59,118 nt of DNA from Paenibacillus chitinolyticus NBRC 15660. Lineage in GTDB: Bacteria; Bacillota; Bacilli; Paenibacillales; NBRC-103111. Shown here one piece after another: positions 1 to 59,118 of this stretch; position 1 is the first letter of the stretch; each line of letters opens with the position of its first letter. The position numbers and the translations under genes are program-made. The notes below the pieces were generated by a model. The model was not told the origin of the DNA. It did no database searches and worked only from the letters and a program-made list of their open reading frames with translations. The DNA lies in contig NZ_BBJT01000023.1 of NCBI RefSeq assembly GCF_000739915.1, positions 1 through 59,118 on the forward strand. The letters are read 5' to 3'.

Positions 1-90
1 AATGGAGTGGTTTGTTTGGGTTACATCATTGATATTTTTCCACTATCATGATGTTTTATTGCTAACTGACCTCACTTCGAGGGTTGTCAT

Positions 91-1830
91 TTAAAGCCAT
101 TTAATCAGCTCTTCCAGCTCCTCTACCAATCCTTTTGCAAGTTCAAAATCAGTATTTTTTAAAGCCAATTCTATTTTCATTTCAACTGATTTTTTCTTTT
201 GTTCCGTTTCTAAATAATCTTTATCAAAATGACTATCATAAATCATCTGTCTAAACTTTGGCAAAGTCATTTTTCTAATCGTCTTATCGTCAATAATTAA
301 AACATAATCCATACCATTTACAACAGAATAGAAATCATGGGAAACCATGAGAATCGCGCCTTTAAATTTTTCAATGGCTTTCTCCAGTGCTAGTTGTGTA
401 TAGGTATCTAAATGGCTTGTCGGTTCATCAAGAAGCAATACGTTTGCTTTACTGGCGGAAACCTTAGCCAATTGAAGTAAATTTTTTTCTCCACCAGATA
501 GAGATTCTATCTTTTGACTAAGGGTCTCTCCTTCAAAGCCATAGTTGAAAAGATACAATCCGATCTCATCGTAAGTTTTGAACCCTGCATCGATGAATTC
601 TTCTAGTATTGTATTAGCGTCCTTTAGCATTTCACCTTGAAGCTGAGACAAATAAGCTACTTTAACATCAGCATTGATTTCAATGGAAGCATGATTATTT
701 TTAAAGATGTCTCGAAGTAAGGTCGTTTTCCCGGTACCGTTTGCGCCGATAATAGCTACTTTATCCGTAGATTTTATCTCAAAGTTAACATTGTCTAGCA
801 GCAGCTCATCAAAGCCAACACTATAATGATGGACACTTACAACAATAGCGTCTTCCATTTCATTATCCACACCAAAACTGATATTCGGTTGTTTAATTTC
901 AACGAATGGCGCTTTAATTCGACGCGCTTCCAGTCTTTCTTGAAATCTAACTCTAGCTTTTAACGCTCTCCCTCTCGAAGCGTCTGAATTGTAAGTTGCG
1001 ATAACTCTAAGATTGTTGATGATCGTATCGTTTCTCTCCATCTCTTCTTGTTCAGCGACCGCGAGCTCTTGCAGCTCCATTTTTGTCTGAAGCAATGAGA
1101 AGTTATACTCGATATATCGCCCATCAAACTCCTGGATCTCCCTATTTTCAAGGTGTATAATTTTGTTGAAACAATGATTCAATAGATATCGGTTGTGCGT
1201 AACAACCAGTAGTATGCCTTTGTACGAATGAATAAGTTTTTTAAGCGCATTTAGGTTTTCGAAGTCTAGAAATACATCAGGCTCGTCCATAATCAATATG
1301 TCGGGACGATTAAGCATTTCCTTCATCACTTGAATAAGTTTGAATTCCCCGCCGCTCAGGTCGGCTACCTTACTATCTCTTCGCTTCATAAGGTTTGCTA
1401 CATTTAGCTGCTTATGAATGTTGCTTTCAAAATCATCCCCACCAATAGCATCCAATGCGTCTAAAGCGAATTGATACTTTTCCAGTAACGGCTCTATATC
1501 TGTTGAGGTCTCCATTTCCGTACAAATCGATTGAATTTCATTTTGAAGCTTTATAAATGGTTCTCCTATATATTCAAAAACGGTTGTTTCTTTCGTGTTG
1601 TCTAGTTCTGAGAACTGACTTACGTATCCAATTGTACAATCGGGGTCCATCTCTAATTTACCATCGAAAAGATATCTTTCCGGGTCCATCAGTATATCTA
1701 TCAATGTGCTTTTCCCACTGCCGCTTGTTCCGATAAAAGCGCAATGTTGTGCTTCTTCTAACGTAAATGAAATGTTGTTAAATAGTTCTTTTTGCGGAAA
1801 CGAGAAGGATAAGTTATCGACTTTTATCAT
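91..1830 (-). CDS. ABC-F family ATPase (ribosome-protection type)
   Basis: A soluble protein of 579 residues with two ABC ATPase domains and no membrane segments, the hallmark of ABC-F proteins, which bind the ribosomal E site. Domain 1 has a Walker A (GTSGSGKST, about residues 34-42), LSGGE near 158 and Walker B with DEPD near 182. A charged inter-domain linker follows (about 230-310). Domain 2 has GANGTGKTT near 360, LSGGE near 440 and DEPTSHLD near 464. The first Walker B motif has DEPDVFLD where DEPTNHLD is usual. The ATG at 1830 was chosen because GAAAGG lies just upstream; a GTG seven codons earlier has no such site. Several ABC-F subfamilies protect ribosomes from lincosamide, streptogramin or pleuromutilin drugs, but the sequence alone does not say whether this one confers resistance. 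Confidence 0.85.
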   Translation of the reverse strand: MIKVDNLSFSFPQKELFNNISFTLEEAQHCAFIGTSGSGKSTLIDILMDPERYLFDGKLEMDPDCTIGYVSQFSELDNTKETTVFEYIGEPFIKLQNEIQSICTEMETSTDIEPLLEKYQFALDALDAIGGDDFESNIHKQLNVANLMKRRDSKVADLSGGEFKLIQVMKEMLNRPDILIMDEPDVFLDFENLNALKKLIHSYKGILLVVTHNRYLLNHCFNKIIHLENREIQEFDGRYIEYNFSLLQTKMELQELAVAEQEEMERNDTIINNLRVIATYNSDASRGRALKARVRFQERLEARRIKAPFVEIKQPNISFGVDNEMEDAIVVSVHHYSVGFDELLLDNVNFEIKSTDKVAIIGANGTGKTTLLRDIFKNNHASIEINADVKVAYLSQLQGEMLKDANTILEEFIDAGFKTYDEIGLYLFNYGFEGETLSQKIESLSGGEKNLLQLAKVSASKANVLLLDEPTSHLDTYTQLALEKAIEKFKGAILMVSHDFYSVVNGMDYVLIIDDKTIRKMTLPKFRQMIYDSHFDKDYLETEQKKKSVEMKIELALKNTDFELAKGLVEELEELIKWL

Positions 1831-1881
1831 AGTATTACCTTTCTTTATCACTAAAATAGTGGCTATTAGATGTATTGCAAA

Positions 1882-2000
1882 CCATAGATTTTGAATTTAC
1901 CGCTGTTAGAGTAACACTGTTTACAACCAACTTCAATCCCATTGTATCCCTTGTGGTCCTTATCGGATTAGCTGTCATTGTGGCGGGTGGTCGTTTTTAA
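1882..2000 (+). pseudogene. Remnant of a membrane protein C-terminus
   Basis: An open frame without a start ends at the TAA at 1998-2000 and reads as a hydrophobic segment (NPIVSLVVLIGLAVIVAGG) followed by a short Arg-Phe tail. This resembles the last transmembrane helix of a transporter. No upstream part exists because the neighbouring ABC-F gene begins on the other strand at 1830. It is called a decayed fragment on composition alone, and chance hydrophobicity is possible. Confidence 0.3.
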
Positions 2001-2111
2001 GCCGACGTTAATTGGGTCTTAGATCAATGGTCTTTGGGCTGTATGCCATCTTTACCATTTATCGTTATAATGAAGGGAGGGATTTACGAGCGGCCAAAGC
2101 TCAAGAAAGGA

Positions 2112-3308
2112 ATGTCCGGCATTATGACGATAACCGAGTCAAATCGACTGAGCGAGCTGAGCATTGAAGAGTGTCAGGGCCTGATCGCAGGCTGCGCCGA
2201 GGGAGCGGCGAGCAGCCCGTTTCAAATAAACTACGGTAACGAAGTGCGCTCCAAAGTGCGTCTCTTTCTGTCCGAATTGACACCCGAGGAGGCCTGGCTG
2301 CTCGAGCTGAACATCGGGCTGTTTTTGCTTCGCAAGCAATCGACCGACCGCCACTCGGGCTACTTCGCCCAGGTGGCGGCATCCGAGACGATAGATACGA
2401 TTGAGGCTCACCTCAATAGCAGCTTGCCGCCGGAGATCGCGGTCAAGCATCAAGGGCGACTGCTGGAGACGGCCGTTTACATCCGCGAAACGGTAAAGGC
2501 GAATGCGTGGTTCCCTCCAGCCTATTTGGATATCTATGTGGAGCTGTGGTTGATCCTGGTATCGTCCGATGCGGACAGCCCTCGCCTCTTTAAGGAGGAG
2601 CTGTCCCATTTGGCCGATGGATTCGGCAAGGAAAATAAGCTCTTCCCGCTTGTCGCCCGCGCTTGGATTCACTTCTGGCTTCAAGAGGATCAAGCTGCTT
2701 GGCGGCTGCTCGAAGCAGCGGAGCGGCATCGGCTAAATCCCGGGCATGTGTTCCGCTTTCTGCGCGTGCTGGAGGAGGCTGGCGAATGGATACGGCTAGA
2801 GGCTTGGCTAAGCCATTGCGCCACCGAGCGGGTCGGTCGCAGCCCCGGCAGCCTGGATACATATGGACGCTACTGGGAAGCCGTCGTCGGACAATTGCCG
2901 GAGGCCGAGAGGAACATGTGGAGCGCGATTACGAGCCTGCTTCCCTACTCCAGCAGCCTGTACGAGGAGAGCCTGATGCGCTTCGGCCGTTGGCGTCAGT
3001 GGGTTGATTATCAGCTTAGCCTCGGCAGCGATCCGCTCGACTTCCGGGCGAAGGATCTGCAGCCCATCGAGAAGGAGGCCCCGGAGGCGCTGCTGCCGTT
3101 CTACCACCAAGGCACAGAGAAATACGTGTTGTTAAGAAACCGCCACGGCTACAAGCGAGCGGTGAAGCTGCTCAAACGGCTGGCCAAGCTGTACAAGAAG
3201 CTAAAGCGTGAGCAGCGGTGGGACGTGTACATAGAGACATTCGTGAGCCGGCATAGCCGGCTGCGGGCCCTCCAGGAAGAGCTGCGGAAAGGAAAGCTGA
3301 TTCCATGA
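2112..3308 (+). CDS. SWIM-type protein lacking its zinc finger, partner of the SNF2 helicase
   Basis: About 398 residues, GC-rich and mostly helical, with a very basic C-terminus (AVKLLKRLAKLYKKLKREQ near the end, then LRALQEELRKGKLIP). In Bacillota, SNF2 helicases of this class are often preceded by a SWIM zinc-finger protein that ends in the same kind of basic tail. Here the expected N-terminal SWIM motif (CxCx(n)CxH) is absent, so the gene looks truncated at its 5' end and restarted. The start is uncertain: the frame is open from a TTG at 2034, with ATGs at 2043, 2070, 2112 and 2124 and no ideal ribosome site. The stop overlaps the helicase start by four bases (ATGA), implying translational coupling. 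Base composition changes sharply from the AT-rich ABC-F gene to the left. Confidence 0.55.
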   Translation: MSGIMTITESNRLSELSIEECQGLIAGCAEGAASSPFQINYGNEVRSKVRLFLSELTPEEAWLLELNIGLFLLRKQSTDRHSGYFAQVAASETIDTIEAHLNSSLPPEIAVKHQGRLLETAVYIRETVKANAWFPPAYLDIYVELWLILVSSDADSPRLFKEELSHLADGFGKENKLFPLVARAWIHFWLQEDQAAWRLLEAAERHRLNPGHVFRFLRVLEEAGEWIRLEAWLSHCATERVGRSPGSLDTYGRYWEAVVGQLPEAERNMWSAITSLLPYSSSLYEESLMRFGRWRQWVDYQLSLGSDPLDFRAKDLQPIEKEAPEALLPFYHQGTEKYVLLRNRHGYKRAVKLLKRLAKLYKKLKREQRWDVYIETFVSRHSRLRALQEELRKGKLIP

Positions 3309-6298
3309 CGACGACGATCGATAATCTGGATACCATCGCGGTTCGAATGGTGTTGACGTCGCATGGCGACGCGTTGTTCTTCGCGGACCCGGATTCGCTG
3401 CGGGAGTGGACCGGGCTTCAACTGAAGCATCGCCTGTTCGCCTGGCACGAGCCGTCCTTCTATGGCACCGAGCTGGAGCTCGTCAAGGTCGGGGAGCTCG
3501 AAGCCATTGTGCTGCCCGCCGAAGAGGTCATCCCCTTCTTTGCATCTGGACCTCTACTGGCGCATATGGAGTGGAAGTGGGAAGACGATGCCGCGCGCTT
3601 GGCCGAATTGGCGCCATTGCTGGCCGAATGCCTGGAGAAGCGGCTGTACGCGCCCGATCTTGCGGCTTACCGCAGCGGCTCGCTGCGCTGGAGCTGGGAT
3701 GCGGCGGCGGTCGGTGCGACCTTCGGACAGGCGCGCCGCGACGAACTGGACCTGAAGAACAGCAGTTGGAGCGATGAGGCGCGCGACGGGCTGAAGGCGG
3801 CCTTCTCGGCGGCCGTCATGAGCCGCTTCTACGGAACGGAGCCGGACGAGGCGGATCTGCGCCGCGAATTCCCGGCCCTGTTCGCGCGCGAGAATGCGGC
3901 GGCCGCGACGGCGGGACTGGACGACGAGAGCTGGCTCGTGCAGATTGGCTGGAAAGCGGATGTCGCGCCGTTCCGCCCCTTGCTGCAACTATTGGAGCCA
4001 TGTGAGGGCGACGAGCACTCCCGCTGGCGGCTGCGGTTCGTGCTGCAGGACAAGAGCGATCCGGCTAAGCTCCGCAGAGTACGGCTCGGCGACGACGGCT
4101 CGGCGGTCGGCAAGTGGCCTGACGCATGGGCGGAGGCTATCCGCAGCCGCTCGGACGGTTGGCTGCAACGGCTGCGAGCCAGCCTTCCGCACGATCGGCT
4201 GTCGCGCGGCGAGGACGTGCTCGGCAAGCCGCTTGACGACGAGGCGGCCTGGCGGTTTCTGAACGAGGACAGCCGCCGGCTGCTCGAAGCCGGCTGGCAG
4301 GTGCTGCTGCCCGCATGGTGGGAAGCCGCCAGCCGCAAGAAACCGCGGCTGCGCGCGGCGGTGCAGTCGGAGGACGAGTCCAAAGAGCGTGGCGGCATCA
4401 AGTCTTTATTCGGGCTGGAAGCGATTCTGAGCTTCAACTGGCGCATCTCTATCGGCGGCGCCGACCTGAACGAGGAGGAGTTCGACGAGCTGCTCGCGCG
4501 AGGGGAGCGTCTCGTGAAGTTCCGGGACCGCTGGATCGTGCTCGACCCGGCGCTGATTGCCCAGATCCGCCGCATGATGGAAGGCATGGACAAGAGCCAG
4601 GGATTGAGCTTCCAGGATGTACTGCAATTGCATTTGCTCTCGCAGGCCGAGACGGACGCCGGCGCGGATGGCGGGGCCACGGATGCCGGCGCGGAGACAT
4701 TCGGGACCGATGCTGCTCACGTTGAGCTCGATGTCGAGCTCAACGCGCATTTGACCGGGCTATTCGCCAAGATTAATCAGCAGAGCGAATGGCCGCGGCT
4801 CGATCCGCCGGCCGGTCTGCGTGCCGAGCTGCGCAGCTACCAGCAGGACGGATTCACCTGGCTGGCTTTTCTCCGCCGCTTCGGGCTCGGGGCCTGTCTC
4901 GCGGACGACATGGGCCTCGGCAAGACGGTCCAGTTGATTGCCTACCTGCTCTACGCCAAGGAACAGGCGGACGAGGGGATGGGGCTCCCTTCGCTTATCG
5001 TCTGCCCCACGTCGGTGCTCGGCAACTGGCAGAAGGAGATCTCCCGCTTTGCCCCGTCGCTGCGAGTGGCCATGCATTACGGCTCCGGGCGTAAGAACGG
5101 CGACGCGTTCCGGAACGAGGCCCGCAGCGTTGACGTCATACTGACCTCCTTTGCTACCGCCTCGCTCGACCAGGAGACGCTCGCCGGATTCCAATGGGGC
5201 GCCGTCTGTTTGGACGAGGCCCAGAACATTAAGAATGCCGGGACCAGGCAGGCCGCGGCGGTCAAGAGCTTTCCCGCGCTCCATCGCATCGCGCTCACCG
5301 GGACGCCGATCGAGAACCGGTTGGCGGAGCTATGGTCCATCTATGATTTTATCGTGCCCACCTATCTCGGGGCCGCCAAGTCGTTCCAGGAACGGTTCGC
5401 CTCTCCGATCGAGCGCGAGCAGGACGGGCGTCGCACGGCTGAACTAAAGCGGCTAGTGAAACCGTTCATGCTGCGACGCAAGAAGAAGGATCCCGCCATC
5501 CAGCTCGACCTGCCGGACAAAAACGAGATGAAGACGTATGTTCCACTGACCTCCGAGCAGGCCGCCCTGTACGACAATTGCGTTAAGGAACTGCTAGAGA
5601 AGCTGAAGAAGCTCGACGGCATCCAGCGCAAAGGCGCTATTCTCGGGGCGCTGACGCGGCTCAAGCAGGCTTGCGACCATCCAGCTCTACTGGATGAGGA
5701 TATGGGAACGGAGCTGGAGGATGGCCCTCTACATACGGAGGCGATCGTCGCCCGCTCCTCCAAGCTGGAGAGGCTGCTGGCCATGGTCAAGGAGCTGCGC
5801 GAGGCGGACGAGCGCTGCCTCATCTTCACGCAATACATCGGCATGGGCAAGATGATACAGGATGTGCTGCAGCGCGAGCTGGACGAACCCGTGCTATACC
5901 TGAACGGCAGCACGCCGAAGGCGCAGCGGGACCGGATGGTCGAACGGTTCCAGTCCCGCGACCTTCCGCCGTCCGAGCAGCCGAACGTGTTCATCCTCTC
6001 CCTCAAGGCGGGAGGCGTCGGGCTTAACTTGACCGCGGCGAACCACGTCTTCCACTTCGACCGCTGGTGGAACCCGGCCGTCGAGAACCAGGCGACCGAC
6101 CGCGCCTACCGGATGGGCCAGACGCGCGACGTGCAGGTGCATAAATTCATCTCGCTCGGCACGCTCGAGGAGCGCATCGACGAGATGCTGGTGAACAAGC
6201 AGCAGCTAAGCGACAACGTCATCTCCAGCTCGGAGGGCTGGATTACCGAGCTGTCGACGGATGCGCTGCGGGAGTTGTTCTCGCTGCGGCGGGACTAG
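3305..6298 (+). CDS. SNF2-family DEAD/DEAH-box helicase
   Basis: A protein of 997 residues. The N-terminal half (about 1-470) matches the SNF2 helicase-associated region found in bacterial members. The ATPase core begins near residue 500 with the Q-like RSYQQDGFTWL. It continues with Walker A DDMGLGKT (about 534-541), DEAQ box (about 637), LTGTPIENR, FTQYIGMG, LSLKAGGVGLNLTAANHV and the arginine-finger block DRWWNP (about 918) with QATDRAYRMGQ. Length and motif order are complete and nothing is broken. It would be an ATP-driven DNA translocase; the cellular role of these bacterial proteins with a SWIM partner is not settled. It is coupled to the upstream gene by a four-base overlap. The gene is much richer in GC than both flanks, suggesting separate acquisition or survival of an older block between AT-rich insertions. 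Confidence 0.9.
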   Translation: MTTTIDNLDTIAVRMVLTSHGDALFFADPDSLREWTGLQLKHRLFAWHEPSFYGTELELVKVGELEAIVLPAEEVIPFFASGPLLAHMEWKWEDDAARLAELAPLLAECLEKRLYAPDLAAYRSGSLRWSWDAAAVGATFGQARRDELDLKNSSWSDEARDGLKAAFSAAVMSRFYGTEPDEADLRREFPALFARENAAAATAGLDDESWLVQIGWKADVAPFRPLLQLLEPCEGDEHSRWRLRFVLQDKSDPAKLRRVRLGDDGSAVGKWPDAWAEAIRSRSDGWLQRLRASLPHDRLSRGEDVLGKPLDDEAAWRFLNEDSRRLLEAGWQVLLPAWWEAASRKKPRLRAAVQSEDESKERGGIKSLFGLEAILSFNWRISIGGADLNEEEFDELLARGERLVKFRDRWIVLDPALIAQIRRMMEGMDKSQGLSFQDVLQLHLLSQAETDAGADGGATDAGAETFGTDAAHVELDVELNAHLTGLFAKINQQSEWPRLDPPAGLRAELRSYQQDGFTWLAFLRRFGLGACLADDMGLGKTVQLIAYLLYAKEQADEGMGLPSLIVCPTSVLGNWQKEISRFAPSLRVAMHYGSGRKNGDAFRNEARSVDVILTSFATASLDQETLAGFQWGAVCLDEAQNIKNAGTRQAAAVKSFPALHRIALTGTPIENRLAELWSIYDFIVPTYLGAAKSFQERFASPIEREQDGRRTAELKRLVKPFMLRRKKKDPAIQLDLPDKNEMKTYVPLTSEQAALYDNCVKELLEKLKKLDGIQRKGAILGALTRLKQACDHPALLDEDMGTELEDGPLHTEAIVARSSKLERLLAMVKELREADERCLIFTQYIGMGKMIQDVLQRELDEPVLYLNGSTPKAQRDRMVERFQSRDLPPSEQPNVFILSLKAGGVGLNLTAANHVFHFDRWWNPAVENQATDRAYRMGQTRDVQVHKFISLGTLEERIDEMLVNKQQLSDNVISSSEGWITELSTDALRELFSLRRD

Positions 6299-6456
6299 TC
6301 TCGCGATTAAGCGGGATTTGGGCAACCTAGCATGGGTTCCTTACTTTCCTCTCTGAGAAATTCTTTAATCATCTCAAAGTATCGAAAACTACATGATAAT
6401 TGCGACAGACGAAAACCTTGTTACGGATGAAACTTTTGAAATTGCCCTCCAAGCAA

Positions 6457-6488
6457 AAAGGATCTGGAAGCTTACTTTCAGATCCTTT
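6457..6488 (-). terminator. Rho-independent terminator
   Basis: AAAGGATCTG and CAGATCCTTT form a 10-bp stem. On the minus strand it is followed by a T-run. It lies just after the stop of the broken gene at 6501-6763. Confidence 0.7.
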
Positions 6489-6500
6489 GTCCAGGGGTAA

Positions 6501-6763
6501 CTAATTATTATTTCGTTTGTTAACTTCAATCGCAATGAACTCCGGCAAATAATTGGGAATACAGCCCTTTGATACCATTTCATCTTTATAAAGACCCGTA
6601 ACTCTAGGTAAACCTTTAGGAATGTTTTCCTTATTGAACCGGCAAATATATCCATATATCCATTTTGTATATTTCTTTCAGAGTCGGTACTCAGGTCACT
6701 AACCAACAATCCCAATTTTTTATCGTCACTTATGATAAGGTTCACCGTACTGACACCAAGCAC
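6501..6763 (-). pseudogene. Frameshifted remnant of an unrecognised gene
   Basis: Two minus-strand frames together read like one protein. The first gives GLLVSDLSTDSERN. The second gives a stretch ending in KGLPRVTGLYKDEMVSKG and then NYLPEFIAIEVNKRNNN, with a stop at 6501-6503. They join near 6655-6690, where a frameshift is needed, and the downstream frame has a TGA just before the joint. The 5' end runs into the rlmH-like att repeat at 6726-6743. A good terminator still follows the gene. The family is not recognised. It is probably former cassette cargo that has decayed. Confidence 0.45.
6714..6744. repeat. SCC-like att site A (rlmH-end direct repeat)
   Basis: TCACTTATGATAAGGTTC at 6726-6743 matches 17 of 18 bases of the rlmH terminus at 12244-12261. 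To its left, the AATTTTTTATCG-like sequence corresponds to the element-end inverted repeat of the other copies with a small change. This is the leftmost copy seen. Confidence 0.75.
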
Positions 6764-6809
6764 AAAATTTATTTTGATAATAAGATATACATTAGCATAT
6801 AAAACAAAG

Positions 6810-6835
6810 CCACTCCTTACAATGGAGTGGTTTTT
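6810..6835 (+). terminator. Terminator-like hairpin
   Basis: CCACTCC and GGAGTGG form a 7-bp stem with a 7-base loop, followed by TTTTT on the plus strand. The right arm with its flank (AATGGAGTGGTTT) is repeated at bases 1-13 of the window, so another copy of this hairpin probably straddles the left edge. Confidence 0.5.
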
Positions 6836-6855
6836 ATGTATGGTTTCCTTTCATT

Positions 6856-7041
6856 TCATCTGTTGCTTCCCTTAATTGATTTGCACCCTTCGTCAGTCCA
6901 AGGAAACTCCCTAATAGCAACAACATCAAAATTAAACTCATGTAATAGTTGGATAGATTCAAAAGTAAAATTATAGCCTATAGCAAAGTTCTTAACTTCA
7001 TCATTAACACTTATGCCCATCTTACTCAAGGCTTTTCTCAA
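6856..7041 (-). pseudogene. Gene fragment, C-terminal part of an unrecognised protein
   Basis: About 61 codons read smoothly on the minus strand, including SVNDEVKNFAIGYNFTFES and NFDVVAIREFPWTDEGCKS. There is no ribosome site, and the only possible start is TTG; an in-frame stop lies shortly upstream. It lies between att copies A and B, in the degraded part of the cassette array. It is best read as the 3' end of a lost gene. Confidence 0.35.
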
Positions 7042-7473
7042 GCCATTACTTTGGTCTTATCCAATAAAACATACCACCCTTGGTAACAAAGCTAAGTTTG
7101 ATGATATTCATTAACAATCACCATATACTACCTACTTATGATAAGGTTCAGCTTAACGGGGCTATCGGCGAAAAAAGGGCAACGGCGCATAATTGCCAAC
7201 CTTTTACCCAGCCTACGGTTTTGATCAAATCTGCTTGATAAGCACGGAAGGCCACCGAAGTAAATCGGCGGCCTTTGCAAACTTGATTCAACTAACGTAC
7301 CCGTTAGCGTAACAAAATACTGCCGATTGCGGAGTAACAATGATACCTATGGTTCCCAACGTTCTCGACTCAAGTAAAAATATATTAGCGTGTCTCTTAA
7401 TTCGGGTTCCTTCTCGATGGAAACATGGGTTGGAGCGATAGTTGAACATGAACGTTATTTCAGAAGCGTTCTA
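7042..7473. other. Gene-free stretch holding att copy B and a hairpin
   Basis: No convincing coding sequence is visible. The stretch contains att copy B (7132-7174) and, directly after its inverted repeat, an imperfect stem (about 7172-7204). A stronger stem-loop lies at 7248-7275, where AAGGCC.CCGA pairs with TCGG.GGCCTT. None has a T-run long enough for a clear terminator call. Confidence 0.6.
7132..7174. repeat. SCC-like att site B with inverted repeat
   Basis: From 7134 to 7174 this copy matches copy C (10252-10292) at 39 of 41 positions. It includes the core ACTTATGATAAGGTTC and the arm GCTTAACGGGGCTATCGGCG followed by A's. The CGGCGAAAA arm is the left end of the cassette lying between B and C. 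The other side of the core lacks the AATTTTTCGCCG arm, so the neighbouring element has lost its end. Confidence 0.85.
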
Positions 7474-7854
7474 CTAGTCATATTGTGAGTACAGCGCAAG
7501 CATATCATCAGCACAGCCAGCTATAATAGTATTTGCTTGTTCAGCATGTTTTACTGCCTCAGCGTAAAGTTGTAGATTAAAACTAACAGAAGCCATTATT
7601 AAATGCCATTCAGCGTCCGTATTTCCCTTATCAGAAACAGTTTGCAACAGCCCGTATGCTTGCTCAAATGGATTGGTCTGTTCAGAATAATCTTGCAGAT
7701 AATTCAGTGCCCTTGCATATGCTAAAATCATTTCATATGACCACTGTTCCTGAGGGTACTGCTGCAGGATTGATTTTATTTCATTATAATTATCTACAAG
7801 CTTCATTATATCCATCTCTGTCTCAAGACCGTTTATATACTGCATGTCAATCAT
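7474..7854 (-). CDS. Small helical protein, possibly TPR-like
   Basis: 126 residues, predicted mostly helical, with A/Y/L spacing resembling two or three tetratricopeptide-type helix pairs (for example EMILAYARALNYLQDYSEQ and AEWHLIMASVSFNLQLYAEA). The ATG at 7854 follows GAGGTGA with a spacing of six. A second ATG three codons in is possible. It is a lone gene inside cassette II with no operon partner. It is short for a TPR protein and could be a C-terminally shortened version. It has no signal peptide or membrane segment. The function is not recognised. Confidence 0.6.
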   Translation of the reverse strand: MIDMQYINGLETEMDIMKLVDNYNEIKSILQQYPQEQWSYEMILAYARALNYLQDYSEQTNPFEQAYGLLQTVSDKGNTDAEWHLIMASVSFNLQLYAEAVKHAEQANTIIAGCADDMLALYSQYD

Positions 7855-8304
7855 TCAGCTTCACCTCTGGCTAGAGTCATACTAACATACTAAACTGAAT
7901 TCCGTTCTATTTTCCGGATTTAAGAGAAACGCGAAGAAGTACAAGCAACATGCCGCTCCCATGCTATTTCATATGCCAATTTTACCAATTATTGATACAT
8001 GATGTAAAAGAGGATTTCGTCCTATTTTTTGCTATCCTGACCGTTATTTAAGCGAAAGGCTGCCGATTGCCGGCATCCAATGTTTGAGCAAACGTCTCCA
8101 TTAGTTGAGCATTCGCCACACATACTGAAGAAAATTTTGACGTGAATCAATTTCATAAATCATTTTCTCAGTGATCCGCTCAACCGAATATAAACATCGT
8201 TTTGAAAATTGAAGTTAAGCAGCTACTTTTTGAGCCTTTGTACTTCTAAATGACTTAAACCTTTTTTCCTCTAAAGATAAATAAAGCTTAAGTCAACTTA
8301 AACA
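7855..8304. other. Intergenic stretch with a possible transposase tail
   Basis: On the minus strand, 8215-8289 encodes LSLEEKRFKSFRSTKAQKV, then Ala-Ala-stop. This resembles the basic C-terminal end of a transposase, but a stop lies just upstream and no family can be named. The remainder is AT-rich and holds no other feature I can support. Confidence 0.3.
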
Positions 8305-8688
8305 TCAACCATTTTTTAAATAATTCTGATCTTCGTTCAACTTTTCTAACCATTTTTCAAGTGTCTGTTTTATCTCAAACCTATCCCTTGAACTAATTTC
8401 CATTAGCGTATCCCATTTCCCATTAGTGATTGCTAATCCATACTCGCCGCTCGCTCTTGAATCTGGATGCCACCCTAAAAGAATATGTATCCTTCTATTT
8501 TCATCTTTAGGTACATTCCAACTCCCTTTTTCAAGTTCCATTTTACTTATTTGAAGTAGGTCTTGTGTAAAGAATGTCCAATTTGTTAAGAAATCATCTT
8601 CATTGGGGTCTGATATCGGTTCAACATCATAAAACCTATTATAATAAATAGCGAAACCTTGTGGTATTCTTAGTTCCATTAAATTCAT
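8305..8688 (-). CDS. Small acidic orphan protein, unrecognised
   Basis: 127 residues, acidic, with no membrane segment. Visible blocks are MELRIPQGFAIYYNRFYDVE, then a DPNEDDF stretch, WTFFTQDLLQ, LLGWHPDSRASGEYGLAI and a helical C-terminus. A compact alpha/beta orphan gene of this size in a cassette resembles immunity proteins of polymorphic toxin systems, but no family motif proves that and no toxin gene is adjacent. The ATG at 8688 has only a weak upstream GGA; another ATG lies three codons in. The gene stands alone within cassette II. Confidence 0.65.
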   Translation of the reverse strand: MNLMELRIPQGFAIYYNRFYDVEPISDPNEDDFLTNWTFFTQDLLQISKMELEKGSWNVPKDENRRIHILLGWHPDSRASGEYGLAITNGKWDTLMEISSRDRFEIKQTLEKWLEKLNEDQNYLKNG

Positions 8689-8739
8689 GTTATCATTCCA
8701 ATCTAATAAAATCCGTGTTTTATTTACTTTTGTTATCTT

Positions 8740-8905
8740 TGGACCTCTGTCAAGATAGCAGACACAAAATTTAATGATTTAACGTATTAAAGTAGTACTG
8801 GCATTCAAAATCAGATGGCGTGCTGTATCCGATTGATGAATGAATGCGTTCATGGTTGTAATGTCGAATACTATACATCTGGAGTTCTTCCTTTCTCTCT
8901 CTAGT
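8740..8905 (-). mobile_element. IS3-family transposase remnant
   Basis: The minus-strand frame ending at 8771-8773 reads RHYNHERIHSSIGYSTPSDF, which is the conserved C-terminal signature of IS3-family (rve) transposases, preceded by REKEELQMYSI-like residues. Everything upstream of about 8905 is missing. Sequence downstream of the stop to about 8740 may be the terminal inverted repeat. The remnant covers only the last 40 to 45 codons of a protein that is normally several hundred residues long. Confidence 0.8.
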
Positions 8906-9186
8906 GTGTGGTAGTGGCACTAAACACTTCGAGATTTGGGGAGGTACTCCTTTTTTTATGCCTTAAAATTTCAAGCCCAGTAAGGCTTTCGATTTATGAA
9001 ATTGATTCACTTACTAAAATAAATCGCTCTTTACTTGGTGAAGCCTATGCACAGCAAGTAGCAAGGGAGGCAATGGAAGATCACTCGTGACGAAAAGGAG
9101 AACGCCGTGACGGACTTAAGGTTTTATGCAACGCTGAAGCATGTATTTTCTAAAATATATGTCCTAATACTATCAGTAACGATAAC

Positions 9187-9216
9187 AAAAGACACCTGTG
9201 CTTCCGGGTGCCTTTT
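9187..9216 (-). terminator. Rho-independent terminator
   Basis: On the minus strand AAAAGGCACC pairs with GGTGTCTTTT (one G-U pair), ending in T's. It lies seven bases after the stop of the broken gene at 9223-9419. Confidence 0.7.
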
Positions 9217-9222
9217 ATCTGT

Positions 9223-9419
9223 TTAAAATAATTTCCCGATTTGAAATACATCTTTTCCTGTCGCTTCGACTGTCTGAGCCTCAATTCTTCTGTAAATTTT
9301 GTCTCCCACAAAACAAGGCTCATCCCCTGATTCAATTCTTCTTATAAATACAGCCTTTTCTTTAGAAGAATTTGCCCATTTGGAAATGATCTCAGATGCT
9401 TATTAGCAGTGCTATTCAT
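9223..9419 (-). pseudogene. Small frameshifted gene, unrecognised
   Basis: Beginning at the ATG complementary to 9417-9419 the frame reads MNSTANK and then goes out of register. The adjoining frame reads ASEIISKWANSSKEKAVFI, then RRIESGDEPCFVGDKIYRRI and on to a stop at 9223-9225, followed by a good terminator. One indel near 9395-9405 would restore a protein of about 65 residues. No family is recognised. It lies between the IS3 remnant and an intact orphan gene in cassette II. Confidence 0.45.
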
Positions 9420-9433
9420 GGAGTCTTTTTCTG

Positions 9434-9952
9434 TTACAAATTTTCCTGTTCTGATTTTGCTAGTCGCCATTCTCGAACAAAAATATCTGAACCTGTCATA
9501 AAAACATTATAAAATTGGTCTAAAAATTCTTCCGTCTCTTGAATAAATGGTTGTATAAATTCATAATCATTGACTTTATCATAATTAATTTTTATTGTAT
9601 CTTTCTTCTTAATTGTTGATTCATCAAAGCTATTATACATTTGTGTCTTAAAATGTATAATTTTTTGCCCCGCAACTTCCTCAAGAAAGACAAATCCACC
9701 AATTGCAAAAGGTCTTCCACTTTCATGACAAGGATAACATTCGACCTCCGCTTCAACTCTCCATTGAGTGTCTTGTCCCCAAATATGTGTTTCAAGCAAA
9801 CATACAATATTATTCATCACATCAGTGTAATTTCTGTCAGAAATAGCTTTTTCTATATCTCTGCAAATTGCTGGCATTTTTTTACGTAAAAGTTCATTCA
9901 ACGAATTATATAAAATACTCTTTCTTACTTCTATTTTACTGTCTTGGTTCAT
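9434..9952 (-). CDS. Orphan protein of 172 residues, unrecognised
   Basis: The ATG at 9952 follows AGGGGTGAT at good spacing. The protein has a basic helical N-terminus (about 1-45), a segment with VECYPCHESGRPFAIGGFVF (two cysteines in CYPC near 75), then a beta-rich region and a helical tail. There is no signal peptide or membrane helix. It lies alone in cassette II, 15 bases from the broken gene at 9223-9419 and in the same direction, so the two may have been one operon. The family is not recognised. Confidence 0.65.
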   Translation of the reverse strand: MNQDSKIEVRKSILYNSLNELLRKKMPAICRDIEKAISDRNYTDVMNNIVCLLETHIWGQDTQWRVEAEVECYPCHESGRPFAIGGFVFLEEVAGQKIIHFKTQMYNSFDESTIKKKDTIKINYDKVNDYEFIQPFIQETEEFLDQFYNVFMTGSDIFVREWRLAKSEQENL

Positions 9953-10050
9953 TGTAATCTATCACCCCTAATTCTTCATTATAAATCATCGTATTTGAAG
10001 AATCTTTCATTTTTCCAAGCTTTTTTCTCCTGAATTATGGCAACCTTGAC

Positions 10051-10068
10051 GAATGTCATTTGACATTC
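10051..10068. repeat. Perfect inverted repeat, operator-like
   Basis: GAATGTCA-TT-TGACATTC is an 8-bp perfect inverted repeat with a 2-base centre, about 100 bases upstream of the gene starting at 9952. It could be a repressor-binding site for that gene; no regulator is encoded nearby. Confidence 0.4.
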
Positions 10069-10237
10069 AGAATTTATTTAAAAATGTTGTGTTGAAGGCT
10101 CTGCCTTAAAGCTGTTTTGTCACAGACGACTACTGATTATCAGAATCAGCAAACAAAGGCGCAAGTTTAGATTAATCTTAACATCACTACATGTGTATAC
10201 CGTTTACAGTGTCCACGCCATAATGGGGGCCACACTA

Positions 10238-10294
10238 AATTTTTCGCCGTCACTTATGATACGGTTCAGCTTAACGGGGCTAACGGCGAAAATT
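10238..10294. repeat. SCC-like att site C between two cassettes
   Basis: Bases 10238-10267 are identical to 12232-12261 (30 of 30), including the last six codons of rlmH. The core is flanked by opposed arms: AATTTTTCGCCGT (10238-10250) and ACGGCGAAAATT (10283-10294). This is what is expected where the left end of one cassette meets the right end of the next. Confidence 0.9.
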
Positions 10295-10326
10295 ACGAAA
10301 GGAGCAGCCGCGGCATGCTCCTTCGT
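10295..10326. other. Stem-loop next to cassette end
   Basis: ACGAA(A)GGAGC pairs with GCTCCTTCGT with one bulged A. It lies directly inside the left inverted repeat of cassette I, where copy B also has a stem. There is no T-run. Confidence 0.4.
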
Positions 10327-10408
10327 ACAGATTGAATCTATTATTTTTCGATAATTTGCCAGTTCAGTTTGGCAGATGTATCTGCTAATAATTGGAGGAG
10401 CCTGCGTT

Positions 10409-11110
10409 TTACCCCAACCATTCTTTAAATTCATGTACTCTCCATTCATTTTCTTTAATTAGTCTTTCATCCTCCAAGACAACTTCATGTGCGCGTCTGA
10501 TCATTTCCTGCCCTTCCAACTGAACACCTTCATATAAGTCGGTTAATACGCCATCACATAATAAAGCGAGCGAAGCCGCTGAATACCATCCTATTCTGAA
10601 TTCAAAACTATCCCGGGCACTAATTTTAAAAATAACTTCAGTGTCTGCCTCACTTAGCTTTTTCTCAATTGGGCTTAATTGTTTTTGTCCGCTGAACAAC
10701 TTTGTAAAAAGGGATTGCCTCTTAATCGATTCTTCAATACGATTAACGAACAATTCATAACCCGTTAGCAATTCGATATTATTCAAACTCCTGTTTGGAC
10801 AATCATAGGTAACTATCTTAAAAGGAAGGAATCCTGAATGATTATTGAATGAAAAATTCGGATATATATCTACATCCATATTAAATTTCCTTATTTCAGC
10901 TAACCATGCTGGTATAATTTTGTCATTTAACCCTTTTAGTTGAACAGATAGTTCGAAACCCATATATTTCCCCTTTCTTGGAAGAATAGCATTGCCAACG
11001 AATTTTCTGCCCTTTAACGGAACGAGGTCACAGATCATTACCGTAGTGCCCCATACAAAATAATCGTGGAGGACGCTGATCCAGTTCTCGTTGCTTTTAC
11101 TTACGTACAT
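10409..11110 (-). CDS. Cassette I orphan protein of 233 residues, unrecognised
   Basis: A soluble protein with a beta-rich N-terminal half (VMICDLVPLKGRKFVGNAIL, then KYMGFELSVQLKGLNDKI) and a helical C-terminal half. The middle contains FLPFKIVTYDCPNRSLNN and a QSLFTKLFSG helix; the end is HEFKEWLG. The start at 11110 has a weak ribosome site, and the next in-frame ATG would remove conserved-looking sequence. It reads away from rlmH and ends about 115 bases from the cassette end. It may be an immunity-type or housekeeping orphan; no motif allows a functional call. Confidence 0.65.
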   Translation of the reverse strand: MYVSKSNENWISVLHDYFVWGTTVMICDLVPLKGRKFVGNAILPRKGKYMGFELSVQLKGLNDKIIPAWLAEIRKFNMDVDIYPNFSFNNHSGFLPFKIVTYDCPNRSLNNIELLTGYELFVNRIEESIKRQSLFTKLFSGQKQLSPIEKKLSEADTEVIFKISARDSFEFRIGWYSAASLALLCDGVLTDLYEGVQLEGQEMIRRAHEVVLEDERLIKENEWRVHEFKEWLG

Positions 11111-11392
11111 GACAACTTTTTGAGCTTCATAGATGGCCTAATCGCTTTCTTATGTATGTTTGTTATTTCCATTATAGTGATCGTTTGTCCTGAGTCTACC
11201 TACTTTTTACCTGATTTTTGGAAATGACCTTTGCAAGGGTAGTTTGGTCACGAAGTAAAGCCAGATGAATGTTCAACACGTCCTGCTTTCCAATCCTGAT
11301 TGATAACAAACTTGTTACGATTCAATGGAAGAACAATAATAGCGTGAATCCATTATAATAATGTTATGCCAGAACGAAGGGATATGATAATA
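11111..11392. promoter_or_regulatory. Divergent promoter region of cassette I
   Basis: The stretch separates two divergently transcribed genes and is AT-rich. On the plus strand a TATAAT-like box occurs at about 11353-11358, some 35 bases before the ATG at 11393; no strong -35 is seen. No coding sequence is visible. Confidence 0.35.
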
Positions 11393-12076
11393 ATGAAGAA
11401 ATACAAGATCGACAGTTTTACCCGCGCCAGTGAACCGATCCGGACTCCCATAACGAAATTCGGAGGACAGCCAGTGTGGCTAACAGAACCGCAATGGCCG
11501 CTTAGCAGCGGGTGGGACAAGCGCCCGATGATGTTTATCGGTCAGATAGAGCTGAACCCGCAACTTTTCCCCACTTCAAAAGTTCCTAAGCCCCTGATGG
11601 CCTATCTCTTTGTTACACATGCGCAAAATATGGAGGAAGGCTTCTTTGATCCTGATATTATCGACCCGGATGGTGGTGAAAATGCGATCATTATCCAGCC
11701 CGGAGGCGAGCCTCTGATCGATACAGCCCCATTGGCTAACGGACCAACGCTGTGGGATGACAATGGTGAATCTTATGAAGGCATCCCTCAGCTGCAAGAA
11801 GCCCAAGACCCCGAATTTCTCGATTCCGACTCCTACATCTTGCTCAGTAAGGATGAGCAGAAAGTCTATAGCGATGAAGTTGACGGCGATAAAATCGGGG
11901 GTGTGCCCTATTTTTTCCAAGGCGATGGCTGGCCGGATGATAGTAACTGGCGGTTGTTGCTGCAATTGCATGCGAATTTCAAGCCTTTCTGCTTGCTGGT
12001 GGGAGCCTCGCCAACGATTTTTGCTTTTGTGAATGAGGATCTGACGACCGGAAAGTTAGTTATTCAGGATTGTTAG
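11393..12076 (+). CDS. DUF1963 (YwqG-like) family protein
   Basis: About 227 residues. The N-terminal KFGGQPVWLTEPQWP followed by PMMFIGQIEL is the DUF1963 opening pattern (gly-gly-x-pro, trp-pro, then an f-l/i-x-q-i-d/e-l strand). Later blocks include LLSKDEQKVYSDEVDGDKIG and GGVPYFFQGDGWP, also typical of the family's second half. The start at 11393 (MKKYKID) is preferred because CGAAGGGA lies about ten bases upstream; a nearer ATG at 11384 is too close to it. The biochemical role of the family is unknown; members often occur as orphan genes in variable regions. It is the only plus-strand gene in cassette I. Confidence 0.65.
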   Translation: MKKYKIDSFTRASEPIRTPITKFGGQPVWLTEPQWPLSSGWDKRPMMFIGQIELNPQLFPTSKVPKPLMAYLFVTHAQNMEEGFFDPDIIDPDGGENAIIIQPGGEPLIDTAPLANGPTLWDDNGESYEGIPQLQEAQDPEFLDSDSYILLSKDEQKVYSDEVDGDKIGGVPYFFQGDGWPDDSNWRLLLQLHANFKPFCLLVGASPTIFAFVNEDLTTGKLVIQDC

Positions 12077-12247
12077 TGAGGAGCACTGCGATGTCATCGT
12101 AGACCTTTGGGAAGAAGCCATAGAGTTTGCCTTTCCAGATTCAAATGTAACCTGGATCAGTGTTGGAACTTGGTGACCATGCTGAATCTCCGCAACCATT
12201 TCTATAGGCTCTTCACCATCCTCTAAGACCCAATTTTTCGCCGTCAC
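12060..12247 (-). pseudogene. Decayed small gene abutting rlmH
   Basis: On the minus strand the sequence reads from inside the att repeat as NWVLEDGEEPIEMVAEIQHG, then HQVPTLIQVTFESGK. It continues in a second frame as GKLYGFFPKVYDDIAVLL to a stop at 12060-12062. A one- or two-base indel near 12145 separates the parts. It lies at the rlmH end of cassette I and overlaps the end of the DUF1963 gene. It is probably the 3' part of a former cassette gene. Confidence 0.35.
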
Positions 12248-12261
12248 TTATGATACGGTTC
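12232..12261. repeat. SCC-like att site D at the rlmH terminus
   Basis: It contains GAACCGTATCATAAGTGA read on the minus strand, encoding Glu-Pro-Tyr-His-Lys-stop of rlmH. It is followed outward by CGGCGAAAAATT, the right-end inverted repeat of cassette I. The same 30 bases recur at 10238-10267. SCC elements of staphylococci use the equivalent last codons of rlmH as attB. Confidence 0.88.
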
Positions 12262-12723
12262 CCCGCGGTTTATCTTAAACGCCCGATAAACCTGCTCCAC
12301 CAGCACCAGCCGCATCAACTGGTGCGGCAAGGTCATGCGCCCGAACGACAGCTTCGCGTCGGCGCGGCGCAGCACCTCGCTCGACAATCCGAGCGAGCCG
12401 CCGATGACGAAGGCCACCTGGCTGCGCCCATAGGTGGCCAACTTATCGAGCGAGCCCGCCAGCTGCTCGCTCGTCCACATCTCGCCGTCGATGGCCAGCG
12501 CCACGACGTAAGCGTCCGGGGCGAGCTTGGCCAGCAGCCGCTCGCCCTCTTTGGCCCGCACCTGCTGCTCCTCCGCAGGGCTCATGCTTTCCGGTGCCTT
12601 CTCGTCCGGCACCTCCACAAGCTGCACCTTGGCATACGGGCCAAGGCGCTTAACGTACTCGTCAATCCCGTTGACGAGGTATTTCTCTTTCAGTTTGCCG
12701 ACAGAGGCAATCGTGATGTGCAT
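12244..12723 (-). CDS. rlmH: 23S rRNA (pseudouridine1915-N3)-methyltransferase
   Basis: 159 residues, the usual size. RlmH methylates N3 of pseudouridine 1915 in helix 69 of 23S rRNA, using S-adenosylmethionine in the trefoil-knot (SPOUT) fold. Visible marks are [16 protein letters not shown], the [16 protein letters not shown] segment, the SAM-binding [10 protein letters not shown] loop and the conserved C-terminus [20 protein letters not shown] ending in GEPYHK. The ATG at 12723 is chosen because AAGGAGCG lies at proper spacing and the family starts here; ten extra upstream codons are open but unlikely. Its 3' end is the integration site for the cassette array. The C-terminal GEPYHK is intact, so insertion has not damaged the enzyme. 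Confidence 0.96.
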
Positions 12724-12792
12724 AGCGAAGTCGCTCCTTTTTTTACCGATCATTGGCTTAATCTTCCCTTACTGTACCCCAAATCCCACCTA

Positions 12793-12824
12793 AATCCAAC
12801 CCGAATCCAACCCGAATCCAACCG
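12793..12824. repeat. Short tandem repeat, 11-bp unit, nearly three copies
   Basis: The unit AATCCAACCCG occurs at 12793, 12804 and 12815 (the last copy is one base short). It lies upstream of rlmH in non-coding sequence. Confidence 0.85.
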
Positions 12825-12895
12825 GTCCCATTCCGAAAAACACCCGTCCGGCCATTTCCCGTATTTTCACGCCGCCCGATCCGAAAAAAACACAC

Positions 12896-12923
12896 TTGAC
12901 GTTTCCCCCCAAGCAGGTATGAT
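12896..12923 (+). promoter_or_regulatory. Sigma-A promoter for gntK
   Basis: TTGACG and TATGAT are separated by 16 bases. It is the best match between rlmH and gntK. Confidence 0.65.
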
Positions 12924-13114
12924 GCCAGTAGGGGGTAATTTCCAGCAGGGCTCCTGCCGCGGAAAAACCCTCTTGGAGTGCGGTTTGCAGCCACCGAACA
13001 GAGAAAATAGAGCTGCATTTTCGAAAGTCTGCCCGATAAGCCTTATAATGAAGATAGAGATGCTGACCATTGAGGCAAGGAGATCGACCATACCGACGCA
13101 GAGGTGAACTAGAA

Positions 13115-14653
13115 TTGACCTATTTCATGGGACTTGACATTGGAACGACGAGCACGAAGACCATCATCACGAACGAAAAAGGAACCCTCCTCGGAGCCGG
13201 GGAAGCCGGATATCCGCTGGCCGTACCGCAGCCTTCCTGGGCGGAGCAGGATTCGGACCTGATGTTTGAAGCCGTGCTTCAATCCATCAAGGAAGCGATT
13301 CAGCGCGCAGGCATTGACGGCAAGCAGCTCGAAGCGATCGGCTTCAGCACGGCGATGCACAGCGTCATTCCGATGGACGCCGACGGACGTCCTCTGATGA
13401 ACAGCATCATTTGGGCGGATAACCGCAGTGTGGCCCAAGTACAGCGCCTGAAAGACGAGAATCTGAGCAGCATGCTTTATCATAAAACCGGCATCCCGAT
13501 CCATCCGATGACCCCGCTTCCGAAGATCATGTGGCTGAAGGAAGAGCGTCCGGATATTTTCGAGAAAGCCGTTAAATACATATCGATCAAGGAATATGTT
13601 CTCTACAAATTTTTCGGCCGCTACGTGGTCGATCATTCGGTCGCAGGCGGCACCTGCCTCTTCAACCTGAACACCCTGAGCTGGGACCCGGACGCTCTGC
13701 GCATCGCCGGTATTCGCGAGGATCAGCTCAGCGAGCTGGTTCCGACCACCCACATCATGCGCGGCATGAACCGGGAGTTCGCCGACCTGCTCGGCCTTGA
13801 TCCCGAGGTGGCTTTCGTCATCGGCGCGGCCGACGGAGCGCTTGCCAACCTGGGCGTCGGTGCGGTTGAGCCCGGCGTTGTCGCGCTCACGATCGGGACA
13901 AGCGGCGCCGTCCGCACCGTCGTGCCCAAGCCAATGACCGATTCCAAGGAGCGCACGTTCTGCTACGCGCTCACGGAGAATCACTGGGTCATCGGCGGGG
14001 CCACAAGCAACGGCGGCCTTATGCTCCGCTGGTTCCGCGACGAGTTCTCTTGGCCGGAGGTCGAGGAAGCGCGTCGTACGGGCCGCGACCCGTACGACGT
14101 CATGATCGCGGCGGCCAAGGAAGTCGCACCGGGCTCCGAAGGCCTGCTCTTCCTGCCGTTCCTGTCCGGCGAAAGAGCGCCGTACTGGAACGCGGACGCG
14201 CGCGGCAGCTTCTTCGGCATCGGCCTGCACCATAAGCGGCCGCACTTTATCCGCGCCGTGCTCGAAGGCATCCTCTTCGCCGTCTACGGCATCGGCATCG
14301 CCCTGCGCGACCTGGCCGGTCCGGCGACGGAAATCCGGGCGTCCGGCGGCTTCGCCCGCTCCCCGGAATGGCGCCAGATCATGTCCGACATGTTCGGCTA
14401 CCCGGTTCACATTCCGAAGAGCCATGAAAGCTCCAGCTTCGGCGCCGTCGTGCTCGCTATGTACGCCGTAGGCGCGCTGGAGCGTCTGGAGGACGTGAAC
14501 AAGCTCATCCCGATTACCGAGCGCCAGGAGCCGAACATCGAGATTTCGCCTACGTACATCGAGCTCTACTATCTCTATGACCGCGTCTACCGCAAGCTGG
14601 AGCAGGAGTTTTCGATTATCGCGGAGTACCAGCGCCGCACGACCACCAAGTAA
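13115..14653 (+). CDS. gntK: Gluconokinase (FGGY family)
   Basis: About 512 residues. It phosphorylates D-gluconate to 6-phosphogluconate, feeding the pentose phosphate pathway. The N-terminus MGLDIGTTSTKTII is the phosphate-binding loop of the FGGY kinase fold; GFSTAMHSVIPMD, GGATSNGGLMLRWF, LLFLPFLSGERAPYWNADAR and GGFARSPEWRQIMSDMFG are family blocks. The start is taken as TTG at 13115 because GAGGTGA sits seven bases before it; an ATG at 13127 is the alternative. The gene is alone: the gntR, gntP and gnd genes that often accompany it are absent. It occupies a position between rlmH and the htrA-like gene that is empty in many relatives. Xylulokinase-type specificity is less likely but cannot be excluded. 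Confidence 0.85.
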   Translation: MTYFMGLDIGTTSTKTIITNEKGTLLGAGEAGYPLAVPQPSWAEQDSDLMFEAVLQSIKEAIQRAGIDGKQLEAIGFSTAMHSVIPMDADGRPLMNSIIWADNRSVAQVQRLKDENLSSMLYHKTGIPIHPMTPLPKIMWLKEERPDIFEKAVKYISIKEYVLYKFFGRYVVDHSVAGGTCLFNLNTLSWDPDALRIAGIREDQLSELVPTTHIMRGMNREFADLLGLDPEVAFVIGAADGALANLGVGAVEPGVVALTIGTSGAVRTVVPKPMTDSKERTFCYALTENHWVIGGATSNGGLMLRWFRDEFSWPEVEEARRTGRDPYDVMIAAAKEVAPGSEGLLFLPFLSGERAPYWNADARGSFFGIGLHHKRPHFIRAVLEGILFAVYGIGIALRDLAGPATEIRASGGFARSPEWRQIMSDMFGYPVHIPKSHESSSFGAVVLAMYAVGALERLEDVNKLIPITERQEPNIEISPTYIELYYLYDRVYRKLEQEFSIIAEYQRRTTTK

Positions 14654-14685
14654 GCCATTACTCTAAAGGCTTCAAAAGAAACTAA

Positions 14686-14729
14686 AAGAGACCGTACAGG
14701 ACAATTTTCTTTTGTCTTTACGGTCTCTT
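14686..14729. terminator. Bidirectional terminator
   Basis: AAGAGACCGTA and TACGGTCTCTT form a perfect 11-bp stem between convergent gntK and the gene at 14736-15143. Confidence 0.85.
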
Positions 14730-14735
14730 GGTTTA

Positions 14736-15143
14736 TTAAACGGGCTTTTTTATTAATACCTTCCACTTGCTGTCCACCTTTACAACCGTAATCCTGCTTT
14801 CTTCCTGACTAGCCTCCTTCATGATAAGAACTCTCATTTCATACCTACCGGGTTCTGACAAGAGAGCGTCTTTTATTTCAAAGTCTTTGATATCATTTGC
14901 CCAAATGTAATTTTTAAAGTCTGACCTTTCCTTAGGAGTAAGCGTCAAATCATAAACCACGTTCTCTTCAACCACCTCCGCATTATGTTTGATAACTGCC
15001 GTCAAATACCGATTTGCGCTTCGTTTTGCCTCAGTGGAAGCATCCTGCTTAAAAAATAAAATTCCCATCCCTAGAAGGACGAAAATAAAAAACGCAGTAG
15101 AAGGAACCATAATTGTTTTATAAGTTTCTAAGAAAGGTTTCAA
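14736..15143 (-). CDS. Membrane-anchored protein of unknown function
   Basis: 135 residues: a short cytoplasmic N-terminus, one membrane helix (about 13-31, MVPSTAFFIFVLLGMGILFF), then an extracytoplasmic domain of about 100 residues. That domain has a helix-strand pattern and ends VVKVDSKWKVLIKKPV, as in NTF2-like/DUF4878-type lipid-anchored domains. The start is TTG at 15143 after AAGGAGTG. It is monocistronic and convergent with gntK. No specific function can be given. Confidence 0.7.
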   Translation of the reverse strand: MKPFLETYKTIMVPSTAFFIFVLLGMGILFFKQDASTEAKRSANRYLTAVIKHNAEVVEENVVYDLTLTPKERSDFKNYIWANDIKDFEIKDALLSEPGRYEMRVLIMKEASQEESRITVVKVDSKWKVLIKKPV

Positions 15144-15243
15144 CCCAACACTCCTTCAACAAGAAATTTTTTCCATTTACTATATTAATGGAAGCCGAAA
15201 GTTTTCTCAAATTACATCGCTATATTTTACACTCCCCCACACC

Positions 15244-15300
15244 AAAAAGGCCTCTGCGCCAAGCTCGCTTCCAGCGAACCTTGTGCAGAGGCCTCTTTTT
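15244..15300. terminator. Terminator of the htrA-like/CxxH unit
   Basis: AAAAAGGCCTCTGC and GCAGAGGCCTCTTTTT form a long stem flanked by A- and T-runs, eight bases after the CxxH gene stop. Confidence 0.85.
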
Positions 15301-15307
15301 CAACTCG

Positions 15308-15475
15308 TCAAACGACCAGATACTGCGGTTTCTCCTTGCAGTGCTCGCAATGAGCGGGAGGCTCCCACTCGGCGAACTTCACTTTGCCCAAATCCACGAT
15401 GTCCGGTGCGTCCTCGTATTCGTCCACGAATACATCAATGGCCAGCTCCAGGTGCTCTTTACAGACGGAATACAT
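15308..15475 (-). CDS. CxxH/CxxC protein (YyzF-like)
   Basis: 55 residues starting MYSVCKEHLELAIDVFVDE and ending with AHCEHCKEKPQYLVV. The N-terminal CxxH (Cys-Lys-Glu-His) and C-terminal CxxC (Cys-Glu-His-Cys) define this small conserved Bacillota family, probably a metal-binding knuckle. The ATG at 15475 fits the family length and follows GGGG at good spacing. A longer open frame to 15517 would overlap the protease gene. It follows the htrA-like gene by 19 bases on the same strand, the usual neighbourhood for this family. Confidence 0.85.
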   Translation of the reverse strand: MYSVCKEHLELAIDVFVDEYEDAPDIVDLGKVKFAEWEPPAHCEHCKEKPQYLVV

Positions 15476-15494
15476 TGCTCGGCCCCTTCTTCCC

Positions 15495-16733
15495 TTAATT
15501 CTCTCCCGCTTCGGCAAGCGTCAGCTCGGTCTTCTGCTTCTTTCCTTCGCGGTAATACGCAACTTCAATTTTATCCCCTATCTTGCTTTCGTTATACAAA
15601 AATTTGCGGAGCTGGACGGTCGTCTCGATCTTCTTTCCGTTGATCGCCACGATGACGTCCTCGCTTTTGAGGCCCGCGATCTTTGCCGGTCCCGAAGCTT
15701 CGATGACGATCAGGCCCCTCTTCACGTCGGCAGGCAGCTTAAGCTCCTCCGTCCCTTGGAAAAGCTGCAGCTCCTGGGTCGACACGCCCATCAGCGGGCG
15801 GATGACTTTGTGGTTGTCGATCAGCGACCGGATCACAGGTTCCGCATCCTTGATAGGGATGGCGAAGCCTAAACCTTCCACGCCCATATCGGAGATTTTC
15901 AGCGAATTGATGCCGACGACCTGACCGTTCAGGTTAACGAGCGCGCCGCCGCTGTTGCCTTGGTTAATGGAGGCGTCCGTCTGGATCAGCTCCATCTCCC
16001 AATCGTACTGGCCGTCCATGGCGAACGAGATCGGGATAGACCTTTTGGGCGACGAGACGATGCCCTTGGTGACGGTCGGCGAGAAGCCGAGCCCCAGCGG
16101 ATTGCCCAGCGCGATGACGGTTTCTCCGGCTTTCAGGCTGCCGGAGTCGCCGAATTCCGCGATGGACGTCAAGTTCGACGCGTCCGTCTCCAGCACGGCC
16201 AGATCCGTGATCTGGTCCTTGCCGAGCAGCTCGGCTTTCTTCTTCTCGCCGGACGCCGTATAAACCTCGAACTGCTTGCCGCCGTCTACCACGTGGTAGT
16301 TCGTGACGATTCTTACCTTCGAGCCGTTCTTCTCGAACACAATGCCGGACCCGATGCCCGTCTGCTTGAGTTCGTTCTTGTCGTTCGGCTGCAGATTGAC
16401 GATGCTGACGATGGCCAGCTTCACCCGTTCCGCGGCTTGAACGACAGCATTGTTGTAGGAGTCCTCCATCTGCTTGGGAGACAAGGCCACCGGCTTCGCG
16501 CTGCCGGTTCCGGCCAGCGCCTGCACGAGCAGGACGACGAGCAGCATGATCACGGCTCCCGTGCCTCCTGCCAGCCATACCGTGCGGCTTCCGCGGTCCG
16601 TGAGCCCTCTCAGACCCGTCAGAGGGCTGTTTGCCGAGGAGAAAGGCTTTCCCTTCGACCAGCCCCCCTCCTCCTGCTTCCGCCGATCCTTGCGCTGCTT
16701 CGTAGAATAGAAATCGTCATCGAACAAACTCAC
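15495..16733 (-). CDS. HtrA/DegP-like serine protease with PDZ domain
   Basis: 412 residues: a charged cytoplasmic N-terminus (1-50), one membrane helix (about 53-75), a trypsin-like domain and a C-terminal PDZ domain (about 310-405). The catalytic triad is visible: His in TNYHVVDGG (about 146), Asp in DLAVLETD (about 175) and Ser in NQGNSGGAL (about 261). It should degrade or refold misfolded proteins on the outer face of the membrane. The start is GTG after GAGAGGTG. Its place just after the wal cluster corresponds to htrC (yyxA) of Bacillus subtilis. Here a small plus-strand gene separates it from walJ, so it probably has its own promoter. Confidence 0.92.
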   Translation of the reverse strand: MSLFDDDFYSTKQRKDRRKQEEGGWSKGKPFSSANSPLTGLRGLTDRGSRTVWLAGGTGAVIMLLVVLLVQALAGTGSAKPVALSPKQMEDSYNNAVVQAAERVKLAIVSIVNLQPNDKNELKQTGIGSGIVFEKNGSKVRIVTNYHVVDGGKQFEVYTASGEKKKAELLGKDQITDLAVLETDASNLTSIAEFGDSGSLKAGETVIALGNPLGLGFSPTVTKGIVSSPKRSIPISFAMDGQYDWEMELIQTDASINQGNSGGALVNLNGQVVGINSLKISDMGVEGLGFAIPIKDAEPVIRSLIDNHKVIRPLMGVSTQELQLFQGTEELKLPADVKRGLIVIEASGPAKIAGLKSEDVIVAINGKKIETTVQLRKFLYNESKIGDKIEVAYYREGKKQKTELTLAEAGEN

Positions 16734-16906
16734 GCGATCACACCTCTCGCTCTATCGGCGGATTATTGTACATGTTGCATTTCATTCGGGAAAACACGGA
16801 GAAAACAGGAATGTTTTTGGGCCAAACAGCCTACAATAATAGTAAATGGTTTTATAAGAATGCTAGACCAAGGACGGCCCACTAATCCGTAAAGGAGCTA
16901 CCCTCC

Positions 16907-17119
16907 ATGAATAACCGTATCCGCACCCACCTGGATGAAGTCCAGCTCATCGGCAAGCTCGCCGATCTCAAGGAAGACCATTACCGCAATTCGCTCATTC
17001 TTACCGCTCTCATTGACGTTCTGATCGATAAAGGCGTAATAACCACGCAGGAGCTTCAAAACCGGATGGACAAGCTCGACAACAGCTTCAGTCCGTACCC
17101 AGCTCCTCCCATTTCGTAG
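16907..17119 (+). CDS. Small conserved-looking protein of 70 residues
   Basis: A helical, charged protein (HLDEVQLIGKLADLKEDHY, then LTALIDVLIDKGVITTQEL) with a well-placed AAAGGAG before the ATG. The motif "IDKGVIT..EL" resembles small helical proteins with short helix-turn-helix repeats, but no family is named. Its last 32 bases overlap the 3' end of walJ on the opposite strand. It interrupts the otherwise one-directional wal–htrA block. Confidence 0.7.
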   Translation: MNNRIRTHLDEVQLIGKLADLKEDHYRNSLILTALIDVLIDKGVITTQELQNRMDKLDNSFSPYPAPPIS

Positions 17120-17894
17120 GACGGTCAAAATACGTGTCCATCAGCCGGATATTGCGCTCCTTGAGGGAGACGCCCCGGTCTTCTAATACACTATTCAGCG
17201 TAAGCCTGGCCAAATCCATCAGGTTATGATTTTGGCTCAAATGCGCCATATACACGGCTCTCGTACGGGCCGTCATAATATCCAGCAGCGCTTCTCCGGC
17301 CGCTTCGTTGGACAAGTGGCCGAGATCGCTCAGAATCCGGCGTTTGATGTTCCACGGGTAACGCCCCATCCGCAGCATCTCGATGTCGTGATTCGCTTCC
17401 AGAATAATGGCGTCGGAATCCCCGATGACATCCTTGACCTTGGTGCTCATATAGCCCAGATCCGTCGCCATGGCGAGCTTTTGGCCTCCGCTGTGAAAGC
17501 AATATCCGACCGGCTCCGCAGCATCATGGGAAATGCCGTAAGACTCGACGCGGATGTTCCCGAAGTACTCTTCCGTGCCCGTCTCCATAATCCGGCGGTT
17601 CGGTTCCGCTATCGTACCGATATGTTTATCAAGCGCTTCCCAAGTCTTGGTATTGGCATAGACGGGAAGATCATATTTCCGCGCAATGGCCCCAAGGCCC
17701 TTAATATGATCCGAATGCTCGTGGGTCACCAGAATCGCGTCGATCTGATCCCCGCTGACCTCCCGTTCCTTCATAAGCTGTTCGACTCTCCGGGCGCTGA
17801 GTCCCGCGTCTACCAGCAGCTTCGTTTCCCCGTCGCAGATAACGGTCGCATTGCCCGTCGAACCGCTGGAGAGCACCGTAAATCGTAAACCCAT
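17088..17894 (-). CDS. walJ: Metallo-beta-lactamase fold hydrolase of the wal operon
   Basis: 268 residues. The N-terminus GLRFTVLSSGSTGNATVI and metal motif THEHSDHIKGLG (about 55-66) identify the WalJ/YycJ family of metallo-beta-lactamase-fold enzymes, a 5'-exonuclease-like group linked to DNA and cell-division control. Later metal ligands lie in SYGISHDAAEPVG and LEANHD. It is the fifth gene of the walRKHIJ cluster, 45 bases after walI. Its 3' end overlaps a convergent small gene. The molecular substrate is not certain. Confidence 0.92.
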   Translation of the reverse strand: MGLRFTVLSSGSTGNATVICDGETKLLVDAGLSARRVEQLMKEREVSGDQIDAILVTHEHSDHIKGLGAIARKYDLPVYANTKTWEALDKHIGTIAEPNRRIMETGTEEYFGNIRVESYGISHDAAEPVGYCFHSGGQKLAMATDLGYMSTKVKDVIGDSDAIILEANHDIEMLRMGRYPWNIKRRILSDLGHLSNEAAGEALLDIMTARTRAVYMAHLSQNHNLMDLARLTLNSVLEDRGVSLKERNIRLMDTYFDRPTKWEELGTD

Positions 17895-17939
17895 AAGCGT
17901 TAACTCCTCTATCGTAAAATCCCGTCCCGGAAGACCGGA

Positions 17940-18704
17940 TTACTTTTTAGTATCCGCGGCTGCATCTTCCGTCGAGGCCGTCTGCATTTCGACCGCCCCG
18001 TTAAAAGCATGCACATAATAAATATCGCCGTTATTAATCGTGACACGCCAGTTCGGCACCATATATTGCGTCTGGGAATCAAACAATTGCCCGTGGTAAC
18101 CGAGCCTTACATCCGTAATTACCGAACCGTCGAGCAGAAACTTCTCAACCAGACTGCGCACCGCAATATAAGCCGGAATCACCTTCTGCTCCTTGTCCTC
18201 TCCACCTGATTCTACTTCAACATACGCTTGCCGGTAACTGGTAATTTGTGCATCGGTTTCATAGAGCTTTAATTGAACATCGAACATCGGATAATCGTTG
18301 TACATCTGGTTCAGCACGTACATCCCTTTCTTACTGAGTATCGGGTCGTGCTTGTACGCGTCCAGTTTGGGAATGTCGGTTTTCGGCAAATCGTCCTTCG
18401 GAGAAATCCGGTTCAGGAGGCTGGCGATTTTGAACGGGTACTGAAGCTTGAGTATGACGTTCGGCTGGTAAGACTCCACGAACTTAAACGTGATTTCCTT
18501 GAGCTTCGGCGCTTCCTTGGGCAGCTCGTGGCTGAGCTGAATGCTTTTTCCCTTCAAAAGCTTGTTCGTCTCCTCCAGCACACCCGTCATATCCGTCGCC
18601 AGCTCGGTCTGCTTCGCTTTTCCCGTCCATACGAGATACCCCAGCACCACATTCAGAAAGAAAAACGAAAGAATCAGAATGGTTTTGGCTCTTCCCCAGT
18701 TCAA
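17940..18704 (-). CDS. walI: WalK regulator WalI (YycI)
   Basis: 254 residues with one N-terminal membrane helix (TILILSFFFLNVVLGYLVW) and a long extracytoplasmic domain with YycI-type strands. WalI and WalH contact the WalK sensor in the membrane and restrain its kinase activity. TTG at 18704 (LNWGRAKT) is selected as start because AAGGAGG lies directly upstream and the family begins at this point; the frame is open 19 codons further, without a ribosome site. A run of acidic residues precedes the Lys-Lys end. Confidence 0.9.
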   Translation of the reverse strand: MNWGRAKTILILSFFFLNVVLGYLVWTGKAKQTELATDMTGVLEETNKLLKGKSIQLSHELPKEAPKLKEITFKFVESYQPNVILKLQYPFKIASLLNRISPKDDLPKTDIPKLDAYKHDPILSKKGMYVLNQMYNDYPMFDVQLKLYETDAQITSYRQAYVEVESGGEDKEQKVIPAYIAVRSLVEKFLLDGSVITDVRLGYHGQLFDSQTQYMVPNWRVTINNGDIYYVHAFNGAVEMQTASTEDAAADTKK

Positions 18705-18805
18705 CTGCGCAGCCTCCTTCCCGTAAAAATAGTAGATACTCGTGTCGCGTGAACGCCTCATCTGCTTGTTTTGATTCTTGAGCTTCTAAAAAGCTCCTCG
18801 TACAC

Positions 18806-20092
18806 TCAGCGAAAAAATTCGTATGTCCCGTCTTTAAATTCGATCGCCCACACGGGAGACAGATTGACGGTCTTGACGCCCAGCGTCGGCCGGTAAGCCG
18901 GGAACACGTTCACGATACTGTAGCGCTTCGGATGATTCGTAATCTTCGCGTTCAGGGCTTCGCCGCCGATCAGCTCGCTTTTCTGCTGGTTGATGAGTTT
19001 CAAATCGGAATAAACCACGGAGCGCTCATAGTTGGAGACGACTCCTTTTTGCAGGGTAATATGGATGGCCCCGTATCCTTCCTTCTGCTCGGTCAGAATC
19101 GGGAACGCGTCGTATACCTGCCGGAACACAAACATCTGATTCGAAAAAGCGTGCTGCTGCTGCGGCTTGCTGATCGTATACGTCCCGTTCCAGCCGCCGT
19201 GCTGGTTAATAAACTGTACCCCCGCATCGAGGTTTTCCTTGATGCTGTTCTTGCTGTCCGTTACCGCAAGCGGATCGGTATATTTCATCCACTTCTTTTC
19301 CTGGTTGATCTGCAGCCCCCGCTTCGCGTCCGTGTAGATCTGCGAGCCGTCCCTGTCTTTGAGGTTCCTCGTTAAGGAAGGGTCTGCGAAAAGGCTGCTT
19401 TTCAGCTTCTCCGTCGGAAACTCCTTATAACCGAAGTCATAGGAAGCCGCCGGAAGCGGATTGACCGGCAAATAATACTCCCCGCCGGATGCCGCCACGT
19501 AAGGAGGGTTGGTGCCGGCAATAGCCGTAAAGTTCTCTACATCCTTCGCCGTAAAATCGGCCCCGAGCACTTCGAAAGCCGTATTCGAGGAGTCCGTGAA
19601 CAAGTACGTCCCGGCGGATTTTTTATCGCTGCTCGCGAAAATCCAGATCCGGGTAATCAGCTCCGTGTCGTCCGGGATATCCCCTTTGATCTGAAACGTA
19701 TTCTGCAGCACGCTCAGCGGAAGACCGTCCCGGAAGCGGACCTCGACGCCTTCCTGCTTCTCGCGGATTTCGTCCCAGTTCGTCCGTTCCTGATTCAAGA
19801 TAACTTTACGGAAACGTTCCATTTTCCGCTGTTTGACGCTTTCGAAAATGGTCGAGTACGAAGTGGAATCCGGATAAAGGACGGTATGCTGCTGATTGCC
19901 GAAATGCAGCACAATCTGATCCGGGAACAGCAGATCTTCCAGCTTCGCCTTCGTCCCTTCCAGTTCGCTGGAAATATATTCGGAAGGAGGCAGCGGCTCG
20001 TAGTTCGGTGTGCTGTACGCCAGCAGATAGCTGAGCAGCAGACTCAGCAGAATCAGTACGGTCAGCGTGACCGACTTCAGCTTCTCTATCAT
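18806..20092 (-). CDS. walH: WalK regulator WalH (YycH)
   Basis: 428 residues, with one N-terminal membrane helix (TVLILLSLLLSYLLAYS) followed by a YycH extracytoplasmic region. Its first codon overlaps the end of walK by four bases, so the two are translationally coupled. Together with WalI it modulates WalK in the membrane. The full family length is present. Confidence 0.92.
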   Translation of the reverse strand: MIEKLKSVTLTVLILLSLLLSYLLAYSTPNYEPLPPSEYISSELEGTKAKLEDLLFPDQIVLHFGNQQHTVLYPDSTSYSTIFESVKQRKMERFRKVILNQERTNWDEIREKQEGVEVRFRDGLPLSVLQNTFQIKGDIPDDTELITRIWIFASSDKKSAGTYLFTDSSNTAFEVLGADFTAKDVENFTAIAGTNPPYVAASGGEYYLPVNPLPAASYDFGYKEFPTEKLKSSLFADPSLTRNLKDRDGSQIYTDAKRGLQINQEKKWMKYTDPLAVTDSKNSIKENLDAGVQFINQHGGWNGTYTISKPQQQHAFSNQMFVFRQVYDAFPILTEQKEGYGAIHITLQKGVVSNYERSVVYSDLKLINQQKSELIGGEALNAKITNHPKRYSIVNVFPAYRPTLGVKTVNLSPVWAIEFKDGTYEFFR

Positions 20093-21921
20093 GACGCATT
20101 CTCCTCCTCCGGCAGGACCGGCAGCATAAAGGTGACTTTCGTGCCGGACCCCGGCTCGGACTCCAGAGACATGGCGCCGCCATGGGCTTTTACTATTTCC
20201 CGGGCAATCGAGAGCCCGAGGCCGGTGCCGCCCATGTTGCGGGAACGCGCCTTATCGACCCGGTAGAACCGGTCGAAAATGCGCGGCTGATCCTTCTTCG
20301 GAATCCCGATGCCCGTATCCTGCACCGAGATTTCGAGCTGCCCCCCCTCCGCCATCCGGGCATAGATGGTGATGGCTCCCTCGTCCGGCGTATATTTGAT
20401 CGCGTTGGAGACCAGGTTGTCCAGCACCTGGTCGATCTTGTCGCGATCCAGCGCCACCGGACGGATTCCCGGCTCCGCCACGATGCGGATCCGGATGCTC
20501 TTCTGCCGCAGCTGGAAGGAGAAGCGGTCCGCTACCTCCTCCAGCATATCGGCGATATCGGTCTGCTCCTTCGTGAGCAGCGCCTGCTTCGAATCCAGGC
20601 GCGACAAGTGGAGCAGATCCGTCACGAGCCGGATCATCCGCTCGGTCTCGTTGCGCGTCACGCTCAAGAAGCGCGGAGCGAGCTGCTTATCTTCCATCGC
20701 GCCATCCTCCAGCGCCTCGAGGTAGCTCTTGATCGTCGTAAGCGGCGTCCGCAGCTCGTGAGACACGTTCGCGACGAACTCCCGGCGCGACTGCTCGAGC
20801 TTCTCCTGCTCGGTGACGTCCTGGAGCACCGCAATCGCTCCGGTTACGCCGTCGCCCCTGCGGTGAATCGTCGTGAACGTCACACGCACGGTCTGCACGT
20901 CCTCGTCATCCGGCAGAGGCACATCGATCAGCGTCGTGTTGCGCTCGCCGTTCACGTACTGGTCGATCTCCTCGCGGGTGAGGCCGAGCAGCTCCGAAAT
21001 GTGCCGCTGTGCGGATTGCTCCTCCTTAACCTGGAGAATCTGCATCGCCCGGCGGTTCATGAGGATGATCTGCCCCGCTTCGTCGGTGGCGACCACCCCG
21101 TCGTTCATATTCGTCAGAATCGAGGCCAGCTTCTCCTTCTCTTCCTCATTGATGAAGATGGCTTCCTTGAGCCGGTTCATCATGAAGTTGAACGTATGGC
21201 CGAGCTGGCTGATCTCGTCTTTGCCGTAGACTTTTACGCTCTGGTCGAAATTCCCCTCGGCGGCGGCCGTCGCCTGCTGGGTAATTTCCTTGATCGGCTT
21301 CGTGATCGTACCGGACAGAATGACGCCCAGCCCGGCCGTGAACGCAAGGGCGATCAGCGTCGCCACAATGAGAATCCGGTTGATGCTGGACATCGTTTTG
21401 TACAGATCCTCCATCGAGGAGACGATATACACCGCGCCCAGCACCCGGACGCCGCTGCCGATCGGCTTGGCCGTCGCGAACTTGCGCGTATTGTCCACGT
21501 CCGTGAACATGCGGTCGTTATCCCGGATTCCCTGAAGGGCGCGGGTCACTTCCGTCTTCGTCGTTTTCTGATTCACAATCTGTTTATTCGCTTCCAACGA
21601 CGTGCTGAGCACAACCCCGCCGGCGTCGATAATCTGTATTTCTGTATTTCCCGGCGCGAACAGGCTGTTAACGAAGTAGGTCAGCTCTTCCGACAAGTTC
21701 TTCGTATCGCTGTTTTTCGGCTCGTTCAAATACTGGCTTTCCACCAGCCCCGCGATCAGCGTAGCCTGGCTGTTGATGGAATCGCGAAATTCATTTTTAT
21801 AATGGCTGTCGAGCGTCTGATAGAAATAAGCCGCGATCAGCTGCATGGCGATCAGGATCAGCAGAACGTAAATAATAATCAGCTTCGCCTGGATGGATTG
21901 GAAAAACCGGATCACCTTCAT
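20089..21921 (-). CDS. walK: Cell-wall sensor histidine kinase WalK
   Basis: 610 residues. Order: membrane helix (about 12-32), extracytoplasmic PAS-like sensor, second helix (about 182-204), HAMP, cytoplasmic PAS (about 262-370), then HisKA with the phospho-His in VSHELRTPLTTIKS (His near 386). The ATPase domain follows with N-box DNLVSNAIKYTP and G-boxes DTGIGIPKKDQ and GGTGLGLSIARE. It phosphorylates WalR to control peptidoglycan hydrolases and growth in low-GC Gram-positive bacteria, where it is usually essential. It is one base downstream of walR. Confidence 0.96.
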   Translation of the reverse strand: MKVIRFFQSIQAKLIIIYVLLILIAMQLIAAYFYQTLDSHYKNEFRDSINSQATLIAGLVESQYLNEPKNSDTKNLSEELTYFVNSLFAPGNTEIQIIDAGGVVLSTSLEANKQIVNQKTTKTEVTRALQGIRDNDRMFTDVDNTRKFATAKPIGSGVRVLGAVYIVSSMEDLYKTMSSINRILIVATLIALAFTAGLGVILSGTITKPIKEITQQATAAAEGNFDQSVKVYGKDEISQLGHTFNFMMNRLKEAIFINEEEKEKLASILTNMNDGVVATDEAGQIILMNRRAMQILQVKEEQSAQRHISELLGLTREEIDQYVNGERNTTLIDVPLPDDEDVQTVRVTFTTIHRRGDGVTGAIAVLQDVTEQEKLEQSRREFVANVSHELRTPLTTIKSYLEALEDGAMEDKQLAPRFLSVTRNETERMIRLVTDLLHLSRLDSKQALLTKEQTDIADMLEEVADRFSFQLRQKSIRIRIVAEPGIRPVALDRDKIDQVLDNLVSNAIKYTPDEGAITIYARMAEGGQLEISVQDTGIGIPKKDQPRIFDRFYRVDKARSRNMGGTGLGLSIAREIVKAHGGAMSLESEPGSGTKVTFMLPVLPEEENAS

Positions 21922-21922
21922 C

Positions 21923-22657
21923 TTAGAAGCCTCCGTTTTTCGTTCCCCGCATCATGTAACCGAGCCCCCGCCGGGTCACGATGTACTCCGGTTTGCTCGG
22001 ATCGGCCTCCAGCTTCTCGCGCAGACGCCGTATCGTGACGTCCACCGTCCGGACATCGCCGTAATAGTCATAGCCCCACACGGCCTGAAGCAGATGCTCG
22101 CGCGTCATCACCTTGCCGGGGTGCTTCGCCATATAGTGGATCAGCTCGAACTCCCTGTGGGTCAAATCCAGCGGTTCTCCATCCCGGTAGACGACATACA
22201 TGTCGCTGTCGATAAAGAGCCCGTGAAGCCGGATTCCGTTGGCTTCTTCCGGTTCCGGCTCCGCTTGTCCGAGCGGCGTGGTTTTGCTTTGGCGGCGTAA
22301 ATGTGCCTTGACGCGGGCAAGCAGCTCCCGGTTGCCGAAAGGCTTCGTCACATAGTCGTCCGCCCCCATCTCCAGACCGAGCACTTTATCCAGCTCCGTG
22401 TCCTTGGCCGTCAACATGATAATAGGCGTATTCAGCCTGGCGCGGATTTCCCGGCACACGTCCATCCCGTCTTTGACCGGCAGCATCAGATCGAGGAGAA
22501 TAAGATCCGGCCGCTCCGAAAAAGCCAGCTCTACCGCCGCTCCGCCGTCATAAGCGCAGACGACCTGGTAGCCCTCTTTTTCCAGATTAAACTTCAATAT
22601 ATCTGCAATCGGTTGTTCGTCGTCGACCACGAGTATTTTGCCATTTGTGCCGAACAT
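21923..22657 (-). CDS. walR: Response regulator WalR
   Basis: 244 residues: receiver domain with acidic pair (LVVDDEQ), phospho-Asp in [10 protein letters not shown] (about 57) and Lys in [13 protein letters not shown], then an OmpR-type winged helix with [17 protein letters not shown] and [19 protein letters not shown]. The start ATG follows AGGTGAT. It leads the walRKHIJ operon. The seven residues before KILVVDDE are longer than in Bacillus subtilis but typical of extended N-termini. Confidence 0.96.
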
Positions 22658-22724
22658 GTCTCTCTCATCACCTGTCCTTCACCTAGAAAACCATACCCTT
22701 TTATTGTAGCATACCTGTACGCAA

Positions 22725-22766
22725 AAAGAGACATAGCCCCCGCCCGGGAGGCCACATCTCTCTTAA
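22725..22766 (-). terminator. Imperfect terminator after the M23 gene
   Basis: On the minus strand AAGAGA and TCTCTTTTT close a GC-rich imperfect stem between the peptidase gene and walR. Confidence 0.55.
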
Positions 22767-22802
22767 AACTTGCGTCTATGAATAGGCGATTCGCATCGCG
22801 AT

Positions 22803-24317
22803 TTACCGGTTCAAATATTTCAGCGGATTTTCCAGGCCGCCGCCTTTGTGGATCTCGAAGTGAAGATGAACGCCGGTCGAGTCGCCCGTGCTCCCCATGA
22901 CACCGATCTGCTCTCCTTTTTCCACGATGGTGCCGGCAGTGGTTTCTACCTTGCTCATGTGAGCATACATCGTTTCGTACCCGTTCATATGATCGATAAG
23001 AACATAATTGCCGTAATCCGATTTATACCCGGCCGATACCACTTTCCCGTTGTCCGCCGCCATGATCGTGTGATTGCCTACAATGTCGATGCCTTTGTGC
23101 ATCTTGCCCCAACGTGTACCGAACGTAGAGGTGATGGATGGAGAAAGAACCGGCCATGCGAATGTCCCTGTGCCTTCCCCTTTTACAACCTTGGTGCCTT
23201 TTCTTACTTTCTCCGTTACCGGTTGTTCAACGATATCTTCTCCGACGATTTTCTCGTCCGTCAGTTGGCCGTTGATCTTCGTCAGCTCATACGTGACCTG
23301 CTTCAATCCGTTCTTGCCCGGAGAGATTGTCTCCACAATGCCTTCTTTCATCGTCGGATCCGTCTCGACTTCGGTTTCGAAGTGGACGTCCTCGTTCTCC
23401 ACCATCTTCTCGACCGTCTTGACGGACAGATCCGGCTGGATGACCGTAAGGTCGAGCACATCGCCTTCGCGGATCATATCGTCATGAATCCAAGGATTCT
23501 TGTCGTAAATCACCTGCTTCGGGATGTTCAGCTTCTGGGCGATGCAGCCCACACAATCTCCGGCTACCACCGTATACTTCGTCGGCTGTACGCCGCCCGT
23601 CTTGATCTTGGCGATTAGCTCCTCGGGCTTCATCACATCCTGAGGCTGGATATCGACGGCTTCCTCCGTTTTGACCTGCTGCACGAATTCCACCTTCTCG
23701 ACCGTGGTCGGAGCCGCAGACGGACTGCCGTCCGCCGACAGAACGGCGACCTTGCTTTCCTTTTCCTTCTGCTCGAAAGGCTTCTTGATCTCCGCCAGCA
23801 CACGGTCGGCCGTGGCTTGATCTTTGACGATCGCATACGTTTTGCCTTCGATGACCAGTTCTACACCGGATGCGATAGGCTTCAGCTTCTCGTCAAGTAG
23901 CGCGAGCACCTTCCCATCGTCCGTTTTCTTCATGAAAGCTTTCTCCGGTTTGGGTTCTTCGATGTCGGGTAATGCCATATGTACATCCGGATACTGCTTC
24001 CCCAGCTTTTCTTCACGTTCTTGTTTGTACTCCTGCAAGACTTCTTTCGAACTGATATAACCGAGTGTCTCCTGACCGACTTTGACCGGGTAAATGTCCG
24101 CGAGATTCGCTTTGACATACTGCTGACCGCTAACGGTTAAAAATCCGACTATTGCTATGGAACTGACGCTATATAGGAAGAACCCTTTTCCCCGCCCTGC
24201 CGGACCAGCCGCAAGTTCGGTGGAAGGTTCCGCTTTATTCCCGGTCAAGCTATGCCACTGAGCCCGGCTTTGATTCCACAACTTCCTGGCCCAATCTACC
24301 GCTTTAAAACCTTTCAT
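22803..24317 (-). CDS. M23 peptidase with LysM and G5 domains
   Basis: 504 residues: cytoplasmic N-terminus, membrane helix (about 46-64), a long extracytoplasmic region, a LysM-like segment (about 248-293, TKYTVVAGDCVGCIAQKLNI), a G5 domain (about 300-380) and a C-terminal M23 metallopeptidase (about 400-504). Zinc ligands are in GKMHKGIDIVG and the HLHFEIH motif. It should bind and cut peptidoglycan cross-bridges or stems. It lies immediately upstream of walR on the same strand but with a terminator between them, so it is probably a separate unit; cell-wall hydrolases are typical WalR targets. Confidence 0.9.
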   Translation of the reverse strand: MKGFKAVDWARKLWNQSRAQWHSLTGNKAEPSTELAAGPAGRGKGFFLYSVSSIAIVGFLTVSGQQYVKANLADIYPVKVGQETLGYISSKEVLQEYKQEREEKLGKQYPDVHMALPDIEEPKPEKAFMKKTDDGKVLALLDEKLKPIASGVELVIEGKTYAIVKDQATADRVLAEIKKPFEQKEKESKVAVLSADGSPSAAPTTVEKVEFVQQVKTEEAVDIQPQDVMKPEELIAKIKTGGVQPTKYTVVAGDCVGCIAQKLNIPKQVIYDKNPWIHDDMIREGDVLDLTVIQPDLSVKTVEKMVENEDVHFETEVETDPTMKEGIVETISPGKNGLKQVTYELTKINGQLTDEKIVGEDIVEQPVTEKVRKGTKVVKGEGTGTFAWPVLSPSITSTFGTRWGKMHKGIDIVGNHTIMAADNGKVVSAGYKSDYGNYVLIDHMNGYETMYAHMSKVETTAGTIVEKGEQIGVMGSTGDSTGVHLHFEIHKGGGLENPLKYLNR

Positions 24318-24524
24318 ATCCTTCTCCTTATCCGTTTGTTTCTTTACGTGGCACGAGAATGATAGGCCCTGCCGATCATCTCTAACTCTACCACCGCATA
24401 AAACTTCCTTAATAATTTACCACACCTTCTCTTGCGGTTTCAAGAAAACGGGGGGTTGCCACTATTAGGAACGGCCTGGAAGAAGCTCATAAATCAGGGT
24501 TGAAAGGGGTTCAAAAGGGCTTAA

Positions 24525-25262
24525 TCAGCCCCCATATTTTTTCAAAATCCCCGAAAGTTGTTCATATTCGGTCGAATTCAGGTATTTTTTCAGCTTGCTG
24601 TCCACTTCCTTCAGCTCCTCGGCTGTAATGCCGTCTTCCACCATCGCGGAAAGCTTCTGAACTTCTTCCGCAGGCAGCTTCGCGACGAGAATAGAGAAGA
24701 TTTTCTGTTTGTCGCCGCTCGACAGAGCGTCCTTCTTCTTGGAAAAGTCATCCGTCGACATGACCACGTCCCGCTTCTGCGCATCCTTCGGATCACGGCT
24801 TGCCTGCCCCTCCTTCAGCTCGCCCATTACGGCTACGGCATCCGGCATTCCGCTCGGCTCCGGCGAAGAGACGCCTCCCTGTACCGGGGAAGAAGACGGT
24901 GACGGCATCCCAGAGCCGTCCAGACTGCCCGTCACGGGCTTTTCCGCTCCTCCGGGGGTTGAGGTGGGGGTTGGACTCGGGCTTGGACTGGGCTTCGACG
25001 AGGAAGCCGCTATGCGCTCCACCCGATCGTTGACCGAACCTCCCTTGCCTACCGCGCCTATACCGAACTGCTCACCCAGCTTCCCCGTAATCTGAGAGAA
25101 GGAAAGCTTGTTCCCTATCGGCGGCAGCTGAAACTGCTTAAGCACTTCATCTACCATCGTAGTCACAATCACATACGTCGTAAATATGGACAAAAAAGAC
25201 ATCACAACCGTACCGGCCGTCCACCTGCCCAGCCTTCCCAACCATTTCATTCGTTCGTCCAC
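24525..25262 (-). CDS. Membrane-anchored protein with Pro/Ser/Thr linker
   Basis: 245 residues: membrane helix (about 14-36), a conserved-looking segment (QLPPIGNKLSFSQITGKLGE), a low-complexity Ser-Pro-Thr-Gly linker (about 88-140), and a charged helical C-terminus (FSILVAKLPAEEVQKLSAMV, then EELKEVDSKLKKYLNSTEY). Start: GTG at 25262 or ATG at 25250; the latter has AAGGCGGTGG at fair spacing. The layout suggests an outer-surface helical domain held on a flexible stalk. The function is unknown. Confidence 0.7.
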   Translation of the reverse strand: MDERMKWLGRLGRWTAGTVVMSFLSIFTTYVIVTTMVDEVLKQFQLPPIGNKLSFSQITGKLGEQFGIGAVGKGGSVNDRVERIAASSSKPSPSPSPTPTSTPGGAEKPVTGSLDGSGMPSPSSSPVQGGVSSPEPSGMPDAVAVMGELKEGQASRDPKDAQKRDVVMSTDDFSKKKDALSSGDKQKIFSILVAKLPAEEVQKLSAMVEDGITAEELKEVDSKLKKYLNSTEYEQLSGILKKYGG

Positions 25263-25443
25263 CGCCTTGAAACTTCTCGTTTATTCTGGTTTCTCTATAA
25301 AACCAGTATTGACGGTTTAGAACCGGATCAACCCCGCTGTTCCCCAAAAAAGACCGGAGACTCCAGCCCGCGGCTCGCAGCTCGGGTTGACTTCGCATGA
25401 AGGTGGTCACCCGGCCCCCGCCGGTCACTCCTTTCGGACAATG

Positions 25444-25490
25444 AAAAAGACCCCGCGCAGCCGGAAGCATATCCGGCTGCGTGAGGTCTT
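25444..25490 (-). terminator. purA terminator
   Basis: A long GC-rich stem (CGCAGCCGGA with TCCGGCTGCG, extended by AAGACC/GGTCTT) with TTTTT on the minus strand, about 50 bases after purA. Confidence 0.9.
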
Positions 25491-25542
25491 AGGGACGATG
25501 ATTAAGAAATCGTCCTTTCCATACAATTTTTTAAAGAACCGA

Positions 25543-26829
25543 TTAAGAGTAAACCGGACGGACCAGGTTCGTCTGCTCACGGTTGCGGCCGACGGAGAAG
25601 ATGGCAAGCGGAATGCCGGTCAACTGGGAAACGCGCTCCAGGTAATGACGCGCATTTTCCGGCAGGTCGCTGAGCGACTTCGCGTTGGAAACATCTTCGC
25701 TCCAGCCCGGGAGCTCTTCGTATACCGCTTCGCACTCGGAAAGCATGTTGAGGCTCGCCGGATAGTGCTCGATGATCTCGCCTTTGTATTTGTAACCGGT
25801 GCAAATCTTAACGGTCTCCAGGCCCGTCAGCACGTCGATGGAGTTCAGGGACAGGCCGGTGATGCCGCTCACGCGGCGGGCGTGACGGACCACGACGCTG
25901 TCGAACCAGCCGACGCGGCGCGGACGTCCGGTAACGGTGCCGTATTCGTGGCCCGTCTCACGGATTTGGTCGCCGATGGCATCGTTTAGCTCCGTCGGGA
26001 AAGGACCGTCGCCGACACGGGTCGTGTAGGCTTTCGCTACGCCGATGATCTGGTTGATCTTCGTCGGGCCTACGCCGGAACCGATACATACGCCGCCGGC
26101 CGTCGGATTGGACGACGTCACGAACGGGTACGTGCCTTGGTCGATGTCGAGCATAACGCCCTGCGCGCCTTCGAACAGAACGCGCTTGCCGGTGTCAATC
26201 GCATCGTTCAGGACCACGGACGTGTCCGTTACAAACATGCGGAGCTGCTCGGCGTAACCGAGGTATTCTTTCAGAATCGCATCCGCATCCAGTCCGTCGC
26301 GTCCGTACACCTGCTTCAACAGCGTGTTCTTGTCTTCGACGATATGGCGGAGTTTGCGCTCGAACTCTTGCGCGTCCATCAGGTCCGCGATGCGGATACC
26401 GTTGCGCGCCGCTTTATCCATGTAGCAAGGGCCGATGCCTTTGCGGGTCGTGCCGATTTTGTTAGCGCCTTTGCGGTCTTCTTCCAGCTCGTCCAGAAGC
26501 AGATGATAAGGCATAATCACATGAGCGCGGTCGCTGATTTTCAGGTTGTCTACCGAGAATCCGTTGTCGCGAATATATTGAAGTTCGTCTACCAGAGCAG
26601 CCGGGTTGATGACCATGCCGTTTCCGATGACACACATTTTATCGTGATTGAAAATACCGGACGGTATCATCGTAAGCTTGTACTTCTTGCCTCCGATCAG
26701 AATGGTGTGGCCGGCATTGTTGCCGCCTTGGTAGCGGGCGACCACTTCCGCGGACTCCGCCAAATAGTCCGTGATTTTCCCTTTCCCTTCGTCTCCCCAT
26801 TGGGTTCCGACTACAACCACTGTTGACAT
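25543..26829 (-). CDS. purA: Adenylosuccinate synthase
   Basis: 428 residues, full family length. It joins IMP and aspartate with GTP to make adenylosuccinate, the first committed step to AMP. The N-terminal QWGDEGKGK loop with catalytic Asp and GNNAGHTI are present, as are the IMP-binding [14 protein letters not shown] and C-terminal [12 protein letters not shown]. The ATG follows GGAGGT. It is a single-gene unit between two terminators, with its own promoter. Confidence 0.97.
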
Positions 26830-26897
26830 TCTGTATTACCTCCGTTAGGCGAATTGCATCGCCACTCATTTTGCTTACTTCTTTTAGACACCACTTT

Positions 26898-26927
26898 AGT
26901 GTAGCAGACTGCATGAAGCAAAGTCAA
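26898..26927 (-). promoter_or_regulatory. Promoter of purA
   Basis: On the minus strand TTGACT and TACACT are separated by 18 bases, about 68 bases before the purA start. Confidence 0.6.
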
Positions 26928-26934
26928 TAAAACG

Positions 26935-26968
26935 CGAACAATCATACTATCTCTAGTATGATTGTTCG
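26935..26968 (-). terminator. dnaB operon terminator
   Basis: A perfect 15-bp stem, CGAACAATCATACTA with its complement and a 4-base loop, followed on the minus strand by a T-rich run. It lies ten bases after the dnaB stop. Confidence 0.9.
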
Positions 26969-26978
26969 GATATTTCAG

Positions 26979-28334
26979 TCAACCTGTCTGCATCTCCTGA
27001 TGAGCGCGATCCATGTTGACGAATTTATTAAAGTTTTTGAGAAACGCCAGTTCTACCGTGCCGACCGGGCCGTTACGCTGCTTGGCGATAATGATCTCGA
27101 TGATGTTCTTTTTCTCGGATTCCTTGTCGTAGTAATCGTCCCGGTATAGGAACGCCACGATGTCGGCATCCTGCTCGATCGAACCGGATTCCCGAAGGTC
27201 GGACATCATCGGACGCTTGTCCTGACGCTGCTCCACACCCCGGCTGAGCTGGGAGAGCGCGATGACCGGCACGTTCAGCTCACGCGCAATCTGTTTAAGC
27301 GTACGGGAGATCTCCGAGACTTCCTGCTGACGGTTGTCTCCCTTGCCCCTGCCCTGGATAAGCTGCAGGTAGTCGATCAGGATCATGCCGAGCCCCTTCT
27401 CCTGCTTGAGGCGGCGGCACTTCGCCCGGATGTCCGCTACCGTGACGGAAGGCGAATCGTCGATATAGATGTCCGCTTCGGAAAGCGAACCGATCGCCAT
27501 CGTCAGCTTCTCCCAGTCGTCGCCTTCGAGGAAGCCGGATCTGAGCCGGGTGGCGTCGACGTTGGCTTCCGCGCAGATCATACGCTGCACAAGCTGAGCG
27601 GCGCCCATCTCGAGCGAGAAGATCGCGACGGTTTCCTTCGCCCTGACACCGACGTTCTGTGCGATGTTAAGGGCGAAAGCCGTCTTACCTACGGAAGGAC
27701 GGGCCGCCACGATGATCAGATCGGAGCGCTGGAAGCCCGACGTCATTTTGTCGAGATCGTTGAAGCCCGACGGAATCCCGGTGGAGCCGCCTTTATGGGA
27801 ATAAAGAAACTCCACCCGCTCGAAGACTTCCATCAGAACGTCCCGGATGGAGATGAAGCCGTTGGAAGCCCGGCGCTGCGAAATTTCGAGAATGCGGGCT
27901 TCCGCGTCGTTGAGCATCATGCCCACATCGTCGGCGCTCGCGTAGCCGTCCGATACGATCTGCGAGGCGGTCCGGATGAGCCTCCGGAGCAGCGATTTCT
28001 CTTCTACGATTTGCCCGTAGTAGTCGATATTCGCTGCCGTCGGTACGGCATTGGCCAGCTCCGACAAATAGGCGACGCCGCCGATTTCCTCCAGTTGCTG
28101 CTTGTTCTGCAGCCGGGCGGTCAGCGTCACGAGATCGACCGGCTCGTCTTCCTCCGCCAGCTCGATCATCGCTTCGAAGATGTGCTGGTGGGCCGGACGG
28201 TAGAAATCGTCCGGACTCATCCGCTCCATCGCCGTGATCAGCGAGTCGCTGTCCAGCAGGATCGCGCCAAGAACGGCCTGTTCGGCTTCTATATTTTGCG
28301 GCAGAACACGTCCCATGAACATTTCTTCGTTCAT
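26979..28334 (-). CDS. dnaB: Replicative DNA helicase
   Basis: 451 residues. Hexameric 5'-3' helicase at the fork (called DnaC in Bacillus subtilis). It has the N-terminal domain (NIEAEQAVLGAILLD), linker, and RecA-like core with Walker A ARPSVGKTAFALN (about 207-219), IFSLEMGAAQLVQRM and Walker B LGMILIDYLQLI. It ends with SGSIEQDADIVAFLYRDD and a C-terminal RNGPVGTVELAFLKNFNKF. It is the last gene of the gdpP–rplI–dnaB group. The start follows AGGTGA. Confidence 0.96.
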   Translation of the reverse strand: MNEEMFMGRVLPQNIEAEQAVLGAILLDSDSLITAMERMSPDDFYRPAHQHIFEAMIELAEEDEPVDLVTLTARLQNKQQLEEIGGVAYLSELANAVPTAANIDYYGQIVEEKSLLRRLIRTASQIVSDGYASADDVGMMLNDAEARILEISQRRASNGFISIRDVLMEVFERVEFLYSHKGGSTGIPSGFNDLDKMTSGFQRSDLIIVAARPSVGKTAFALNIAQNVGVRAKETVAIFSLEMGAAQLVQRMICAEANVDATRLRSGFLEGDDWEKLTMAIGSLSEADIYIDDSPSVTVADIRAKCRRLKQEKGLGMILIDYLQLIQGRGKGDNRQQEVSEISRTLKQIARELNVPVIALSQLSRGVEQRQDKRPMMSDLRESGSIEQDADIVAFLYRDDYYDKESEKKNIIEIIIAKQRNGPVGTVELAFLKNFNKFVNMDRAHQEMQTG

Positions 28335-28399
28335 GAAGCTTCACCTGTTCTATTGTTAGTTTCTATCCTGTCCAAACTTAGAAGGAATAATAACACCGT

Positions 28400-28843
28400 C
28401 TATTCTTCCGATACTTGCACGCTGATCGTTGCCGTTACTTCCGTATGCAGCTTGACGGGCACCTTCGTTACGCCCAGGGAGCGGATAGGATCGTTCAGCA
28501 AAATTTTACGCTTGTCGATTTTATAGCCGGCTTTCTCCAGCTGTTCCGCGATCTGCTTGCTTGTGATCGCCCCGAACAAACGGCCGCCTTCGCCGGCTTT
28601 CGTTTTGATGGTCACCGTTGTTTCGTTCATCTTGCCCGCCAGAACTTCCGCGTCTTCTTTCTCCTGATCCTTACGCTTCTGTTCGGCTTTCTTCTGCTGG
28701 TCAACCTGCTTAACCGCCCCATCCGTTCCTGCCGCGGCCAGTCCGCGGGGGATCAGGAAATTCGTTGCGTAGCCCTCGGATACCTCTTTAATTTCCCCTT
28801 TTTTGCCTTGCCCCTTAACGTCCTTCAGAAATACGACTTTCAT
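28400..28843 (-). CDS. rplI: 50S ribosomal protein L9
   Basis: 147 residues: N-terminal globular domain ([20 protein letters not shown], then [12 protein letters not shown]), long central helix and C-terminal RNA-binding domain with [16 protein letters not shown]. It overlaps the 3' end of gdpP by four bases and so is coupled to it. Confidence 0.97.
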
Positions 28844-30807
28844 TCGAAAAGCCCCTCCTCTTCCTCTATCTCTTGCAATATTTGTTTCAGCTTCGCCGCC
28901 GCTTCCCGCGGAGTCAGCTCAAGCTGGGTCGCTGCGTTCGTCAGGTGGCCGCCGCCGCCCATCCGTTCCATCACGATTTGAACGTTCATCGCGCCGAGCG
29001 AGCGTGCGCTGATGCCGGTTAAACCGTCCGGCCGTTCACAGATGACGAAGGAGGCGAAAACGCCGGTCATATTTAATAAGGTATCAGCCACCTGGGCAAT
29101 CATCAACTGAGAATATTTGTGATTCTGTTCGCCGACCGCCAGAGCGATATGATCATACATCATTTCCGTATGCCTCATAATCTCGGCTTTCTCGATATAG
29201 GCTTGAAGATCTTCCTTCAGCATCTTCTGAATGAGAGTCGGGTCCGCTCCGTTCCGTCTCAGGAAAGAAGCCGCTTCGAACGTACGGGAGCCCGTACGGA
29301 GACTGAACTGCTTCGTGTCGACCACGATCCCGGCAAGCAGTACGGTGGCCTCCAGCGCATCCAGCGACATCTTCTCGTTGAAGTACTGGAGCAGCTCCGT
29401 TACCAGCTCGCAGGTCGAAGATGCGTACGGCTCCATGTACACGAGCACGGCGTCGTGGAAAAACTCTTCGCTGCGGCGGTGATGATCCACGACCATGACA
29501 CGGTGTGTCAGGTTGAACAGCTTCGGCTCGGCGACCATCGAAGCCCGGTGAGTATCCAGCACGACGGCCAGCGTGCGCTGCGTCGTGATCTGCATCGCCT
29601 GCGCCGGTGTGATAAACCACCGGTTCAGCTTCTCGTCCTCTTCGATCATCGCCATCAGCTTCTCGATCGAAGGATTGATGCCTTCCAGCACAATGTAGCC
29701 TTCCTTGTTGCTGATCTGCACGGCCTTCAACAGGCCGATCGCCGCGCCGATAGAGTCCATATCCGGAAAGCGGTGTCCCATGATGATGATCTTATCGCTT
29801 TCCTTGATCAGATCTCTCAGTGCGTGCGAGATCACGCGGGCACGCACCCGTGTGCGCTTCTCTACGGCGTTGGTGCGCCCGCCGTAGAACGAGATGCGCT
29901 GACCCGCCTTGACGGTCACCTGGTCGCCTCCGCGGCCCAGAGACATGTCCAGGCTCGTCTGAGCGACCCGGCCGAGCTCCTCGAGCTCCTCGATGCCGGA
30001 GGCGATCCCCACGCTGACCGTAAGCGGCAGCTTGTATTCCATCGTGAGATCGCGCACTTCATCGAGGATATCGAAGCGGTTCTGCTCCAGCTCGCGCAGC
30101 GCCTTCTGATTCATCAGAATCAGAAAACGGTCGGACGCGGTCCTGCGCAGATACACTCCGTACCGGTGAGCCCACTCCGTGATTTCACCGGTTACCCGGG
30201 CGAGCATGATGCTCCGCGTCTGATCGTCCATTCCCTGGGTGACTTCGTCCAGGTTATCCATCAGAACGATGCCGATCGCGATTTTTTCCTCGTCATGCTT
30301 CTGAACGAGCCGGACGTAATCCGTCACATCGCGGATATACAGAAGACGTTCTTCGGCACGATGCCATATTTTATACACCTGGCCGTCCTGCTCGACTTCA
30401 TACGTCTCTTCTTTTTCCTTCTCCTTGCCCGGCTTCCAGCTTGGAAGTACGTCCTCCAGGGAATCCCCGATCACGGAGTCCTTTTTGGCGAGCTTGGCGA
30501 CGAACGGATTGTGCCATTCGATTTCTTTTTCTTCATTATATAGAATCATGCCGATCGGCAGCTCCGATATCACGTCGCCGGCGGATTTTTTAACCCGGTG
30601 TGTGATGGTGCCCAGATAAGCATTCAAATCGTGACGAAAAGCACTCTCCGCTTTCCACGAGAAATACAGCACAAGTCCCGAGGCGAGCAGAGCAGCGACA
30701 CCCAGTACCCATTCATACAGAAACAGTACAATCGTTAAAGCGCCGAGCAGCGCAAACGTCCATACCATATGTTGTCCATGCCATCGTTTCGACAAGAATT
30801 TCGGCAT
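28840..30807 (-). CDS. gdpP: Cyclic-di-AMP phosphodiesterase GdpP
   Basis: 655 residues: two N-terminal membrane helices (about 12-50), a small PAS domain (about 75-150), a degenerate GGDEF domain (about 165-305, lacking [13 protein letters not shown] in its place), then DHH and DHHA1 domains. Metal and catalytic residues are in [13 protein letters not shown] (about 341-353), VLDTHRASM and [11 protein letters not shown] (about 436). The [10 protein letters not shown] loop (about 614) ends the active site. It hydrolyses c-di-AMP and so affects cell wall, potassium balance and beta-lactam tolerance. All key residues are intact. Confidence 0.96.
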
Positions 30808-30824
30808 TTATTCTCCCCTGACCC

Positions 30825-31757
30825 TTATCTAGATTTGAAGAGCCTTTCCCGCAAAGGAAAAGCCACATCGAACACGCCGAGTAAACTGTAGAGCACAAGC
30901 AAAAACGGCATAAACACGATCAGAAGAATCGTGCCGGCCACCGGCAGCAGTTTACCCCAACCTTTATAATGGGCCACGAACGCAAGAAACGAAATTGCTT
31001 GGATGGCGAACGCGAACATAAGCAGCGGCAGCAGATTGATAAGCAGCGCCGACATCAGCGAATTGGTTGCCGATACGAACAGCATATCCGCCGCGAACGC
31101 GATGAGGTAAATCCAGACGAAAGCTCTCGGAAGTTTCCACTCTCTCACAGGCGGCATGCCCGGGATATCCTCTCCCATGCGATTAAGCAGCCGGCGTCCG
31201 ATTAGATGAGTAACTCCGATAAAATAGAGCGAGAACAGAATCATATCCAGCGGAATGATTTGTACGAGCACATCCACATACCACTGCATGTCGCCCTGGG
31301 TCGGCAGCATTCCCTTTACAGCAGGCTGCATGTTGTTTAAGTAATCCAGCATGATCGTCTTGAATTTCTTAATGAAATTCAATTTGAACAAGAACCCGAT
31401 CACGAGCGTAAGCAGCATTTCGGCCAGAAAAGTAAGCGTCCCGTATGTGATGACCAGATGTGCGGGGGCCTTCTTCTTATAAAGCGTGCCGATTACGATG
31501 ACCGGCGGCAGCAGGAATAGTGAAATGGCCAAGACGACGAATCCCGTCCACCCCAGCAATAAATTCACAATGAGGAGAATTCCCAGATAGAAAGCCGTAA
31601 ATCGTTTGGCGTCCAGCTTCACGAACAGAATCAAGACCGGAATCATCAGAAAACTGGCCGTAATCACCAAGTAGGACGTCATAAAAGATAACAGAAAGAG
31701 TATATACAGCAGACCCCATCCGATGAACTGCAAGTTTTTCTTTGTCAACGCGTTCAC
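30825..31757 (-). CDS. DUF2232 (YybS-like) membrane protein
   Basis: 310 residues with about eight hydrophobic helices and the YybS family outline, including a C-terminal block LPVAGTILLIVFMPFLLVLY. It sits between the MazG-like gene and gdpP, the standard YybS location. The function is unknown, possibly transport-related. Its start overlaps the stop of the MazG-like gene by four bases. Confidence 0.85.
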   Translation of the reverse strand: MNALTKKNLQFIGWGLLYILFLLSFMTSYLVITASFLMIPVLILFVKLDAKRFTAFYLGILLIVNLLLGWTGFVVLAISLFLLPPVIVIGTLYKKKAPAHLVITYGTLTFLAEMLLTLVIGFLFKLNFIKKFKTIMLDYLNNMQPAVKGMLPTQGDMQWYVDVLVQIIPLDMILFSLYFIGVTHLIGRRLLNRMGEDIPGMPPVREWKLPRAFVWIYLIAFAADMLFVSATNSLMSALLINLLPLLMFAFAIQAISFLAFVAHYKGWGKLLPVAGTILLIVFMPFLLVLYSLLGVFDVAFPLRERLFKSR

Positions 31758-32065
31758 CTCTTACGAAGATGATCTTCCAGCGCCGAGATATCTCCATACC
31801 AATCCTCGAGCTGGTGACCTTCTTCTCTATGCTTTTTCATTTTATCCATGATTGCTTCATCTAAACTTCGAAAAGAGACCCCAAGCCGGCGGCCAAGTAT
31901 ATATACGCTGGAAATCAGACTGGCAAGGCCATCTATAATTTTAGCTTGATTGCCTTCCCATATCCCTTTCAACAGATGCGCTACCTGATCAACAACTTCG
32001 GTTTTGAGCCATTCAATGACCTTGACCCGCTTCGCGAGATCAACCTCTCCTTCCCGATTGGACAA
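31754..32065 (-). CDS. MazG-like protein
   Basis: 103 residues, all-helical: VKVIEWLKTEVVDQVAHLLK, then ASLISSVYILGRRLGVSF and a charged tail. It fits the MazG-like family found upstream of yybS in Paenibacillaceae. The EExxE-type metal ligands of true NTP pyrophosphatases are not evident, so activity is doubtful. It is the first gene of the yybS–gdpP–rplI–dnaB operon, coupled to yybS by a four-base overlap. Confidence 0.8.
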   Translation of the reverse strand: MSNREGEVDLAKRVKVIEWLKTEVVDQVAHLLKGIWEGNQAKIIDGLASLISSVYILGRRLGVSFRSLDEAIMDKMKKHREEGHQLEDWYGDISALEDHLRKR

Positions 32066-32177
32066 TGCCCGCTCCTCCCCTTATCCCTTACAAAGCTTTA
32101 TACACGATTATACCACAAAACAGCTTGAGCTGTGTTTCCTGAACTTGGCGCTTAGCGGGCTTCGGGCACGTTAAATT

Positions 32178-32531
32178 TCAGTCAGGTTTGAGTTCTTCCC
32201 GGGGGATTCGGTCTCCTTTAGTACCCGGTTTGGAGATAACTAGAAACTCCGCAGCATCATGCGAACGGTTATGAATACAGTGCGGAGTTCCCGGTGCGAT
32301 CCGAAGCCCTTCTTGAGGCCCCAGCTCAAGCCACTCGCCATCCGTTTCCATCACAACCTGTCCCGTTAAAATGAAAAAGAATTGAGCCGCGCGCTCATGC
32401 AGATGTCTCTCCTCGCTCGTTCCCGGAGGCATTCGTTCGTGAATAATCGTTTCGTCTCCTTTGTGGAGATACCAGCCGTCGCATCCGTCTCCCCATACGT
32501 AATGCTCGGCGTTTTGTTTGCTGATTTTCAA
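32178..32531 (-). CDS. Cupin-domain protein
   Basis: 117 residues. Cupin motif 1 is HERMPPGTSEERHLHERAAQ with metal-type histidines (HLHE), and motif 2 is GLRIAPGTPHCIHN. It is a small single-domain cupin of unknown substrate. TTG at 32531 is chosen as start because GAGGAGTGG lies directly upstream and the cupin family begins there; the frame is open 32 codons further into a region of DnaA boxes, which is unlikely to be coding. Confidence 0.85.
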   Translation of the reverse strand: MKISKQNAEHYVWGDGCDGWYLHKGDETIIHERMPPGTSEERHLHERAAQFFFILTGQVVMETDGEWLELGPQEGLRIAPGTPHCIHNRSHDAAEFLVISKPGTKGDRIPREELKPD

Positions 32532-32575
32532 ATCATCCGCCACTCCTCGTTTTGTAGATAACTTGCGTCCGTATT

Positions 32576-32696
32576 TTATCCACATGTGCATAACCTTTCG
32601 TCCGGATTTAGTCGCCGTGTTTTCCACATGTCCCCAAGTCCTATCTCCATTCTATAAAAGTTCCTGTGGACTGTCTAACTTCAGCGGTTATCCACA
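32576..32696. promoter_or_regulatory. Small DnaA-box cluster away from oriC
   Basis: Two perfect TTATCCACA boxes (32576-32584 and 32688-32696) and one single-mismatch box TTTTCCACA (32630-32638) lie within 121 bases of non-coding DNA, all in the same orientation. This may serve as a DnaA-binding or titration site or regulate the cupin gene. Confidence 0.6.
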
Positions 32697-32723
32697 GTTC
32701 TGCTCCCCTCGGGAACGCAAAAA

Positions 32724-32747
32724 AAACCGGAAATTTCTCTCCGGTTT
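32724..32747 (-). terminator. Second terminator after rpsR
   Basis: AAACCGG and CCGGTTT stem with a 10-base loop, followed on the minus strand by a run of eight T's. Confidence 0.75.
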
Positions 32748-32831
32748 CCTTCGTTTTATCCTTTTTTTCTTAAATAATTCTTGTTTATGCCGCTGCCTTC
32801 CAGCTCAGCTTTCTTTTTTAGCGATAAAAAA

Positions 32832-32858
32832 AAGACAGCCGGCAGAACCGGCTGTCTT
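32832..32858 (-). terminator. rpsF–ssb–rpsR terminator
   Basis: AAGACAGCCGG pairs with CCGGCTGTCTT over 11 bp, with a T-run on the minus strand, 15 bases after rpsR. Confidence 0.9.
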
Positions 32859-32872
32859 CTTCTCTATACAAA

Positions 32873-33181
32873 CTACTCCGTAGTGTATGGAAGCAAAGCA
32901 ATTGTGCGCGAGCGCTTGATTGCTGTTGTCAGCATACGCTGATACTTCGCGGAAGTACCTGTTACACGACGAGGCAAGATTTTACCTCTTTCGGAGATAA
33001 ATTTCTTAAGGGTCTCGATATCTTTGTAATCGATATGAGTGATCTTGTTTGCTGTGAAGTAGCAAACTTTACGGCGCTTACCGCCTTTACCGCGGCGTGG
33101 AGTGAATTTACGCTCCGAACGCTCCGGACGATCACCGCCTTCCGAACGTTGCGGACGGCTGCTTGTTTGTTGTTCGCTCAT
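32873..33181 (-). CDS. rpsR: 30S ribosomal protein S18
   Basis: 102 residues. The conserved core starts [20 protein letters not shown] and ends [10 protein letters not shown]-like ([12 protein letters not shown]). The N-terminal 35 residues, rich in Arg, Gly and Glu, are longer than the Bacillus protein, as is common in Paenibacillaceae. It is the last gene of rpsF–ssb–rpsR. Confidence 0.96.
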
Positions 33182-33200
33182 TTGAGTCAGTCCTTTCTAC

Positions 33201-33683
33201 TTAGAATGGCAAATCATCATCGGATATGTCGATCGGTTTCCCGTCGTCGAGGAAAGGATCCTGCTGTTGATCCCGCGTATTCCGGCCGCTGCCGCTTCCG
33301 CCGCCGCCATATCCACCGCCTGAACCGCCGGAGTAAGAACCCTCTTCACGGTTAGCGGAATTAGCAGATTCCAGGAAACGCACATTGTCGGCAATGACTT
33401 CGGTTACGTAAACTTTACGTCCCTCGTTATTGTCGTAAGAGCGTACCTGCATGCGTCCTTCCACAGCCGCCAAACGGCCTTTGCGAAGATAGTTGGCGCA
33501 AGTTTCCGCAAGCTGTCTCCAAGTTACGACAGGTATGAAATCGGCTTCCCGTTCCTTCGATTGCGAACTTACGAACGGCCGATCCACCGCCAGTGTAAAT
33601 TGGGTTACGGCCACACCCGCAGGTGTGTAACGCAGCTCAGGATCTCTTGTCAGTCTGCCGATAAGAATTACACGGTTTAACAA
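33201..33683 (-). CDS. ssb: Single-stranded DNA-binding protein
   Basis: 160 residues: OB-fold (MLNRVILIGRLTRDPELRYT, GVAVTQFTLAVDRPF), a Gly/Ser-rich flexible linker (about 115-145) and the acidic tail DISDDDLPF that binds partner proteins. It lies between rpsF and rpsR in the usual order. Confidence 0.97.
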   Translation of the reverse strand: MLNRVILIGRLTRDPELRYTPAGVAVTQFTLAVDRPFVSSQSKEREADFIPVVTWRQLAETCANYLRKGRLAAVEGRMQVRSYDNNEGRKVYVTEVIADNVRFLESANSANREEGSYSGGSGGGYGGGGSGSGRNTRDQQQDPFLDDGKPIDISDDDLPF

Positions 33684-33721
33684 CGTTCATCCCTCCGATG
33701 CTTCCTTACTTAACACGCTGA

Positions 33722-34009
33722 TTAAGCTACGTCTTTAACGATCAGGTAGCGAATGATTTCGTCGGAAATCTTCATTACGCGATCAAGCTCTGCTACAACT
33801 GCAGGTTCTGCGTTGAAATGTACGAGTACATAGTGTCCGTCACGGAACTTTTCGATCTCGTACGCAAGGCGACGTTTACCCATCAGGTCGTGCTTCGTAA
33901 TTTCGCCACCACCGTTGGTGATAATGCCTTGGAACTTTTCTACAGTAGATTGAACTTGTTCTTGTTCAATGTCTGTACGAATGATATACATCACTTCGTA
34001 TTTACGCAT
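33722..34009 (-). CDS. rpsF: 30S ribosomal protein S6
   Basis: 95 residues beginning MRKYEVMYIIRTDIEQEQV. The start at 34009 is set by a strong AAAAGGAGGTGA; a longer open frame is not translated in homologues. It leads the rpsF–ssb–rpsR operon. Confidence 0.96.
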   Translation of the reverse strand: MRKYEVMYIIRTDIEQEQVQSTVEKFQGIITNGGGEITKHDLMGKRRLAYEIEKFRDGHYVLVHFNAEPAVVAELDRVMKISDEIIRYLIVKDVA

Positions 34010-34015
34010 GCTTGT

Positions 34016-34095
34016 CACCTCCTTTTGGACTAAGCGGCTCCCAATTCTGATCGGGAGCAAGGAGCGAGAATTAGTTGTATTACAAAACTCGCACC
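34016..34095 (-). promoter_or_regulatory. Candidate S6:S18 leader of rpsF
   Basis: The roughly 85-base leader of rpsF contains a stem GCTCCC/GGGAGC followed by CCG, and an outer GCGAG/CTCGC pairing. Bacterial rpsF leaders often carry a CCG-containing stem-loop bound by the S6:S18 complex for feedback control. The match is judged by eye only. Confidence 0.4.
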
Positions 34096-34100
34096 TAAAT

Positions 34101-34129
34101 ACTATAGCAGATTGCTTTCCCCTTTACAA
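34101..34129 (-). promoter_or_regulatory. Promoter of rpsF–ssb–rpsR
   Basis: On the minus strand TTGTAA and TATAGT are separated by 17 bases, about 95 bases before the rpsF start. Confidence 0.65.
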
Positions 34130-34252
34130 GTCATATCCTGTCCAGCCGCCAGAACTGCCAATGTATGCTTACCGGCGGGCTCCCTGCGCGGCACATGCTT
34201 TCTTAAGCAAGGGACATACTAACGCCGTAATTAAAACTTGGGGGTGAAAAGA

Positions 34253-34435
34253 ATGGGTGAGAAAACGCAGTTCGTGCCTGGCGACAAGGCGCCCAACGAA
34301 GGCCGCTACATCGAAATCGGCGAGAATGCTTTTCATATGGGGATCAACAACCCGGAAATCGTTCACTTGAAGAAAGGTGACTCGTTTCCCGACACCAAAA
34401 ATCACAACCGCAAATGGAAACGGCTGTACCACTGA
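34253..34435 (+). CDS. YjzC-like small protein
   Basis: 60 residues: MGEKTQFVPGDKAPNEGRYI, then NNPEIVHLKKGDSFPDTKNH ending NRKWKRLYH. The pattern "PGDKAPNxGxYxEIGE...NNP..I.L..GD.FP...NHNR.W" is the YjzC family. The ATG at 34253 follows GGGGGTGA. The function is unknown. It is followed by a small membrane-protein gene, probably co-transcribed. Confidence 0.85.
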   Translation: MGEKTQFVPGDKAPNEGRYIEIGENAFHMGINNPEIVHLKKGDSFPDTKNHNRKWKRLYH

Positions 34436-34452
34436 AAAGGAGCTCTGCCTTT

Positions 34453-34734
34453 ATGAAGAAATCCTTCACGCTGTACGGAACGATGCTCGGTCTTTTACTC
34501 TGTCTGATTCATTATTTCGGCCATAACCAGGACTCGCTGTATCTGCTCTTCTACTCCCTCAGCGTTCCTGCCTGGTTTGCTCCCATGTTCACGAATGTCT
34601 ACGAGATCTCCATGGGTAAAATGTTCGTGATCTACGTGCTTACCGTAGCTTCCTGGGCGCTTATCGGTTACGTCATCGACCGTTTCTCCGTTGTGCGGAA
34701 AGAACGGCAGGGACGTACCGGCGGGGCAGCCTGA
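34453..34734 (+). CDS. Small membrane protein, unknown
   Basis: 93 residues with three hydrophobic segments (TLYGTMLGLLLCLIHYF, LYLLFYSLSVPAWF, MFVIYVLTVASWALIGYVI) and a basic tail (RKERQGRTGG). The ATG at 34453 follows AAAGGAG. It starts 17 bases after yjzC. No family is recognised. Confidence 0.7.
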   Translation: MKKSFTLYGTMLGLLLCLIHYFGHNQDSLYLLFYSLSVPAWFAPMFTNVYEISMGKMFVIYVLTVASWALIGYVIDRFSVVRKERQGRTGGAA

Positions 34735-34821
34735 GAGCGGACGAAGTCCGTCGCTTCGCAAAACGAACTTTTGGCCCGCTTCGGCGAGCCGATGTAAGCT
34801 TGAACCGCAATGGTATGCAAA

Positions 34822-34852
34822 AACCTCCTGCTTCATAACGAAGCAGGAGGTT
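34822..34852 (-). terminator. tRNA-Ser terminator
   Basis: AACCTCCTGCTTC and its complement form a perfect 13-bp stem, with T's following on the minus strand. It may also act for the plus-strand genes ending at 34734. Confidence 0.85.
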
Positions 34853-34868
34853 ATCATTGGTAAAGTTA

Positions 34869-34959
34869 TGGCGGAAAGAGTGGGATTCGAACCCACGCAC
34901 GGCTTGCGCCGCCTAGCTGATTTCGAGTCAGCCCCCTTGGGCCTCTTGGGTACCTTTCC
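34869..34959 (-). tRNA. tRNA-Ser(CGA)
   Basis: The minus strand folds as a class II tRNA. The acceptor GGAAAGG pairs with TCTTTCC, with discriminator G and an encoded CCA. The anticodon stem GCTGA/TCAGC has loop CTCGAAA with anticodon CGA (reads UCG). A long variable arm follows, and the T-arm has GTTCGAATC. The long variable arm and G73 are serine identity features. Confidence 0.95.
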
Positions 34960-35037
34960 GTATCGAGAACATTTTTTATTGTAGCACAAGCTATGGTTAG
35001 TCTGCAAGAGGCAAATTCGGCAAGAAAAAAAGGAGCG

Positions 35038-35274
35038 TCAAGAACCTGACACTCCGTTTTCCGAAACTTCCGCTCCCTTATCTGCCGAGGACCGGAGCAC
35101 CTTCTTCAGTTTGCTTTCGAACTTGGCGCGCGGCACCAGCACGCTGTGTTTACAGCCTACGCATTTGATCCGGATGTCCATGCCCATACGAATAATCTCC
35201 ATCTCATTCGTTCCGCAGGGATGCTGTTTTTTCATCTGCACGATATCCCCGAGTTCGTACTGTTTCTTCTCCAT
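35038..35274 (-). CDS. DUF951 protein
   Basis: 78 residues. YELGDIVQMKKQHPCGTNEM, then IRMGMDIRIKCVGCKHSVLV with the pattern KKxHPCG...W/I.I.R.G.DI.I.C.GC, diagnostic of DUF951 (YyzM-like). Three cysteines could bind metal. It follows the mscS gene by four bases, its usual partner near oriC. The function is unknown. Confidence 0.88.
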   Translation of the reverse strand: MEKKQYELGDIVQMKKQHPCGTNEMEIIRMGMDIRIKCVGCKHSVLVPRAKFESKLKKVLRSSADKGAEVSENGVSGS

Positions 35275-35278
35275 AGGG

Positions 35279-36202
35279 CTACATGGCTCCCCTTTCCCCT
35301 TTGAAATAGGTCACGGTTTTCGGACACGGAATCTCGATTCCGTGCGCATCCAGCTGCTTTTTCACTTCCGCGAACATTTTACGCTGCACATCCACTTGCA
35401 TATTCGGTTTGCACTCCGCTGTAATCCGCAGGACAATCTCCGACTGTCCCATAGACTGGACACCGAGCACCTTCGGCTCGCTTACGATGTTCTCGTTGCC
35501 TTCCGCCATGCGGTCTACCGTGTTCTGCAGAACCCCAATCGTCTTATCGATATCGGATTCATAAGCAATCGAAATATCGACGATCGCCAGCGAATTGTTG
35601 ATGGAATAGTTCGTAACCTGCTTGATGTTCCCGTTGGGGATAAAGTGAACTTCCCCCGTCCAGCTGCGGAGCCGGGTCACCCGGATACCGATTTGCTCTA
35701 CGGTTCCCCGGAACGCATCGATTTGTATAACGTCCCCTACGGCAAACTGATCCTCGAAAATGATGAAGAATCCCGTTATGACATCCTTCACCAAGCTTTG
35801 GGCTCCGAAACCGATCGCAAGTCCGAGAACCCCCGCTCCGGCGAGAATAGGTCCCAGATTAATGCCTACTTGGGCCAGAATAAGAAGAATCGTTATGAAG
35901 TTGACTACATAAGAAATGATATTGTGAATTAGCTTGCCGATTGTAGCCGTACGCCTCGGATCGAATTTGAGAGGGCTCTTCTCCCTCGTTTCCATCATCC
36001 GGGTTACAAGCTTGTCGGCTACTTTAATGATTAGACGCGAGAGTACGTATATGACGACAATTTCAACGATCGTCGCCCCGTACTTGATCAGCTGTTGGGA
36101 ATCCAGCAAATATTTTTTGATATCATCCACGAAATGGGTCACCGTTTCTTCAGGATTTTGCAGTCCCGTAATGGCAGCCAGTCTGTTCCCCATGTTAGTC
36201 AT
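35279..36202 (-). CDS. Small-conductance mechanosensitive channel (MscS family)
   Basis: About 307 residues with three membrane helices; the third, pore-lining one is in ILAGAGVLGLAIGFGAQSLV (Gly/Ala-rich, typical of MscS TM3). The beta domain follows (DQFAVGDVIQIDAFRGTVEQ, then RSWTGEVHFIPNGNI) and ends with an alpha/beta C-domain. It opens under membrane tension to release solutes during hypo-osmotic shock. The ATG at 36202 has GGGCGGTGG upstream; the longer open frame is not family-like. Confidence 0.92.
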   Translation of the reverse strand: MTNMGNRLAAITGLQNPEETVTHFVDDIKKYLLDSQQLIKYGATIVEIVVIYVLSRLIIKVADKLVTRMMETREKSPLKFDPRRTATIGKLIHNIISYVVNFITILLILAQVGINLGPILAGAGVLGLAIGFGAQSLVKDVITGFFIIFEDQFAVGDVIQIDAFRGTVEQIGIRVTRLRSWTGEVHFIPNGNIKQVTNYSINNSLAIVDISIAYESDIDKTIGVLQNTVDRMAEGNENIVSEPKVLGVQSMGQSEIVLRITAECKPNMQVDVQRKMFAEVKKQLDAHGIEIPCPKTVTYFKGERGAM

Positions 36203-36215
36203 TTTTCCACCGCCC

Positions 36216-36467
36216 TTACTGTTCCATCCTAACATATTCGGATTCTTTTTTGAAATAAATGCCTCTGATTTCAACCTGCTCCGTCTCGATGATCCGCTGA
36301 ACTTCCGCATAGTCCTCTGCCGGAAATTGAATGGAAAGCGCGCAGCCCGCCGTTACGCCTTTGGGAGTCGGGCACAGGTCGATTTCGATGTCCGCGTATT
36401 CGAGCAGCATTTCAGCCCGCAGCGCCTGCTGGGTAGAGTCGAATGCAATGAGCAGCCATTCCCCCAT
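36216..36467 (-). CDS. DUF3343 protein
   Basis: 83 residues, with EWLLIAFDSTQQALRAEMLL and VTAGCALSIQFPAEDYAEVQ. The "F.S...AL.AE.LL...I......P.P...S.GCG/A" outline is DUF3343, a small ferredoxin-like fold proposed as a thiol/selenium-carrier-like group. It starts 13 bases before the mscS gene on the same strand. Confidence 0.8.
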   Translation of the reverse strand: MGEWLLIAFDSTQQALRAEMLLEYADIEIDLCPTPKGVTAGCALSIQFPAEDYAEVQRIIETEQVEIRGIYFKKESEYVRMEQ

Positions 36468-36621
36468 TCTTCATCCCTCTTTTCACTCTAGTTTCTTCTC
36501 TATCGGCTACGTATATTTCCCCGGCTTTCTCCGTATACTAGTAAAAACTTCTAAGCGCCCAGCTACTGCCTGCCGAAAGCACTTTGCCACGATTAAGAAG
36601 ACAAACCCGGAGGGATCCTCA

Positions 36622-37236
36622 ATGAAACCATTCGGCTTTTCCGCGAAACCGGCTGCCGAGCAGCCCGCTTCTATTAAACTTTCCCATTCGGAAAGCGGCA
36701 CGCCTGCAGCTCTATCCGCATACTTTTCCGAGATTCTAAAAAAGCTGCCCTCCTATCAACCTATTGTAATCGTTTGTGTCGGTACGGACCGTTCCACAGG
36801 CGATTCACTAGGCCCCCTGGTTGGCAGCAATTTAAAGAGACGAAGCGGCGCTTCCTACTCCCTGTACGGAACCTTGGATGAGCCGGTACACGCCATGAAT
36901 TTGTCGGATACGATTGCGTCCATCGAGACAGCCCACCGCTATCCCTTTATCGTGGCGATCGACGCTTGTCTCGGTCAGGTATCCAGTGTCGGCTCTATTC
37001 AAGTCGGGCATGGCCCGCTTAAGCCGGGAGCAGGCGTAAATAAGGAACTTCCGTCGGTTGGCGATATCCATGTTACCGGTATTGTAAACGTCGGTGGTTT
37101 TATGGAGTATTTCGTGCTTCAAAATACCCGCCTCAATCTGGTGATGAATATGGCCGACGTTATCGCCGGCTCCCTCCATCACGCGCTTTACTCCGTCCGG
37201 CGGTCTTCCCCTACTTCTGCGCTAACGTCAGACTGA
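36622..37236 (+). CDS. yyaC: Spore protease-like YyaC
   Basis: 204 residues. The core VIVCVGTDRSTGDSLGPLVG, LYGTLDEPVHAMNL, VAIDACLGQ and HVTGIVNVGGFMEYFVLQN match YyaC, a sporulation protein related to the germination protease fold. The ATG at 36622 follows GGAGGG; the frame is open much further upstream but that is not coding. Its 3' end overlaps a convergent gene by 26 bases. It points to a spore-former. Confidence 0.92.
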   Translation: MKPFGFSAKPAAEQPASIKLSHSESGTPAALSAYFSEILKKLPSYQPIVIVCVGTDRSTGDSLGPLVGSNLKRRSGASYSLYGTLDEPVHAMNLSDTIASIETAHRYPFIVAIDACLGQVSSVGSIQVGHGPLKPGAGVNKELPSVGDIHVTGIVNVGGFMEYFVLQNTRLNLVMNMADVIAGSLHHALYSVRRSSPTSALTSD

Positions 37237-37705
37237 TCGCTTCTTTCTCCTCGGGAGAAAGCGAGTATGGGGAACCGCCCTTCTCGACCGGTTTGGCATA
37301 GATGTATGTATCTTCTCTGCTGTGAATGCCGGTGATGAGAATCCCGTCTTCATACTCGTCCAGAATAGCCACCGTGAAGCTCATAAGACTCCCCGTGTCC
37401 GAGAAGGCGTTATAGCGGTGAATGCCGACCTTGGATTTCATCCGCTTCATGGATTGGCTGATCCGGTTCAGCCGGTCCGTCGTATCTCCCTGCAGGATGA
37501 TCTGGTCCTCAATCTGCTGCTGCATGTGAACAAGCAGCTGTTCGATATTAACCTCTCCGGCACCATTCATGACTTTCTTATATTGTTTGCGAAGCTTGCT
37601 AAGTTTAATCCACAACGCAAGCATTCCAATTAACAGCAACAAGACAAGCAAACAAAGAACCGATAAAATCGGTTCAACCGGCAGCCCGATGTTGTTTTCA
37701 CCCAT
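37211..37705 (-). CDS. DUF4446 membrane-anchored protein
   Basis: 164 residues: one membrane helix (ILSVLCLLVLLLLIGMLALW), a coiled-coil-like helical region, then a conserved beta domain (GIHRYNAFSDTGSLMSFTVA, LDEYEDGILITGIHSREDT, YIYAKPVEKGGSPY) that defines DUF4446. The ATG at 37705 with a GAAGGA upstream is preferred over further upstream ATGs. It is found beside spo0J and yyaC in relatives. The function is unknown. Confidence 0.85.
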   Translation of the reverse strand: MGENNIGLPVEPILSVLCLLVLLLLIGMLALWIKLSKLRKQYKKVMNGAGEVNIEQLLVHMQQQIEDQIILQGDTTDRLNRISQSMKRMKSKVGIHRYNAFSDTGSLMSFTVAILDEYEDGILITGIHSREDTYIYAKPVEKGGSPYSLSPEEKEAISLTLAQK

Positions 37706-37771
37706 GTCCTTCTTCCCCTCTGCTATCTTGTCTCGCTGTTTCTTGTTCATTCCAGTCGGCTGCATTCATGC

Positions 37772-38935
37772 TTATAAAATAACGGAGTCCGCTATTTCTT
37801 TGACCGCTTCAATTAAAGTATCCACTTCTTCATCTGTCGTAAAATAGCTGACGCTTGCCCGGACGGCACCGGTTTTACCTGTGCCTGCGGTTTCATGCGC
37901 AAGCGGCGTGCAGTGATAGCCGGCTCTGACCGCGATGCCGTAATGCTGGTCCAGGATGAACGCCACCTCGGACGCATCCATATGCTCCAGGACGAAGGAC
38001 ACGATGCCCGTCCGTTCTTCGCCGATTGCGGGACCGAGAAGCCGGAGATGCGGCACATCCCGAAGTGCTTCCATGATCCGCTGAGTCTGCCCCCACTCCT
38101 TCGCGTGGATGTTTTCCGCACCCGTTCGGAGGACAAACTTCAAGCCTTCGCTTAACCCGGCTAATCCCGGGGTATTCGGCGTGCCCGCTTCGTACCTGTC
38201 CGGCCTTACGGAAGGCTGGTCGATTGCTTCCGACTGGCTGCCTGTTCCGCCGTGCATAAGAGGCTCCAGATCGAGCCGGGGATGGATATACAGTCCTCCC
38301 GTCCCTTGAGGCCCCAGAAGGCCTTTATGGCCCGGAAACGCCAACATGTCGATCCCCATCTGCTCCACGTGAACAGGAAGGATTCCGGCCGTCTGAGCGG
38401 CATCTACGAGCAAGCATATCCCCTTATCTCTGCAGAGCTGCCCAATGTCAGCGACAGGCAGGATGCTTCCGAGCAAATTGGAGCTATGATTGATAACGAC
38501 AAGCGAAGTGTTGCTTTGAATATTTTCCTTTAAGGCGTCTATGTTTATTCTCCCGAATTCATCGGTTTCCAGATAGGTGACCTGTACATTTTTGGTACGT
38601 CTCAAATATTCAAGGGGTCTTCGGACGGAGTTATGCTCTACTGCTGTACAGATAACATGCTCTCCCTCTTTCACATGGCCTTTGATAGCCAAATTGAGGG
38701 CCTCCGTTGTGTTGGAACCGAACGCAAGATCATTGGGATTTTTAAAACCAAACAGCTTCGCAGCATGCTTGCGTGCTTCGAACACAACCCGGCTTGCCTG
38801 TACAGCCATGGCATGACTGCCTCTGCCGGGATTAGCCGCACACTCATTGATACATCGCAGTACAGCCTCTCCGACCTGCGGCGGTTTAGGCCACGAGGAA
38901 GCGGCATTATCGAAATATAAAAGTGGCTTCGTCAC
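37772..38935 (-). CDS. Cysteine desulfurase-like aminotransferase (class V)
   Basis: 387 residues, PLP enzyme. YFDNAASSWPKPPQV at the N-terminus, AVEHNSVRRPLEYL, the PLP Asp in LLVDAAQTAGILPV (about 177), the Schiff-base Lys in FPGHKGLLGPQGTGGLY (about 204), and an active Cys in RAGYHCTPLAHE. It belongs to the group (TIGR01977-like) of putative desulfurases near oriC, distinct from IscS/SufS; the sulfur acceptor is not known. It starts with GTG after GGAGGG. Confidence 0.85.
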   Translation of the reverse strand: MTKPLLYFDNAASSWPKPPQVGEAVLRCINECAANPGRGSHAMAVQASRVVFEARKHAAKLFGFKNPNDLAFGSNTTEALNLAIKGHVKEGEHVICTAVEHNSVRRPLEYLRRTKNVQVTYLETDEFGRINIDALKENIQSNTSLVVINHSSNLLGSILPVADIGQLCRDKGICLLVDAAQTAGILPVHVEQMGIDMLAFPGHKGLLGPQGTGGLYIHPRLDLEPLMHGGTGSQSEAIDQPSVRPDRYEAGTPNTPGLAGLSEGLKFVLRTGAENIHAKEWGQTQRIMEALRDVPHLRLLGPAIGEERTGIVSFVLEHMDASEVAFILDQHYGIAVRAGYHCTPLAHETAGTGKTGAVRASVSYFTTDEEVDTLIEAVKEIADSVIL

Positions 38936-38956
38936 TGCCGGTCCCTCCTCACAAAG

Positions 38957-39013
38957 ATAGCATACCTTCTCTCACTTTCTTTACGGACAGAAAGCCAAAG
39001 ATTTGTATGCTAT
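38957..39013 (-). other. Nested stem-loop between spo0J and the aminotransferase gene
   Basis: ATAGCATAC pairs perfectly with GTATGCTAT, with an inner CTTTCT/AGAAAG stem. It lies 24 bases after the spo0J stop and only about 20 bases before the downstream start. It could be a weak terminator or attenuator. Confidence 0.5.
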
Positions 39014-39036
39014 GTATGGTTTAGTTAGATAAACAA

Positions 39037-39897
39037 TCAGGAAATTTGCCCTTGAAGCATTTCCAGCAATCTTTCCAAATCATCTTTGGAGTAATACATC
39101 AGCTCGATCCGTCCTTTATAATTTTGATGCTTGATCCGGACCGTCGTACGATAGTGATCCTGAAGCTGCTCTTCCGCCTGATGAAGATAAGGATCTTTCT
39201 TCTTGTCTTTCACCTTCGGTTTTTCCTTGTCTTCCGAACCAAGCTCTTCACGCCGCTTAATCTCTTCCTCCAACTGGCGAACGCTCCATTGACCTCCAAT
39301 ACAAGCATCCGTCAGTTCTTTCTTCACCTTGTCATCCTTAACCCCTACAATCGCACGGGCATGTCCCATGGACAGTGTTCCACGTGAAACATATTGCTTA
39401 ATGGACTCAGGCAGGTGAAGAAGACGAAGGAAGTTCGCGATATGAGAACGGCTCTTCCCTACTTTTACGGAAAGCTCTTCCTGCGTTAATGAAAACTGGT
39501 CTATGATGGCTTGATAAGCGATTGCAATCTCCATCGCATTCAAATCTTCACGCTGAACGTTTTCGATCAATGCAATTTCCATAACCTGCTGATCGGAAAG
39601 TTTTTTCACAACCGCTGGAATGGTCGCTAAACCGCTTGCCTGAGAAGCGCGAAATCTTCTCTCCCCGGCAATAATCTCATACCCTTTTAAAACCGTACGC
39701 ACAATGATCGGCTGAATAACGCCATGTTCCTTGATGGAAGAAGCCAGCTCTTGAATACCGTCTTCGTTAAAATGTTTACGAGGCTGGTATGGATTCGCCC
39801 GCAGCTGATTCAAAGGAATTTCAATGACCTTGTCCTCTTCCCCGATCTCCAACTCCGGAATAAGCGCTCCGAGTCCTTTACCTAGTCGTTTGCTCAA
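39037..39897 (-). CDS. spo0J: Chromosome-partitioning protein ParB (Spo0J)
   Basis: 286 residues: the CTP-binding N-domain with boxes NPYQPRKHF, GVIQPIIVR and GERRFRAS, the helix-turn-helix (VGKSRSHIANFLRLLHLP) and a C-terminal dimer domain. It loads on parS and recruits SMC. One parS site lies inside its own gene. Its first 20 bases overlap the end of soj. Confidence 0.95.
   Translation of the reverse strand: MSKRLGKGLGALIPELEIGEEDKVIEIPLNQLRANPYQPRKHFNEDGIQELASSIKEHGVIQPIIVRTVLKGYEIIAGERRFRASQASGLATIPAVVKKLSDQQVMEIALIENVQREDLNAMEIAIAYQAIIDQFSLTQEELSVKVGKSRSHIANFLRLLHLPESIKQYVSRGTLSMGHARAIVGVKDDKVKKELTDACIGGQWSVRQLEEEIKRREELGSEDKEKPKVKDKKKDPYLHQAEEQLQDHYRTTVRIKHQNYKGRIELMYYSKDDLERLLEMLQGQIS
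39376..39391. promoter_or_regulatory. parS site inside spo0J
   Basis: TGTTCCACGTGAAACA, a perfect 16-bp match to the Bacillota parS consensus. Confidence 0.97.
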
Positions 39898-40651
39898 GAC
39901 TAATCACTTCCTTTGCAAGCTCTAAGTATACTTCCGCACCTTTAGACCGCGGGTCATAAGTAATAATGGATTGTCCATGGCTCGGTGCTTCGCTGAGTCG
40001 GACATTACGCGGTATAATCGTTTGATACACTTTTTGCTGAAAATATTTCTTCACTTCTTCAATGACCTGGATACCTAGGTTTGTACGGGCGTCAAACATC
40101 GTTAAGAGAACGCCTTCAATTTGCAGTGATGTGTTTAAATGCTTCTGCACAAGTCTGACTGTATTCAACAGTTGGCTTAATCCTTCAAGCGCGTAATACT
40201 CGCACTGAATCGGGATAATCACGGAGTCGGAAGCCGTCAGTGAGTTAATGGTCAAAATCCCTAACGACGGAGGACAATCGATGAGGATATAATCGTACAT
40301 ATGCTCGACAAGCTGAAGCGATTTCTTCAACCGAACTTCACGCGATATCGTTGGAACCAATTCAATTTCGGCGCCAGCCAATTGGATCGTAGCCGGAATA
40401 ATGTTCAAATTCGGAATTTTAGTAGCAACTGTAGCGTCTTTCGGGTGAATATCATTAATTAGGACGTCATAAATACAGTATTCTACATCTGCTTTATTGA
40501 CCCCAATTCCACTCGTCGTATTACCCTGAGGGTCGATGTCCACCAGCAGTACCCTTTTGCCGAGCGAAGCCAAACAAGCACCCAGATTGACAGATGTCGT
40601 TGTCTTCCCTACGCCGCCTTTTTGATTCGTTATCGCGATTGTCTTGGACAA
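39878..40651 (-). CDS. soj: Chromosome-partitioning ATPase ParA (Soj)
   Basis: 257 residues. Deviant Walker A KGGVGKTTTSVN, switch DIDPQGNTTSG and Walker B ILIDCPPSLG. The ATPase cycles with Spo0J and also acts on DnaA in Bacillus. The TTG at 40651 (SKTIAITNQ) with GGGGTGA upstream is the best start; an ATG three codons earlier lies too close to the ribosome site. It overlaps spo0J. Confidence 0.95.
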   Translation of the reverse strand: MSKTIAITNQKGGVGKTTTSVNLGACLASLGKRVLLVDIDPQGNTTSGIGVNKADVEYCIYDVLINDIHPKDATVATKIPNLNIIPATIQLAGAEIELVPTISREVRLKKSLQLVEHMYDYILIDCPPSLGILTINSLTASDSVIIPIQCEYYALEGLSQLLNTVRLVQKHLNTSLQIEGVLLTMFDARTNLGIQVIEEVKKYFQQKVYQTIIPRNVRLSEAPSHGQSIITYDPRSKGAEVYLELAKEVISLEQTTR

Positions 40652-41085
40652 TTCATTCACCCCACTACCTTAAAACCTCTCATTAAAAACTTAACAAAGA
40701 GAATACTACTATATTACCATAATCAAGAGAGCGAAACTAATAAAAATGCAGGTTCCGACAACAAAACGAAGAAATTTGGCGGATCGCTCGGCTATAGTCT
40801 CAAATCGGTTTCCAAGTGTCGATTAAACCGGCTACATGCGGCTCTTCCCCACACAGAAAGCATACGTAAATAACGAACAAACCTATGACGTATCTCGCAC
40901 CTAAAAAGTTTGCAAACTTCCTGATAATTTTTCATTTAAATTTTAAATAAATTTCTGGCATTCCTCTCCCTCAATTAACTCCACATTCCGTTCTTCCTAA
41001 ACAAAAAAACCTCCTGCCACAAATTCAGCTTCCTTTACGGGAAACTGCCTTTGTCATACAGGAGGATTATGCTTTAATCCTTTGA
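40652..41085. other. Intergenic region noc–soj
   Basis: 434 bases, AT-rich, between noc and soj (both minus strand). It contains the noc terminator region at its right end and presumably the soj promoter. No gene, DnaA box or parS is seen. Confidence 0.6.
41010..41065 (-). terminator. noc terminator, branched
   Basis: CCTCCTG pairs with CAGGAGG around an inner TTCC/GGAA stem; the minus strand continues into GGTTTTTTTG. It lies 21 bases after the noc stop. Confidence 0.65.
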
Positions 41086-41913
41086 TTATTTTGCCGAATG
41101 CTGCTTAGGAATTTTAATGATGATTTCGTAGTGATCTTCGTGATCCTGCTCAGCCGTATTAATATTGAGTCCCGAACTGGCCACCATCTCAACGGACTGT
41201 CTGATGGTATTTAGCGCCAAGCGTACGTCCTTCGAAAAAGAGACACGTTTGCTTTTCTTAATCTGGGTAGCTTCTTTCAAAAATTGAATGCGTGTTTCCG
41301 TCTGCTTCACGTTAAGCTCTTTAGCGATAACCTCATCAAGAATTTTAACCTGGAGCTCTTCTTGATCCAAAGAAAGCAGCGCACGCGCATGCCTCTCCGT
41401 GATCTTCCGTTCAATAAGCGCCATTTTAACAGGTTCGCTCAAATTCAGCAGACGAATCTTGTTGGCGATAGTCGATTGACTTTTTCCCAGACGCTGTGCC
41501 AGACTTTCTTGTGTAAGATTATGCATCTCTATAAGCTGCTGATAAGCGGCTGCTTCTTCGATCGCCGTCAAGCCTTCACGCTGCAAATTTTCGATTAAAG
41601 CAATAGACGCAGCTTGAGAATCGTTGAATTCTCGCACAATGGCAGGAATGGTTTCCAGACCGAGCTTTTTGACCGCTCTTAATCTGCGTTCCCCTGCTAT
41701 TAACTCAAAAGTATTATTACGTACCCTTACAACGATAGGCTGAATAACGCCATGTGTACGAATCGTTTGGCAAAGTTCATCAATGCGATCATCATCAAAA
41801 ATCGTTCTTGGCTGGTACGGACTCGGATTGATGTTTTGTACGGGAATGTTTTTAACTTCATCCATATTGCTTCGCTCCGTAAAACCAAAAAGTTTTGATA
41901 GCTGCTCTTTCAT
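41086..41913 (-). CDS. noc: Nucleoid occlusion protein Noc
   Basis: 275 residues, a ParB paralogue. It has [11 protein letters not shown] (membrane-targeting amphipathic N-terminus), [34 protein letters not shown] and the DNA-binding helix-turn-helix [19 protein letters not shown]. It blocks septation over the nucleoid. The ATG at 41913 matches the family start; the frame is open six codons further. It lies between rsmG and soj as in Bacillus. Confidence 0.93.
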
Positions 41914-42154
41914 GAATATAATACCACCCAACTCTTCCCCGATATTTTACAGGAAGGAGAAAGCAAAGCCTCGGCATTCTACCAACCCGTTTATCTGAAA
42001 CCAAAGAATTAAAGAAGGGTCGCAGACTCCCCTGTCACGACAATTCTATCCATAGATCTTTAAATCGCGTAAAAATCCCCTATATAAGATATTCGTCAAC
42101 TGCCCATTTTTTCCTGCCAATAAAGGTAAGAATTCATGAAATTCCTGGTAATGA

Positions 42155-42170
42155 TGTTCCACGTGAAACA
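42155..42170. promoter_or_regulatory. parS site upstream of noc
   Basis: TGTTCCACGTGAAACA, a perfect 16-bp site that ends two bases before the rsmG stop codon. Confidence 0.97.
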
Positions 42171-42172
42171 TC

Positions 42173-42901
42173 CTATTTCACTAAGGGCTGTTTTAATGGC
42201 AATCCAGCTTTACGAGGATATTTACCGGGTGTAGGTGCTATCTTGCTGATTTGAATAAAATGTCGTACGGATTTCTCGACTGGCAATTCTAAACGATCTA
42301 CCTGTTTAAGCTGGCCTTTGAGCAAACCTATACTAAAGGCAGCCTCTTTCAACTCTTCTTCCGCATCCGCGGCCTTCATTGCAACAAACAATCCCCCTAC
42401 CTTCACAAAAGGCAGACAAAATTCGTTTAGCACGCTGAGTCTAGCGACTGCCCGCGCCGTAACCAGATCATACTGGTCACGGTGCTGCTGAAGCCGGGCT
42501 GCATCTTCCGCGCGGGCATGGACACAGGTTACATCTTTCAAACCAAGCTCTTTTACAAGCTCATTCAGAAAAACGATCCGTTTATTCAATGAATCCACAA
42601 TCGTAACTTTTAGATGCGGAAAAGCGATTTTCAGAGGGATACTGGGAAAACCGGCTCCAGAACCGATATCCGCCATAGTCTCTACTTTTTCCATATCCAC
42701 ATAAAAGGCAAGCGAAAGTGAGTCGTAGAAATGCTTCAAATAAACCTGGTCGCGCTCTGTGATTGCGGTTAGATTGATTTTCTCATTCCACTCCACAAGC
42801 AAACGGTAATACGTCTCGAACTGCTGGAGCTGTTCATCGGAGAAAGACAGCTGGTGAGGCTGCAAATGACTAACAAACTGCTCTTGTATTAAATCGGTCA
42901 T
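42173..42901 (-). CDS. rsmG: 16S rRNA (guanine527-N7)-methyltransferase
   Basis: 242 residues. SAM-binding Rossmann fold with MADIGSGAGFPSIPLKI, TIVDSLNKRIVFLNEL and VTARAVARLSVL. It methylates G527 in the 530 loop; loss gives low-level streptomycin resistance in relatives. It follows mnmG by eight bases. Confidence 0.96.
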   Translation of the reverse strand: MTDLIQEQFVSHLQPHQLSFSDEQLQQFETYYRLLVEWNEKINLTAITERDQVYLKHFYDSLSLAFYVDMEKVETMADIGSGAGFPSIPLKIAFPHLKVTIVDSLNKRIVFLNELVKELGLKDVTCVHARAEDAARLQQHRDQYDLVTARAVARLSVLNEFCLPFVKVGGLFVAMKAADAEEELKEAAFSIGLLKGQLKQVDRLELPVEKSVRHFIQISKIAPTPGKYPRKAGLPLKQPLVK

Positions 42902-42909
42902 AAATTCCT

Positions 42910-44799
42910 CTATCCCCTTGCAGCGATAACTTGGTTATAATGCTCCAGATACACGAGCAGGATGGAGATATCCGCCGGTGTTACACCGGAGATCCGGCTC
43001 GCCTGTCCAATGGATACGGGACGAATTTTTGCGAGCTTCTGCTTCGCTTCCGTGGCGATTCCGTGTATATCTTCATAGATGATATCGTCCGGAATCTTTT
43101 TCTTTTCCATCTTTTTAAGCCGTTCTACCTGCGCCAGTTGTTTTTCGATATATCCCGCATATTTCACTTGAATTTCAGCCTGCTCTTTTACCTCATCGGA
43201 AAGCTCTGCCGGCAGAGGAATCATTCCCTCAATGTGGGAGTAGTTGATCTCCGGGCGTTTCAGCAGGGTAAGAAGATCTACGGCATTATTCAGCAGGACA
43301 GTGCCCGCTTCTTCGAGAATAGCCTGGACGTGAGGTTCCGGACGGACCTTGGTCGTTTTGAGACGATGAAGTTCCTGTTCGATCTGTTCCTTCTTCGCCA
43401 TAAAACGCTGGTAACGCTCTTCCGGAATCAGCCCGATTTTATGACCGATCGGAGTGAGCCGAAGATCGGCGTTATCATGACGGAGCAGCAGACGATACTC
43501 CGCACGCGAAGTGAGCAAACGGTAAGGCTCCGGAGTTCCCTTGGTCACCAGGTCATCAATCAGTACGCCGATGTAGCCTTCGGAACGGTCGAGAATGACC
43601 GGGTCTTTCCCCTGCACCTTGCAGGCCGCATTAATACCGGCCATGATGCCCTGACCGGCCGCTTCTTCATAACCCGATGTGCCGTTGATCTGTCCTGCCG
43701 TAAACAAACCCTCAACCTGTTTGGTTTCAAGAGTGGGTTTCAGCTGCGTCGGAACAACTGCATCGTATTCGATCGCGTAACCGGTACGCATCATCTCAAC
43801 CTTCTCCAGGCCTGTAATCGAGCGCAAAATTTTGAGCTGCACATCTTCCGGCATGCTTGTCGACAGTCCCTGTACATAGTACTCGGACGTATTACGTCCT
43901 TCCGGCTCAAGGAAAATCTGATGCTTCGGCTTATCGGAAAAACGCACGATTTTATCTTCGATAGACGGACAATAACGGGGACCCGTTCCTTCAATGGCTC
44001 CCGAAAACATCGGTGCACGATGCAGATTGTCGTTAATAATCTCGTGAGTATTCTCGGTCGTATAAGTCAGCCAGCAAGGCAGTTGATCTTGAGTGCCTTC
44101 TTTCGTTTCGTAGGAGAAAAATCTTGGATTTTCGTCCCCGGGCTGAATTTCCGTTTTGGAAAAATCAATGGAGTCCTTATGCACACGCGGCGGAGTTCCC
44201 GTTTTGAAACGGACGAGTTCCAGACCCAAATCACGCAGAGATTGGGACAACCGGACAGAAGGCTGCTGGTTGTTAGGGCCGCTTTCATACATCAGTTCAC
44301 CCATAATGACTTTCCCGCGCAGATAAGTACCTGTCGTCAGAACGACCGCTTTGCCGTAATATTCGGCCCCGGTCTTCGTTACTACGCCTTTGCAGACGCC
44401 ATCCTCCACAAGCAGCTCTTCCACCATCCCCTGACGTAACGTCAGGTTTGGAGTACTTTCAATGGTTTCTTTCATCATATGCTGATACAGAAACTTATCC
44501 GCTTGCGCACGCAGCGCGTGAACGGCCGGTCCTTTTCCCGTGTTCAACATCCGCATTTGAATGTACGTTTTGTCGATATTGCGTCCCATTTCTCCGCCAA
44601 GCGCGTCGATTTCACGGACAACATGCCCTTTTGCAGGCCCCCCGATAGAGGGATTGCAAGGCATGAAAGCAACCATATCCAGGTTGATTGTCAGCAGAAG
44701 CGTTTCGCAGCCCATCCTGGCTGCGGCCAGCGCCGATTCGACGCCCGCATGGCCCGCTCCGATGACGATAACTTCGTAGTTTCCGGCTGTATAGCCCAT
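42910..44799 (-). CDS. mnmG: tRNA uridine-5-carboxymethylaminomethyl enzyme MnmG
   Basis: 629 residues. FAD-binding [19 protein letters not shown] at the N-terminus, [20 protein letters not shown], and C-terminal helical domain. With MnmE it installs the cmnm5 group on wobble uridine 34. The ATG follows GGAGGTAGAAAGG. Confidence 0.97.
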
Positions 44800-44821
44800 C
44801 CTTTCTACCTCCTATACCGTC

Positions 44822-46198
44822 TTATTTTCCAAGACAGAACTGTGAAAAAATTTGATCAATCAACGATTCGGCAACCGAATCTCCTATAATTTCACCGAGA
44901 TGCTCCCATGCAGCCCGGATATCAATCTGAATCATGTCGATTGGCACATAGGCATCATTGGCTTCCATTGCCTCGCGAAGCGAGCCTTTGGCCTGCTTCA
45001 GCAGCCCGATATGCCGGACGTTGCTGACATAGGTTAAATCCGTGGACTCCAAATTGCCTTCGAAGAAAATAGCCGAGATCGCTTTTTCCAGCTCCGCGAG
45101 GCCGCTTCCTTCCAGAAGAGATAGGGAAACCACTCGCCCTTGCGGGAATTTGGCTTCGATCTCCTCTTTATCTATTTGTAAGGGAAGATCCGTTTTATTC
45201 AAAATGACGATAGTTTGACGCTGCCGCAGTTCTTCTATCATGGCCAGTTCTTCAGGCAGCAGCGGTTCGCTGCTGTTTAACACCAAGAGAATCAAATCCG
45301 CTTCGGACAAGGCCGTCCTGGAACGCTCTACCCCGATTTGCTCTACAAGGTCCGACGTTTCCCGGATACCGGCCGTATCAAGAAGCTTGAGCGGAATACC
45401 ACCCACATTGACGTATTCCTCGATCACGTCCCGGGTTGTCCCCGGAATATCGGTGACGATAGCACGGTTCTCTTGCGCCAGTGTATTGAGCAGCGAGGAC
45501 TTTCCGACGTTCGGCTTGCCGATAATCGCCGTCACAATCCCCTCACGCAAAATCTTCCCGTGTTCGGCCGTTCTTAACAGCTCGTCGATACGGGAACTCA
45601 CTTGAATGCAGCGTTCGCGGATAAACGCATTGGTCATTTCCTCAACGTCATGCTCCGGATAATCAATGTTCACTTCAATATGAGCCATCAGCTCAACCAA
45701 CTGGTAGCGCAGCTCGCCTATCGCTTTGGATAAATTGCCGTCCACCTGCTTCAGCGCAATTTGAAAAGCACGGTCCGATTTGGACCGGATCAGGTCGATG
45801 ACCGCTTCCGCCTGAGTCAGGTCGATCCGTCCGTTCAGAAAAGCACGCTTCGTGAACTCACCGGGTTCGGCAACACGTATCCCCTGCTCCAGCAGGAGGT
45901 CCATCACCCGTTTGACGGAGACAATTCCCCCGTGACAATTGATTTCAACGACATCTTCCGTCGTAAAAGAACGCGGTGCACGCATGACGCTGATAAGAAC
46001 TTCCTCTATTTTATCACCCGATGAAGGATGAATGATATGCCCATAATGAATGGTATGTGTCTGAGCCTCGGACAATTTCACTTTAGACCGGAATAACGGC
46101 TCCACCAGCTTGACGGCTTCGTCGCCGCTGACTCTCACAACCGCTATTCCGCCTTCCCCGAGTGGGGTGGCAATGGCGGCAATTGTATCTGAAATCAT
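44822..46198 (-). CDS. mnmE: tRNA modification GTPase MnmE
   Basis: 458 residues: N-terminal folate-binding domain ([20 protein letters not shown]), helical domain and inserted G domain with [12 protein letters not shown] (about 224-235), [13 protein letters not shown] and NKTD. The C-terminal CLGK carries the catalytic cysteine. It is partner of MnmG, 22 bases upstream of it. Confidence 0.97.
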
Positions 46199-46286
46199 AA
46201 AATAAACACCCCGTAAGCGGAGCGGTAACCGCTCAAATTATGAAAAAAGCAATGACGCCTAGAAAATACAGGGTCATTGCAGACAG

Positions 46287-46904
46287 TTATCTTAACGTAA
46301 TTACAACGCGACGATTCGGCTCGTCGCCTTTGCTGTATGTTTTCACCGACGGATGCGATTGCAGCTCGGCATGAATGATTTTGCGCTCCTGAGCGTTCAT
46401 CGGCTCCAAAATCAATTCCTTCCGGGAACGGACGACACGGCCCGCAAGCCGGTGTGCCAGTTCCTGCAGCGTCTGCTTCCGTCTGTCTCTAAACTGCTCG
46501 GCATCGAGCAGAATACGGACATGCGCATTCGAGAACCGATTTGCGACGATATTGACCAAATATTGAAGCGCGTCCAAAGTTTGTCCTCTTTTACCGATCA
46601 ATATTCCGAGTTCGGATCCGCTTAAGTTAAACAAATGGCCTTCTTTCGTTTGCTTCTGGTCAATGGAGATAGCCAGCCCCATCGTGTCGAACAGATCTTT
46701 CAGAAAAGCAACGGCTTCTTCGATCGGATCCGGGATCTTCTCGAGTTCCACCTTCGCTTCCTTCGTGCCGATCAATCCGAGAAAACCTTTGGACGGCTGT
46801 TCCAGGACGGTGACATGCACCCGGTCTTGCGTAGTGCTTAACTGCGCAAGACCGGCCTTTATTGCATCATCAATCGTTTTTCCCGTCGCAATCACTTTTT
46901 TCAT
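46287..46904 (-). CDS. jag: RNA-binding protein Jag (KhpB)
   Basis: 205 residues: Jag_N domain (VIATGKTIDDAIKAGLAQLS), KH domain (SELGILIGKRGQTLDALQYL) and R3H domain (RRKQTLQELAHRLAGRVV, ERKIIHAEL). With KhpA it binds RNA and influences cell elongation. It overlaps yidC by four bases. Confidence 0.95.
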   Translation of the reverse strand: MKKVIATGKTIDDAIKAGLAQLSTTQDRVHVTVLEQPSKGFLGLIGTKEAKVELEKIPDPIEEAVAFLKDLFDTMGLAISIDQKQTKEGHLFNLSGSELGILIGKRGQTLDALQYLVNIVANRFSNAHVRILLDAEQFRDRRKQTLQELAHRLAGRVVRSRKELILEPMNAQERKIIHAELQSHPSVKTYSKGDEPNRRVVITLR

Positions 46905-47656
46905 GCAGCCTGTCCACCTTTTGTTTTAGGAGATCGACCGTACAAGAAATAGGTCTGAACGATGGTGAAGACGTTGCTGTAAATCCAGTACAGCGGCAAA
47001 GCGGATGCGAAGCTCATCGACATCACGAAGATCATCACCGGGAAAATAAACATGATGCTCTGCATCTGTTTGTTCATCGGGTTCTGAGCCGACATCACTT
47101 TTTGCTGAATGAACGTTGTAGCCGCCGCTAGGACCGGCAGTACATAGAACGGATCGGGTTTACCGAGTTCCATCCATAGAAATTGATGAGAAAAAATGTG
47201 CGGATTCCGCACGATCGCTTGATAAAGCGCCAGCAAGATCGGCATCTGAATCAGAATCGGGAAACATCCGGCAAGCGGATTGACACCATGCTTCTGGAAA
47301 AGCTTCATTGTCTCTTCCTGCTGCTTCTGCGGGTTATCTTTAAACTTCTCGCGGATTTTAGCCATTTCCGGCTGGACCTCCTGCATACGCTTGGAGCTCT
47401 TGTACTGCTTGAGCGTCAGCGGCAGAACGATCACACGGATAATGATAGTCACGATCAGGATAGAGATACCGTACGAATTGCCAATCGAATTGGCAAAGAA
47501 ATCGAGCAGATCAGACAGAGGGATAATGAAGTATTTGGTGAAAAACCCTGCTGTCGCGGGATCCAATGGAGGATACGAGGTAGGCGACGTGCCGCAACCC
47601 GTTAGCACGAACAACAGCAGAAGAAGCGGTGCATATTTGTAGGTTCGACGAATCAA
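46901..47656 (-). CDS. yidC: Membrane insertase YidC (SpoIIIJ type)
   Basis: 251 residues. A lipoprotein signal (LLLLLFVLTGCG, Cys near 21) is followed by the five-helix Oxa1/YidC core with QPEMAKIREKFKDNPQKQQE, GVNPLAGCFPILIQMPILLA and a C-terminal helix pair. It inserts membrane proteins with or without Sec. The start is TTG at 47656 after GGGAGG. It is co-transcribed with rnpA and jag. Confidence 0.95.
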   Translation of the reverse strand: MIRRTYKYAPLLLLLFVLTGCGTSPTSYPPLDPATAGFFTKYFIIPLSDLLDFFANSIGNSYGISILIVTIIIRVIVLPLTLKQYKSSKRMQEVQPEMAKIREKFKDNPQKQQEETMKLFQKHGVNPLAGCFPILIQMPILLALYQAIVRNPHIFSHQFLWMELGKPDPFYVLPVLAAATTFIQQKVMSAQNPMNKQMQSIMFIFPVMIFVMSMSFASALPLYWIYSNVFTIVQTYFLYGRSPKTKGGQAA

Positions 47657-47760
47657 TTGAGGTCCTCCCAGTTTTCTATTCCACCATAAACTATACCATA
47701 GTTTAATCCGGCAAGGAAATAATTGCTTGGAAAATAAAGCATGTCCAAATCGAGCCGGGA

Positions 47761-48108
47761 TCAGCTGTTTTTTCGCAGCAGCCCCGCTCGTTTGAAAACA
47801 TGGTAGATGCTCTTCTCCATCTCGTGGAAATCCATTTCGACGGCCGGTTTTCTCACGATGACTATATAATCGTAACCACCGGGAAACCGTTCCTCGTTCA
47901 GCCGGATAATTTCCTTTAAAACGCGTCGCAGCCGGTTGCGGATGACGGCGTTTCCAATCTTTTTGCTGGCCGAGATCCCCAGCCGGAAATGTTCATTCTC
48001 ACGACGAGGCATATAATATAGAACAAACTGGTGGTTCGCTGCCGATTTTCCGTAGCGATACACCTTTTGAAAATCTTCTCTTTTTGCAAGCCTAAGCTTT
48101 TTTTCCAC
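47761..48108 (-). CDS. rnpA: Ribonuclease P protein component
   Basis: 115 residues. MEKKLRLAKREDFQKVYRYG, then the RNR-type motif KKIGNAVIRNRLRRVLKEI that binds the RNA subunit. The GTG at 48108 is preferred, with GGAGTG seven bases before it; a TTG five codons earlier overlaps that site. Confidence 0.95.
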   Translation of the reverse strand: MEKKLRLAKREDFQKVYRYGKSAANHQFVLYYMPRRENEHFRLGISASKKIGNAVIRNRLRRVLKEIIRLNEERFPGGYDYIVIVRKPAVEMDFHEMEKSIYHVFKRAGLLRKNS

Positions 48109-48216
48109 AAGCAAGCACTCCAAACAAAACCGCTTCTTTGACCGCCCATTCTCTAGTTTTCACCGGTAACGGGCGGTTTAATCGGTCGAAACCCTCACAA
48201 GCCTATAAAAACCCAG

Positions 48217-48240
48217 AAAAAAAGACCACATCAAGTGGCC
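48217..48240 (-). terminator. Hairpin with T-run between rpmH and rnpA
   Basis: GGCCAC/GTGGTC (one G-U) with a 5-base loop, followed on the minus strand by seven T's. It lies six bases after rpmH and about 110 before rnpA, so it would partly end rpmH transcripts inside the operon. Confidence 0.65.
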
Positions 48241-48246
48241 TGGCAA

Positions 48247-48381
48247 TTAAGCACTCAGTACTTTTCTACCTTTTTGACGGCGTGCTTGCAGCACTTTACG
48301 GCCGTTTTTCGTGCTCATTCTTTTACGGAAACCGTGGTTCTTCTTCCGTGTTCTTGTGTTCGGGTTAAACGTAGGACGCAT
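48247..48381 (-). CDS. rpmH: 50S ribosomal protein L34
   Basis: 44 residues, [20 protein letters not shown], continuing through [20 protein letters not shown] to Leu-Ser-Ala. The ATG at 48381 follows GGAGGTG. It is the standard divergent neighbour of dnaA. Confidence 0.98.
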
Positions 48382-48404
48382 CTATTTGCACCTCCCTGAG
48401 GATC

Positions 48405-48432
48405 TATCTAATCCCAAAAATGTCTTTTTCAA
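48405..48432 (-). promoter_or_regulatory. Promoter of rpmH
   Basis: On the minus strand TTGAAA and TAGATA are separated by 16 bases, about 25 bases before the rpmH start. Confidence 0.6.
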
Positions 48433-48612
48433 TTAAAGCACAAAGAGACCCTAAAAGTCAAGGTGGAAGCTCGGCTGGAACAACCTGTGTACAAATTTTT
48501 CAACCCTCTGTGCAGAACTTGTCGAAAGCAAACAAATTATCAACAATATCTAGTGGTGTTAATATTAACTTTACACAAGGGGTTGAATATGTGGATAAAT
48601 TAAAACATTGCG

Positions 48613-48641
48613 TTGATAATCCCTCTCTCATTTGCTAATAT
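48613..48641 (+). promoter_or_regulatory. Promoter of dnaA
   Basis: TTGATA and TAATAT are separated by 17 bases. A DnaA box lies 14 bases upstream and others lie within the transcript leader, as expected for autorepression. Confidence 0.6.
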
Positions 48642-48858
48642 AGTATTGTTTCTGTTGTGGATATTCTCCTGACACCCTTCGTTTATCAACAGCCTGTGGA
48701 TAACATTGTGAACAATTTTCCCTCTATTCGAGCAAGTCTCTTCTGCATAACCTGACTCGTGTGGATAAGAATCGACAAGATTTTGTGGTAATTGACATGA
48801 AGCAAGGCGACATGGCGTTTTCCGCAAGTCTTTTTTATGTTTAAAGGAGTGAACTGTT

Positions 48859-50223
48859 GTGGATAGCCATACGACCGACTCATGGCAGCAAGTCCTGTCT
48901 ATCATACAAAAAAAATTAAGCAAGCCGAGCTTCGATACTTGGCTTAAATCCACAAGAGCTACCGTCTTTACGGATACGACTGTCGTCATCAGCGCACCGA
49001 ACAATTTTGCGAAAGAATGGCTGGAAAGCCGCTACGCGAAAATGATCGGGACCACGATCTATGAATTTCTCGGCAAACAGGTCGAGGTCAAATTCGTAAA
49101 CGAGTCCGACGAGAAATCGCCCGTCGCGGTACAAACCACGCCCCCGGAAATTCCGAAGGAGCCTGCCGCTCCCGTTCAAGAAGAAACTTTTCATCATATG
49201 ATGAACTCGCGGTATACGTTCGATACGTTCGTTATCGGCGCCGGCAACCGGTTCGCCCATGCGGCTTCCCTTGCCGTTGCGGAGGCCCCGGCCAAAGCAT
49301 ACAATCCGCTTTTTCTATACGGAGGCGTAGGACTCGGGAAAACCCACTTGATGCACGCAATCGGGCATTATGTACTCGAACATAATCCGCGGGCGCGCGT
49401 TCTTTACATCTCTTCCGAGAAATTTACGAACGAATTCATCAATGCGATCCGGGACAACCGCGGCGAAGGATTCCGCAACAAATACAGAAGCATCGACGTG
49501 CTTCTTATAGACGATATTCAATTTCTTGCGGGTAAAGAACAGACGCAGGAAGAATTTTTCCACACCTTCAACGCCCTTCATGAAGAAGGCAAGCAGATCA
49601 TCATTTCCAGCGACCGGCCTCCCAAAGAGATCCCGACGCTCGAAGACCGTCTGCGCTCGCGCTTCGAATGGGGGCTCATTACGGATATTCAGCCGCCGGA
49701 CTTAGAGACGCGTATTGCCATTCTCCGCAAGAAAGCCAAGGCCGAGAATCTTGAAATTCCGAATGAAGCGATGGTGTATATCGCCAATCAGATCGATACG
49801 AACATTCGGGAACTCGAAGGTGCGTTGATTAGGGTCGTCGCCTATTCCTCGTTAAGCAACCAGGATATTACGACTCATCTGGCTGCGGAAGCGCTGAAAG
49901 ATATTATCCCTTCAAGCCGGCCGCGGGTCATTACGATGCAGGATATCCAGCAGAAAGTCGGAGAGTTCTACGGGTTGAAAATGGAGGACTTCAAAGCGAG
50001 GAAACGGACCAAAGCCGTTGCTTTTCCTAGGCAGGTTGCCATGTATTTATCCCGGGAAATGACCGATTTCTCTCTTCCCAAGATCGGCGAGGCGTTCGGC
50101 GGACGCGATCACACGACCGTCATCCACGCGCACGAAAAAATTAGCGAGGCCCTGAAGACAGATCAGGAACTTTTCAAAATCATTCATAGCCTGACGGAAA
50201 AAATCAAAAATCCGTCCTCTTAA
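48859..50223 (+). CDS. dnaA: Replication initiator DnaA
   Basis: 454 residues. Domain I (about 1-80), a variable linker (about 85-110), AAA+ domain with Walker [16 protein letters not shown] (about 154-168), Walker [14 protein letters not shown] (about 213) and sensor motifs, then domain IV with the box-binding [15 protein letters not shown] (about 413). The start is GTG after AAAGGAGTGAA; the frame reads [13 protein letters not shown]. It unwinds oriC and acts as a transcription factor. Confidence 0.98.
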
Positions 50224-50228
50224 TAACT

Positions 50229-50275
50229 ACAAGCCTATGCACAAACTATGCACATGTGGATAGGCTTGTTTTTTG
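50229..50275 (+). terminator. dnaA terminator
   Basis: ACAAGCCTAT and ATAGGCTTGT stem, then TTTTTT. It overlaps a one-mismatch DnaA box at 50255-50263. Confidence 0.85.
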
Positions 50276-50281
50276 TGACTT

Positions 50282-50330
50282 TCGTCCACATATCCACATA
50301 TCCAGTGCCTCTACTACTATTACTAATAAA
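50282..50330 (+). promoter_or_regulatory. oriC unwinding site with DnaA-trio-like triplets
   Basis: Box-like repeats GTCCACATATCCACATATCC (best box ATATCCACA at 50290-50298) are followed by a short GC-containing spacer and then CTACTACTATTACTAATAA. The latter is a ladder of CTA/TTA/ATA triplets leading into an A-rich stretch. This order equals the basal unwinding element (DnaA boxes, GC spacer, DnaA-trios) described for Bacillus subtilis between dnaA and dnaN. Confidence 0.8.
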
Positions 50331-50391
50331 AAAAAGGTATTATATAAGGGTATGCAGTCCGGCTAGAATTTAGAACCACAGGAGTGAAAAC

Positions 50392-51534
50392 ATGAAATTA
50401 ACGATATTGAAAGATCAACTTAATGAATCCATTCAGCACGTCTCCAAGGCCATCTCCAGTAAAACGACTATTCCGATTTTGACCGGAATCAAAATAGACG
50501 CCACTTCAGAAGGTGTAACACTGACTGCCAGTGACACCGACATTTCCATCCAAAGCTTTATGCCAACCGAAACTGCTGAGCTGAAAGTAATTGAGCTCTT
50601 TCAACCGGGAAGCGTCGTGCTCCCCGCTAAATTTTTCATGGAAATGATCCGCAAGCTCCCCTCCCAAACGATCGAGATCGAAGTTAAGGACCATTTTCAA
50701 ACCACCATTCGTTCGGGATCTTCCGAAGTGCAAATTATGGGTCTCGACCCTGAAGAATATCCGCTTCTGCCCCAAATCGAAGAAAGCCGTACGATCCGGA
50801 TTCCAAGCGATCTGCTCAAAACGATGATCAAGCAGACGTCTTTTTCCGTTTCGACGAATGAAACTACGCCTATTCTGACCGGTGTACTCTGGCAGATTTC
50901 GGACAATAAGCTGAAATTTATCGCTTGCGACCGCCACAGACTGGCTTCCCGTGAGATTAACCTCGATCTGGAGCCGGGACAAAAATTCCATCCGATTGTT
51001 ATTTCCGGACGTACGCTTAACGAGCTGAGCAAAATTTTGCCGGATCAGAATTCCTTGATCGATATCGTTATCGCGGACAATCAGGTCTTGTTCAAAATGA
51101 ACTCGATTTTGTTCTATACGCGCATTCTGGACGGAACTTATCCGGATACATCCAAGCTTATTCCGCAGTCGTTCCAGACAGAACTCGTTGTGGGCACCAA
51201 AGAACTGGCCGATGCGATTGACCGTGCTTACCTTCTTTCCAGAGAAGATAAGACCAATATCGTTAAACTCGTGATGAAAGAAGATGAAACCATCGAGGTT
51301 TCTTCAAGTTCGACCGAATTGGGCAAAGTAACGGAGCAACTGCAGCTTCAGAAAATCAACGGCGAACTGCTGCGGATCTCCTTTAACTCCAAATATATGC
51401 TCGATGCGCTTAAAGTTATGGATAGCGACCACATTCACATCGGATTCACCGGCGCTATGCAGCCGATTATTATCCGTCCGGAAGAACAGCAAAATATTTT
51501 GCAGCTTATTCTCCCGTACCGCACAACAAACTAA
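50392..51534 (+). CDS. dnaN: DNA polymerase III sliding clamp (beta)
   Basis: 380 residues: three clamp domains; MKLTILKDQLNESIQHVSKA at the N-terminus and IGFTGAMQPIIIRPE with an LILPYR end. The ATG follows AGGAGTG. It encircles DNA and tethers the polymerase. Confidence 0.97.
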   Translation: MKLTILKDQLNESIQHVSKAISSKTTIPILTGIKIDATSEGVTLTASDTDISIQSFMPTETAELKVIELFQPGSVVLPAKFFMEMIRKLPSQTIEIEVKDHFQTTIRSGSSEVQIMGLDPEEYPLLPQIEESRTIRIPSDLLKTMIKQTSFSVSTNETTPILTGVLWQISDNKLKFIACDRHRLASREINLDLEPGQKFHPIVISGRTLNELSKILPDQNSLIDIVIADNQVLFKMNSILFYTRILDGTYPDTSKLIPQSFQTELVVGTKELADAIDRAYLLSREDKTNIVKLVMKEDETIEVSSSSTELGKVTEQLQLQKINGELLRISFNSKYMLDALKVMDSDHIHIGFTGAMQPIIIRPEEQQNILQLILPYRTTN

Positions 51535-51573
51535 GCAGACTGACAATTAAATCAGACAAACGGAGGAGACTCG

Positions 51574-51789
51574 ATGAAAGAGGTCACCATTCGTACGGAA
51601 TATATAACCTTGGGTCAATTTTTGAAACTGGCGGACTGCATTCAAACCGGAGGACAGGCCAAATCCTTCCTTCAGGAAGCCCATATCGAAGTAAACGGAG
51701 AAAACGAAAACCGCCGCGGGCGGAAGCTGTACTCCGGAGACAAAGTTGCCGTAGAAGGCTGCGGGGAATTCGTCGTGTCCCGGGAATAG
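51574..51789 (+). CDS. yaaA: S4-domain protein YaaA
   Basis: 71 residues: YITLGQFLKLADCIQTGGQA, then FLQEAHIEVNGENENRRGRK, a single S4 RNA-binding domain. It is the standard gene between dnaN and recF, thought to act with the ribosome or RecF unit. Its start follows GGAGGAG. Confidence 0.93.
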   Translation: MKEVTIRTEYITLGQFLKLADCIQTGGQAKSFLQEAHIEVNGENENRRGRKLYSGDKVAVEGCGEFVVSRE

Positions 51790-51816
51790 GCCCGAGGAAG
51801 CACAGGAGGAACGCCA

Positions 51817-52935
51817 TTGTTTGTCAAACGGCTGTTGTTGGAACATTATCGAAATTATCCACATGTGGAAATCTCGACGGATCGGAATGTTAACATCTTT
51901 GTAGGTCCCAATGCGCAGGGGAAGACCAACTTGCTGGAATCCATCTACGTGCTTGCACTGACCAAGTCCCACCGTACCCATCAGGAGAAGGAATTGATTC
52001 AATGGCAGGAGGACCATGCCAGACTTTTTGGCGAGGTGGAACGGAAATACGGAATGAGTACGCTCGAGCTTTCCATATCGGGCAAAGGCAAGAAAGCGAA
52101 AGTAAACGGGCTTGAGCAAAAAAAGCTGAGCCAGTATGTCGGGGCGCTTAATGTGGTGATGTTCGCTCCCGAAGACCTGGAGATCGTCAAGGGAAGCCCC
52201 GGCATCCGCCGGAGGTTTCTCGATATGGAGATCGGGCAGGTCTACCCCAGCTACCTTTACGACCTCACTCAATACCAGAAGGTGCTTGTGCAGCGCAATA
52301 ATTTGCTGAAGCAGTCCTACCCCCCTTCCGCGGCCAATAGCTCTATGCTGGATGTATGGAACGAACAGCTTGCAGCCTTCGGTGTTAAAATTATGAAAAA
52401 ACGTCAAAGCTTTATAAAGAAACTCCAAAGCTGGGCGGAGCAGATTCATCAGGGAATCACCAACGGCAAGGAAATGCTCCGGGTGGAGTATGCTCCTTCC
52501 TTTGCGGACGGGCACTTTGAAGATGAATCTGTTTTATTGGACCGATTTATGATAAAGTTATCACAGATAAAAGAACAGGAAATGCGAAGAGGCGTCTCAT
52601 TGATCGGTCCGCACCGGGACGACCTTCTTTTCTGCATTAACGACAAAGACGTACAAACGTACGGATCCCAAGGGCAGCAGAGAACGACTGCTCTTTCTTT
52701 AAAGTTAGCCGAAATCGAACTCATCCGGGAGGAGGTCGGCGAGTACCCTGTGTTACTCCTCGACGATGTTCTTTCCGAACTTGACGAATATAGACAGACC
52801 CAACTCATCCAGACGTTCCAGAAGAAAGTACAAACGTTTATCACAACGACCGGACTCGAAAGCGTCCATTTGGACCAGTTAGACCATGCGGCCGTTTTTC
52901 ATGTTTCGAGCGGCAGCGTCATCGACAGGAGTTGA
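51817..52935 (+). CDS. recF: DNA repair protein RecF
   Basis: 372 residues. SMC-like ATPase with Walker A GPNAQGKTNLLES (about 30), signature YGSQGQQRTTALSLKLAE and Walker B VLLLDDVLSELD. It loads RecA at gaps. The start is TTG after AGGAGG. A perfect DnaA box TTATCCACA occurs in its coding sequence at 51855-51863. Confidence 0.96.
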   Translation: MFVKRLLLEHYRNYPHVEISTDRNVNIFVGPNAQGKTNLLESIYVLALTKSHRTHQEKELIQWQEDHARLFGEVERKYGMSTLELSISGKGKKAKVNGLEQKKLSQYVGALNVVMFAPEDLEIVKGSPGIRRRFLDMEIGQVYPSYLYDLTQYQKVLVQRNNLLKQSYPPSAANSSMLDVWNEQLAAFGVKIMKKRQSFIKKLQSWAEQIHQGITNGKEMLRVEYAPSFADGHFEDESVLLDRFMIKLSQIKEQEMRRGVSLIGPHRDDLLFCINDKDVQTYGSQGQQRTTALSLKLAEIELIREEVGEYPVLLLDDVLSELDEYRQTQLIQTFQKKVQTFITTTGLESVHLDQLDHAAVFHVSSGSVIDRS

Positions 52936-52941
52936 GAGATT

Positions 52942-55141
<2,200 letters not shown>

Positions 55142-55157
55142 GGCTTCAAGAGATAGA

Positions 55158-55178
55158 AGGCTGGATTTATTCCAGCCT
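55158..55178 (+). other. Stem-loop between gyrB and gyrA
   Basis: AGGCTGGA pairs with TCCAGCCT around a short loop, without a T-run. It may be a processing or stability element rather than a terminator. Confidence 0.5.
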
Positions 55179-55205
55179 AGGATGCACGTTTCAGGAGGAT
55201 AAATC

Positions 55206-57731
55206 ATGACCGAAGAAATGCGTTCGCAAGTCGTTGAGGTTGATATTAGTTCGGAAATGCGCACCTCATTTTTAGATTACGCCATGAGTATCATCGTCAG
55301 CCGTGCGCTTCCCGACGTCCGGGACGGCCTCAAACCGGTTCACCGGCGTATTTTATACGCGATGTCCGAGCTGGGCATGTATTCAGATAAACCGCACAAA
55401 AAGTCAGCCAGAATCGTCGGCGAAGTAATCGGTAAATACCATCCTCACGGGGATTCTCCGGTATATGAAACGATGGTCCGGATGGCTCAGGATTTCTCGC
55501 TGCGTTACATGCTCATTGACGGGCACGGAAACTTCGGTTCCGTCGACGGCGACATGGCGGCAGCTATGCGTTACACGGAGGCGCGTCTCTCCAAGATCGC
55601 AATGGAGATGCTGCGTGATATCAATAAAGAGACCATCGACTACATTCCGAACTATGACGGAGAGGAACAGGAGCCGGTCGTACTGCCGGCACGGTTCCCT
55701 AACCTCCTTGTTAACGGATCTTCCGGGATTGCCGTAGGTATGGCCACCAATATTCCGCCGCATAATCTTGGAGAGGTTATCGACGGAATTCAGCAAATGA
55801 TCGAGAACCCGGATGTAACTCCGTTGGAATTGATGCAGTCAATCAAGGGCCCGGACTTCCCGACGGGTGCGTATATACTCGGCCGCGAAGGAATTCGGCA
55901 GGCTTATGCCACAGGCAGAGGCTCCGTCACCATGAGAGCGAAAGCCGACATTGAAGAAGTGAATAATAAAGCACGGATTATCGTGCATGAAATTCCTTAT
56001 CAAGTAAACAAAGCACGTTTGATTGAAAAGATCGCCGAACTCGTCCGCGACAAGAAAATCGACGGCATTACAGACTTACGCGATGAATCGGACCGTAACG
56101 GTATGCGTATCGTTATGGAGCTGCGTCGTGATGTGAATCCGAATGTCGTTCTCAATAATTTGTATAAGCATACAGCTTTGCAGTCCAATTTCGGTATCAT
56201 CATGCTCGCCCTCGTAAATGGGGAACCTAGGGTTCTGAACCTGAGGGAGATGATTTATTATTACCTGGAGCACCAGAAGGTCATCATCCGCAGACGTACC
56301 GAATACGATCTGCGTAAAGCCGAAGCTCGTGCTCATATTCTCGAGGGTCTGCGTATCGCGCTCGACAATCTGGATGAAGTCATTGCCCTAATCCGTTCTT
56401 CGCGTACAACCGAAGCTGCGCGTGAAGGCTTGATGACAACTTTCAACCTTTCTCACGATCAGGCGCAAGCCATTTTGGATATGCGTTTGCAGCGCCTTAC
56501 AGGTCTGGAGCGGGAGAAGATTGAACAAGAGTACGCCGAGCTTCTTCAAAAGATCGCAGAATTAAAAGCTATTCTTGCCGATGAGCAGCTTATTCTCGCT
56601 ATCATCAGCGAAGAGCTCAATGAAATCAAACAAAGCTACGGCGACGAAAGACGCAGTGAAATTACCAAAGGCGAAGACAGCATCGAAGACGAAGACCTGA
56701 TTCCTCAAGAGGATGTTGTCATTACTATTACCCACACGGGCTATATTAAACGCCTTCCGGTAAACACGTACCGAAGCCAGAAACGCGGAGGCCGCGGAAT
56801 CGTCGGTATGGATACGAAGACGGATGACTTTGTAAACCATCTGTTCGTAACCAACACGCATCACTATCTTCTCTTCTTTACGGACAGAGGCAAAGTGTAC
56901 AAGCTTAAGGCCTACGAGATTCCGGATCTTAGCCGGACTGCGCGGGGAACCCCGATTATCAACCTGATTCAGATTGAACAGGGCGAAACCGTAAGTGCCG
57001 TTATTCCGGTTCAGGAATTTAGTGCGGACAATTATCTGTTCTTTGCCACAAAGCAGGGGATTGTGAAAAAAACTCCGTTGGATGATTATATCAATATCCG
57101 CAAAGGCGGTCTGATCGCAATCAATCTCCGTGACGATGATTCGCTTGTCGGCGTAAAACTGACGGATGGCAAGCGTGATATTATCATGGGTACGCGTGAC
57201 GGCATGTCCATCCGATTCCCGGAAAACGATGTCAGATCCATGGGCCGTTCCGCCACGGGTGTCAAAGGCATTCAAATCGGACCGGAAGATACGGTTATCG
57301 ATATGGACGTGGTGGATGAAGACGCAAGCGTTCTGATTGTGACCTCCAAAGGTTTCGGCAAACGGACGCCTATAGCGGAATACCGCGTGCAATCACGGGG
57401 CGGTAAGGGCATCAAGACGCTCAACGTTACCACCAAGAACGGTGCGGTTGTAGGTCTTAAAGTCGTGAACAACGAAGAAGATCTCATGATCATTACCGCG
57501 AGCGGAACACTTATTCGGACAAGCATCTCCGGCATTTCTGAAATGGGACGCAACACGCAGGGGGTTCGTCTAATCAACATCCGCGAGGATGATGAGGTGG
57601 CGACTGTCACTCATGTGGCCAAGAGCGAGGAAAGCCAGGATGACGAGTTCAACGAAGAAGATCAGGAACAAATGGCGTCTGAACAAACGGATGCACAGGT
57701 GGATAATCCTGAAGAGGATACTGAAATTTAA
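55206..57731 (+). CDS. gyrA: DNA gyrase subunit A
   Basis: 841 residues: winged-helix domain with catalytic Tyr in RYTEARLSK (about 124), tower, coiled coil, and a C-terminal beta-pinwheel with GyrA-box QKRGGRGI (about 524). The quinolone-resistance region reads [20 protein letters not shown], with Ser near 84 and Glu near 88, the sensitive-type residues. The tail is acidic. Confidence 0.98.
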
Positions 57732-57745
57732 TAAATAGTTTCGAA

Positions 57746-57775
57746 GGTGGGGACTTACATCCCCATCTTTTTTGT
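57746..57775 (+). terminator. gyrA terminator
   Basis: GGTGGGGA pairs with TCCCCATC, followed by a T-run. Confidence 0.85.
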
Positions 57776-57820
57776 TTTACAATAAAATTGACAAACTTAG
57801 GTAAAGCGGAGGGAAATACC

Positions 57821-58894
57821 TTGCGGACAGTCTCTGTGTCACAAATTAAAGCCGGCGACAAGCTCCTGGAGGCTGTAAACAGCCGTTTCGGCAATGCATT
57901 ATTTTATAAGGGCAGAATCCTGACAGAGCGAGATGCGGAGATTCTGAAGGCATTCCTGATCTCTACCGTAACCATTGATAACGGGACAAGCAATTCAGGC
58001 CAAGAATCGGCCAGTGCGGTCGCTTCAGCGGATATAGATACGAAGCAAATCTCGTCCTTTGATCTTTCTTACGACAAAATGCTCCAACTGCTTAAGAAAG
58101 CGTTCGGTCTTGTGTTGGGCAATTCTGCCCTGCCGGTGCTGGAGATGCGTAATGAGCTTCATAAGCTGATCGAGCATATAGAAGGATACCAGGTCCTTAC
58201 GTTTACACCGAGGCAGTTTCAGCTGCAGGATTTCGTCCATCACAACAGCATCATGGTTTCTCTGACATCTTATCTTCTGGCTAAATGGCACGGACTTCCT
58301 CAGAAGGATTGGATGCAGATAGCCCTCGCCGGACTCCTGCATGATATCGGGAATGCCAAAATCGATCAGGCTCTTCTCGTTAAACCGACCAAGTTAACAC
58401 CTATAGAGCTTGAGGAAATGCGCAAGCACACCCTTTACGGTTACAATGTGCTAAAACCGATAGCAGCCCTTAACGAGGGTGTTAAGCTTTGTTCTCTTCA
58501 GCATCATGAGCGGGAGGACACTTCCGGCTATCCGCTTGGTCTTAAAAGCGATCAGATTCACATCTATTCCAAAGTGGTTGCTGTAGCCGATATCTTTCAT
58601 GCCATGACAAGCGTTCGTTATCATCAGGAAGCCACATCCCCTTATCTGGTTCTGGAGCAGCTCAGCAAAGATTCTTTTGGTAAAGTCGATCCGGCTATCG
58701 TCAATACGTTCATCAACAAAGTGACTTCGTTTCATATCGGGACCGTTGTAAAATTGAACGATAACCGTGTAGGCGAAATTGTTTTCTCGGATCGGTCGTA
58801 CCCGACGCGCCCTTGGGTCAACATCAACGGAACAATCGTTAACCTCACATTGGAAAGAAATCTGTACATTCAAGAGGTCATTGAAGCGCGTTAA
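57821..58894 (+). CDS. HD-GYP domain phosphohydrolase
   Basis: 357 residues. The C-terminal two-thirds carry the HD motif in LLHDIGNAKIDQALL and the HD-GYP signature HHEREDTSGYP, followed by VVAVADIFHAMTS. HD-GYP enzymes hydrolyse cyclic di-GMP or related dinucleotides. The N-terminal part (DKLLEAVNSRFGNALFYKGR) is of the DUF3391-like kind. TTG at 57821 is the start because GGAGGG lies seven bases upstream. Confidence 0.9.
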   Translation: MRTVSVSQIKAGDKLLEAVNSRFGNALFYKGRILTERDAEILKAFLISTVTIDNGTSNSGQESASAVASADIDTKQISSFDLSYDKMLQLLKKAFGLVLGNSALPVLEMRNELHKLIEHIEGYQVLTFTPRQFQLQDFVHHNSIMVSLTSYLLAKWHGLPQKDWMQIALAGLLHDIGNAKIDQALLVKPTKLTPIELEEMRKHTLYGYNVLKPIAALNEGVKLCSLQHHEREDTSGYPLGLKSDQIHIYSKVVAVADIFHAMTSVRYHQEATSPYLVLEQLSKDSFGKVDPAIVNTFINKVTSFHIGTVVKLNDNRVGEIVFSDRSYPTRPWVNINGTIVNLTLERNLYIQEVIEAR

Positions 58895-58912
58895 GGACAA
58901 ATAGGCTCGATG

Positions 58913-58942
58913 AAAAATATCTTCCCTAGGGAAGATATTTTT
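58913..58942. terminator. Perfect palindromic terminator
   Basis: A perfect 15+15 palindrome (AAAAATATCTTCCCT and its complement) ending in T's, between the HD-GYP gene and the next promoters. Confidence 0.9.
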
Positions 58943-58944
58943 TG

Positions 58945-58973
58945 TTGACATAGTAAAGTGTGAATGGTATATT
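58945..58973 (+). promoter_or_regulatory. Upstream rRNA-type promoter (P1)
   Basis: TTGACA and TATATT are separated by 17 bases. Confidence 0.8.
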
Positions 58974-59037
58974 TGTATTCCGCCTTCCGAAAGAAGCGAC
59001 AAATTAAAAAGCCTGAAAAAATTCATCGAAAAAAAGC

Positions 59038-59067
59038 TTGCAATCAACTAGGTGAATGTGGTATATT
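59038..59067 (+). promoter_or_regulatory. Downstream rRNA-type promoter (P2)
   Basis: TTGCAA and TATATT are separated by 18 bases, preceded by an A-rich UP-like stretch. The sequence after it (GCCGCTGAAACGAAGCGG) resembles an rRNA leader hairpin. The window ends before 16S rRNA begins. Confidence 0.7.
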
Positions 59068-59118
59068 AATTAAGTCGCCGCTGAAACGAAGCGGACAACG
59101 ACGAGGCTGATAAAGCCG

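Follow-up and report, generated by a model that had tools for sequence, protein, structure and literature searches.

What kind of DNA lies behind rlmH in Paenibacillus chitinolyticus NBRC 15660, where the last codons of this gene recur several times on one contig? We analyzed a stretch of 59,118 nucleotides from this genome (the window, contig C10) together with adjoining sequence and related genomes.

Copies of the rlmH end join tandem cassettes in the window

A sequence-only reading of this DNA had placed repeats of the rlmH end at 10250-10267, 7132-7149 and 6726-6743, and our search confirmed them. The 18-mer of the rlmH tail (GAACCGTATCATAAGTGA) matches the window four times, always on the minus strand, against an expectation by chance of 0.01 (<=3 mismatches), and four matches were reached in 0 of 100 shuffles. 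The core of the repeat, GAACCNTAYCATAAGT, encodes the final RlmH residues. The features of the region, from rlmH leftwards, are as follows.

12244..12753, minus strand: rlmH (PF02590, E=2.4e-58), whose 3' end anchors the array; present in 5/5 genus genomes searched
12244..12261, minus: core site 1, the last rlmH codons, 0 mismatches; junction of rlmH and cassette 1
12232..12243, minus: proximal arm of cassette 1 (CGGCGAAAAATT)
10268..12243, minus: cassette 1, 1,976 bp between two cores
11366..12076, plus: cassette 1 gene, DUF1963 (PF09234, E=3.5e-11)
10409..11110, minus: cassette 1 ORF, 233 aa, no Pfam match at E<=0.1
10263..10294, minus: distal end of cassette 1 (AATTTTCGCCGTTAGCCCCGTTAAGCTGAACC)
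10250..10267, minus: core site 2, 0 mismatches; joins cassettes 1 and 2
7150..10249, minus: cassette 2, 3,100 bp between two cores
9434..9952, minus: cassette 2 ORF, 172 aa; contig C30 has an equally long counterpart within a short unit
8782..8878 (approximate), minus: candidate C-terminal remnant of an IS3-type transposase, read from the translation
8305..8688, minus: cassette 2 ORF, 127 aa, no Pfam match at E<=0.1
7474..7854, minus: cassette 2 ORF, 126 aa, with weak TPR-like matches under curated cut-offs
7145..7176, minus: distal end of cassette 2 (TTTTTTCGCCGATAGCCCCGTTAAGCTGAACC)
7132..7149, minus: core site 3, 3 mismatches to the 18-mer, with the 16-base core GAACCTTATCATAAGT intact
6744..7131, minus: short segment between cores 3 and 4, with no ORF of 80 aa fully within it
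6726..6743, minus: core site 4, 1 mismatch to the 18-mer
1..6725, strand not assigned: next array segment, continuing by synteny into contig C26 as far as the core at C26:385302
91-1851, in this segment: ABC-F ATPase-like gene, recognized by eye
2034-3308, in this segment: ORF
3305-6298, in this segment: SNF2 helicase

No recombinase was detected in the window cassettes. The arm CGGCGAAAAAT is found at 10239-10249 and 12233-12243 on the minus strand and the arm CGGCGAAAATT at 10284-10294 on the plus strand, and a third arm type (TTTTGTGCTT) forms the left arm beside core 4, in the short segment. Counted on their own the arms stand at chance level (3 matches vs 2.88 expected), and they carry weight only through their position beside the core. 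Tandem cassettes with opposed arms, joined at the last codons of rlmH in a non-staphylococcal host, had also been proposed from the sequence, and the window does contain this arrangement. SCC and ECC elements are recognized by insertion at these codons and by TATCATAA-type cores that recur as direct repeats flanked by inverted arms, and both features are present here (the staphylococcal repeat is as given in an excerpt of PMC10581047).

The array continues into the neighbouring contig and carries mixed cargo

The array had initially been bounded at 6714, with a length of 5.5 kb; this limit does not hold. Synteny with genome G002 shows that C10 abuts C26 exactly, and the array passes the left edge of the window into C26 and extends over ~98 kb. 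Across this distance we found 17 cores, all on one strand; at <=1 mismatch there were 17 minus-strand and 0 plus-strand matches in 132 kb, and simulation gave 2 matches in 30 sequences (~0.07 by chance). G002 itself has 19 minus-strand cores and 1 plus-strand core at <=2 mismatches.

The cargo was surveyed by scanning 94 of the 97 ORFs of the own array (52 in A2 and 42 in A3, with three window ORFs omitted). The Pfam families viewed were the best 25 of 74 and the best 25 of 35, so that the cargo list is a sample, and among the matches listed the cargo is mixed. PADLOC families were scattered at one ORF each (17/17 viewed for A2, the best 25 of 30 for A3); a defence island was considered and rejected on this scatter among the matches listed.

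Sequence shared between genomes ends at the core

We compared five genomes of the genus, each species being represented by a single genome in the collection used. The other four have an rlmH that is 90-99% identical to our copy up to the core, and beyond the core and arm the DNA after rlmH differs among all five. The comparison with empty sites that the sequence-only reading had suggested found no empty site in these four genomes; the borders are placed at the core by one-sided sharing. An earlier identity profile covered 20 pairs chosen by eye and was redone with a fixed ungapped rule on all passing pairs. By this rule, among 205 sites, the right side alone is common to 8 pairs, the left side alone to 79 (73 of which compare rlmH with rlmH) and both sides to 0, and identity drops to background at the site. 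BLAST detected 4 real pairs with both sides shared.

Individual cases show differing partners on one side of a core, both within and between species. Part of cassette 2 (9391-10267, 877 bp) is repeated on C30 at 99.4%, and the match stops at the outer edge of the core. The proximal 503 bp of cassette 1 are found at 88% in P. contaminans (L037), where a close homologue of the DUF1963 gene adjoins the core and what precedes the core on the left is the end of a cassette, not rlmH. Core site 3 has its right side in common with G004 (99%, 303 bp) and not its left, and the right side of core site 4 also occurs in G002 with a different left neighbour. Across genera, a 500-bp match at 98.8% between Cohnella nanjingensis and P. 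albiflavus is confined to one side. Cassettes appear to have been traded among related species.

When the own array was compared with that of G002 (blocks >=150 bp and >=85%), orientation was kept in 32/32 blocks, and blocks from C26:358631 onward were largely reordered. Block ends fell within 30 bp of an own core in 7 of 64 cases vs 0.74 expected; the remaining 57 lie away from own cores, which indicates that other rearrangement has also shaped the region.

In the own genome the motif has 14 matches, 9 on C10/C26 and 5 on C30, C31 and C32. Repeats at many loci unrelated to rlmH had been named in advance as evidence against the cassette reading, and these 5 copies go part of the way there; since exchange takes place at the core, we read them as further insertion sites. 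Such copies, together with the palindromic shape of the motif, would also suit a non-mobile repeat of the REP or terminator type, dispersed through the genome and lying after rlmH by chance. This explanation is highly improbable, however: sites share one flank and very seldom both, up to 500 bp of flank travels with the site, and the core itself encodes the end of RlmH.

Ccr-like recombinases lie near rlmH or a core in relatives

At E<=1e-100, a strict threshold that misses partial or divergent Ccr-like genes, no Ccr-like gene was found in the own genome or in G002. Searches for a ccr recombinase in the own array returned att or antisense read-through matches and nothing beyond these. The only PF07508 match of the own genome (C31:532607) is distant, at 27% identity, and has no core in the 20-kb stretch examined with it. 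Among 104 genomes of the family, 21 carry Ccr-like serine recombinases at the same threshold, and rlmH or a core was present in 26 of the 29 stretches around these genes (13/14 stretches from genomes chosen by the motif and 13/15 chosen by recombinase profile alone). At the level of whole genomes there was no association, the motif occurring in 17 of the 21 genomes with a detected Ccr-like gene and in 64 of the 83 others.

In an NCBIfam scan of 10 site-linked recombinases, CcrB was the best model for 9 and the second for 1, with scores of 250 to 431 bits vs the 900-bit equivalog cut-off of CcrB; 224 bits are reached even by a large serine recombinase whose 3.8-kb locus contains no core. A sequence search against the PDB returned 7 different chains of serine recombinases or invertases, and none of them was named Ccr. 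P. elgii has one of the Ccr-like proteins (L142:8923-10548). Some relatives carry fuller elements: behind rlmH, locus L139 of Paenibacillus sp. OK003 holds two Ccr-like recombinases (L139:9185-12414), RadC and a DUF927 helicase with a Cch HTH domain, and in L148, L183, L184 and L186 the replication helicase beside ccr is of the D5_N/DUF5906 type. Other relatives retain remnants, namely a 3' recombinase remnant after rlmH in G003 and a partial gene in G004.

The array could be a graveyard of decayed SCC-like elements that have lost their recombinase genes and are now rearranged solely through homologous recombination at repeated cores and through insertion sequences. The remnants in G003 and G004, the lack of a Ccr-like gene in the own genome and in G002 at the threshold used, the candidate IS3-like remnant in cassette 2 and the many block ends off own cores are consistent with decay. 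Against it stand the 877-bp copy, nearly identical at two loci and ending at the core, and the one-sided match between P. albiflavus and Cohnella nanjingensis; moreover, homologous recombination would have little to work with in a core of 16 bp and arms of ~10-30 bp. We consider this explanation unlikely, though far from negligible.

A probable SCC-like composite island with cassettes presumably moved in trans

Taken from sequence comparison, the array is very probably an SCC/ECC-like composite integrative island at the rlmH 3' end, made of cassettes that lack a recombinase and are presumably moved in trans. A unit would run from a core and proximal arm (CGGCGAAAAAT in the commonest type) as far as its distal end (ATTTTTCGCCGATAGACCCGTTAAGCTGAACC for the same type), which abuts the following core, and it would enter at the core through conservative site-specific recombination; such insertion would rebuild the rlmH tail each time and leave all units facing the same way. 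The recombination is most probably catalysed by Ccr-like large serine recombinases from fuller SCC-like elements at rlmH in relatives, the best example being the element with a recombinase pair, RadC and a Cch-type helicase. Enzymes of this kind may act on the sites described here and release cassettes as circles, and the window cassettes would presumably be mobilized in trans whenever the cell also carries such an element.

Integrons likewise form long one-way arrays of exchangeable cassettes without a recombinase of their own, and a true integron, with single-strand attC hairpins rearranged by a tyrosine recombinase of the IntI type, would account for the single orientation and for certain units being short, with one or two genes. 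The site also forms an imperfect palindrome; in the one case analyzed, 199 of 200 shuffles folded less well (z -3.66). The two systems differ in recombinase class, however: the integrase model TIGR02249 was above its cut-off in 0 of 104 family genomes (weaker matches occur in 104/104 and also in 14/14 controls), the genes near the sites are serine recombinases, and the anchor is rlmH, a known SCC target. A true integron has next to no likelihood and was rejected, with no integrase above cut-off among the 104 genomes.

Distribution of the motif

A search for the core in family genomes had been suggested as a check, and it recovered the motif in 81 of 104, with the reversed control in 2. In a named collection, 71 of 73 stretches are named as Paenibacillaceae, one as Bacillus sp. 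FJAT-27264 and one as a Lachnospiraceae MAG (L093); the last is probably a chance match, as the consensus is absent left of the matched pattern. This distribution, with recombinases at no more than 431 bits vs 900, fits the original proposal of a parallel system as opposed to a recent import from Staphylococcus. Phage and plasmid carriage were both rejected: the exact motif had 0 matches in viral_contigs, and positions 6714-12261 matched 2 of 72,556 plasmid records, each over ~2% of the length of this segment, one of the two being a 2.7-Mb replicon.

Relation to known elements

SCC is known chiefly as a vehicle of methicillin resistance, in one or few units. The array resembles SCC in its target at the rlmH 3' end, a closely similar direct repeat, inverted arms and tandem insertion, and pseudo-SCC elements without ccr exist in staphylococci, but here 17 sites occupy one 98-kb array in a genome without a detected Ccr-like gene, and the recombinases of relatives score under Ccr cut-offs. 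The direct repeat in S. brunensis is GAAGC(A/G)TATCATAA(G/A)TGA (excerpt of PMC10581047), whereas the core here is GAACC(N)TA(T/C)CATAAGTGA, with different arm sequences. The same excerpt describes ccrDE islands outside rlmH, in which Ccr enzymes are able to use other sites, and cites a report that Ccr enzymes can move an SCC without co-moving; these islands target rimL, whereas the copies on C30, C31 and C32 retain the rlmH-type core.

According to an excerpt of PMC6222049, ECC elements are also non-staphylococcal, lie at rlmH and combine ~50-bp att sites containing TATCATAA with variable cargo; they differ in having ccrAB, whereas the window units lack a recombinase and form a long array, and that study gives fewer than 5 att matches per genome. 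SCC-like rlmH elements outside staphylococci are already published, including SCC-like PolA-SSB elements at rlmH in Bacillota with one tandem case in Paenibacillus pinistramenti (excerpt of PMC10061031). These share the target, the host group and more than one rlmH-end repeat with our array, but they possess a helicase and recombinase, and long recombinase-less arrays or interspecies exchange are not described in that excerpt. Our literature search found no account of a long one-way array or of cassette exchange between species.

More tentatively, Paenibacillaceae may have their own equivalent of the integron, based on serine recombinases. Small cassettes without recombinase genes would form a pool spanning the family, stacked in a single direction in long arrays after rlmH and passed among species and genera, and a passing SCC-like element would bring in the recombinase only occasionally. 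If this is true, SCC chemistry maintains a large common cassette pool in Paenibacillus and relatives, many of its members without recombinase genes, and integron-like gene exchange is possible with serine recombinases; it would also bear on the origin of SCC-type elements and on how cargo joins them. The window provides natural substrates for a direct test.

The core repeats form a one-way array anchored at rlmH

The gene at the anchor end of the array is rlmH, and three extra copies of its final 18 bases, all in a single orientation, were found in the window at 10250, 7132 and 6726 (0.01 matches in the shuffled window at equal tolerance). These copies bear out the sequence-only reading, which had described the end codons of rlmH as direct repeats and was correct in kind in proposing an array at the rlmH terminus resembling the staphylococcal cassette chromosome (SCC). 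The arms that it had described are present at fixed places beside the core, but their number alone is not unusual.

The window is the beginning of contig C10, and the sequences of C26 and C10 are contiguous, with zero bases between them, in G002, a genome of another species of the genus (C26:388403 at 3018537 and C10:1 at 3018538). With the two contigs joined, 17 cores (at most 1 mismatch) were found across the 97.7 kb from C26:302922 to the end of rlmH, 17 on the minus strand and 0 on the plus strand; first-order Markov simulation of 30 sequences of equal length produced 2 core matches in total. When up to 2 mismatches were allowed, the counts were 22 minus versus 0 plus in this genome and 19 versus 1 in G002, and the weaker 2-mismatch cores, e.g. 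that at C26:374631 within an ORF, may be chance matches. Core-to-core spacing spans 55 bp to 22 kb, so not all intervals correspond to one unit, and cores are sparse in the distal part of the array. Within the G002 array, an rlmH 3' fragment adjoins a core (G002:C1:2974899-2975015; 62% identity to the P. chitinolyticus protein).

The consensus of 77 sites matching the exact pattern in named genomes, a set that leaves aside 2 further sites located at stretch ends, is ATTTTTCGCCGATAGACCCGT-TAAGCTGAACC-N-TAYCATAAGT; the half to its right varies and is often GACGGCGAAAAAT. Across this array and the relatives, one core is combined with no fewer than three arm types (CGGCGAAA, CGGCAAGTTT and AAGCACAAAG). 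At 3 of the 17 sites of the array no type pattern matched on either side. The names on the 73 motif stretches are Paenibacillaceae in 71 cases, with one Bacillus sp. FJAT-27264 (by label) and one Lachnospiraceae MAG.

Cassettes appear to be exchanged at the core

Five genomes, each from a different species of the genus, have an rlmH that matches the P. chitinolyticus gene at 90-99% identity as far as the core; the DNA past the core and arm is different in each, and no empty rlmH site was found. A recombinase 3' remnant lies immediately behind rlmH in G003, and the G004 segment holds a partial gene for a Ccr-like recombinase (Ccr, the SCC-type large serine recombinase, LSR) with 68% identity to that of P. 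elgii.

Comparison of the array with G002 (blocks ≥150 bp long and ≥85% identical) showed that orientation is kept in 32/32 blocks and that block order is largely reshuffled from C26:358631 on, more distant blocks being mostly collinear. Of the 64 block ends, 7 are 30 bp or less from a P. chitinolyticus core (0.74 expected) and 57 are not near one; 5 lie near a G002 core (0.85 expected; 300 random draws gave up to 5).

We also compared, without gaps and under one fixed rule, all 205 sites flanked by 300 bp to the left and to the right. The right side alone was common to 8 site pairs, the left side alone to 79 (73 of them rlmH against rlmH) and both sides to 0, and identity stepped inside the site from ~0.85 (right-shared) or ~0.75 (left-shared, non-rlmH) to a background of 0.25. 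Gapped BLAST of 500-bp flanks gave 78 pairs sharing the right side, 220 sharing the left and 9 sharing both, the last comprising 5 overlapping windows of one locus, 3 pairs among stretches L041, L084 and L087, and the pair L147-L149. Cassette 1 (10268..12243) with the DUF1963 gene has an 88% counterpart in P. contaminans, where the left neighbour is different. Cassette exchange at the core appears to have crossed species and genus boundaries.

The first part of cassette 2 (7150..10249) is duplicated on contig C30 of the same genome, and the match stops at the core:

L014:14693-16087 (C30), copy of the first 877 bp of cassette 2, including a 172-aa ORF, at 99.4% identity, in a unit bounded by two cores (spacing 1.4 kb)

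The farther core of this unit differs from the search pattern at 2 positions, and the unit, which does not lie at rlmH, comes close to holding a single gene. The array may be a graveyard or may still be alive; the near-identical C30 copy and cross-genus sharing at 98.8% point to fairly recent movement. A remnant at 8782-8878, in cassette 2, resembles the end of an IS3-type transposase.

Recombinase genes are linked to rlmH or the core in relatives

The motif was found in 81 of 104 genomes of the family and a recombinase was detected in 21, by a Ccr-like profile of 8 proteins at E<=1e-100; the P. chitinolyticus genome gave zero profile matches at this threshold. No core site occurs in the 20 kb fetched around its sole PF07508 match:

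L032:9214-10617 (C31), sole PF07508 match

In P. flagellatus, a serine recombinase gene extends to and across a core. Used as a query against 49 motif-holding genomes, this recombinase had matches in 36 (E<=1e-3); some genomes gave a group of close homologues, others distant serine recombinases. Recombinase ORFs at two loci cross a core, their C-terminus being encoded by DNA beyond it:

L138:7918-9567, recombinase ORF
L137:4797-6995, recombinase ORF

The L137 ORF continues antisense into rlmH.

Of 29 stretches around Ccr-like genes (two from one genome), 16 hold rlmH and 26 hold rlmH or a core (13/14 from genomes picked for the motif, 13/15 by profile alone); L151, L193 and L194 have neither within the fetched stretch. 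Some of the genes are fragmentary (e.g. L146, L147 and L150). The recombinase is oriented towards rlmH in 15 of the 16 rlmH-holding stretches, the exception being L143. When 10 site-linked proteins were scanned, the best NCBIfam model was CcrB for 9 and CcrC for 1; the resemblance to Ccr is graded, because their CcrB scores are 250 to 431 bits (cut-off 900) and three LSRs without core linkage still score 224 (L121), 129 (L032) and 101 bits (L128).

In Paenibacillus sp. OK003, two adjoining recombinases, RadC and a DUF927 helicase with a Cch HTH domain lie less than 8 kb behind rlmH, and this locus is an SCC-like element. D5_N/DUF5906 helicases were found in four further stretches scanned. The genes next after the Ccr-like gene are alike by eye at three loci, and possibly encode a recombinase accessory factor:

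L142:10739-11488 (P. elgii)
L140:15526-16164
G004 C18, 14016-14768, reverse strand of L166

The two of these that were scanned (L142 and L140) had no Pfam match. Eight of the 30 clustered loci (the 29 Ccr-type stretches and G004) share a small protein, whose L145 copy had no Pfam match when scanned:

L140:5586-5990
L144:5707-6111
L145:11885-12190
five more loci

Relation to known elements

SCC-like elements at rlmH are described, in extracts of the respective papers, for Enterococcus (PMC6222049) and several Bacillota (PMC10061031), the latter presenting P. pinistramenti as a composite case, in which islands lie in tandem and the rlmH repeat occurs more than once. Extracts of PMC10581047 report or cite Ccr islands at sites other than rlmH, as well as SCC movement by recombinases that do not themselves move along. 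Searches of mainly open-access literature on rlmH and ccr in Paenibacillus or Bacillales, on composite and pseudo-SCC elements and on integron-like systems turned up no title or abstract on such arrays. Two aspects seem new: the scale, with a one-way array of 98 kb in which no recombinase was detected, and the apparent exchange of cassettes across species and genera.

Cargo of the array

We scanned 94 of the 97 listed ORFs of the array in two sets, each with at least 25 Pfam families. The families, among the matches listed, include two-component systems, MFS transporters, AraC regulators, periplasmic binding domains and oxidoreductases, together with several of unknown function. A few ORFs matched defence models, and single scans gave SUKH, DUF4085, DUF4261 and DUF5986.
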